The position numbers and the translations under genes were made by a program. A stretch of 36,013 bases of DNA. Origin: Bacteroidales bacterium (GTDB lineage: Bacteria > Bacteroidota > Bacteroidia > Bacteroidales > UBA932). The stretch covers positions 1 to 36,013 of the forward strand of contig JAFUDQ010000029.1 in assembly GCA_017459075.1 (NCBI GenBank), in the 5' to 3' direction. Under the pieces are notes generated by a model. That model was not told the origin of the DNA, did not search any database, and saw nothing but the letters and a program-made list of their open reading frames with translations. Position 1 is the first letter of the stretch. Each line of letters opens with the position of its first letter. Below are positions 1 through 36,013 of this stretch, one piece after another.

Positions 1-140
1 ACAATCATTGCTCTGATATCCATCTTGTTCTTTATCATTGTGTCGGGCTTTTATTTGCCCGGCAAAGTTCGGCTTTTTGCCTAACAAGGTGGCTCAGTTT
101 TCAGTGATTATGGTGGCTCAGTTTTTAATGACTATACACA
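1..140 (-). mobile_element. End of an IS21-family-like insertion sequence, possibly with the first codons of its transposase
   Basis: Two near-identical copies of a motif beginning ggtggctcag lie 24 bp apart at 88-110 and 112-134. Multiple terminal repeats of this kind are a known feature of IS21-family ends, where the transposase binds. Read on the minus strand, an ATG at 38-36 follows the repeats at the distance expected for istA and opens a frame of 12 codons before the window ends. Twelve residues are too few to confirm a transposase. The outer boundary near 140 is estimated from a terminal TGTG on the minus strand. The family assignment rests on the repeat pattern only. Confidence 0.45.
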
Positions 141-369
141 GACGACGCAGTAATGACATCCAGAATGCCGTAGAGCCAGGAAAACTATTGGTCTTTTTTG
201 CATCCTCGTTTTCTGTTCTAAGGTAGTTGGAATCATAGCTGATGAATGCCTCCACCATGGCCACATTACGAAGACTGAGAGCCACAAAACCATCTTCATA
301 AGTGTCAAGATAGAATTGTTGCGATACTTCTTTCTCAATACTGATAGCGTTTTTCTTCTGCATGGTCAT
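118..369 (-). pseudogene. Unknown gene truncated at its 3' end by the IS-like element
   Basis: An 83-codon minus-strand frame starts at 369 (second ATG at 363) and runs into the IS-like end, so its last codons (about 118-140) are probably element sequence. I do not recognise the protein. It is moderately acidic, shows no signal peptide or membrane segment, and its composition looks coding. A good TACCTTTG -7 box on the minus strand at 399-406 lies about 30 bp upstream and supports it as the 5' part of a real gene. The simplest reading is that IS insertion removed the 3' part. Confidence 0.4.
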
Positions 370-394
370 AGCGTTGATGTATTTGCTTAGTGGA

Positions 395-454
395 TATGCA
401 AAGGTACGATTTTTTATCAGAAGCTATGTCACGAAGAATCGTTACCTTTGCATA
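395..454. promoter_or_regulatory. Divergent promoter pair forming a near-perfect inverted repeat
   Basis: A minus-strand -7 box TACCTTTG (399-406) and a plus-strand TACCTTTG (443-450) face away from each other. They sit in inverted arms 395-410 and 438-454 that match except for one extra T. The arrangement would drive the truncated gene leftwards and the nuclease gene at 492 rightwards. Neither strand shows a clear TTTG at -33. Confidence 0.55.
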
Positions 455-491
455 CGCGATGGAAGTCAAAGGGCGTTAATGCTTGTATGCT

Positions 492-1334
492 ATGAAACGC
501 TTGATGATTATCTTTCTTTTGATGGCCGTAGCTGCTCTCTCTGCAGCTGGCCAGATTTCTCCAAAGACTGCTGAACTGGGGTGGCTGGAGCTGCCATCAT
601 TCAGCGAGGATCCTGAACATTTCTTTGTGAGCCACTATACTGAAGAGTATTGGGGCCGACAGCGCAACTATTCTCTGTATTGGGATATGCATCGGCAGAT
701 TCCCATCTGGGTGGCGTATCCTTTGAACCGGGAGCTGGTGGGCCGTGGTTCGCGCTCTGGCGCCTGGCAGTATGACAAGTTCATGGCCACGAAGAAGCAG
801 CCTAATTTGCGGCGGACTTACCAGGCCGGTTCCGTGGAGGGTTACATCCGTGGCCACCTCTGCCCATCGAATGACCGAATGCGGCCGGGGATGAACGAGC
901 AGACCTTCTACTTCACTAATATGGCTCCGCAGGATCCTTACCTCAATGGCGGACTTTGGGCCTGGCTGGAGGAGCATGTTCAGCAGCTGGCGCTATCGGC
1001 CCAGGATGCCTGGGTGATTACAGGATGTATTGACAGTGATGCTTCAAATTGGGTGACAGATGTGGCGGGAAAGCAAGTGGCTGTGCCAGAAAGTTTTTTC
1101 AAAGCAGTACTCCTAAAACTGCCTTCTAATGGCTGTAAGGGACCGTTTTTTGAAGCTAAGGCCTGGGTAGTGGAGAATCGGAGTTATGGATTCTCTGGCT
1201 TTGAGGAGAAGGCGGAAGGGGCGAGAGTGAGTATCGATGAACTGGAAGAGTTGCTGCAATGCGACTTGTTCCCAAATCTGCTCAGAGTGGTGGGACCGCA
1301 GGAGGCTGCATTTATTGAAGCTCAAATAAATTGA
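492..1334 (+). CDS. Secreted DNA/RNA non-specific endonuclease (NUC1/EndoG type)
   Basis: A 280-residue protein with a Sec signal peptide at residues 1-20. The family motif appears as RGHLCPSNDR, with the general-base His at about 122, and is followed by a FTNMAPQ segment whose Asn (about 143) is the expected Mg2+ ligand. Most relatives have D-R-G-H, whereas here the first position is Ile, a small deviation that does not remove the known catalytic residues. The protein is probably periplasmic or exported and degrades nucleic acids. I chose the ATG at 492 rather than the in-frame TTG at 483 because the signal peptide begins there. It is transcribed from the TACCTTTG promoter at 443-450 and stands alone. 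Confidence 0.88.
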   Translation: MKRLMIIFLLMAVAALSAAGQISPKTAELGWLELPSFSEDPEHFFVSHYTEEYWGRQRNYSLYWDMHRQIPIWVAYPLNRELVGRGSRSGAWQYDKFMATKKQPNLRRTYQAGSVEGYIRGHLCPSNDRMRPGMNEQTFYFTNMAPQDPYLNGGLWAWLEEHVQQLALSAQDAWVITGCIDSDASNWVTDVAGKQVAVPESFFKAVLLKLPSNGCKGPFFEAKAWVVENRSYGFSGFEEKAEGARVSIDELEELLQCDLFPNLLRVVGPQEAAFIEAQIN

Positions 1335-1566
1335 TTATATTTGCACTTGGATTTCGGCACGATGTGCTTGAATCCTACAGACATAGAATACCCGATATTC
1401 GCTTTTTGCAAGTAGTCATCAAACTCGGCAGGTTTAAGAATCAAGCTACAGTGCAACTAGGGAATCATCGACCGCAATATGTGGGCGATGATCCCGGTTG
1501 TATGCTTGAAGGTTTCTGCCGAGACCGGATGACTACGCTGGGGGAGCTCACATTTTTTTTATTGTC
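1335..1566. other. Intergenic stretch with possible decayed coding sequence
   Basis: Nothing here is convincing. A 79-codon plus-strand frame (1331-1570) overlaps the nuclease stop and looks non-coding. A minus-strand frame running from about 1550 down to 1336 reads like protein apart from one internal TAG near 1450, so a degraded gene is possible. I recognise no family. Confidence 0.2.
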
Positions 1567-1989
1567 ATGACCAGGAATCCAGAACAGTCCGATACGGACG
1601 GTGTGATGCGGCAATACGCTGCTGGTCGTGTGAATTGTGACCGGCCGCCGATGAGCTATCTGTACTTGTCGGATTCTCTGGCCAGTGTTTCTGAACTGGT
1701 GGCAAAGCTGACGTTCGTCCGGCTTCTGCAGAGAGAGAAAATAATTGAGCCGGAGAATCTAATGCAGCGAGTGGCCACACATGAAGCGGGGCCGGTGAAG
1801 GAGTCGATCCGGGAGTATGTTCGCTTCGTGTGCCTGGTGAATCCGGCGTTTCCTACATCGAGGGAGGAGGAGCTGTACGCCGCTTCCTATAAGTATTATT
1901 GCTGGTACCTGGACAATCTTTTCGAGACTTTTGCCTTCGAGCTGGAGGATTGGAAGCGAGGATTCGAGGGATGTCTTTTTATAGGGTAG
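1567..1989 (+). CDS. Hypothetical protein of 140 residues
   Basis: I do not recognise this gene. It starts with ATG and shows a strong third-position G/C preference like the neighbouring genes, which supports real coding. The protein is mixed in charge, with an aromatic and acidic C-terminal third containing LFETFAFELEDWKRGFEG. It has no signal peptide, membrane segment or metal motif. It lies alone between the nuclease gene and tRNA-Phe, and no clear promoter precedes it. A soluble, probably helical protein is the most that can be said. Confidence 0.5.
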   Translation: MTRNPEQSDTDGVMRQYAAGRVNCDRPPMSYLYLSDSLASVSELVAKLTFVRLLQREKIIEPENLMQRVATHEAGPVKESIREYVRFVCLVNPAFPTSREEELYAASYKYYCWYLDNLFETFAFELEDWKRGFEGCLFIG

Positions 1990-2022
1990 GGGCGTTTCTC
2001 TGGGGTTTTCCGATATTTTTTG

Positions 2023-2030
2023 TACCTTTG
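2023..2030 (+). promoter_or_regulatory. -7 box TACCTTTG with no recognised gene downstream
   Basis: This is a perfect TAnnTTTG box just after the hypothetical gene. The 110 bp that follow, before the oppositely oriented tRNA terminator, contain only a ten-codon GTG frame and a GC-rich imperfect hairpin. It could serve a small RNA or be chance, since no clear TTTG lies at -33. Confidence 0.3.
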
Positions 2031-2150
2031 TGATGCGGCCGCGTCGCCATACGCGTTTGCCGTGAAACTCGTCTGGGCTCGGGGGCTGCCATAGTCTCCG
2101 GGCCCAATTTCATGAAATGTAGGAAAGATGTAGGAAAGTCTGGAAATGAA

Positions 2151-2178
2151 AATGCCCCTGAACGTTGTCAGAGGCATT
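2151..2178 (-). terminator. Terminator hairpin of the tRNA-Phe transcript
   Basis: Arms at 2151-2161 and 2168-2178 form an 11-bp stem with one G-T type mismatch and a 6-nt loop. On the minus strand it follows the tRNA by five bases and leads into a T-rich run (TTTTCATTT). Confidence 0.7.
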
Positions 2179-2183
2179 ATCAG

Positions 2184-2256
2184 TGGTGCTGGGAAGAATC
2201 GAACTGCCGACACATGGATTTTCAGTCCATTGCTCTACCATCTGAGCTACAGCACC
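2184..2256 (-). tRNA. tRNA-Phe (anticodon GAA)
   Basis: On the minus strand the 73-nt sequence folds into a cloverleaf. The 7-bp acceptor stem is GGTGCTG with CAGCACC, the discriminator is A, and the D-loop begins with the usual TAGCTCAG box. The anticodon loop reads CTGAAAA with GAA centred, and the T arm carries GGTTCGATTC-like sequence (here CAGTTCGATTC). CCA is not encoded. It has its own promoter at 2272-2302 and a terminator hairpin just downstream, so it is a single-gene unit. Confidence 0.95.
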
Positions 2257-2271
2257 GTTGTTTTGGGAATG

Positions 2272-2302
2272 CAAAGATAGGTATTATTTCTAAGTTTGCA
2301 AA
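2272..2302 (-). promoter_or_regulatory. Promoter of tRNA-Phe
   Basis: Minus strand: -33 TTTG at 2299-2302, a 19-bp spacer, then -7 TATCTTTG at 2272-2279, ending 15 bp before the tRNA. This is a full match to the Bacteroidetes consensus. Confidence 0.8.
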
Positions 2303-2514
2303 ATTATTTTGATGTTTTTTTATCCGGACTATCATATCGCATTTGCAACGCACATATTAACCAGTTTACCAGGCATTATTGATGTAACGCAGACGGGACA
2401 CCGATGAAAATAATACGGGTATTGATTATCAGGCAATTACGCAAATCAACTCGGAAATATTTTCTAAGTTGGATCATGTAACTCATTGATAATCAGCATC
2501 GGCTTAAAAAACAC

Positions 2515-2988
2515 CTATAGCGGATAAATCCCGGCGCCAACGAAATCTATCAGGGCCTGGGGCGAAATCTTAAGTTGAAGCCCTCGGACACCGGCGCTCA
2601 CATAGATATAATCGTACAGAAGGCAGCTCTCATAAATGAACGTAGGGAAAGGTTTTTTCATGCCGATTGGAGAGCAGCCGCCGCGGATATAGCCGGTTGT
2701 CGGCAGCAGTTCCTTCATATGCAGCATCTCGCAGCTTTTGTTCCCGGATATCTTGGCTGCAACGCGCAAATCCACCTCCATGTCACCGGGAATCACAACC
2801 ACAAAAATCCCATTGCGGTCCCCCCTGAGCACAAGAGTTTTGAAAACCTGCTCAATACTCTCCCCCAGCTGCTCTGCAACATGAGAAGCCGCAAGATTAG
2901 CCTCGTCCACCTCATAAGGGACAAGCTCATAAGCAATACCCGCAGCGTCCAGGAGACGCGCCGCATTAGTCTTTTGAACCGGCTTCAT
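2515..2988 (-). CDS. ybaK: YbaK/EbsC-family aminoacyl-tRNA deacylase (Cys-tRNA(Pro) type)
   Basis: A 157-residue protein matching the YbaK/EbsC family along its whole length. The conserved Lys of the FKTLVLRG segment (about residue 49) and the glycine-rich GYIRGGCSPIGMKK stretch (about 98-111) are both present. Members hydrolyse mischarged Cys-tRNA(Pro) made by prolyl-tRNA synthetase, and proS is encoded about 2.6 kb away on the same strand. The gene starts inside the end of tilS, with a 23-bp overlap, so the two are co-transcribed and probably translationally coupled. The family call is firm, while the exact tRNA substrate is inferred from homology. Confidence 0.9.
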   Translation of the reverse strand: MKPVQKTNAARLLDAAGIAYELVPYEVDEANLAASHVAEQLGESIEQVFKTLVLRGDRNGIFVVVIPGDMEVDLRVAAKISGNKSCEMLHMKELLPTTGYIRGGCSPIGMKKPFPTFIYESCLLYDYIYVSAGVRGLQLKISPQALIDFVGAGIYPL

Positions 2989-4321
2989 AAATCTTTATAA
3001 CCAGCTGAGTATCAGCGCAAACCTTTAAACTATCATCAATTTTTCCATAGCCGATGATACCGGCGATTCTACCCTCCGTCCCGGGATATTCTATCAATGG
3101 CACAGAAGGTTTTTGGGCCGATGCTACTTTAAGCGAAACAAAGATATCACTCAGCTTGCGGCGCCGTCCCCTCATTCCAAGCGGACACATCCAGTCCCCC
3201 TCCCTCCACGGTCTGACAACGAAAGGAAAAGAAATTTTGGCAGCATCCAACAATATGCCGCCTTCTGAAGCCGGATTTTTTGGGGCCGATGCCAATGAAA
3301 CTTCCACAACAGCCCCACCGCAATTCCACCTTCCTGGGCCAGAGACAGAGACTGGAGACCACTCCTCCGCCGCAGGCTCAATTACGAGCTCCGAGGAAGT
3401 GAGATACGCTACCGCGCCTCCGTTACGGAACTGCTTTCCGCTAACCGGAGAATCAATCAAAACAGACAGCCCTGAAACATCTGAACGAGTAAAATCATAG
3501 GGTTCCATCAGCCTGTATAGCAGATATTTACGGCTCCTTATCCCTTGCAGGACTTTAAGCGGAATCCGCACCGATTCGCCGTCTGTTACAACCTGACTAA
3601 GGAAATCCTGATAATAAGAATCAGCCAGCTCAGATACCTCCCGGAAATTCTCCATATCCGCAGCAAGGGTCTTCAAGGCAGAAGAATTTATAGCCTCCAT
3701 TGCAGGCAGAATCTGATGGCGGACACGGTTGCGCTTATAAGCCACATCGGCATTGGTCCTGTCCTCATGGAAAGGGACAGAATTAGCCTTGGCATAATCT
3801 GCAATCGCAGCCCTGGAGACTGACAGCATCGGCCTTATAATAGCAAGCCTGTAGCCATGGATAATCTGCTCGCTCCGCTCTGCCATTCCGCAGACGCCCT
3901 TAATTCCCGTGCCGCGTAACAAATTGAGTATCAGCGTTTCTGCATTATCATTTGCATTATGGGCAACAAAGACGGCATCGAAGCCTTCGGAAGAGCAAAG
4001 CTCCGCGAACCAGGAATATCGCAGTTCGCGGGCAGCCATTTCTATGCTTACCCCATGAGCCGACGCATAAGCCTCTGTATCGAAATCACGGACAAAACAC
4101 TCTGCCCCTTCGGATTCACACCAGGAGCGAACCAGGGAAGCATCGGCATCACTCTCCTCCCCGCGCAGATGAAAGTTGCAATGGGCGACGGAGAAGCGCA
4201 AGCCTGCCTGCCGGGCGGAAGTGGCCATGCACATGGAATCTATTCCACCGCTTACGGCTAAAAGGGCTCTCCCCTCCTCTGGAAAGAGCCTTTTAACTGT
4301 ATTTATGATTAATGATTCCAT
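2966..4321 (-). CDS. tilS: tRNA(Ile)-lysidine synthase
   Basis: A 451-residue cytoplasmic enzyme that makes lysidine at position 34 of tRNA-Ile(CAU) using ATP, so that AUA is read as Ile. The N-type ATP pyrophosphatase loop SGGIDS is at residues 24-29. It is followed by the HCNFHLRGEESDAD segment and a HNANDNAETLILNLLRGTG motif, both characteristic of TilS. A C-terminal domain with REGDWMCPLGMRGRRRKLSDIF matches the TilS substrate-binding domain. Its 3' end overlaps ybaK by 23 bp. The start at 4321 abuts the tandem-repeat array, and no consensus promoter is visible inside that array. Confidence 0.95.
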   Translation of the reverse strand: MESLIINTVKRLFPEEGRALLAVSGGIDSMCMATSARQAGLRFSVAHCNFHLRGEESDADASLVRSWCESEGAECFVRDFDTEAYASAHGVSIEMAARELRYSWFAELCSSEGFDAVFVAHNANDNAETLILNLLRGTGIKGVCGMAERSEQIIHGYRLAIIRPMLSVSRAAIADYAKANSVPFHEDRTNADVAYKRNRVRHQILPAMEAINSSALKTLAADMENFREVSELADSYYQDFLSQVVTDGESVRIPLKVLQGIRSRKYLLYRLMEPYDFTRSDVSGLSVLIDSPVSGKQFRNGGAVAYLTSSELVIEPAAEEWSPVSVSGPGRWNCGGAVVEVSLASAPKNPASEGGILLDAAKISFPFVVRPWREGDWMCPLGMRGRRRKLSDIFVSLKVASAQKPSVPLIEYPGTEGRIAGIIGYGKIDDSLKVCADTQLVIKIYEAGSKD

Positions 4322-4336
4322 AGATTCTTCACTTCG

Positions 4337-4498
4337 TTCAGAATGACAAAAGGGGTTCAGAATGACAAAAGGGGTTCAGAATGACAAAGGGCTTCAGAAT
4401 GACAAAGGGCTTCAGAATGACAAAAGGGCTTCAGAATGACAAAAGGGGTTCAGAATGATAAGGGCTTCAGATTGACAAAGGTGTCAGATTGACAAATC
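4337..4498. repeat. Tandem array of about nine 17-19 bp units (ttcagaatgacaaaagggg type)
   Basis: Eight clear units begin ttcagaatgaca or a close variant, and a ninth degenerate unit ends in a palindrome (cagatt...aatctg, 4485-4500). Read on the minus strand the unit is the core of the interspersed TGTCATTCTGAACGAAGTGAAGAATC-type repeat, whose complete form is seen once at 4322-4347 at the edge of the array. The array fills the gap between the DUF3078 gene and tilS. Units differ by one or two bases in the G run, as expected from slippage and drift. Spacers are absent, so it is not CRISPR. Confidence 0.85.
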
Positions 4499-4528
4499 TG
4501 ATTCATTCGAACGCCCTGACCTATACTA

Positions 4529-5599
4529 TTATTTTGAAGTAAAGGTATAGGTAAAGCCAAACTGAAGAGCCTCATTGAACTGAATTGCACGGTGGCCGGC
4601 CGGATGGCTGTCATCAACAATCAGCACCTTGTCATCATAAATAAGGCTGGTGGTAAGATTCAGAGTAAAATACTTTGCAACCTTCCACATAAGGCGGTTA
4701 TCCCAGTTAACCCTGATATTCTGAGGCTTGTCAAGATAGTTTGAGAACAGAATCAACTGCGTAGAACCCTCGAAATTATCGTTAATCTTAATCTTTGCAG
4801 CAGCCTTGATCTGGGCACCGAATTCAAAACGGGCAGCCCTGTAAATATAGCCATTGACAAGAAGGCCCTTATCGTCCTTCACAGCCTCCGAAGCATCGTG
4901 TCCGCTCTTAAGATCCATACCATAATTGGCACGCAGCTTCTCATTTGAGACGATGGTAAAACCACCGGTAAGAGGTGCAACGTTCACAGTCAGCCACTCA
5001 TTCGGAACCCAATCAATACCAAGACCCAACGTAATGTTCGCAGGAGAGAAAAGGGCAGACTTAAGCACACGAGCATTCTTCCAGTCAGACTTTGAAGGGC
5101 TCCAGTCATCAGTTGCGCCCGCAGGCGCAGAAGGAGTGCCATACACATAACCAGAAGCAAACTGATTCAGGAAAGTGAAAGTGGCTGAATAATTCATATG
5201 CTTGGTAGCCTTGTAGCCAAAGGTACTCTCAAACAAAATCCTGTCCTTGTTCTTCTGGATGATAGGTTTATCCTCTGAATAAAGGAGGCCGTAGTCCAGC
5301 TGCAAGCGGTTTTTCCAAGAGATATTGTCCTTTGCATAATTAGCCTGCGCATCAATATATGAACTTACGGCGATATTGTTATTACCACCCTTTGCCCAAT
5401 TGGAGAACGAACTCTGGACAAAGTTAAGCTGCGTCATGGCAGACTTCGTCCAATAAACAGGCTTCGGTGCCGGAGCCGTGTTTTCAGGAGCCTCAGCCAA
5501 AGCAGCGGCAGCCTGGGCAGCCACATCCCGGACATCATTCTGTCCCATTGCAGCAATCGTGAAGGCCGATGCTGCCAAAGCCATCAATATCTTTTTCAT
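4529..5599 (-). CDS. DUF3078 outer-membrane-associated protein
   Basis: A 356-residue protein with a signal peptide at residues 1-19 and a low-complexity Ala/Pro segment at about 27-47. The body is rich in aromatic-alternating beta strands. Segments such as FSNWAKGGNNNIAVSS and ISWKNRLQLDYGLLYSEDKP are typical of the Bacteroidetes DUF3078 family, probably a small outer-membrane beta-barrel. The function is unknown. It begins 17 bp after proS ends on the same strand, so it is probably read from the proS promoter. The repeat array lies immediately downstream. Confidence 0.82.
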   Translation of the reverse strand: MKKILMALAASAFTIAAMGQNDVRDVAAQAAAALAEAPENTAPAPKPVYWTKSAMTQLNFVQSSFSNWAKGGNNNIAVSSYIDAQANYAKDNISWKNRLQLDYGLLYSEDKPIIQKNKDRILFESTFGYKATKHMNYSATFTFLNQFASGYVYGTPSAPAGATDDWSPSKSDWKNARVLKSALFSPANITLGLGIDWVPNEWLTVNVAPLTGGFTIVSNEKLRANYGMDLKSGHDASEAVKDDKGLLVNGYIYRAARFEFGAQIKAAAKIKINDNFEGSTQLILFSNYLDKPQNIRVNWDNRLMWKVAKYFTLNLTTSLIYDDKVLIVDDSHPAGHRAIQFNEALQFGFTYTFTSK

Positions 5600-5616
5600 T
5601 TTTGCCGATGTTTACA

Positions 5617-7095
5617 TTAATAAGCGATACCGAACACTACCCTGCGGCTTGAAGGCTTGCCGGAATAGATATCCTTGCCCTCTTCCTCACAGACAAAACT
5701 GTCGATAGGAATACACCTGATGGTAGCCTTTGTCTCATCCTTAATCTTCTGCTCAGTCTCAGCAGTGCCGTCCCAGTGGCAGAGAAGGAATTTACCGGTG
5801 CCGATTTTCTCCTTAAACTCCTCCCAGCTGTCACACTTCTCTACATTAGAGGCACGGAAGGCGAAAGCCTTGTCGTAAATATTCTGCTGAATGCTGTCAA
5901 GCAGGCTGTGGATATGCTCTTCTATACCATCCAGCTGCATAGTCTCTTTCTGGAGGGTATCACGGCGGTGAACCTCAACAGTACCAGCCTCAAGGTCACG
6001 AGGGCCCATTGCCAGACGTACAGGAACGCCCTTAAGCTCCCATTCAGCGAACTTGAAGCCGGGACGAAGGTTGTCACGGCTGTCAATCTCTACTGAATGA
6101 CCGAGAGCCTCAAGTTTCTTCTTGATTTCTTCCATCTTCTCAAGGATGGCTGCCATCTCTTCCGGCTTGCGGTAAATAGGAACCATCACAATCTGGATAG
6201 GAGCAAGAGCAGGAGGCAGTACAAGACCGTTATCATCGCTGTGAGCCATGATAAGGGCACCCATAAGACGGGTGGAAACGCCCCATGACGTTGCCCATAC
6301 ATACTGCTGCTTACCTTCCTTATCTGTATAAGTAACATCGAAAGACTTGGCAAAATTCTGCCCGAGGAAGTGGGATGTACCGGCCTGCAAAGCCTTACCA
6401 TCCTGCATCATGGCCTCAATAGTCTGGGTATCCAACGCACCGGCGAACCTTTCATTAGGACTCTTGTGGCCGATGATTACCGGAAGGGCCATGTAATTCC
6501 TGGCGAAGTCTGCATATACATTCACCATGCGCTCTACTTCTGCCTGAGCTTCCTCTGCCGTAGCGTGAGCCGTATGGCCTTCCTGCCAAAGGAACTCTGC
6601 AGTGCGAAGGAAAAGACGGGTACGCATCTCCCAGCGGACAACATTGCACCACTGGTTGCACAGGATAGGCAGATCCCTCCATGAAGTAATCCAATTCTTA
6701 TATGTATTCCAGATGATGGTCTCTGAAGTAGGACGGACGATGAGCTCTTCTTCAAGCTTTGCATCAGGGTCTACAACAATACCGTTTCCGTTAGGGTCAT
6801 TCATAAGTCGATGGTGCGTAACAACGGCGCATTCCTTTGCAAAACCGGCCACGTGCTCTGCCTCACGACTGAAGAAAGACTTGGGGATGAACAAAGGGAA
6901 ATATGCATTCTTTGCACCTGTAGCCTTGAATTTTTCATCCAGGATTCTTTGCATCTTCTCCCAGATTGCATATCCGTAGGGCTTTATAACCATGCAGCCT
7001 CTTACCGCAGATTGCTCTGCAAGATCGGCCTTAATAACCAAATCATTGTACCACTGAGAATAATTTTCAGACCTCTTTGTTAACTGATCAGCCAT
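5617..7095 (-). CDS. proS: Prolyl-tRNA synthetase, archaeal/eukaryotic-like (type 3)
   Basis: A 492-residue class II synthetase that charges tRNA-Pro with proline using ATP. Its length and the absence of the bacterial INS editing domain mark the archaeal-like form, common in Bacteroidetes. Visible features are the motif 2 region [14 protein letters not shown], the proline-binding [15 protein letters not shown] stretch, the motif 3-like [13 protein letters not shown] segment and an anticodon-binding C-terminal domain ending in VVFGIAY. Lacking its own INS domain, it would rely on trans-editing factors, which fits the nearby ybaK. The promoter is TATCTTTG at 7188-7195, about 90 bp upstream. Confidence 0.95.
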
Positions 7096-7187
7096 ATTTT
7101 TGTAATTATATTTGTATATTTATCCAAATTTAGCCTAATAGGTACGATTATTGCAAGGAATATCGTAACCATAATTATAACATGGCG

Positions 7188-7195
7188 CAAAGATA
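7188..7195 (-). promoter_or_regulatory. -7 box of proS
   Basis: TATCTTTG on the minus strand, giving a leader of about 85 nt. There is no clear -33 TTTG, since the upstream sequence is almost pure A/T. Confidence 0.55.
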
Positions 7196-7231
7196 CAATT
7201 TTTTAATAATATTATAATAGGAGATACGGCT

Positions 7232-8719
7232 ATGAAAACAAGATTCTTTATCCTGCTTGCAACGATGATTGCAATCTCCTCTTGTGGTACATCGGCTCAG
7301 TATTCCGGTACCCAGCGTTATCAGGACGGAATTTACGCCCGCCCCGCTCAGACTACTACCGTCGTAACCGTCGATTCAGACGAGGTATCTTCACTTGCAT
7401 ACGATACCAGAAACTCCCAGATATACATAAAATCCGGAGAGGAAGAGCTTTTTGTTCCGGAGAACACTAAAGTGTCGCTTTCAGATAATGGCAACACTAC
7501 CATTATTGTGGCCGATGCTACCCCTGTGGTAGACATCTGGCTGGGCTACTCCCCTCTTCGTCCCATTACCTACACTACATGGTCATATTATGACTACTGG
7601 CATCGCAATCCATGGTACTACAACAGTTGGTACAGGGACCCTTGGTACACCAGCTGGGACTACTGGTACTGGGACAGGTGGAACTATTGGGACAGATGGA
7701 GCTACTGGCACGACCCTTGGCACTACAGCTACTGGGGATATTGGGACAGGTGGAGTTATTGGCACAATCCCTGGAGATACAGCTACTGGGACAGGTGGAG
7801 TTATTGGCACAATCCCTGGAGATACAGCTACTGGGACAGGTGGAGCTACTGGCATGACCCCTGGTACTACGGATATCACGGCCATTGGGGCTACTACGGT
7901 CACCACGGATATGGCTGGGGACACCCTTCAAGAGGATATCATAGCGGAAGCTATTACGGAGGACGCCAGCACGACTACTACTGGGGCAACAGAAGCTATA
8001 CAGAGCGCAGTAACGGTGGCACCGTAAGACGCGGAAGTTCTGTTGGTACAAGGTCCGGTTCTGTCACAGGAAACAGCAGCACCAGCAGGCGCAGCACTTC
8101 TCCCGGTTTGACAAGGTCCGGTAGCACTTCCCGCACAGCAAGTTCCGGTTCAAGGGTTAGCGGAAGCACCGGCAGAAGTTCACGCTCTTCTGCTACAACC
8201 CGTTCAGGAAGCACAGTCAGCACAAGTTCTTCAAGGACATCGGCCTCTACCGTACGCAGGTCTGCCGGCACTTCAAGGACTGCTTCCGTAACAGCCGGAA
8301 GTTCTTCCAGCAGCCGCACAGGCACTACTACCAGGAGCAGCAGCGCCACTACAAGAAGTAGCGGTACAACTACCAGGAGTTCAGGCAGCACTACAACCAG
8401 AAGCAACAGCTCTTACAACAGGAGCAGCGGAACAACCAGAAGCTCTTCAGGCAGCTCTACAAGGAGTTCTTCTCCCAGCTATAAGAGGAGCGGTTCCTCA
8501 AGCAGCAGCTCTTCAGGAAGCTACAAGAGCAGCTCTTCTTCAAGCACTAAGAGTTCCGGAAGCGGTTCATACAGCAGAAGTTCTTCAAGCAGCAGCTCAT
8601 CAGGCAGCTACAGCAGAAGTTCCTCTTCCAGCAGCCGCTCATCCGGAAGCAGCAGAAGCTCTTCTTCAGGCAGCAGCCGTTCATCCGGCAGCAGCAGAAG
8701 TTCCTCTGGCCGCAGGTAA
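7232..8719 (+). CDS. Repetitive lipoprotein: W/Y-rich tandem repeats followed by a Ser/Arg/Thr/Gly-rich tail
   Basis: A 495-residue protein with a signal sequence and a lipobox-like ISSC (Cys19), so probably a lipoprotein. Residues 20-105 form a small ordinary domain. About 110-250 is extremely rich in Trp, Tyr, His, Asp and Arg, with tandem WDRWSYWHNPWRYSY-type units. From about 265 to the end it is almost only Ser, Arg, Thr and Gly with scattered Tyr, and is surely disordered. I know no function. Aromatic-plus-basic repeats and Ser/Arg tails suggest surface adhesion, mineral or polysaccharide binding, or a structural matrix role, but that is inference. An AGGAGA element precedes the ATG, unusual in Bacteroidetes. 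An OmpP1-like porin gene follows 35 bp downstream. Confidence 0.75.
   Translation: MKTRFFILLATMIAISSCGTSAQYSGTQRYQDGIYARPAQTTTVVTVDSDEVSSLAYDTRNSQIYIKSGEEELFVPENTKVSLSDNGNTTIIVADATPVVDIWLGYSPLRPITYTTWSYYDYWHRNPWYYNSWYRDPWYTSWDYWYWDRWNYWDRWSYWHDPWHYSYWGYWDRWSYWHNPWRYSYWDRWSYWHNPWRYSYWDRWSYWHDPWYYGYHGHWGYYGHHGYGWGHPSRGYHSGSYYGGRQHDYYWGNRSYTERSNGGTVRRGSSVGTRSGSVTGNSSTSRRSTSPGLTRSGSTSRTASSGSRVSGSTGRSSRSSATTRSGSTVSTSSSRTSASTVRRSAGTSRTASVTAGSSSSSRTGTTTRSSSATTRSSGTTTRSSGSTTTRSNSSYNRSSGTTRSSSGSSTRSSSPSYKRSGSSSSSSSGSYKSSSSSSTKSSGSGSYSRSSSSSSSSGSYSRSSSSSSRSSGSSRSSSSGSSRSSGSSRSSSGRR
7742..7855 (+). repeat. 45-bp in-frame tandem repeat within the W/Y-rich lipoprotein
   Basis: Two identical 45-bp units (7742-7786 and 7787-7831) and a partial diverged third copy encode the 15-residue aromatic unit. 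Identity at silent positions suggests a recent duplication. Confidence 0.85.
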
Positions 8720-8754
8720 TTAAACAAATGGAATAACCTAAATAATTCATAACC

Positions 8755-10383
8755 ATGACTATGAGAAAGTTAAGTATAATAACAGCCATGCTGTTCACAG
8801 GAGGCACACTGGCATTTGCGCAGGACATGCAAGACGCCAGGAGGTATTCCTTCAACGACTATATGGGAACAGCACGAAGCATGTCCATGGGCAATGCATT
8901 CACAGCTCTTGGCGGAGACCTTGGCTCCATCGGCATCAACCCGGCTGGCTCAGCAGTAAACTCATATTCACAGTTTACCATTACCCCGAACGTCAGCATT
9001 GCTGGCACGGAAACGACTTACACCCCCGCCCCCGGCCTCACCGGCGACAACCAGGTGATGATTACAAATACTTCCCGCACAAGAGTAACCTTGCCGAACA
9101 TTGGCTTCGTGGTTAACTGGAATCCTAATGACGGTTCAAGCATAAAGACTGTAAGCGTAGGCATCGTAGGTAACATGACTGCCAATTACAGCAACAAGAT
9201 TGACGGCCGCGGCATAAACGCAGAGACCTCACTCCTTGGTGAAAAGGCAGACTTCTTCACACAGAACAATTATAACTACTGGTCATTCTTTGACGCTACT
9301 TATGGCGGCATCAACAGGAATGCATTCAACAATTTCGGATGGGAAGATGTTCTGGCAGCACACACCGGCATGATTACCACTTACGGCGGTTCCGATACCA
9401 ACTGGATTGGTGCAACCGAAACCATTTTCAACGATGGGACCGTTGGTACAGCCGGACTTCTGGACCAGCGCTGGCGCCGCGTAACCTCCGGTTACAAGTA
9501 CGATCTTTTAGGAAATGTCGGTATAAATATATCAAATGAACTGTACCTTGGCCTTAATGTGGGAATGATTGCCATTGACTACACTTCCAATACATATATG
9601 CAGGAAGTAGCAGTCAATACCAATGACTTCTTCATCCCATTTGACGATGGTGACACATACTTTGACAGCTTCAGGATGAGTAACTGGTACAATGCAAAGG
9701 GAGCAGGAGTCTACGGCAAGTTCGGTTTTATTTACGTACCGACTCCGGAATTCAGGATTGGAGCTGCATTCCAGACGCCTGGTCTTATCAACATTAAGGA
9801 AACCTGGCAGAGCTATGCCGATATTTATTATACAGACAACAAGCACTCGGCAAGCGAAGATTCTCCCGAGGGAGAATTTGAGTACAACCTCATTACCCCG
9901 TTGAGATTCAATATTGGAGCAGCCCTTAATTTTGGCTCAGGTGTAGTAAGTGCAGATTATGAGTTCACCAACTACGGCAGCATGCGTTTCCGTGATGTAG
10001 ACGGCCACAGCGGGGAATTCCGCACAACCAATGATGCCATAAAGGACTACATGGGAAAGGCCCACATCTTCCGCCTTGGTGCAGAGTTCATGCTTACTCC
10101 CAGTTTTGCAGTCCGTGCCGGTTACGGTTTTTCTACTTCACCAGAGTATGAGTATGACAACGGCAGCAAGAAGGCAGTCGATGCAAAGACCAACACCTAC
10201 TCCGCCGGTTTCGGATACAGCTCTTCAGGCTCCTTCTTCATGGATTTCGCAGTAAGGAATACCGTTCTTCCAGAAGAGTACTATTATCCTTACAACAGCT
10301 ATATCCCTGGAATCAATTCCCCCGAGGTCGCTTTCAAGCGTAATCTTTGGGATGTTGTATTAACCCTCGGCTGGAGGTTCTAA
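8755..10383 (+). CDS. OmpP1/FadL-family outer-membrane transporter
   Basis: A protein of 540-542 residues (start at 8755 or 8761) with a signal peptide ending near AFAQ. The mature N-terminus contains the conserved ARSMSMGNAFTALGGDLGSI and GINPAGSA segments of the OmpP1/FadL/TodX family, which form the hatch of a 14-strand barrel for hydrophobic solutes. The rest is alternating beta-strand sequence and the last residue is Phe after GWR, a usual outer-membrane barrel ending. Long extracellular-type loops with many Asp and Asn are present. The substrate cannot be predicted. It is probably co-transcribed with the repetitive lipoprotein 35 bp upstream and ends convergently with the wbqC-like gene. 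Confidence 0.88.
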   Translation: MTMRKLSIITAMLFTGGTLAFAQDMQDARRYSFNDYMGTARSMSMGNAFTALGGDLGSIGINPAGSAVNSYSQFTITPNVSIAGTETTYTPAPGLTGDNQVMITNTSRTRVTLPNIGFVVNWNPNDGSSIKTVSVGIVGNMTANYSNKIDGRGINAETSLLGEKADFFTQNNYNYWSFFDATYGGINRNAFNNFGWEDVLAAHTGMITTYGGSDTNWIGATETIFNDGTVGTAGLLDQRWRRVTSGYKYDLLGNVGINISNELYLGLNVGMIAIDYTSNTYMQEVAVNTNDFFIPFDDGDTYFDSFRMSNWYNAKGAGVYGKFGFIYVPTPEFRIGAAFQTPGLINIKETWQSYADIYYTDNKHSASEDSPEGEFEYNLITPLRFNIGAALNFGSGVVSADYEFTNYGSMRFRDVDGHSGEFRTTNDAIKDYMGKAHIFRLGAEFMLTPSFAVRAGYGFSTSPEYEYDNGSKKAVDAKTNTYSAGFGYSSSGSFFMDFAVRNTVLPEEYYYPYNSYIPGINSPEVAFKRNLWDVVLTLGWRF

Positions 10384-10389
10384 AAAGAA

Positions 10390-11211
10390 TTATCGGAGGG
10401 CCGGTACTATATATAATATGGAGTCCGGTCCTTCGTTGAAAAGAAGGTCCATTACGGACAAATCAGACAGAAAGCCATACTTTCCGGCAAAAACCTGGAA
10501 GTATGGCTTTTCCAGATTCATATCCTTCAATATAGTATTCTCCTTCTTCGGATGAATGATATACCGATAATCTTTCTCGTAATCTTTCCCAGTCAGGGAA
10601 GAGCCCTCGGGAGGCGTGGCCGCCCGCGTCACCCCAGAAATCCAAGATTTCCGGGGACTCCGTGGCCTCGTGAACGGGGGGACCATCGGCGCAAGCCGAT
10701 GGTGGGATGAGCACGAAGTGCGAACCGGCTCGGAGGCCTTTTCGGCAGGGGCTATGAAATCCGCCGTCGGCACTATCCGTATACCAAGGCGAATCTTACG
10801 GATGAAGTAATTGATAATGGCAAGATTAAGGTCCCAGAGAGTAGGAATGCGGCTATCCAGAATAGAAAAGACATCATCCCGATAATACTCAAAGAAAGCC
10901 GAAGTGCGGTAAGCGGAATCAATCGCCCGCTCCGCCTTTACAACCCACGAGTCTGAATAATCCACCCTCACTTCCGTGATACGCGTATGGTAAACATCGC
11001 CATCATGGACAACAGGCACCGAAATAGCCTCAGGACCGCCAGCAGCAGCAATAATACAACGGTTGCGATAACTCTGCTTGCAGAAATTCTCACACGCCTC
11101 AAGATACACGTCACAAACAGAAGAAGGATTGGAAGCGACTACGCGTCCCCAATCCTCAGCTGCAGCCGCAAACCAACAGAGCGGCGGAAAAAAGGCAGTA
11201 GAAAGCAGCAC
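10390..11211 (-). CDS. WbqC-like protein carrying an in-frame palindromic insertion
   Basis: A 273-residue protein. The ends match the WbqC-like family: MLLSTAFFPP at the start, then EACENFCKQSYRNRC, and near the end FQVFAGKYGFLSDLSVMDLLFNEGPDS. The family is often found near sugar or lipid biosynthesis genes and is thought to act on nucleotide-sugar or glycan metabolism; the reaction is not established. About 50 residues in the middle (around 157-208, Pro/Arg/Ser-rich) do not belong to the family and come from the structured element at 10594-10752. The frame is kept across it. The GTG start overlaps the lpxA stop by one base, indicating translational coupling. Confidence 0.8.
   Translation of the reverse strand: MLLSTAFFPPLCWFAAAAEDWGRVVASNPSSVCDVYLEACENFCKQSYRNRCIIAAAGGPEAISVPVVHDGDVYHTRITEVRVDYSDSWVVKAERAIDSAYRTSAFFEYYRDDVFSILDSRIPTLWDLNLAIINYFIRKIRLGIRIVPTADFIAPAEKASEPVRTSCSSHHRLAPMVPPFTRPRSPRKSWISGVTRAATPPEGSSLTGKDYEKDYRYIIHPKKENTILKDMNLEKPYFQVFAGKYGFLSDLSVMDLLFNEGPDSILYIVPALR
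10594..10752. repeat. Structured palindromic element inserted in frame in the wbqC-like gene
   Basis: About 155 bp of GC-rich sequence interrupts the gene. It contains stem-loops at 10632-10656 (11-bp arms around CAA) and 10683-10702 (ccatcggc, GCAA tetraloop, gccgatgg), plus smaller ones near 10710-10722. Just outside, gaaagatta occurs twice on the minus strand, possibly a duplicated target. Its length keeps the reading frame, as in repeated palindromic elements known to insert in genes of some bacteria. Boundaries are judged from where WbqC similarity stops and resumes. Confidence 0.65.
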
Positions 11212-12026
11212 TACTCTATGCTTCTGTCACGTGACAGGCTTTCACTGGCCTTGATAATACCGCGCTTGGAAGCACGGATGAAATTCAGGATATTGTCCCT
11301 CTCCTCACTCTGAGGGAAGCTGGCCTCAACCTGGGCGCAACCATCGGCAATATTATAACCTGAATAATAAATGGTCTCGTAAATATCCTTGATAGTGCGG
11401 ATGACATCAGAAGAGAAGCCACGGCGCCTGAGGCCTACGATGTTAACTCCAACATAGCTGATAGGCTCATGACCACAAAGCACATACGGAGGAACATCTT
11501 TGATAACCCTTGAGCAGCCGCCAACCATTGCATGGCAGCCAATCTTAGTGAACTGATGAGCCATTGAATTGCCGCCAAGGATAGCCCAGTCGTCAATATC
11601 AGTCTCCCCTGCTACGCCCACATAACTGACAAGAATGCAATGTTTGCCGATGTTGCAGTCATGCGCAACATGTGAGTATGACATAACAAGAGTATCGTCA
11701 CCGATTCTGGTAACACCTTTACCGGAAGCCTTTGTACCACGGTTTACAGTAGCGCACTCACGGATGGTGACACGGTCGCCGATTTCTACGTAAGTAACTT
11801 CTCCGTCGAACTTAAGGTCCTGAGGAATCGCACCGACAACGGCACCGGGGAAAACTTCGCAGTTCTTGCCCATCGTCACATATTTGAAAATAGTAGCATG
11901 AGGATGGATAATGCTGCCGTCACCAATTTTGACATCGTCATCGATGAAAGCGTAAGGGCCAATCTCTATACCGTCGCCAAGGACTGCCTTGGGGCTGACA
12001 CTTGCAAGAGGATGTATCTTATTCAT
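11211..12026 (-). CDS. lpxA: UDP-N-acetylglucosamine acyltransferase
   Basis: A 271-residue cytoplasmic enzyme catalysing the first step of lipid A synthesis, acyl transfer from 3-hydroxyacyl-ACP to UDP-GlcNAc. A left-handed parallel beta-helix of hexapeptide repeats fills residues 1-185. The catalytic His lies in MSYSHVAHDCNIG, and the helical C-terminal domain contains VGLRRRGF. I chose ATG 12026 over the in-frame TTG at 12032 because the TTG follows the lpxC stop directly and the family starts at MNKIHPLA. It lies six bases after lpxC, and its stop overlaps the next start by one base, so lpxC, lpxA and wbqC form one unit. Confidence 0.95.
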   Translation of the reverse strand: MNKIHPLASVSPKAVLGDGIEIGPYAFIDDDVKIGDGSIIHPHATIFKYVTMGKNCEVFPGAVVGAIPQDLKFDGEVTYVEIGDRVTIRECATVNRGTKASGKGVTRIGDDTLVMSYSHVAHDCNIGKHCILVSYVGVAGETDIDDWAILGGNSMAHQFTKIGCHAMVGGCSRVIKDVPPYVLCGHEPISYVGVNIVGLRRRGFSSDVIRTIKDIYETIYYSGYNIADGCAQVEASFPQSEERDNILNFIRASKRGIIKASESLSRDRSIE

Positions 12027-12032
12027 AATCAA

Positions 12033-12932
12033 TTATTTTTTCAAAACTTTAAGTACAGCTGACGCTGCTTGCGTGTTGATGCCGTGGCCGGGCTTGTAAG
12101 CCGAAATCCTGGCATTGAGGCGTCCGCCTGCAAGGCTTAGGTCTCCAAGCAAATCCAACAGCTTGTGACGGCCGCATTCATTGGGAAAATGCAACTCAAG
12201 GTTACTAAGGTAACCGTCCGGGCGCACTGACATTCCGGCCTTGCCCATCTTGGCAGCCACGGCGTCCACTTGCGCCTGGGATACGGGATGCTCCACGATG
12301 ACTATGGCATTGTCAACGTCGCCGCCCTTTATGAGGTTATTGGAGAAGAGGTACTCTATCTCGTGGAAGAAAACGAAGGTACGGCAGCAACCAATTTCCT
12401 TGGCATAGTCGGTATCGGCATCATAACTTGCCGTCTGAACCCCAAGGACAGCAGAACTGAAGTCCACCTTAACATAGAAAGAAGGCTCTTTCGCCGGCTC
12501 AATTTTTATCCAGGAACCGGTCTCATTGGACACGAAAACTTCTTCCTTGATATCCAGGTATTTACGTTCCTCATCCTGTTCTGCCAGGCCATCGGCCTGA
12601 AAAGCTTCAACATAAAGTCTGGCGCTGCCGTCAAGGATGGGAATTTCAATTCCGTCTACCTCAATTACCGCATTATCCACACCCATACCGTAAAGGGCGG
12701 AGAGGATGTGCTCTACCGTCTGGACAGAGAAACCGTCTTTTTCAATGGTTGTACTGCGAGCCGTGGATGTTACATAGCAGGCAAGCGCAGGAATCTCTGC
12801 TCCGTCAGAGGCTCTCCTGAAACGGATTCCGGAGCCTGCGGGAGCGGGAGAAACAACAATACGGGAAGTTGTCCCTGTGTGGAGGCACTTTCCCGTAAAA
12901 GTATATGATTTCTTAAGTGTCTGTTGTTTCAT
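12033..12932 (-). CDS. lpxC: UDP-3-O-acyl-N-acetylglucosamine deacetylase, not fused to FabZ
   Basis: A 299-residue zinc amidase catalysing the committed step of lipid A synthesis. The zinc ligands are visible as His75 in VEHILSAL, and His256 and Asp260 in HKLLDLLGD. The catalytic His283 is in KPGHGINT. Start ATG 12932 was chosen because the -7 box at 12951-12958 puts the transcription start only about 12 bp upstream, leaving the longer ATG at 12941 almost leaderless. In Bacteroidales LpxC is usually a fusion of about 460 residues with FabZ. Here the protein stops after VLKK with a TAA and lpxA follows at once. The fabZ gene must therefore lie elsewhere. Confidence 0.95.
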   Translation of the reverse strand: MKQQTLKKSYTFTGKCLHTGTTSRIVVSPAPAGSGIRFRRASDGAEIPALACYVTSTARSTTIEKDGFSVQTVEHILSALYGMGVDNAVIEVDGIEIPILDGSARLYVEAFQADGLAEQDEERKYLDIKEEVFVSNETGSWIKIEPAKEPSFYVKVDFSSAVLGVQTASYDADTDYAKEIGCCRTFVFFHEIEYLFSNNLIKGGDVDNAIVIVEHPVSQAQVDAVAAKMGKAGMSVRPDGYLSNLELHFPNECGRHKLLDLLGDLSLAGGRLNARISAYKPGHGINTQAASAVLKVLKK

Positions 12933-12950
12933 AGCAACCATTTTAGCATG

Positions 12951-12981
12951 CAAAGATATAAACAAAAAATATTATATCAAA
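12951..12981 (-). promoter_or_regulatory. Promoter of lpxC-lpxA-wbqC
   Basis: Minus strand: TTTG at 12978-12981, a 19-bp A/T-rich spacer, then TATCTTTG at 12951-12958. It sits in the 81-bp gap after lpxD, so lpxC and lpxA can be expressed apart from lpxD. Confidence 0.8.
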
Positions 12982-13013
12982 AATTGCGCCCAAAGTTGCT
13001 ATAAAACAGAAAA

Positions 13014-14003
13014 TCACTCCTGCCCGGCCCTCTTGAATTTTGCGTAGCTCTTCATGTAATTGCGAATAGGGATTACAGGTGAACCAAGAAGGGTCTGTCC
13101 AGGTTCCTTAATATTGCCAATTACGCCGCCCTGGGCTCCGATTGTAGTATTGTCTGCAATCTCAAGATGCCCGGCGATGCCCACCTGACCGGCCAGGATG
13201 CAGTTTTTGCCAAGTTTTGTAGAACCGGCTATACCGCACTGCGCCGCCATAACGGTGTTCTCCCCTATCACTACATTGTGGGCAATCTGGCAAAGGTTGT
13301 CAATCTTAACTCCGTTACCGATAATTGTGGATTCCATTTCCGCCCTGTCAATTGTGGTACCGGCGCCGATTTCTACATTGTTGCCGATGATTACATTGCC
13401 AAGATGCTCTATCTTCTCCCAGGTACCGTCCGGCTGAGGCACGTTGCCGAAGCCGTCGGAGCCGATAACGGCATTGGAGTGAACAATCACATTGTCCCCT
13501 ATCTTCATGCCGGGATAAACGGACACTCCCGGATAGAAAATGCAGTTGCTACCGATGGTGCAGTCTTCGCCTATATAGACATTTTCATAAATTTTGGTAA
13601 AATCGCCTACCACGGTTCTTCTGCCTACATAAGAGCCGGCTCCAAGATAAACTTTCTTGCCGAACTTGGTAGAAAAATGCCACCTTGCGGTGAATGCACG
13701 ATGCCTGCGGTTACGTTTTTTTTGTGCCGATACGTACTTGAGCAGCTCTGCCACCGCCGCATAAGCATTCTCTACGCGCACCATGGTGGCAGACACGGCT
13801 TCCTTGGGCTTGAAGTCATTGTTTACCAATATGATGGATGCTTTGCTGGTGTAAACGTAATGCTCATATTTGGGATTGGCAAAGAAGCAAAGCTTACCGG
13901 GTTTTCCGTGTTCTATCTTTGCAAAACTGTCTGCGGTTGCCTTAGGGTCACCGTCAACGGTACCGTGAAGCAATTTGGCCAGATTTTCAGCTTTTAGTTC
14001 CAT
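13014..14003 (-). CDS. lpxD: UDP-3-O-(3-hydroxyacyl)glucosamine N-acyltransferase
   Basis: A 329-residue enzyme catalysing the third step of lipid A synthesis. The N-terminal domain (about 1-100) is the uridine-binding fold, including [16 protein letters not shown] long run of hexapeptide repeats follows from about 108 to 300. The catalytic His sits in [15 protein letters not shown], and a short helical tail ends the protein. It is first in the order lpxD, lpxC, lpxA usual for Bacteroidales. Its own -7 box lies at 14030-14037, divergent from rimP. Confidence 0.94.
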
Positions 14004-14029
14004 ATAAAGTTAGTTTCGTAAGTGTCCTG

Positions 14030-14060
14030 CAAAAATAACTTATTATTTGCTCCCCACCAA
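14030..14060 (-). promoter_or_regulatory. Promoter of lpxD
   Basis: Minus strand: -7 TATTTTTG at 14030-14037, with ATTG (one mismatch to TTTG) 20 bp upstream at 14057-14060. Confidence 0.6.
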
Positions 14061-14076
14061 TTAAATATGAAAGTTT

Positions 14077-14107
14077 TTTGGATTAATTTTAAAAGTTTGT
14101 ATCTATG
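14077..14107 (+). promoter_or_regulatory. Promoter of the rimP-nusA-infB operon
   Basis: TTTG at 14077-14080, a 19-bp spacer, then TATCTATG at 14100-14107 (one mismatch to TAnnTTTG). The expected transcription start is just before the leader hairpin. Confidence 0.6.
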
Positions 14108-14118
14108 CACCTGTGAAA

Positions 14119-14153
14119 GAGATAGGAGCCGGCCGGGTTCCTATCTCGTTTTT
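14119..14153 (+). terminator. Terminator-like hairpin in the rimP leader (candidate attenuator)
   Basis: A perfect 9-bp stem, gagatagga (14119-14127) with tcctatctc (14139-14147), encloses an 11-nt GC-rich loop and is followed by GTTTTTATT. It lies between the promoter and the rimP start at 14166, only a few bases after the predicted transcription start. A hairpin plus T run there could end transcription early. NusA, encoded in this operon, is a known modulator of hairpin termination, so autoregulation is plausible but inferred. Confidence 0.6.
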
Positions 14154-14165
14154 ATTGAATTGATT

Positions 14166-14633
14166 ATGACGTCAAAAGAGATTTTGGAGAAAATCGCCCC
14201 CGCAGTAGAGGGCCTTGGAGTCTTTCTGGTAGATGTGACAGTATCGGCAGATAATGACATTGAAGTTGTCATCGAATCAAAAGAAGGAACCGTCACCATG
14301 GAAGATTGCGTTGCAGTTGACAAAGCTTTCCATGAAATCTGGAACCAGGATGAAGAAGATTATGCCCTTACCGTAAGTTCCGCCGGCCTGGACAGGCCTT
14401 TCAAGGTGCTGGAACAATACAGGAAAGCCATCGGCCAGAAAGTGGAGGCCCGCATTAAAGGCGGCCGCAAGTTCGTGGCTGAGCTTCTTGATGCCGACGC
14501 TGAATCCATAACCCTGCGCTACAGGGCGAAGGTGGCCGTTGAAGGCAAGAAAAAGAAAGAGGAAAAGGAGATTACGGAAACTATACCGATGCTTGAAGTA
14601 AACAGCGTAACCTATTATATTTCACTTGATTAA
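14166..14633 (+). CDS. rimP: Ribosome maturation factor RimP
   Basis: A 155-residue protein needed for 30S subunit maturation. The N-terminal alpha-beta domain includes GVFLVDVTVSADNDIEVVIE and the conserved VSSAGLDRPF segment at about residues 75-84. A C-terminal SH3-like barrel follows. It lies directly upstream of nusA and infB, the conserved order in bacteria. Start ATG 14166 was chosen because family similarity begins there, and the in-frame upstream extension to 14022 would span the promoter and leader hairpin. Confidence 0.93.
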   Translation: MTSKEILEKIAPAVEGLGVFLVDVTVSADNDIEVVIESKEGTVTMEDCVAVDKAFHEIWNQDEEDYALTVSSAGLDRPFKVLEQYRKAIGQKVEARIKGGRKFVAELLDADAESITLRYRAKVAVEGKKKKEEKEITETIPMLEVNSVTYYISLD

Positions 14634-14656
14634 TAATTAAAAAAAACAATAATAAA

Positions 14657-15916
14657 ATGGCAGAAGAAAAACTGGATCTCAAAACCGCATTCGCGATTTT
14701 CAAGGACGAGAAACATATTGACCGCCCCGTGATGATGGGTGTGCTCAAGGATGTATTCATCACCCAGATAGCAAAGACCTTCGGGTCTGCAGACAACTTC
14801 GACGTTATCATTAACGTAGACAAGGGTGACTGCGAAATTTACCAGAACCTTGACGTTGTAGAGACGGTGGAAGACCCCGCAACCCAGATTTCCCTTGAAG
14901 AGCTTAAGGCCAAGGGAGAGGATGATTATGAGCTTGGAGAGACTTTCACCCGCAAGGTGGAACTCAAGGACTTCGGCCGCAGAGGTATCCTTAACATCCG
15001 CCAGAATCTTCAGGGCAGGATTATGGATATTGAAAAGGCCAACCTTTTCAACAAGTACAGTGAGAAGATAGGTGAGATTTTCACCGGAGAGATTTACCAG
15101 ACCTGGTCTAAGGAAGTCCTTATCCTTGACGAGGATGGCAACGAGCTCCGTCTCCCCCGCGCAGAGCAGATTCCCGGAGAGCGTTTCAAGAAGAATGATA
15201 CCGTGAAGGCTATCATCAAGAGCGTGGAGATGAAGAACAACACCACTCCTTACATCGTTCTTTCCAGGACTTCCGATGACTTCCTTGTTCGCTTGTTCGA
15301 GCAGGAGGTTCCGGAGATTTACGACGGACTTATCACCATCAAGAAGGTTGTCCGCGTTCCCGGAGAGCGTGCAAAGGTTGCCGTAGAGTCTTATGACGAC
15401 AGGATCGACCCTATCGGAGCCTGCATCGGCGTAAAGGGTTCCCGCATCATCGGCATTGTAAAAGAACTCAGGAATGAGAATATCGATGTCCTGCAATGGA
15501 CTTCAAATGTGCCGCTGCTTATCCAGCGTGCACTGAGTCCCGCAAAGGTTACCAATATTGACATGGGTACTTCTCCGGAGGATAAAATCAAAGTTTACAT
15601 GCACCCGGATGAGGTTAAGAAAGGTATCGGTAAGGGAGGCTGCAACATCAAGCTTGCAGGTATGCTCGTAGGCCGTGAGATTGAGGTTTGGAGGGAGGCT
15701 CCGAAGGATGAAGTCGACACTGAGGAGGAAGATGTTCTGCTCGCAGACTTCAGCAATGAGATTGACGGATGGATTATTGAAAAGCTCCAGGGCATTGGTC
15801 TTGATACGGCAAAGAGGGTGCTTGCCCTTACTCCCGAGGATGTTGCAAAGCGCGCAGACCTTGAGGATGAGACCGTAGAGGAGGTATTCCGTATCCTTCG
15901 TTCAGAGTTCGAATAG
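14657..15916 (+). CDS. nusA: Transcription termination/antitermination factor NusA
   Basis: A 419-residue RNA-polymerase-associated factor. The N-terminal domain (about 1-125) is followed by an S1 domain (about 130-205, starting GEIFTGEIYQTW). Two KH domains come next: KVAVESYDDRIDPIGACIGVKGSRI is the first and YMHPDEVKKGIGKGG belongs to the second. A C-terminal acidic helical tail contains DTAKRVLAL. It sits 23 bp after rimP and 60 bp before infB, one operon. Its role in pausing and termination makes the hairpin upstream of rimP interesting as a feedback site. Confidence 0.95.
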   Translation: MAEEKLDLKTAFAIFKDEKHIDRPVMMGVLKDVFITQIAKTFGSADNFDVIINVDKGDCEIYQNLDVVETVEDPATQISLEELKAKGEDDYELGETFTRKVELKDFGRRGILNIRQNLQGRIMDIEKANLFNKYSEKIGEIFTGEIYQTWSKEVLILDEDGNELRLPRAEQIPGERFKKNDTVKAIIKSVEMKNNTTPYIVLSRTSDDFLVRLFEQEVPEIYDGLITIKKVVRVPGERAKVAVESYDDRIDPIGACIGVKGSRIIGIVKELRNENIDVLQWTSNVPLLIQRALSPAKVTNIDMGTSPEDKIKVYMHPDEVKKGIGKGGCNIKLAGMLVGREIEVWREAPKDEVDTEEEDVLLADFSNEIDGWIIEKLQGIGLDTAKRVLALTPEDVAKRADLEDETVEEVFRILRSEFE

Positions 15917-15976
15917 GCCTTTTGGACCTGCATTCTAACCAAGAGTTTAACTATTTAATTTACAGGGGTATAATAA

Positions 15977-18748
15977 ATGGCGGAAATTAGACTTAACAAA
16001 CTTACAAGACAATTCAATATTGGTCTTCAGACGCTGGTTGATTTCTTGAATGAGAAGGGAGCCGGCGTAGACCTCAATCCTAATGCAAAGGTGTCTGACG
16101 AATTCCTTCCTGCTTTGGAGAAGAAGTTCGGAGAGGATTTGCGTGCAAAGCAGGATGCAGAGAGGGTGGATATCAAGATGAAGGAAATCATTGAGAAAAA
16201 CACCCGCCGTGCTTCTGACGATGATTTTGAGGATGAGCCTGCGCGTGAAACTATTATAAAGAATACAGGATTGTCCGGGACTATTCCGGCAGAGGAGCCT
16301 GCTCCCGCACCGGAGCCTGTGATTGAACCGGAACCTGCTCCTGTTGCCGAGCCGGAACCCGAACCCATGGTTGAACCGGAGCCCGTGGTTGAACCGGAAC
16401 CTGAGACGGAGCCTGAACCCGAGCCTGTAGTTGAGCCAGAGCCCATACCTGAGCCCGAGCCCGTACCAGAGCCGGAACCTGATCCTGAGCCCGCAGTTCA
16501 GGAAGAGCCTGTTGTTGAAGTTAAGAAGGAGGAGACCCCTGCCGCTACCCCTGAAGAGGCTGCTCCTGTAAAGACAAACGGCATCAAGGTTCTTGGAAAG
16601 GTAGATCTTTCACAGTTCAATCCTAAGAAAAACAAGAAGCGCGACCGTATCAAGGGCGGCAGCCAGAAGGTTGACGTTACCAAGATAGAGAGCGAGGAAC
16701 GCGGCGGTAAAGGCGGTTCAGAGAAGAACAAACAGCAGCAGCCACAGAACCAGAAGAACAAGGAGCAGGGCGGCGGCAAAAAGAAGAACCGCGAACGCTT
16801 CAAACCGGTAATGACCGAGGCTCAGGCCGAGGAAATGCAGAAGGAAATCCAGAAGCAGGTCAAGGAGACCTACGCAAGGATGAATGAGAATAAGGGTAAG
16901 AACAACTTCGGCGCAAAATACCGCAAGGAAAAGAGGGAGGCTGCCAGCCAGAAGATGCAGGAGGAGTTTGAGGCAGCGGAGGCAGAGAAGACTGTTCTCA
17001 AGGTTACAGAGTTCGTAACGGTAAACGACCTGGCAACCCTTATGAACAATACTCCGGTTAACAAAGTCATCACCGCTTGCTTCAATCTTGGTCTTATGGT
17101 TTCCATCAACCAAAGACTTGATGCAGAGGCACTTGTGCTTGTTGCAGAGGAGTTCGGCTACAAGGTTGAGTTCACAACCGCAGAGCTTACCAGCGAGATT
17201 GAACAGGAGGAAGATATCCAGGACGACGGCAATCTTGTTACCCGTCCGCCTATCATTACCGTCATGGGTCACGTAGACCATGGTAAGACTTCCCTGCTGG
17301 ACTATATCCGCAAGACCAATGTGATTGCCGGTGAGGCCGGCGGTATCACCCAGCACATCGGTGCATACAATGTAGAGTTGCCGGACGGCCGTCACATTAC
17401 CTTCTTGGATACCCCTGGCCACGAAGCCTTCACCGCCATGCGTGCCCGTGGTGCACAGCTTACAGACCTTGCCATCATCATTATTGCTGCCGATGATGCA
17501 GTGATGCCGCAGACAGTAGAGGCCATCAACCATGCACAGGCTGCCGGCGTTCCTATGGTGTTCGCTATCAACAAGATAGATAAGCCGGGAGCACAGCCGG
17601 AGAAGATTTACCAGCAGCTGGCTCAGATGAATATTCTTACAGAGGCCTGGGGCGGTAAATACCAGTGCCAGGAAATCTCTGCAAAGCAGGGCATCGGCGT
17701 TGATAAACTGCTGGAGAAGGTTCTTCTTGAGACCGACATGATGGATCTTAAGGCCAATCCCAAGAAACTTGGTGTCGGTGCTGTGATTGAATCTTCACTT
17801 GACAAAGGCCGCGGTTTCGTAGCTACGGTGCTTGTGCAGAACGGAACTCTTCACAAAGGCGACATGCTTCTTAGCGGATGCTTCTACGGCCGCGTGAAGG
17901 CTATGCTCAATGAGCGTGGACAGATGGTTTCAGAGGCCGGTCCTTCCACCCCTGTTTCAGTGCTCGGCCTTAACGGAGCACCAAGCGCAGGTGAGAAGTT
18001 CAATGTAATGCTGGATGAGAAAGAAGCTAAGGCTACCGCCAACAAGCGTGAGCAGCTTATCCGCATCCAGGGCATCAAGACCCAGAAGCATATGACTTTG
18101 GATGAAATTGGCCGCCGTATCGCCATCGGCAACTTCAAGGAACTTAATATCATCGTCAAAGGTGATGTGGATGGTTCTGTAGAGGCTCTGTCTGATTCAC
18201 TCATCAAGCTTTCTACGGAGGAGGTCAGCGTGAATGTAATCCACAAGGCTGTGGGTGCAATCTCTGAGTCCGATGTTATGCTTGCCACTGCTTCAGATGC
18301 CATCATCATCGGCTTCCAGGTACGTCCTTCTTCAGACGCCCGTAATATGGCAGAGAAGGAAGGTATCGAAATCCGCTTGTACTCAGTAATTTACGACGCG
18401 ATTGAAGAGGTCAAGGACGGTATCGAGGGTATGCTTGAGCCTGAGAAGAAAGAGGAGGTTACTGCTACCGCCCTGGTTAAGCAGCCGTTCAAGATTCCTA
18501 AGGTTGGCACCATCGCAGGTTCGCTTGTCAAGGAAGGAAAGCTTACCAAGAATACCAAGGTTCGTCTTATCCGTGACGGTATCGTGGTTTACACCGGAGA
18601 GCTTGCTTCGCTGCGCCGCGGCAAGGACGATGCCAAGGAGGTTCCCGCCGGCATGGAGTGCGGTATTGGCATAGAGAATTACAACGATATCAAAGAAGGC
18701 GACGTTATTGAGGCCTTCCAGATTATCGAAATCAAGCGCACGCTGTAA
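15977..18748 (+). CDS. infB: Translation initiation factor IF-2
   Basis: A 923-residue GTPase that places fMet-tRNA on the 30S subunit. After an N-terminal IF2-N-like domain (1-50), residues about 100-180 are a low-complexity run of Glu-Pro repeats, then a Lys/Arg/Gln-rich linker. A second IF2-N domain lies near 345-405. The GTPase domain shows GHVDHGKT (431-438), DTPGH and NKID, followed by domains II-IV. The Glu-Pro tract is longer and more regular than usual. A strong terminator follows at 18776. Confidence 0.96.
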
Positions 18749-18775
18749 CCCGCCATTTCTCACACGAATACTTTA

Positions 18776-18816
18776 CTGCCGCTACCCCACCCCGGGATAG
18801 CGGCAGTTTTTTTATT
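18776..18816 (+). terminator. Terminator of the rimP-nusA-infB operon
   Basis: A 9-bp stem, ctgccgcta (18776-18784) with tagcggcag (18798-18806), is followed by seven Ts. Its T run overlaps the stop codon of the convergent PqqD-like gene. Related hairpins recur at 33250-33282 and, as a half, at 21612-21622. Confidence 0.85.
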
Positions 18817-19078
18817 GTTCAGGTACCTCTTGAGTGGCGCCGGTTACTGACCACTTTTCTGCGACAGAGAGTACGTCTTTCATGGCTTGTTCCAAGGGTA
18901 TTTGATATGTGCCTGAAAGCCATTGGGCTATTCTTTCCGCATCTACACCATCCTGCATTTGATTCAGGATTTCTGCGGCAGTGCGATTCAGCTTCATGGC
19001 CTTGGTTTCATTTTGTCCGTTTTTGAATATAGCCACAAAATGACCGGCTAAAGGTAATATCTTCAGGGACTTTCTCAT
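18812..19078 (-). CDS. PqqD-like RiPP recognition protein
   Basis: An 88-residue protein. From about residue 28 it matches the PqqD-type RiPP recognition element: KLNRTAAEILNQMQDG, then the pattern ERIAQWLSGTYQIP and EQAMKDVLSVAEKW, a winged-helix fold that binds the leader peptide and brings the core to the maturase. In PQQ and many peptide systems this protein is encoded beside a radical SAM enzyme, as here. Its ATG overlaps the maturase stop in an ATGA, so the two are coupled. The stop codon lies in the T run of the infB terminator. The fold assignment comes from sequence pattern only, and partner binding is inferred from context. Confidence 0.75.
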   Translation of the reverse strand: MRKSLKILPLAGHFVAIFKNGQNETKAMKLNRTAAEILNQMQDGVDAERIAQWLSGTYQIPLEQAMKDVLSVAEKWSVTGATQEVPEQ

Positions 19079-20415
19079 CTTTCCATACGTTTAAATGCCT
19101 GGTAATCAGCCAAAACAGACTTTTTGGTTTCTGCCATGAAGTCATCCCGCATTTCAGGATAACATGTTTCCATAAAATCACATTTTTCCAGACGAATACA
19201 CGTAGGATAAAACGGGCATGTCTGGCATGCATCCAGCTCTGGTCTGGTTTTTTTGTAAGAAAGGACCGCCTCCTTATCAAATTCGTCCTTTGAGATGTGT
19301 CCGATGAATCCGCTATCTCCATAATGTTCACATTTGCCGATGTTGCCATCGGGAAGAATAGTGATACTTCCGTCATTAACAGCCATACATTGCTTTACCA
19401 GGGTTAAATGTTGAAGTGGTTTCGTATCTGAGAATCCGGCCACATCAATAATTTTTTGAATCTGGGCTTTTTTCTGGTAAAGCAGCTCGCGTTTTTCATC
19501 GTTATATATGGCAGCATTTCGCAAATGCTCCCCCATCAAGGGATGGGAATAGATGCACAAACCAGACTCCCCTTTGAACTCCTGGCACAATTCTTCTGTC
19601 AACGCTATCAGATTGTCTGCATTGTATGAATCTACGTTCAATCGTATTTTTACTTGAATACCCGTTCCCAGAAGAATACGTATGTTGTCCATCACTCGCC
19701 GATATGCATTTACGCCAGGGTAGATATAGGACTTTGCCCGGTTATACACTTCTTCCGTTCCGTCAAGCGTGATTTGAATCCCGGTCATGTTCCAGTCGTT
19801 CCTCGCCTCCTTTGCCGTAGCTTCATCAAACAGGTAAGCATTGGATATCATTCCGGAGACAAAACTGACTCCTGCCGCTTTCAAATCCTTACATATTATG
19901 GATATTACCTCTTTGTTATAAAGAGGCTCGCCGCCGAACCACTGTATTTTCAATTTCTTTCCTCCGGCATGATGCATCATATACGAGGCTACGCTATGAG
20001 CAGTCTGGGCATTCATTCTTTTTTTAGCGATGCCTTTTTCATAACAATAAAAACAACGTGCATTGCAATCAGTTGTAGTAAAGACTGTATAAGATGTAAT
20101 ATTCGGATTGGTAGGTAAAAGCTCCCTGGAGATGTCAAGGACCTGATTAGCAAGGGTCTTGTCATCAAATTCCTCTGGGACATAGAGCCAATTTTTAATC
20201 AGTTCGATTGATAGTGTACCAGTGGCTGACAATGCTTCAGATTCTTGAGGCTCAAGCAAAACCATTGACTTGATAAGTGTATTGTATAGTAACAATCCAT
20301 CCTCTGTCGGTATGTGAAGGGTATACACCATGGGACGCCAAGAGGCGTTGCAATCGTCCGGCTGTGCGCCCAATAATTTGTCAAATGGTGGGGCGATAGG
20401 ATAAATCTGGACCAT
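19075..20415 (-). CDS. Radical SAM/SPASM peptide maturase
   Basis: A 446-residue enzyme. The radical SAM cluster motif is CNARCFYC (Cys117, 121, 124), followed by the SAM-binding WFGGEP at 159-164 and a strand ending ITLDGT. The C-terminal SPASM region has Cys343, GNIGKC (Cys362), CQTC (397, 400) and Cys406, 412 and 418, enough to hold two auxiliary Fe-S clusters. Such enzymes install thioether, C-C or other cross-links in ribosomal peptides. The precursor gene lies 82 bp upstream and a PqqD-like gene overlaps the end. Given a Cys-rich core, sulfur-to-carbon thioether formation is a reasonable guess, not shown. No transporter or leader peptidase gene is adjacent. Confidence 0.87.
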   Translation of the reverse strand: MVQIYPIAPPFDKLLGAQPDDCNASWRPMVYTLHIPTEDGLLLYNTLIKSMVLLEPQESEALSATGTLSIELIKNWLYVPEEFDDKTLANQVLDISRELLPTNPNITSYTVFTTTDCNARCFYCYEKGIAKKRMNAQTAHSVASYMMHHAGGKKLKIQWFGGEPLYNKEVISIICKDLKAAGVSFVSGMISNAYLFDEATAKEARNDWNMTGIQITLDGTEEVYNRAKSYIYPGVNAYRRVMDNIRILLGTGIQVKIRLNVDSYNADNLIALTEELCQEFKGESGLCIYSHPLMGEHLRNAAIYNDEKRELLYQKKAQIQKIIDVAGFSDTKPLQHLTLVKQCMAVNDGSITILPDGNIGKCEHYGDSGFIGHISKDEFDKEAVLSYKKTRPELDACQTCPFYPTCIRLEKCDFMETCYPEMRDDFMAETKKSVLADYQAFKRMER

Positions 20416-20435
20416 GATTCAAATGCTTACAAGAC

Positions 20436-20465
20436 AAAAAACATCGGACACGTACTTCCGATGTT
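20436..20465 (-). terminator. Terminator-like hairpin between RiPP precursor and maturase
   Basis: A perfect 9-bp stem (20440-20448 with 20457-20465) around an 8-nt loop, followed on the minus strand by TTTTTTG. It sits 33 bp after the precursor stop. Partial read-through would give abundant precursor and little enzyme, a usual layout in RiPP operons. Confidence 0.75.
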
Positions 20466-20497
20466 TAATTGCAAACAGTTTTGGTAAAACTAAATGA

Positions 20498-20650
20498 CTA
20501 GCGACCGCCACCGGAGCTACCACCGGAGCCATGACCGATACCAATATTACAAGTGCATTCGGTAACACTCTGGCAAAAACAGCCTTCTGTTTCAATCTCC
20601 AAGGCCTCAATCTCTGGAGCCTCGTACTTGTTCATAACCTTGTTTTCCAT
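20498..20650 (-). CDS. RiPP precursor peptide with Cys-rich core and Gly/Ser tail
   Basis: A 50-residue peptide, found by reading the minus strand upstream of the maturase. The first 22 residues look like a leader: MENKVMNKYEAPEIEALEIE is acidic and helical, and the KYEAPEIEALEI stretch resembles the start of many small Bacteroidales peptides. A core from residue 24 follows. It carries two CxC pairs in CFCQSVTECTC (Cys24, 26, 32, 34), then NIGIGHG and a tail made only of Gly and Ser ending in Arg. The codons are unambiguous and the stop is TAG at 20498-20500. Position, size, leader/core layout and a consensus promoter all support a modified peptide product. Its chemistry and activity are unknown. 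Confidence 0.82.
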   Translation of the reverse strand: MENKVMNKYEAPEIEALEIETEGCFCQSVTECTCNIGIGHGSGGSSGGGR

Positions 20651-20670
20651 ATTAAACGTCAATTAATGAG

Positions 20671-20702
20671 CAAATATACTACCCCCCCCCCACTTTTCCA
20701 AA
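20671..20702 (-). promoter_or_regulatory. RiPP precursor promoter with a G10 homopolymer in the spacer
   Basis: Minus strand: -33 TTTG at 20699-20702, a 20-bp spacer, then -7 TATATTTG at 20671-20678, placing the transcription start roughly 15 bp before the ATG. Ten consecutive Gs (C run at 20682-20691 on the plus strand) fill half of the spacer. Gain or loss of a G changes the spacing between boxes, so promoter strength can switch by slippage. The current length gives optimal spacing, i.e. predicted ON. Confidence 0.8.
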
Positions 20703-20748
20703 TTTTTTTAAAAAAGTTTCATTTCTGACTATCCTGAAGCGAAGCCAT

Positions 20749-20802
20749 TGTCATCCCGAGCGATTCCCCTGTCATCCTGAGCGAAGCCGAAGGATCTACT
20801 GT
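20749..20802. repeat. Interspersed GTCATCCTGAGC-type repeat, one partial and one full copy
   Basis: A partial copy (tgtcatcccgagcgattccc) is followed by a fuller one running gtcatcctgagcgaagccg and ending aaggatctact. It separates the RiPP locus from the broken hipA gene. Related copies are at 4322, 30903, 33222, 33319 and, as a fragment, 33881. Confidence 0.8.
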
Positions 20803-20812
20803 TATACCTAGA

Positions 20813-21263
20813 CTACAAATTGGAATTTAATCTCCTGTGAAGGAGCTCAACGTACGCCGTCTTGAGTTCATCAGAAAGGAATGAGCACTGAATCTCTTCT
20901 TCAAATTTAGGAAGGAGACCCACATACTTCTTTTTTACTCGGTCAAAGACGATTTCTGGAACACCACAAGTACGATATGCAGCCTTGAAGTCAGCATCAT
21001 TTATCCGCTTCTTTTTCCCATTGAAATTTAGTGCAAACTCTTCGTCATCGGCAAAGTTGCAGATAACTGCATTTAGCAGGTCATAGGCAGGGAAAAGGAC
21101 TGGGGACTTAATAGGGCGTCCCAGACAATGGAAGGGTCAGACTGACGGGCTTCGCTGCCACATCTGAAAGATACTCCTTGTCATACTTGAACTCATAGCC
21201 CTCATCCGTCTCTTCAAGGATGCCGGCAACGTTCCCTTTGTATTGAATCAATGCTTTACTCAT
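20813..21263 (-). pseudogene. HipA-like kinase remnant: N- and C-terminal ends joined, middle deleted
   Basis: The first 51 codons (21263-21108) give the HipA N-terminal subdomain, with LIQYKGNVAGILEETDEGY and AKPVSLTLPL. They stop at a TAA exactly where a deletion begins. In the next frame the sequence resumes with FPAYDLLNA, a conserved segment of the HipA kinase C-terminal half, and continues to a natural stop at 20813. More than half of the kinase, including the catalytic core, is missing. HipA phosphorylates glutamyl- or related tRNA synthetases; this copy cannot. Its start overlaps hipB by ATGA. It could also derive from the two-subunit HipS/HipT arrangement with the split genes fused. 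Confidence 0.82.
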
Positions 21264-21466
21264 TTCATCTTCTTTTGAGGAACCAGTTCGTACCCGAACA
21301 AATCAAAAACCTGGGCAACCTTGTCGAGGCGGACTGTAGCCTCGCCCTGTTCCAGTTCGCGGACGAAGTTCAGGCCAACGCCGGACTTCATCGCGAGGTC
21401 CATCTGCGTAAGGCCATGCTCTTTCCGCAAAGATTTTAAGGTTGAAGATAGTACGTTTCTATTCAT
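21260..21466 (-). CDS. HipB-like antitoxin/repressor (HTH_3)
   Basis: A 68-residue Xre-type helix-turn-helix protein. The HTH spans KSLRKEHGLTQMDLAMKSGV, followed by NFVRELEQGE, and the C-terminal VAQVFDLFGYELVP strand matches HipB. HipB neutralises HipA and represses the operon. The gene is intact although hipA is gutted. Start ATG 21466 was chosen because the longer frame to 21496 would run through the promoter. TACATCC half-sites upstream (21470-21558) are the likely operator. Confidence 0.85.
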   Translation of the reverse strand: MNRNVLSSTLKSLRKEHGLTQMDLAMKSGVGLNFVRELEQGEATVRLDKVAQVFDLFGYELVPQKKMK

Positions 21467-21469
21467 AAT

Positions 21470-21558
21470 TACATTCGTTCGGATGCAAATACACAAAATT
21501 TTTCTTAAATTACATCACAACGGATGTATTTTTTAAAGAAATACACAGATTACATCCG
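21470..21558 (-). promoter_or_regulatory. Operator-like TACATCC half-sites upstream of hipB
   Basis: Five half-sites are seen: tacattcg (21470-21477), cggatgca (21480-21487), tacatc (21511-21516), gatgta (21523-21528) and tacatccg (21551-21558). They form two inverted pairs and a single site. A weak -7 (TGTATTTG, minus strand, 21486-21493) overlaps the first pair, so a bound repressor would block it. Autorepression by HipB is inferred. Confidence 0.5.
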
Positions 21559-21611
21559 AAGAGATATAAAAAATCATCTCCAGAAGAAATCGAGAAGGGC
21601 CTGATGGCCGA

Positions 21612-21740
21612 ATAGCGGCAGTTCTTATGTCATCCCCGTCCTCCGCCTTAAAATCATGGTCAATCTCATAGAGATACATTCAGTTCATGAGTGTGGCCAT
21701 TGTGCTCATACTATCCAGCTCCTCGCCGGCTGATACGACG
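21612..21740. repeat. Mosaic of fragments copied from three other places in the window
   Basis: 21612-21637 matches 33273-33298 with two mismatches. 21642-21678 is identical over 37 bp to 33501-33537, inside a lipoprotein gene. 21680-21728 matches 26160-26226, the signal-peptide start of the AraC remnant, with about 20 bp deleted. The pieces are joined directly. The whole gap 21559-21780 holds no gene. Confidence 0.8.
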
Positions 21741-21780
21741 GAATCCCTTTCCTATCCCATCTGAAAGACCTGCACTGAAA

Positions 21781-21804
21781 AGAAAACGCTCACCGAAGTG
21801 AGCG
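21781..21804 (-). terminator. Terminator of the three-lipoprotein operon
   Basis: On the minus strand CGCTCAC, a TTCG tetraloop and GTGAGCG are followed by TTTTCTTTTC. The hairpin contains the stop codon of the C13 protease gene. Confidence 0.8.
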
Positions 21805-24141
21805 GATAAATTCCCCGGGGCCGTCTAAATAAAGATTTCCATAGGTTGCCGCGCCAATAATCTTTGCGTGGGAGCCAAGGGTATGCGCGGCACAGTAAAG
21901 GAACAGGTCGCGGAAACTGCCGTCAGGATTCTGGGTAAGGTGCTCAGTCAGATTCAAGGAGAACCTGTCACACATCCACAGGCGCGCATCGGCGTTCCAA
22001 TGGTCGGCCCAAGACATCTCGTTTGCGCTGGCTCCGGAAATGGCAAGCACTCCGGGGATCCCTTCGACAGGGCGAATGACGGCTTCTCCGTAGCATGGTT
22101 CCACACATATCAGAAGCTTCCGGAACGTCATCGTGCTCACTGTTTCCTTGAGAAGCCCGGAACCGAAACCATTGCCGGGCTGCTCATCTCTCCAGCAGAA
22201 TTCATCCGTCCCACCGTTGAATACGCTGTCCCCGTGACCGCTCCAAAACAGCAGGACATTAGTCCCCGAATCCTGAGGCAGGACAGTCTGAAGGCGTTCG
22301 CTTCGCTTGCCAAGAAGGATATTCGCAATGTCGGAAGGTGAGATGTCTTTGCTGTCATAATCGACCGTTGCAGCAGGCAGGTGGTCGGTTCCTCCAAAGA
22401 GGTCAGGTCCATCCTCGGCATTTCGGACAACGCCCCTGTTCGGATTATTCTTATCCATGGCCATATCCTTGTCAAGTACAAGAATAATATGATCATCGGG
22501 GAAGCCTCCGCTCCTGAGCATCTGATACATGCCAAGGACATCTGCCTGATGCCGATAATTGCTGAATCCGCTGCTGCCTTGCACCAGAACGGCATATTGA
22601 TCCGTGAGAGCAGGATAATTATTCATTGCCGTACCGCCTTCTGCCTGAGTATCAAAATCGGCGCCTGCCTGCTGCTCGTTGTAGAGGTACAACCAAGAGG
22701 CATTGGCGTCGGCGGTACGGATACCGGAGCCGCCGAAATAATTGCGGTGATGGATTTTTCCGTCCAGAATCTGCCAGTGAACGTAGGTGGTGGCAGTGGC
22801 TGCCGTGTATGTGTCCTTACCGAAATTGATTTCACCCGAAGCCCCGATAAAGTGAAGCAGCCGTCCCTGCTCGAGGGCGTTCAGATACACTTCCATTGAC
22901 GTAGCGTTCCAGACCGCCCCACCCAACTCGGAGCCGTCAGAGTTCATGGCAATATCGATAATGGCCTGGTTGACAGACTTATTGTCAGCGCCGTTCCCCG
23001 TGTGTTCTACATAGCAAGCGGCGAAACCTGCCAGAATAAGGGCATCGTAAAATTTGCATTCCTCAAATCCCGGCTTGCTCCCGAAACGTACTTCGTAGCT
23101 AAGCTCGAAACCAGTGGAAGGATCAGCATATGGGGAAAAACCCTCGTGCCCTTGCAGTATCTTCCAAGAACGTGGTCCTATGGCATCCAGTTCTTCTTCG
23201 CAGAGACCCGGAGTGGCGAAGTAGGTCCTGTAATTCGATTTGAACATTTGCCACTCTTCGTCATTTGCCGGGTCATCAGGGTCATCACTGTCGTGAAGCA
23301 GGGACCAGAATTCATCGTCCATTGTCGCTATCCGGTTGGCGCGGGCTACATCGTAAATCTGTCTTGCCGTCTCTGCTACGCAGAAGATTGCGGACTTTGC
23401 TTTTCCCTGCCCGTCCATGATTTTACGGTAGGCATCGAGCTTTGAGAGGAGATCATCCGTACTTCGGTACTGGATATTTTGCTGAAGATCGATGTCAACT
23501 TGGAGCGAATAGAACGGTGCCCAGTAATTGAATGTCATTCCGTAGGCATCTTCAGGAGAGAAGAAAGCCGCGCGTGGGCTGTCGAGGATTTCGCCGTAAT
23601 ATTTGCTCAAAGAGGCATAACGGCTCATCACGAGTCCGGTAAATGAAACGTCACTTTCTGTCAGGGACCACAGGAAGGGATCCCGATTGATTCTCATTCC
23701 GCTGGTCGTCACGGCATAACGGCGGATGATGTCTTCACTGGTGGCTGTGGGCGCTATGAGGGGCTTGCCCGTTCTCTGGCAGGCCGGTGCGAGTGCAGCA
23801 AGGTCCTCATTTCCGAAAGGGCCGATGACTGCAAGCACATCCTCCCTGCCGGAGAGTTCCCGGCTGAGTTTCACAAGGTCTTCCGATGATTCATCATACC
23901 ATTCGAGATGCAGGTCTATGGCTGTAGAGTTATGAAGCTGCGCCTGACGGAAATTTTCAAGAAACCATGTTGCCGTGCGTTCAAGCCGGACCTTAGTGAT
24001 TGCATCTTCTACAGGTGCAACGATGGCCACAGTATGTTTAATCCAGCGTCGCTGACTCTGGATTTCTCCTTTATCTGAGCACGATGTCAGAATGAGACCC
24101 AGCATAAGGCATAGCATGATATGCTTCATGCCTTTACTCAT
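21790..24141 (-). CDS. Lipoprotein fusing a periplasmic-binding-protein domain to a C13 (legumain-like) cysteine peptidase
   Basis: A 783-residue protein with a signal sequence and lipobox LTSC (Cys21). Residues about 35-480 look like a type I periplasmic binding domain of the branched-chain amino acid receptor class, with VLAVIGPFGNEDLAALAPAC and GKPLIAPTATSED. Residues about 515-760 match the C13 peptidase fold. A strand YAVLVQGSSGFSNYRHQADV begins it, the catalytic His636 is in FWSGHGD, and the catalytic Cys683 is in ICVEPCYGEA, with the usual hydrophobic strands before each. C13 enzymes cut after Asn or Asp, or act as transamidases (GPI8). A ligand-gated surface protease is a possible reading, but inferred. 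It overlaps the upstream gene by 8 bp and is last in its operon. Confidence 0.8.
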   Translation of the reverse strand: MSKGMKHIMLCLMLGLILTSCSDKGEIQSQRRWIKHTVAIVAPVEDAITKVRLERTATWFLENFRQAQLHNSTAIDLHLEWYDESSEDLVKLSRELSGREDVLAVIGPFGNEDLAALAPACQRTGKPLIAPTATSEDIIRRYAVTTSGMRINRDPFLWSLTESDVSFTGLVMSRYASLSKYYGEILDSPRAAFFSPEDAYGMTFNYWAPFYSLQVDIDLQQNIQYRSTDDLLSKLDAYRKIMDGQGKAKSAIFCVAETARQIYDVARANRIATMDDEFWSLLHDSDDPDDPANDEEWQMFKSNYRTYFATPGLCEEELDAIGPRSWKILQGHEGFSPYADPSTGFELSYEVRFGSKPGFEECKFYDALILAGFAACYVEHTGNGADNKSVNQAIIDIAMNSDGSELGGAVWNATSMEVYLNALEQGRLLHFIGASGEINFGKDTYTAATATTYVHWQILDGKIHHRNYFGGSGIRTADANASWLYLYNEQQAGADFDTQAEGGTAMNNYPALTDQYAVLVQGSSGFSNYRHQADVLGMYQMLRSGGFPDDHIILVLDKDMAMDKNNPNRGVVRNAEDGPDLFGGTDHLPAATVDYDSKDISPSDIANILLGKRSERLQTVLPQDSGTNVLLFWSGHGDSVFNGGTDEFCWRDEQPGNGFGSGLLKETVSTMTFRKLLICVEPCYGEAVIRPVEGIPGVLAISGASANEMSWADHWNADARLWMCDRFSLNLTEHLTQNPDGSFRDLFLYCAAHTLGSHAKIIGAATYGNLYLDGPGEFIRSLR

Positions 24142-25199
24142 GACCAGCCTCCTTGGAAACGGCCGTCTCGTGAATGGTCCGGAGCAGCTCAGCGGAGAGA
24201 AATTCCTCGGCGAATAACCTCTGCATCTCAGTATAAGGATGTAGGACTACTTCTGTCCAGCCATCGGCAAATAACAGGCTCTGGTGCTTCGGCATCCCGT
24301 CGGGAGACAGCCACTGACCGATGCAGTAATCAACGGCTTTGTCGATATGCTTCACGACCGAAAAAGGACAGTGGGGGGGAAAGGCTGGGGGAATCTATCC
24401 CTATATAATCAAAGCCTCCCAGCAAATCGCTCACGCGATAGAATGTCGCCGATGCCCCTCCGCATACCGGGAACACAAGAGGGGCGACCTCAAAGCGTCC
24501 GTCACCATAAAGGAGGCTCATCGCTTCGTTATCGTCAATTGCGAATCCCCCTCCGGCCTCGTCCGAAAGCCATTCTATCCGAAGCGCTTTGTCTTCGTCT
24601 GAGGGGAGATAGTTCGCGTTGAATCCTTCGGTAAAGCCTTTTACGGCTTCCTGAATGGCAGGCATCACGGTATTGGCGGCAATCAGAAGAACTTCGTCAG
24701 AAAATGCACACGAAACGGCTCCGGCTTCAAACATTGCGCCATAATATGGTAAACAGATGGTGGAGCCTTTGCCGGAAAGCGGTTCCTTGGTCTCAAGGTA
24801 CAGCAAATCCGCAAGCGGATTGCCTTCCAAAGCGCTGCTGTTTTGGCGCAGGAAGTCCTCGTATTCTGTCCCTGTTACTATCAAAAGCCGACGAACTGTG
24901 TCCCTGGGTGAACTCATCTGCTTAAAGTACTCTTGCAGAATTGCAAGCCCCGCCGATGTGGTAGATGGTGACAACTGCATAGTCCTCAGTCCGCGGGAGA
25001 GAGCTGCGCGTTCAATCCCGGTATATATCAGGTCGTTGTAGCTGCGGTCACCCAATGCCTCCGGATTGTAAACCACTGTCACCAGCGGGGCTCCGGAAGG
25101 AATGTCGGAAGGATCAAGCTCAAGCTGTTCCTTCCGGCATGCCGCCGCCATAATGATAAGCATGACTGCGTATCCGTATGTTGTCAGCGCCTTGGTCAC
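24134..25199 (-). pseudogene. BMP/PnrA-like binding lipoprotein, frameshifted in a homopolymer
   Basis: The first frame (25199-24330, GTG start) encodes a lipoprotein signal with Cys near 21 and a basic-membrane-protein-like domain, with GDRSYNDLIYTGIERAA resembling the PnrA/BMP ligand-binding start. After FDYIGIDSPSLSP the frame goes out of register. A second frame (24355-24134, KHIDKAVDYCIGQWLS) gives the missing C-terminus. The shift lies at seven Gs (24373-24379, Cs on the coding strand); six would restore a protein of about 354 residues. This may be a phase-variable gene, a recent mutation or a sequencing error. The end overlaps the next start by 8 bp. Confidence 0.75.
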
Positions 25200-25220
25200 C
25201 CCTGATTCTGACTGATAATA

Positions 25221-25970
25221 TTAGTTCTTATAATTTAAATAAGCCTTAGCCAATTTCTCATCATAGTGGTACTCGGCATACGAAGGGCCGTTGTAAAGCC
25301 TTGCAAAGGTTTGCCAATCGAGATTCTGAAGCGCCTTTAGCATATTGGAATTTGAATTCAGCAGTTCGATGAAAAGGTCAAGCTGGGCTAATTCGCTCTC
25401 CTCCATCTTAGTAACGAACTCCTTCACAGTTTTGCATCCGCATTTTTCGTAAAGATATCCCATTGTCTGGAACATGCCCCAGCTTGCTGAAGCAAGCGCA
25501 GCATCTTCATTGATCTCGATTGCCCTATCCAGACGGTCATGTTCACCGACGCCTCCGACATACTTTGTCTTGTCGTATTTCTGGTAAAGGATATCTTCAT
25601 TGCCTTTTACGTAGTTCTGCGGATTCAGACCACGAGCTCGGAGCTGCTGCCAGAAAATGTGGCCCTCGAAAAGGATAACCGGTTTATCGTTCGGCAAAAA
25701 ACCGCCCCTACCTCCGGTTTCAACTTTCCAAACAGCCTTGAGGGCGGCAACCTCGACATCCATAGTCTTTGCCCGAGTCGCAAGGTCATCGTCTGTGATC
25801 CCTGTCTTTGAGCTATTGGAGCCATCATCTGGGACAACTTCGCTGTATAATCCACGCTGATAATCATCTTCAATCTCTTCCTTGTTGTTTTTACTGCATG
25901 AAATAAAAAGGGAGGTCCCCATAATGCCGCAGATAATTGCAGCAGCAATTGCTGAAACTTTCTTATTCAT
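25221..25970 (-). CDS. Lipoprotein with a phage-type N-acetylmuramidase domain
   Basis: A 249-residue protein. The signal sequence has a lipobox-like FISC (Cys25). After an acidic linker, residues about 65-245 match the N-acetylmuramidase family found in phage endolysins: VAALKAVWKVETGGRGGF contains the likely catalytic Glu, then PVILFEGHIFWQQL, and later ASASWGMFQTMGYLYEKCG. It would cut the glycan strands of peptidoglycan. A phage-like lysin carrying a lipoprotein anchor is unusual and suggests a domesticated envelope enzyme or an anti-competitor effector. It is first in the operon with the two binding-protein lipoproteins, 21 bp before the BMP-like gene. No consensus promoter was found, only TATCATTG about 45 bp upstream. 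Confidence 0.82.
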   Translation of the reverse strand: MNKKVSAIAAAIICGIMGTSLFISCSKNNKEEIEDDYQRGLYSEVVPDDGSNSSKTGITDDDLATRAKTMDVEVAALKAVWKVETGGRGGFLPNDKPVILFEGHIFWQQLRARGLNPQNYVKGNEDILYQKYDKTKYVGGVGEHDRLDRAIEINEDAALASASWGMFQTMGYLYEKCGCKTVKEFVTKMEESELAQLDLFIELLNSNSNMLKALQNLDWQTFARLYNGPSYAEYHYDEKLAKAYLNYKN

Positions 25971-26053
25971 AATTCGTGTTGGATAATTATCTCGTTTTTT
26001 TATTTGGATAGCAATGATACTCAGTTATTATTCTTGTCCGGGCCACCACGCAA

Positions 26054-26090
26054 CGACATTTTCCGCGAACCTTGCGACATTTTCCGTGAA
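26054..26090. promoter_or_regulatory. Direct repeats spaced 21 bp, operator-like
   Basis: cgacattttccgcgaa (26054-26069) and cgacattttccgtgaa (26075-26090) differ at one base and are 21 bp apart, two helical turns. Each ends in a small dyad, TTCcgcGAA or TTCcgtGAA. They lie about 50 bp upstream of a -7 box, a usual activator position. Confidence 0.5.
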
Positions 26091-26138
26091 ACGGCAAAAT
26101 TCGGATTCTGTCAATAAATCTTGTCGCCAAAAATGCCT

Positions 26139-26146
26139 TATTTTTG
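26139..26146 (+). promoter_or_regulatory. -7 box TATTTTTG upstream of the AraC remnant and PCMD operon
   Basis: A perfect TAnnTTTG, 22 bp before the ATG at 26169. The -33 region is weak (a TTG at 26121). Confidence 0.5.
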
Positions 26147-26168
26147 CGCTGCAAATACGTTCAGTTCA

Positions 26169-26334
26169 TGAGAAAGTACCCATACATCATTGCGGCCATT
26201 GTGCTCATACTATCCTGCTCCTCGCAGACCGTAGCGGCTTCTACACCATCCGCACCTTCCAGCGCTCCTTCCTTGCCGTTACCGGCAAAACGCCAAGCGA
26301 ATACTCACAATATTTGAAAACAACAAAACAATGA
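26169..26334 (+). pseudogene. Remnant joining a signal peptide to the end of an AraC-family regulator
   Basis: The ATG at 26169 opens a lipoprotein-like signal, MRKYPYIIAAIVLILSCSS. From about 26224 a different frame encodes SGFYTIRTFQRSFLAVTGKT and PSEY, the unmistakable second helix-turn-helix of an AraC protein, up to a stop at 26334. Bacteroidetes have proteins with a signal or membrane segment, TPR repeats and a C-terminal AraC domain, so the simplest history is one such gene with its middle deleted and the frame changed. As it stands the first frame gives a 49-residue peptide. The stop overlaps the next start in an ATGA, suggesting original coupling. Confidence 0.75.
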
Positions 26335-27482
26335 TTCATAACAGAATAATCCCTCTTTTACTGCTGCTCTCTGTTACCACAGTATCCTGTATCAAGGGTG
26401 AGCCGGCAAACATGGAGTGCGACATCCTGTCAGCTCAGGTTGATGCTTCCTTTGCAGAGTATTTTTACAAAGCCTCGCAGATGAGCACCGGCGATATCCC
26501 CTCCGGCGACCGCCAGATTGTTTTTACAGTACGTTCGCTCATTTCCCTTCCCAGGGCCGTTCCGGTAACTTTCACTCTTTCAGAAGGAGCGACGATATCC
26601 CCAGAAAACGGCTCAGTTCAGGACTTTACAGCAGGACCTGTGGTTTATACCGTCACATCTGAGGACGATGCCTGGAAAAGAGAGTATGAAGTCCTTTTCC
26701 GCGAGGCAGCCCTACCATCCAGCAAATTGAGCTTTGAGCATTTTGAGGAAGAGGGTTCCATGGTTTACACATCCACCAAGTACCACGCGTTCTATGAACT
26801 GGACGAATCCGGAAACCGGCAGGACATCTGGGCCTCCGGAAATGCGGGTGTGGCAATTATGAACGAAGGCTGGACTCCGGAGCAGTTTCCGACGTACGCA
26901 ACGCCTTCCGGCTATTCCGGCTACGGATTATGCCTCAACACCCAGTCGGCTGGGATACTGGGACAGATGTTCGGGAAACCCATCGCAGCGGGCAACCTGT
27001 TCATAGGCCGGTTTATAATAGACAACGTGATGACCGATGCGCTCAAAACCACGGACTTCGGCACTCCGATTGCGAGGGAGCCAGCCCGTGTCACAGGTTG
27101 GTACAAATATTCTCCCGGCTCTGAATTTACAGACAAGAACATGAATACTATTGAAGGCCGGACTGATGAAGCCAACATCTATGGCGTATTCTGGCGCAAC
27201 ACCGATGAGGACGGCAACGAAGTAAAACTGGACGGCACCAATATCCTCACCAGTCACTACATCGTCCGCAGAGCCCAGGTCGCATCCCTCCCTCCCACGG
27301 AAGAATGGACCCGCTTCGAAATGTTCTTTGAAGGTGAGAGGGCCGATGCAGCCATCCTTGCCGGAATGGGATACAGTTTCACCCTGGTATTCTCATCCAG
27401 CAAAGGCGGTGACAGCTTCGAGGGTGCCGTCGGAAGCACTCTGTATGTAGATGAAGTTGAACTGTCATTTGAGGAGGAATAG
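26331..27482 (+). CDS. PCMD-domain lipoprotein
   Basis: A 383-residue protein. The signal has a lipobox VSC (Cys20). An N-terminal beta-sandwich segment (about 25-125) containing PVTFTLSEGATISP and a VYTVTSEDDAWKREYEV strand precedes the C-terminal domain. That domain (about 135-383), including YATPSGYSGYGLCLNTQS and ending GSTLYVDEVELSFEEE, matches the putative carbohydrate-metabolism domain family of Bacteroidetes surface proteins. The function is unproven, and glycan binding is the usual suggestion. It lies 2 bp before an outer-membrane protein gene, a pairing common for this family. Confidence 0.82.
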   Translation: MIHNRIIPLLLLLSVTTVSCIKGEPANMECDILSAQVDASFAEYFYKASQMSTGDIPSGDRQIVFTVRSLISLPRAVPVTFTLSEGATISPENGSVQDFTAGPVVYTVTSEDDAWKREYEVLFREAALPSSKLSFEHFEEEGSMVYTSTKYHAFYELDESGNRQDIWASGNAGVAIMNEGWTPEQFPTYATPSGYSGYGLCLNTQSAGILGQMFGKPIAAGNLFIGRFIIDNVMTDALKTTDFGTPIAREPARVTGWYKYSPGSEFTDKNMNTIEGRTDEANIYGVFWRNTDEDGNEVKLDGTNILTSHYIVRRAQVASLPPTEEWTRFEMFFEGERADAAILAGMGYSFTLVFSSSKGGDSFEGAVGSTLYVDEVELSFEEE

Positions 27483-27484
27483 CC

Positions 27485-28231
27485 ATGAGAAAGACAATAC
27501 TGTTTGCAGCACTATTACTTTTAGCATCTAACGTTCTTTCAGCCGGAAATCTTCCCGACGGCCTGTCGTTCAAGGTTCGCGCGGGATACAGCGTCGGCGG
27601 GACTGCACCTCTGGATATGCCGCCTGCCATCCGCAGCCTGGACTCTTACAGCCTCACTCCGTCCGTAATGGCCGGTGCAGATGCCGCATACTCTTTCAAT
27701 AAAACTTGGGGAATCCAGGCTGGCCTTCATTTCGAGAACAAGGGAATGGATGCCGCCATTACCACAAAAGGCTATCGCATGGAAATGGTACAGGGAGACT
27801 CCCGCATCGAAGGCCTCTTTACCGGACACGTTCACCAGGAGGTTTCCGCATGGATGCTCACCCTGCCGGTTCAGGCTACGCTGAGCCTTGGAACGGTAAC
27901 GCTCAAGGCCGGTCCGTATGCTTCTGTGGTGGTAAGCGGGAACTTTAGCGGAATCGCATCCGACGGATACCTGCGCCAGGGTGACCCTACCGGGCCGAAG
28001 ATAGTGATCGGCAATAAGGAAGGGGAATGGGCTACCTATGATTTCAGCGAAGAGATGCGCACTTTCCAGTTTGGCGTAAGTGCCGGCGCCGATTTTGCCA
28101 TTACAGGCGGCTTCGGCGTCTCGGCCGACCTGAATTGGGGCCTCACCGGCCTACTGAAAAACAGTTTCAAGACCGTGGACGTTCCGCTCTATCCCATCTA
28201 CGGCACACTTGGCATATTCTATCGTTTTTAG
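27485..28231 (+). CDS. Outer-membrane beta-barrel protein
   Basis: A 248-residue protein with a signal peptide (1-19). Amphipathic strands with aromatic ends follow, for example FKVRAGYSVGG, WGIQAGLHFENKGMDA and FGVSADLNWGLTG, and the C-terminus is GIFYRF with terminal Phe, the usual insertion signal. It resembles the small porin-like or PorT-like barrels of Bacteroidetes. It starts just after the PCMD stop and ends 4 bp before the next ATG, so the three form one transcript. The partner is probably the PCMD lipoprotein, by context. Confidence 0.82.
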   Translation: MRKTILFAALLLLASNVLSAGNLPDGLSFKVRAGYSVGGTAPLDMPPAIRSLDSYSLTPSVMAGADAAYSFNKTWGIQAGLHFENKGMDAAITTKGYRMEMVQGDSRIEGLFTGHVHQEVSAWMLTLPVQATLSLGTVTLKAGPYASVVVSGNFSGIASDGYLRQGDPTGPKIVIGNKEGEWATYDFSEEMRTFQFGVSAGADFAITGGFGVSADLNWGLTGLLKNSFKTVDVPLYPIYGTLGIFYRF

Positions 28232-28235
28232 AACC

Positions 28236-29193
28236 ATGAAAAAAAGAAAGATTTGGATCATTGCTGCCGTTTTGGTAATCCTTTCCGGAATCGGCATCGC
28301 TACCTGCTGCACAAAAGAGAATCCTACTGAAGACAGCAGCCGGTTTGTGGCTATCACTGACGTAGTTCCTGATGCCATTCTGGAAATCCGCTACTACGGC
28401 ACTTATAATTTCGTTGGCGCCCGCATCGACGGTTACCTGGCTCCCACGGCTCTGCTCACAAAGGAAGCTGCCGCAGCACTGAAGGCTGTAAGCGACGACG
28501 TCATCGCCCAGGGATACCGCCTGAAGATTTACGATGCCTATCGGCCCCAGAAGGGCGTGGACCATTTCGTCCTCTCTGACGGAGCTACCCTCCAGTTCAA
28601 TATAGACGGAGAGCAGCAGACCGTCAAGACCTCTGAAATTACTGCTGCCAAAACAAGCCTTGCCAAGCGACAGGTGCTTTCCTTCGGCAACAGCGGCGGC
28701 GACAGCGCCATGCACAACTACTGCCTGAGCAACAGCTTGAGATCCGATGCTTTCATGCTCATTGCCGATGACCCCGGGCGCCTGGAAGAGCTGGCTGGAA
28801 TTACGGCAGACTATGGCCCAGAGTACGCGGGCTATGATTGCCGCGAACAAAACCATCCCGGAGGATATCAAGGCAAGCGTGCTGGGCTACATCAATGAGC
28901 TGGAGCCGGCTACTACCTGTCTGCACGGGGACCTGAACCCCTGTAACATCATTACGGCTGAGGGTAAGGTGTACTGGATAGACCTTGGCGACTTTGGTTA
29001 TGGAGACCCGCTGCTGGATTTCTGCATCATGGAGCACATGATCCATCTGGGGCCAAATCCACTTCTCAAGCATGTCTTCCATGTAGACCGTAAGACGCTA
29101 CGCCGCTATTATGAGTCTTTTGAGAGACAGTATTTCGGGGAGCGCTGGGGCTCGGCCGAGCTGCGTATCGGAGAACACTTGAAAATGAAATAA
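28236..29193 (+). pseudogene. Chimera of VanX, HAD phosphatase and aminoglycoside-phosphotransferase fragments
   Basis: It begins as a D-alanyl-D-alanine dipeptidase of the VanX family: a signal or membrane segment, FVAITDVVPDAILEIRYYGT, and the conserved KIYDAYRPQKGVDHF ending near 28568. The catalytic SxHxxGxAxD and ExxH parts never come. The frame then runs into a HAD-type segment, QVLSFGNSGGDSAMHNYC and AFMLIADD, to about 28780. After that the good frame changes, and from about 28816 to 29193 it encodes the end of an APH-like kinase, with CLHGDLNPCNI (catalytic loop) and WIDLGDFGYGDPLLDF (metal-binding loop). Three unrelated 3' or 5' pieces are joined, which implies at least two deletions. 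None is functional as seen. Confidence 0.78.
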
Positions 29194-29322
29194 TCAGACA
29201 CGGCCCACTCTCGGCCGCCAGGCCATCATCACCCTCCACGTCGAGGGAATAACTAACTACCTCAAATCCAAATAAATCAAAACAAATTAGGCAATCTTTA
29301 TGGCCCATTCAGAAAAAAACCT

Positions 29323-29330
29323 TAACTTTG
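29323..29330 (+). promoter_or_regulatory. -7 box TAACTTTG of the AAA-ATPase-like gene
   Basis: A perfect TAnnTTTG, 26 bp before ATG 29357 and inside the longer possible frame from 29300. It therefore decides the start in favour of 29357. Confidence 0.6.
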
Positions 29331-29356
29331 TCCTTGGCCAAAAACCTGCACGTAAG

Positions 29357-30901
29357 ATGCTTTATCCGATTGGCATACAAGACTTCGAGAAAATCCGCAA
29401 AGACGGCTTTGTCTATGTGGACAAGACGGACCTTGTTTACAAGCTGGCAAAAAAGGGTGGCTATTACTTCCTCAGCCGTCCGCGCCGTTTCGGAAAGAGT
29501 CTGCTGGTCTCCACGATGGAGGCTTACTTCAGCGGAAAGAAGGAACTCTTCGACGGTCTTGCCATTGCAGACCTGGAGAAAGACTGGATCCAGTATCCGG
29601 TGCTACGGTTTGACCTTACCGGCAAGTCTTACGCTGCAGCAGCAGATTTGCAAGACCATCTTGATAAGCAGCTCGCCATTCTTGAGAACAGGTATGGCAT
29701 CAAGAAAGAGTATGATTCTGTTGATGTCCGCTTCCAGTGCGTTATCGAGGCGGCCTACGAGAAGACAGGGCGTCGTGTAGTCATCCTTATTGACGAATAC
29801 GACAAGCCCATCGTTGACAATCTTGTCAATGATGAACTGGCCGACGTTTTCCGTCGGCAGCTTCAGGGCTTCTACAGCGTAATGAAAGCCAAAGATGGCT
29901 TCATCCAGTTCGGCTTCCTCACTGGAGTCACCAAGATTGGCAAACTCTCCGTCTTCAGTGGACTCAACAACCTCAAAGACATCTCCATGGATGCCCGCTA
30001 TACAGATATCTGCGGCATTTCGGAGAAAGACCTGAAGAAATACTTTGCAGAGAGCGTCAAGGAATTAGCGGACGCTAATCAGATGCCTGAAGAAGTATGT
30101 TATGCCGAACTTGCCAGATGGTATGACGGTTATCGCTTCTGCGAGAATACGCCTGGAATGTACAATCCGTTCAGTCTTCTCAATACATTTGACAACTTGA
30201 AGTTTCGGGAGTATTGGTTCCAGACGGGAACTCCATCATTCCTGGTCCGTTTCCTGTCTGCCGGCCATTATGACCTGAACGATGTGTCTGGAATAAAAGT
30301 GTCTCCGCTCGGTCTTTCCGGCGTTAATTCCATCCGACCCAATGCCATTACCCTCTTATATCAGGCAGGCTATCTGACAATCCGGGATTATGACAGGTTC
30401 ATAGACCGTTATACGCTGGATTACCCGAATAAAGAGGTGGAGGATGGTTTTGTGGATGCACTCAGTGAGTTCTATACGCCAGTTATTCGCAACCAGTCAA
30501 GCCTGTCTGTTGACAAGTTCGTCGAGGACATTCGTACCGGCAACGTTGAGATGCTCATGCGCCGCTTCACGGCCTTCTTTGCCGACATGGACTACCAGAT
30601 CATGGGCAATGACGAGCTATACTTCCAGAACACGATGTACGTTATGCTCAAAATGATTGGCCAGCAGGTACAGGTAGAGCGCCACACCTCAAACGGTCGC
30701 ATCGACGTGCTCATCCAGACCGACAAGTACGTCTACATTCTGGAACTCAAACGGGACAAGAATCCCGATGACGCGCTTGACCAGATTGAGGAGAAAGGCT
30801 ACGACTGGCCATTCCTTGCCGATGACCGCAAAGTCTTCAAGATCGGCGCCAACTTCTCCACCAAGAATCATCGGCTGGAGAACTGGAAAGTCGCCCAATA
30901 A
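29357..30901 (+). CDS. AAA-ATPase-like protein with C-terminal PD-(D/E)XK nuclease-like domain
   Basis: A 514-residue protein of the AAA-ATPase_like/PDDEXK_9 family, very common in Bacteroidetes and often in many copies per genome. It opens with the family start MLYPIGIQDFEKIRKDGFVYVDKT. The P-loop variant RPRRFGKSLL is at 41-50 and Walker B VVILIDEYDKP at 141-151. The C-terminal nuclease-like core has GRIDVLIQTDKYVYILELK, giving Asp450, Glu463 and Lys465. The role is unproven; mobile-element or defence functions have been suggested. It is intact, unlike its neighbours, and an interspersed repeat follows its stop. Confidence 0.88.
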   Translation: MLYPIGIQDFEKIRKDGFVYVDKTDLVYKLAKKGGYYFLSRPRRFGKSLLVSTMEAYFSGKKELFDGLAIADLEKDWIQYPVLRFDLTGKSYAAAADLQDHLDKQLAILENRYGIKKEYDSVDVRFQCVIEAAYEKTGRRVVILIDEYDKPIVDNLVNDELADVFRRQLQGFYSVMKAKDGFIQFGFLTGVTKIGKLSVFSGLNNLKDISMDARYTDICGISEKDLKKYFAESVKELADANQMPEEVCYAELARWYDGYRFCENTPGMYNPFSLLNTFDNLKFREYWFQTGTPSFLVRFLSAGHYDLNDVSGIKVSPLGLSGVNSIRPNAITLLYQAGYLTIRDYDRFIDRYTLDYPNKEVEDGFVDALSEFYTPVIRNQSSLSVDKFVEDIRTGNVEMLMRRFTAFFADMDYQIMGNDELYFQNTMYVMLKMIGQQVQVERHTSNGRIDVLIQTDKYVYILELKRDKNPDDALDQIEEKGYDWPFLADDRKVFKIGANFSTKNHRLENWKVAQ

Positions 30902-30902
30902 C

Positions 30903-30957
30903 TGTTATCCTGAGGAAGGTCATCCTGAGCAATGCGAAGGACCTGCCGAAGGATCTA
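30903..30957. repeat. Interspersed GTCATCCTGAGC-type repeat, partly duplicated
   Basis: Two CCTGAG cores (ttatcctgaggaag and gtcatcctgagcaatgcgaa) and a gaaggatctact end. The gaaggatctact end supplies, on the minus strand, the TAG stop of the lipoprotein gene at 30955. Confidence 0.75.
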
Positions 30958-31365
30958 CTTTTCCCGCACAAAGTGCCGATAGTCAGTTCCCCACGTACCC
31001 ACGGAATACGTCGTTCCTTCCTTTTGCCAGACCATCTCCTTGGACGTCAATTTGACCAATGTATAAGTGACGTTGCTGTAGTCCGACATCTGCGGGTTGA
31101 TGGTGATGGTTCCCTTATTGATCAAGTCAATGGCATAGCTGCCGCTGTAGTCGTGAGACTCTCCGCTAAGAGCGTCATAAACATGCATCTGATAGTGGCC
31201 GTTTCCATCAAAGGTGTACTCCAGGGAGCCATCCATTGCAAAAACGTTGGGGTCATACTGTTCAGACCATGTGCCTTCCAACTTATTCACATCAATCTTC
31301 TCGCATCCGCACAGCGCCGCCACCAGCAGCGCCGCGCACACTAAAGTCACAATCTTTCTCATCAT
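30955..31365 (-). CDS. Small lipocalin-like lipoprotein
   Basis: A 136-residue protein starting MMRKIVTLVCAALLVAALCGC, a lipoprotein signal with Cys at 21. The mature part begins KLEGTWSEQYD and continues as alternating beta strands ending in QKEGTTYSVG, the pattern of lipocalin-like Bacteroidetes lipoproteins that begin with an L-x-G-x-W motif. The function is unknown. It has a paralogue at 33344-33847 with nearly the same signal peptide. Both end in a stop codon provided by an interspersed repeat, so the original C-termini may have been replaced. Confidence 0.75.
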   Translation of the reverse strand: MMRKIVTLVCAALLVAALCGCEKIDVNKLEGTWSEQYDPNVFAMDGSLEYTFDGNGHYQMHVYDALSGESHDYSGSYAIDLINKGTITINPQMSDYSNVTYTLVKLTSKEMVWQKEGTTYSVGTWGTDYRHFVREK

Positions 31366-31454
31366 ATCACGTTTGTTTCTTTAACTATTAAACGCCCAAA
31401 AACGCCATTTCTTGCATCTGTGGCTGCTTTTTGGGATAAAAAAATACAATATTT

Positions 31455-31866
31455 CTACAAATCCCAGCACACCTTCAGCAACACCTCCCTTGGCCTCAGA
31501 TGCGTCAATGTGTAGGACTGCACCGTCGATGACACACGGACCCGCTCATACTGCGAGGTCCCAACGACATTGTTCCCAATCAGCGAAATCTCCCACCGGT
31601 CTGCCTTGTAGCTCACGGACAGGTCACTGAACCAGTTAACGCCAAAGTCCTTCTCGCTGCTGTGGTAGAGCTCATTTCGCCAGGAAAGCATCCAACCCTT
31701 CGCCGGGAGGAAGTTCAGCTGCAGCCAGTGCTCCCAGTCACTGATGCAGGTGAGAGCCAGTCCCTCGACACTGCGCCTCGAAAGCACGATGCCGGAGTAC
31801 CCTTGCACCGACATCCACCTTGCCGGGCGTAGCGAGTAGTCGGCCGAAACTTCATATTCTGCGGTC
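31455..31866 (-). pseudogene. C-terminal fragment of a TonB-dependent receptor-like barrel
   Basis: Minus-strand coding that keeps only the last 135 or so residues of an outer-membrane receptor. Strands such as EYEVSADYSLRPARWMSVQG, WMLSWRNELYHSS and WEISLIGNNVVGTSQYERV, and an ending LRPREVLLKVCWDL, fit the last barrel strands of SusC/TonB-type proteins. Upstream of about 31866 the frame stays open to 32168, but that part is antisense to the response regulator. The 5' part was therefore lost at the junction. No function remains. Confidence 0.7.
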
Positions 31867-32414
31867 CTGGCATCCTTGTCGTGGACGTGATGATGCCCAA
31901 GATGTCCGGCTTCGAAATGGTGAAGGCCATCCGGCAGAGCGATTCCCAGACGCCCATCCTCTTCCTGACCGCCAAGACAACCGTTGATGACGTTGTCACC
32001 GGCTTCAACCTGGGAGCCAACGACTACCTCAAGAAGCCCTTCGCCATACCGGAGCTGGTTGTCCGGATGAAAGCCCTGCTGGGACGCAAAACCGGGCCAG
32101 CCAAAGACAACGCCACCTTTACCCTTGGAGACTTCCTGTTCAACCCGGAAACAGCGCTGCTTTTGCATAGCACCTCAGGAGAATCCACCATCCTGCCGCG
32201 CCGGGAAGCCGATATCCTCCAGCGCCTTTGCCAGCATCAGGGCGAAATCGTCCCCACCCAAAACATCCTCCTGGACCTTTGGGGCGACGACGACTTCTTC
32301 AACGCCCGCAGCCTCCAGGTTCTCATCACCCGCCTCCGCCGCGTCCTCTCCCGCGACCCCCGCATCCGCATTATCAATGTACGCGGCACAGGCTACAAAC
32401 TGATAGCGGAATAA
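31867..32414 (+). pseudogene. OmpR-family response regulator lacking its N-terminus
   Basis: The frame reads ILVVDVMMPKMSGFEM, with the phosphoacceptor Asp, then ILFLTAKT (conserved Thr), DYLKKPF (conserved Lys) and a complete winged-helix DNA-binding domain ending TRLRRVLSRDPRIRIINVRG and TGYKL. The first 45-50 residues of the receiver, with the acidic pair, are absent, and there is no proper start. The coding begins exactly where the receptor fragment on the other strand ends, so one deletion removed the 5' ends of both genes and probably a sensor kinase between them. A GTG at 31881 could start a shortened protein. The likely histidine kinase partner is not in the window. Confidence 0.78.
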
Positions 32415-32509
32415 CCCCTTCCCGCCCTTCACATCAAGGGAATCATCCACTATATCAACCAATGCTCGCTTCGCGACTAATTGCGGCTGCACCTCGGAAA
32501 ACAAATAAA

Positions 32510-32541
32510 TTTGCTTTTCTCTCGGTTTGCACGTAAATTTG
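32510..32541 (+). promoter_or_regulatory. Promoter of the GNAT toxin-antitoxin locus
   Basis: TTTG at 32510-32513, a 20-bp spacer, TAAATTTG at 32534-32541, and 55 bp to the antitoxin ATG. A textbook Bacteroidetes promoter. Confidence 0.78.
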
Positions 32542-32596
32542 CAATGTCCTCTGCATCTATTACGCAGAGACACAAAAGAAAAAGGAGAAACGAATT

Positions 32597-32755
32597 ATGG
32601 CAAAACCAATCAAAGAAACGCCCGTCCTTTATGACGAGGATGCCTACCGCTTCGAAATGGCGGCCCAGAATGTCGTTCCTCTGCCGGAAGAGGAGCGAGA
32701 GAAAATCAGACGGAATTACGAAGAAGTTAAGAAGCGTTGTGTTGCAGCCCTATGA
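32597..32755 (+). CDS. Small antitoxin-like protein upstream of a GNAT toxin gene
   Basis: A 52-residue protein, acidic at the start and then a charged helix EEEREKIRRNYEEVKKRC. I do not recognise a named family and see no ribbon-helix-helix signature. Its stop overlaps the GNAT start in ATGA and it has a strong promoter, the layout of GNAT-type toxin-antitoxin operons, where the antitoxin comes first. The downstream toxin is broken, so this gene would be an orphan antitoxin. Its role is inferred from position only. Confidence 0.6.
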   Translation: MAKPIKETPVLYDEDAYRFEMAAQNVVPLPEEEREKIRRNYEEVKKRCVAAL

Positions 32756-33214
32756 TTGACTTCTCTATCCGGGAATTCCGTCCCGAAACAGATATCCTAA
32801 AACCGTTCGATTGCGGCAATTCCGACTTGAACGGTTTTTTGTTGGAAACCGGGACCAAAGAGCCCAATGCCACTCTTTCCGAGAAAGAGCTTCTTGCTGC
32901 CACCTTTATTGTGGAGGATAACATGTCCCACGATATCCTTGCCTATTTCAGCCTGCTGCATGATAAGCTGGAGCGTGAATTCATCAACCCTACGAATTGG
33001 AACAGGGTTTCACGCAAGATTCCAAACTCCAAGCGCCGCTCGTCCTATCCTGCCCTGAAAATTGGCCGGCTTGCTGTTAATCGCTATAACAGGGAGCATG
33101 GACTTGGGCGTCATATTCTTCGTTCTCAAAGAGCCTGACCCGGTTCCTGATGGTACGGAGGTCGATGATATGGAACAGACAACTCTGATGGGCTTTGACC
33201 TGCGCTCTTTCTGA
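32752..33214 (+). pseudogene. GNAT-family toxin with an internal deletion
   Basis: The frame starts MIDFSIREFRPETDILKPFD and reaches SYPALKIGRLAVNRYNREHG, then LGRHIL, the start of the acetyl-CoA-binding loop. It then shifts and hits a stop at 33138. In another frame the sequence continues FFVLKEPDPV and ends TLMGFDLRSF with a stop at 33214, which looks like the true C-terminus of such toxins. About 40-60 residues with the rest of the acetyl-CoA site appear to be missing. Intact relatives acetylate charged tRNAs. The N-terminal pairing with the small upstream gene is intact. Confidence 0.75.
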
Positions 33215-33221
33215 ACAAAAT

Positions 33222-33347
33222 TGTCATTTTGAGCAAAGCGAAAAATCTAAACTGCCGCCACCTCACTATGAGATAGCAGCAGTTCTTATGTCATGCCCGG
33301 CCAAACCGGGCATCTGTCATCCTGAGGGCGAAGCCCGAAGGATCTAC
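33222..33347. repeat. Two interspersed repeats flanking a terminator-like hairpin
   Basis: 33222-33248 is an A/T-rich copy (ttgtcattttgagcaaagcg). 33250-33282 is a hairpin, ctgccgcca with atagcagcag, similar to the infB terminator. 33315-33347 is a second copy (gtcatcctgagggcgaagcc) ending aaggatctact, whose minus-strand TAG ends the next lipoprotein gene. Confidence 0.75.
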
Positions 33348-33847
33348 TTCGTATACAGCCCCATCCTCCTGAACGTCACATCCCCCTCAATCAAGTTCGG
33401 CCCGTCCACATTCACATCCTCACGCTGCAGCACAAGTTTATCCTTGCTGCATTCCTTCACCCAGTAATGCGCAGTAGGCGTGAAGGCCGTCTCTCCGTCT
33501 TCCGCCTTAAAATCATGGTCAATCTCATAGAGATACAGCTCCGGAGTGGAACTGCCCACGCCCGGATATCCGTTCTGATGCTGCTGGTAGATATACTTGG
33601 CCTCCGAGTCTCCGGAAAAGACATCGGAAACATAGATGCTCAAAACCCAAGAATGAGGGTCCGCGTCACCTGGCGTGAAACTCCAGATTACCAGTCCAGC
33701 ATCTTGAACCCCTTCGGGATACTCTTTCTGCCAATCGCCTTCCAGATTACCCGCCAGGTCAATCTCCGGAATCAGTTGCTTCTCACACCCGCACAACCCT
33801 GCCATCAGCAGCGCCGCGCACATAATACCTAAAATCTTTCTCATCAT
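33344..33847 (-). CDS. Small lipoprotein, paralogue of the one at 30955
   Basis: A 167-residue protein with signal MMRKILGIMCAALLMAGLCGC, nearly the same as the 30955 gene, and a lipid-modifiable Cys at 21. The mature part has AGNLEGDWQKEYPEG, again an L-x-G-x-W start, and beta-rich sequence without catalytic motifs. The start is taken at ATG 33847 rather than the upstream TTG. A 37-bp piece of its coding strand (33501-33537) recurs exactly at 21642-21678. Its stop codon lies within an interspersed repeat. The function is unknown. Confidence 0.72.
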   Translation of the reverse strand: MMRKILGIMCAALLMAGLCGCEKQLIPEIDLAGNLEGDWQKEYPEGVQDAGLVIWSFTPGDADPHSWVLSIYVSDVFSGDSEAKYIYQQHQNGYPGVGSSTPELYLYEIDHDFKAEDGETAFTPTAHYWVKECSKDKLVLQREDVNVDGPNLIEGDVTFRRMGLYTK

Positions 33848-33893
33848 ATCATTCAAATTGTTCTATAAATATAATCTAAAAGCAGCGAAGGAT

Positions 33894-36013
33894 CTATTCT
33901 TTTTTCAGTTCTATTGCCGGATTCGTCTTTGCCGCCTTCAATACCTGCCAGATGACAGAGGCAAAAGCAATGACTCCGGAAAGCAGCACGGCCACTACAA
34001 AGATCCACCAATAGCCTTCCAGCTTGTAAATGAAATCCTTGAGGTATTCCTGCGCGGCATAGACCGCAATCGGAATGCCGATGACGCAGGCAATCCCTAC
34101 CAGCACCATATATTCCCGGATGGTTCTCCAGGCTTCCGTATCCACCGTACCGCCGAAGACCTTTCGGACGGCTATGTCGCGGGACTTTTCATCGGCATAA
34201 TACGTACTCATGGCCACCAGGCCCAGCAGAGCGATGAGGATGGAGAGGAGCATAAAGATTTCCACCAGGCGCATATTGTTGCGGGCTGGCTTCCAGTCCT
34301 CCGCGATATTCTCGTCAATCCAGAATGCTAAGCTCCCGTAAATCGGCTTGCCCTTGATGTAGTTATCGTAAGCTTCCATGATCTGCGCTTTCGCCTCTTT
34401 CCGGTCCGGGGTGGTTTCTATGACCCATCCAGCAAAAGGAATATCATCAGAACGCATCAACGAAACGATGGCATAATCTTCTTCCCCAATATTGGCGTTG
34501 TTGGTCGGAAAAGATTTGAAAACACCGGCTACCTGCTCGCATCCCTTCGTCCGTCTGCTCAGCGTGCCGCTGATGTCATGATAGTCCGAGTCGAAGCCGG
34601 TTGCGGCAAAACTCTTGTCCGAGAACCAGACGCTATTGAATTGCGGGGCATGGAAGTCTTCCAGAATCTCAAATCCAAACATCGAAAATGCAGTACTGTC
34701 CATCCTGATCAGTTTGTAAAGGATGTCCTGACCATCCCGGGTGGTGCTATACTGGCCCATATTGATACTGCCGGGCACTCCCGAACTTCTTCCGATCCGT
34801 CTCACGCAAGGAAGAGCCTCAAGGGCATCTTTCAAAGGCGTATCGTCTTCGCCGGAAAAATCCTTGAGGAAGAAGATGTCATCGATGTTGCAGTTCATCG
34901 GCCGCGCCTGTGTCTTTCGCATCTGCGCCTCCATCGTGATGGCCAGCGCTATCAGGATGACTGCCAGCGCATTCTGCAGCACGATGAAAACCTTGCTGAA
35001 CACCATTTTGCTCTTGCGCCGGTATCCGCCTTTCATCACGTCCACGGGTTTGTAGCGACCTGCCATCGTTGCCGGGAAGATGCCGCAGAGCGCTCCCACA
35101 AGCAGAATGATGACGATATATGCCACTACACACCCCGGGGACCAGACGACTTTTATCGGGATATCCGGATTGTTCAAGAGCGCATTCATGGCCGGGCAGA
35201 AGGCTTCTGCCAGCAATAGACCGGCCGCAAAGCAGACTGCTGTAAACGCGATGGATTCCGCCACGTACTTCCAGATAATGCCGACTCTTGATGCTCCGGA
35301 CAATTGCCTCACGGCCATTTCCTTTGCCCTCTTTCCGGTGAGTGCGACGGACAGGTTGATGTAGTTAAGTATGGCCGAAAGAAGGAGCAAAAGCCCAACC
35401 AGCATCAGAACTCTGAGTGTCGCTTTGTCTCCATGTCTGAAGAATCCCTCCGTCTCCTTGAAAAACAATTCATCATAACGTGAGAGTTCCAGATGTTCAA
35501 AGAAAGCCTGTCCATAAATGCTTGAATATACGTCCTTGCAGACGGATTCCAATTTATCAAACAGCTCTTTCCTATCAGTTCCGGAACGGACTTTAAGCAT
35601 CGTGACCGTACTGCCGTAATTATCGAATGGCTGCCACTCGTCTTTGTAAACAGCAGCATTGAGGAATATATCATAAGGCTTGATGACCGTACCCTTAAGG
35701 TCCTCCAATATAGCACCCACCAAATAGCTGCTCCCACTGATGTCAAGAGCATCACCTACCGAGAGGCTGTGCTTTCTGGCAAAAGAGGCTGAAAGAATGG
35801 CATTGGTCGGAGCTGAAAGCACATCTGCGGAGCCTTCCACAAAGCGGAACTGAGGACATATCTCAAAGAACGCCGGTTCTACGCCAACGCTTTCTGCCTC
35901 CGTATTCTCTCCCCGAATGACTGGATGTACCACTACATTACACATCCTGGAAACGGACTCGATTTCCGGAATATCTCCGACAGCATCCGGAAAGCCGTAT
36001 GTAAGCGCCGGGA
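33894..36013 (-). CDS. MacB-like ABC transporter permease, 5' end beyond the window
   Basis: 706 residues are visible. It has a large extracytoplasmic MacB-type domain, transmembrane segments near LRVLMLVGLLLLLSAILNYI and later VVAYIVIILLVGALCG, then a second periplasmic domain and another FtsX-like four-helix set ending AFASVIWQVLKAAKTNPAIE. The conserved KRAKEMAVRQLSGASR and DEKSRDIAVRKVFGG couplings follow the first helix of each half. The family acts in lipoprotein, peptide or antibiotic export, or in sensing. An ATG at 35945 is not the start, since the frame continues upstream to 36013 with IPEIESVSRM, typical of the family. The ATP-binding partner is not seen. Confidence 0.88.
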   Translation of the reverse strand, partial: PALTYGFPDAVGDIPEIESVSRMCNVVVHPVIRGENTEAESVGVEPAFFEICPQFRFVEGSADVLSAPTNAILSASFARKHSLSVGDALDISGSSYLVGAILEDLKGTVIKPYDIFLNAAVYKDEWQPFDNYGSTVTMLKVRSGTDRKELFDKLESVCKDVYSSIYGQAFFEHLELSRYDELFFKETEGFFRHGDKATLRVLMLVGLLLLLSAILNYINLSVALTGKRAKEMAVRQLSGASRVGIIWKYVAESIAFTAVCFAAGLLLAEAFCPAMNALLNNPDIPIKVVWSPGCVVAYIVIILLVGALCGIFPATMAGRYKPVDVMKGGYRRKSKMVFSKVFIVLQNALAVILIALAITMEAQMRKTQARPMNCNIDDIFFLKDFSGEDDTPLKDALEALPCVRRIGRSSGVPGSINMGQYSTTRDGQDILYKLIRMDSTAFSMFGFEILEDFHAPQFNSVWFSDKSFAATGFDSDYHDISGTLSRRTKGCEQVAGVFKSFPTNNANIGEEDYAIVSLMRSDDIPFAGWVIETTPDRKEAKAQIMEAYDNYIKGKPIYGSLAFWIDENIAEDWKPARNNMRLVEIFMLLSILIALLGLVAMSTYYADEKSRDIAVRKVFGGTVDTEAWRTIREYMVLVGIACVIGIPIAVYAAQEYLKDFIYKLEGYWWIFVVAVLLSGVIAFASVIWQVLKAAKTNPAIELKKE

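Follow-up and report, generated by a model that had tools for sequence, protein, structure and literature searches.

Layout of the locus

The window, the whole stretch of DNA analysed here, comprises 36,013 nt of contig JAFUDQ010000029.1 from a Bacteroidales bacterium (GCA_017459075.1). Among its open reading frames, three on the minus strand encode a short precursor peptide, a radical SAM/SPASM enzyme and a PqqD-like protein, and these genes converge on a long ORF that we take to be infB. The stop codon of the enzyme and the start codon of the PqqD-like protein overlap as ATGA. A sequence-only reading of the same DNA had described a compact RiPP locus with a hidden 50-residue precursor, a description that the three frames, and the Pfam hits of the enzyme and the small protein, bear out. 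The features of the cassette are as follows.

20671..20702, minus strand: promoter-like site TTTG-N20-TATATTTG, 5' of the precursor gene (pattern scan)
20498..20650, minus strand: precursor gene, 50 aa plus stop (leader profile from other loci, 3.2e-9; leader/core contrast)
20582..20650, minus strand: putative leader, residues 1-23, with the motif Y9-x-x-P12-x-I14 (leader profile comparison)
20501..20581, minus strand: putative core, residues 24-50, with four Cys, C24, C26, C32 and C34 (ORF translation)
20439..20466, minus strand: terminator-like 10-pair stem followed by a T-rich stretch, between the precursor and enzyme genes
19075..20415, minus strand: radical SAM/SPASM peptide maturase, 446 aa (Pfam, NCBIfam, alignment, tree, model, fold search)
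20101..20415, minus strand: N-terminal domain of the maturase, residues 1-105, with an apparently RRE-like strand-helix order (predicted model)
20044..20067, minus strand: CNARCFYC cluster motif, residues 117-124 (invariant in 37 aligned sequences)
19162..19389, minus strand: SPASM-type region with seven Cys, residues 343-418 (alignment)
18812..19078, minus strand: PqqD-like discrete RRE, 88 aa, with N31 and D68 (Pfam, PDB, alignment)

The TTTG-20-TATATTTG pattern occurs four times in the 36-kb window, both strands counted, and by the Bacteroidetes consensus the site 5' of the precursor is presumably a promoter of that type. Its spacer contains a run of ten G (20682-20691). Phase variation through this run was considered and is no more than a remark; none of the eight other G runs of at least nine in the same genome sits in such a promoter spacer; one of the eight lies close to another YxxP peptide, and two related loci (L009 and L017) have G runs, but further upstream. 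Terminator-like sites number five in the 2.1-kb region against 1.6 expected from shuffles, and the stem between the precursor and enzyme genes may hold enzyme transcripts below precursor transcripts and so yield more precursor than enzyme. No Rfam family reached its gathering score at 18700-21800. Neither a phage nor a plasmid home was accepted for the cassette: phage sequences gave just a pair of incomplete enzyme matches, at 31-34% identity, in faecal phage records that lack annotation, and the sole plasmid match was to an HTH gene.

The window ORFs agree with the earlier statement that no exporter is adjacent. Some 1.1 kb upstream, and also on the minus strand, there is a C13-peptidase gene, which we read as a separate unit.

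A conserved leader and a variable core

The precursor consists of MENKVMNKYEAPEIEALEIETEG as the putative leader and CFCQSVTECTCNIGIGHGSGGSSGGGR as the putative core, the boundary being placed after G23 by comparison with the leaders in PMC13381572. Neither Pfam nor NCBIfam contained a model matching it (NCBIfam at E up to 1), and a PDB search with the window precursor alone gave no match at E up to 10. The leader motif, [Y/F]xxPx[I/L/M], resembles that bound by the recognition proteins of lasso peptides and of linear polyphosphorylated peptides (LPP). A profile of 15 precursors, A1, had two PDB matches at E up to 10: the top one, a copper ATPase at 0.17, is unrelated, and the other, a weak match, was the leader of the lasso peptide TfuA (6jx3 chain A, 0.93).

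A contig scan identified 39 loci with relatives of the enzyme, at up to 47% identity; by their record titles these are mostly Bacteroidales or Prevotella metagenome-assembled genomes (MAGs), many from rumen, together with several of Clostridia-type or Lentisphaeria. At E<=1e-40 the enzyme is rare, occurring in 5 of 299 genomes of the family and 2 of 121 of the genus, with the genome studied here included in both counts. In the tree the window enzyme groups with L042 and L043 (98/95), and these three belong to a supported set of ten that also holds L001, L002, L003, L004, L005, L010 and L011. In many relatives a peptide gene neighbours the enzyme gene, on its upstream or its downstream side, and encodes about 40-70 residues with a charged start, a [Y/F]xxP motif, alternating hydrophobic residues and a Cys-containing core. 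Some distant loci have Cys-rich peptides of another kind; peptides rich in Cys but lacking the motif are found at L025, L027, L031 and L036, and clostridial members have other peptides or none that is clear.

In all 37 pairs of loci whose enzymes share 60% identity or more, leader similarity exceeds core similarity, with medians of 61% and 27% against 68% for the enzyme, the core being counted from 17 residues past the Tyr or Phe; the window has no relative at 60% or above and enters none of these pairs. The window was covered by a second comparison, in which a leader profile from 33 peptides at enzyme-free loci was run against 1012 small ORFs near 42 enzyme loci. Each of the 22 hits with E<1 was on the enzyme strand, and the window precursor scored best, at 3.2e-9, although the 33 peptides had first been found with a profile that included the window precursor, so the result speaks of consistency rather than independence. 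A short precursor with a conserved leader and a variable core next to the enzyme is what is expected of a discrete-RRE RiPP system.

The earlier reading had made its case depend on the 50-residue frame being kept in relatives that retain the maturase. A peptide with the same type of leader does stand beside the enzyme in many of them; it is absent from four close relatives (L001, L003, L004 and L010) in the sequence available for each locus. These four, and the shortness of the frame, would fit a chance ORF with an enzyme that has another substrate. We find this scarcely credible, because the promoter-like site, the leader match, the same-strand position of the peptides in relatives and the contrast between leader and core all argue that the frame is a real precursor, as had been proposed.

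The PqqD-like protein and leader recognition

The small protein had been assigned to the RiPP recognition fold, and it scores above the cut-off of the Pfam PqqD model (PF05402, 37.3 bits against 23.4, 3.5e-9); a PqqD-like protein above that cut-off beside a modifying enzyme is the second mark of a discrete-RRE system. In the PDB the protein comes closest to TfuB1 (6jx3 chain B, E 0.016), and among NCBIfam models the lasso PqqD model ranks first, with a score under its cut-off. Of 26 Bacteroidales-clade loci, 22 have a PqqD-like frame at the enzyme end, fused to the enzyme in one, L002, where the model of this natural fusion has a pLDDT of 86.5 with a poorly predicted linker. The exceptions are L003, L017, L023 and L007, the last with such a frame upstream instead; contig ends cut some loci short.

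In the LppB RRE, D70 is described as holding the leader Tyr and N33 as holding the kink at Pro (PMC13381572). N31 and D68 of the window protein align with the same spacing of 37, which TfuB1 also has. The precursor contributes Y9, P12 and I14, so that the window sequence contains both the YxxPx[L/V/I/F/A] leader and the counterparts of the RRE residues N33 and D70. It is likely, judging from these residues, that the PqqD-like protein binds the YxxP leader.

At the position of D68, the RREs beside Tyr leaders have Asp in 8 of 8 cases and those beside Phe leaders have Glu in 11 of 11; a twelfth Phe case, in G293, also has Glu, its leader being cut by the contig end. This match was not accepted as strong evidence and is only a hint, because it amounts to just two changes on the tree with one supported independent pair.

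The maturase and its relation to named families

The CxxxCxxC motif and the approximately seven C-terminal Cys of radical SAM/SPASM enzymes are both present. CNARCFYC and seven SPASM cysteines had been noted from the sequence alone, and both prove highly conserved across 37 sequences: six of the seven SPASM-type Cys (343, 362, 397, 400, 406, 412 and 418) are invariant and C412 is kept in at least 90%. Pfam places Radical_SAM above cut-off (1.3e-9), and the Pfam SPASM model is not among the enzyme's hits. In the predicted model (pLDDT 89), the N-terminal domain appears RRE-like in its order of strands and helices.

The best NCBIfam match is TIGR04463 (9e-35, residues 38-408), at 120.2 bits against a cut-off of 525, which places the enzyme outside that family. 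Assignment to CefB (97 of 600 bits), Clo7bot (85 of 600) or PapB (82 of 340) fails likewise, as does assignment to the SCIFF/ranthipeptide maturases of TIGR03974 (36.8 bits against 425), for which NCBIfam at E up to 1 showed no SCIFF precursor. Against every named maturase among the matches listed, the score of the enzyme falls far short of the cut-off.

A Foldseek search ranked CteB first (5why/5wgg, TM 0.57-0.60), followed by TigE (0.57), SuiB and SkfB, with an identity of 17% or less between CteB and the window enzyme in the fold alignment. CteB is a thioether-forming enzyme. The CteB-like fold is common to enzymes of other chemistry, and TigE and SuiB stand close behind CteB.

The same leader without the enzyme

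The A1 profile at E<=0.001 gave 56 matches in 27 of 99 genomes of the family, the window precursor included. The genome studied here has four further matches at E<=1, some of which share an EG-x-x-C-x-S stretch. At 33 loci (L072-L104), four of them in this same genome (L072-L075), where the enzyme lies elsewhere, none shows this enzyme beside the peptide; a CxxxCxxC match occurs in some frame at three of the 33. A lipoprotein gene follows the peptide in 28 of 33 by a simple pattern, and by eye also in L093 and L096. The L072 and L073 peptides precede other secreted-looking proteins, and L097 fits no clear class. At L005 and L011, a multi-Cys peptide is flanked by the cassette on one side and by a lipoprotein-like gene on the other, a layout that forms a bridge between the enzyme-linked and lipoprotein-linked arrangements. 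One contig of G293 (L052) has both kinds together: an enzyme-linked peptide with several Cys, truncated where the contig ends, and a lipoprotein-linked peptide that has no Cys.

The two groups differ in the number of Cys after the motif, which is 2-10 beside the enzyme (n=18) and 0-2 elsewhere (n=33; p 4e-10, uncorrected for kinship). The 18 enzyme-side peptides are those at E<0.05, four at E 0.06-0.35 being left out, and they include L053 although its ORF runs into a truncated enzyme copy. The shared leader therefore provides a natural control, in which the same tag occurs with or without the enzyme and many Cys occur only with it. It is mainly because the extra Cys are found only beside the enzyme that we think the enzyme acts on Cys. 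Thioether formation would be the likeliest chemistry, and we consider it reasonably probable.

A true RiPP system could instead install another change, such as a carbon-carbon link, an ether or an epimer, with the Cys serving as metal ligands or disulphides. The positions of TigE and SuiB next after CteB in structure, the wide variation in number and spacing of the core Cys, and the large ORFs flanking L050 and L051, which by eye resemble TonB receptors and lipoproteins and would suit metal uptake, are compatible with such a system. We nevertheless hold it to be unlikely, given that higher Cys numbers go only with the presence of the enzyme and that maturases of Cys-rich peptides provide the top structural match as well as several of the leading NCBIfam matches.

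The four additional leader peptides of this genome (E up to 1), with the EG-x-x-C-x-S stretch in some, could also suggest a general maturase that acts in trans on lipoprotein-linked peptides and has the cassette precursor as one of several substrates. Against this stand the 26 of 27 peptide genomes, all but this one, that are not among the 5 of 299 enzyme genomes (G000-G298 being taken as the 299), the presence of 0-2 Cys in the lipoprotein-linked peptides and the cassette's own PqqD, and we rate such a role as very improbable.

A peptidase, a second PqqD and an exporter elsewhere in the genome

At L009, and by eye at L016, the cassette is followed by HprK-like, signal-peptidase-like and second PqqD genes, which at L009 score below the Pfam cut-offs. 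The L009 peptidase used as a query had one match in the genome studied here, on contig C28 (43%, 9e-30), and this gene adjoins a second PqqD gene and an ABC exporter gene. The C28 peptidase exceeds the cut-off of Pfam Peptidase_S24. Its match to the archaeal signal peptidase I model stays under the cut-off, and its sequence contains GYSMLP, LHR and GDG stretches that are presumably catalytic. No HprK-like and no NTP-transferase gene was seen in the C28 neighbourhood. The genome is a MAG with 8% estimated contamination, and the peptidase and exporter lie on a contig other than that of the cassette.

Searches of the 99 family genomes detected PqqD in 62 and the peptidase in 56. The distance between the two is no more than 300 bp in 24 of the 27 genomes that have A1 peptides versus 14 of 72 without (Fisher p 2.6e-10, kinship ignored). 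Stratified by five genera the association has p 5.8e-5, on 36 of the 38 pair genomes, G122 and G229 of genus g11 falling outside these genera. Peptides were found with neither PqqD nor peptidase in G033 and G051, and G096 has both genes, apart. At L120 and L122, A1-type peptides and lipoprotein genes lie beside the peptidase and PqqD genes. All 13 distinct PqqD proteins of the L105-L123 set have Asn and Asp aligned, with a spacing of 38 or 39.

Proposed function of the cassette

That the locus is a RiPP cassette, with a genuine precursor, a radical SAM/SPASM maturase and a discrete RRE, has good support. The cassette probably makes a chemically bridged, Cys-rich peptide. In full, the explanation that we favour, with a little better than an even chance of being correct, is that it serves for a ribosomal, modified, Cys-rich peptide with an RRE-read leader and a thioether core, which is cut and exported in trans by the C28 genes. 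The PqqD-like protein would bind the YxxPxI leader and offer the core to the maturase, whose SAM-derived radicals would link core Cys to other residues through thioethers; leader removal might then fall to the C28 signal-peptidase-like protein with its PqqD-like partner, and export of the product to the C28 ABC exporter. The cassette, the conservation of its leader against the variability of its core, the recognition residues and the C28 genes can be read from the sequence, while leader binding, thioether chemistry, and cutting and export in trans are what we infer from them. The data are from MAGs, with kinship partly controlled, and consist of sequences and predicted models.

Counting against this explanation, the C28 set has its own PqqD, lies on another contig and is accompanied by no HprK-like or NTP-transferase gene; the lack of such a peptide in four close enzyme relatives and the use of a CteB-like fold in other chemistries also weigh against it. 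The product might instead stay in the cell as a cofactor-like or regulatory peptide, with the C28 genes serving other peptides only. In the ORF lists, inspected by eye, neither an exporter nor a leader peptidase was recognised in the cassette or next to it in L014, L019 and L002, and C28 has its own PqqD-like protein, both in favour of such retention; the genes behind the cassette in L009 and L016 and the tracking of leader-bearing peptides by the peptidase/PqqD pair across genomes point the other way, and we judge retention in the cell quite unlikely.

A broader proposal, which we advance tentatively and with somewhat less than even confidence, is that one set of signal peptidase, RRE and ABC exporter serves, across the genome, many YxxP peptides of Bacteroidales, the majority with their genes immediately ahead of a lipoprotein gene, and that the radical SAM cassettes are add-ons to it. 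If so, a dedicated enzyme with its own RRE would turn one YxxP peptide into a Cys-bridged product. The step in trans, if real, would explain the absence of a peptidase and an exporter from such cassettes, and would point to many peptides, seemingly undescribed, that are associated with surface lipoproteins. The cassette itself gives access to a compact group of radical SAM peptides, amenable to testing, in Bacteroidales of the rumen and gut. Full-text literature searches, mostly at the level of listings, found nothing describing the cassette or the lipoprotein-linked peptides.

Comparison with known systems

The elements new here are the YxxP leader with matching RRE residues, the sharing of this leader with Cys-poor, mostly lipoprotein-linked peptides, and the adjacent peptidase/PqqD pair that most genomes with those peptides have, which in the genome studied here stands next to the ABC exporter gene on C28. 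The sequence-only reading had mentioned neither the YxxP leader nor the lipoprotein-linked peptides, nor the peptidase, PqqD and exporter genes elsewhere in the genome.

The enzymes of TIGR04463 (next CefB, FlmE/OhkG, Clo7bot and PapB) share the radical SAM domain and a SPASM-type region with the window enzyme, which differs from TIGR04463 and CteB in its score far under the cut-off, its low identity to CteB and a precursor outside the NCBIfam models. Lasso systems of the TfuB1/TfuA kind have a YxxP leader, a PqqD-like RRE and the same Asn/Asp spacing, and both chains of 6jx3 were matched; in contrast to them, the putative core here starts with Cys and a radical SAM enzyme stands in place of the lasso genes. 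A lasso peptide was rejected for the window, in which no cyclase or B2 peptidase was seen by eye among ORFs of at least 100 aa and the putative core begins CFC.

The LPP of Bacillota are described as encoded in one cluster with an HprK-like kinase and an NTP transferase, and the core set as given there includes no radical SAM enzyme (PMC13381572). The YxxP leader, the RRE with its N/D pair, the archaeal-type signal peptidase and the MsbA-like exporter of that description have counterparts here, the last two on C28, whereas the radical SAM cassette, the Bacteroidales host and the location of peptidase and exporter elsewhere in the genome differ. Membership in LPP was rejected, as the single-cluster set is lacking: the cassette has the RRE only, and kinase and transferase were unseen on C28.

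StsB/StsC likewise pair a radical SAM enzyme with an RRE, and the sactipeptide RRE StsC has been placed among W/Y/LxxP-type recognition groups (PMC12710340); the window enzyme reaches 39 bits against the StsB cut-off of 625, and StsC is described as actinobacterial. RiPP clusters described from the same order, Bacteroidales, also contain radical SAM enzymes and have GG leaders with C39 exporters, which are peptidase-containing transporters (PMC10352776); none of the transporters of that description is adjacent here. A survey of cultured rumen strains is reported to have found only two ranthipeptide clusters in Bacteroidota (PMC13289728). Among rumen lasso peptides, Butyrivibrio leaders of similar shape have been reported, for example WNTPVIETLEINETA (PMC7533575).

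Genomic setting of the cassette

GC content is 43% in the cassette (window 18812-20702) against 49% in the whole window and 52% in the adjoining infB-like gene, and this low value, together with the rarity of the cassette within the genus, suggests a recent gain. The region upstream of the precursor contains the following features:

20682-20691, run of ten G within the spacer of the precursor's promoter
20750-20795, two copies of the element GTCATCC(C/T)GAGCG, immediately upstream of that promoter
21108-21496, short gene of the HTH type, with a fragment that by eye resembles the start of HipA
21793-24141, same strand as the precursor and 1.1 kb upstream of it, lipoprotein-like protein of 783 residues with a C-terminal Peptidase_C13 (legumain-type) domain

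The G run is one of nine of length at least nine genome-wide, and slippage within it could switch precursor expression. The HTH gene and HipA-like fragment are probably a decayed toxin-antitoxin pair.

Variant enzyme loci and related gene sets

Loci of differing composition occur in relatives:

L052:9938-12539, two tandem enzyme copies; behind them PqqD, a 282-residue gene that resembles the HprK-like gene, a gene for a signal-peptidase-like protein and a second PqqD
L053:223-1366, enzyme frame spanning only approximately residues 91-274, between a YxxP-leader peptide and PqqD
L025:5760-5921, L036:5675-5848, L027:5716-5892 and L031:5752-5898, Cys/Asp/Gly-rich (CGFDCG-like) peptides beside the enzyme

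The L053 frame is a truncated or decaying copy. The enzymes of the last four loci belong to another branch, and their companion peptides lack the YxxP leader.

A family of peptides of ~40-65 residues sharing the precursor's YxxP leader occurs at 33 loci (L072-L104) where the radical SAM enzyme is absent, four of them in the window's own genome (G000:C12:89484, C18:16171, C31:7382 and C18:4490). Many of the peptides contain an EG-x-x-C-x-S stretch, lipoprotein genes lie directly 3' of most, and none of the peptides tested was matched by a Pfam or NCBIfam model.

The same genome also encodes a signal-peptidase-like protein, PqqD and an ABC exporter (L116:6251-8625, contig C28), a kind of set repeated at L120-L123 and preceded in some genomes by an HprK-like gene. 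This set resembles the core set of the linear polyphosphorylated peptides, although the latter belongs to Bacillota and the genomes here are Bacteroidales.
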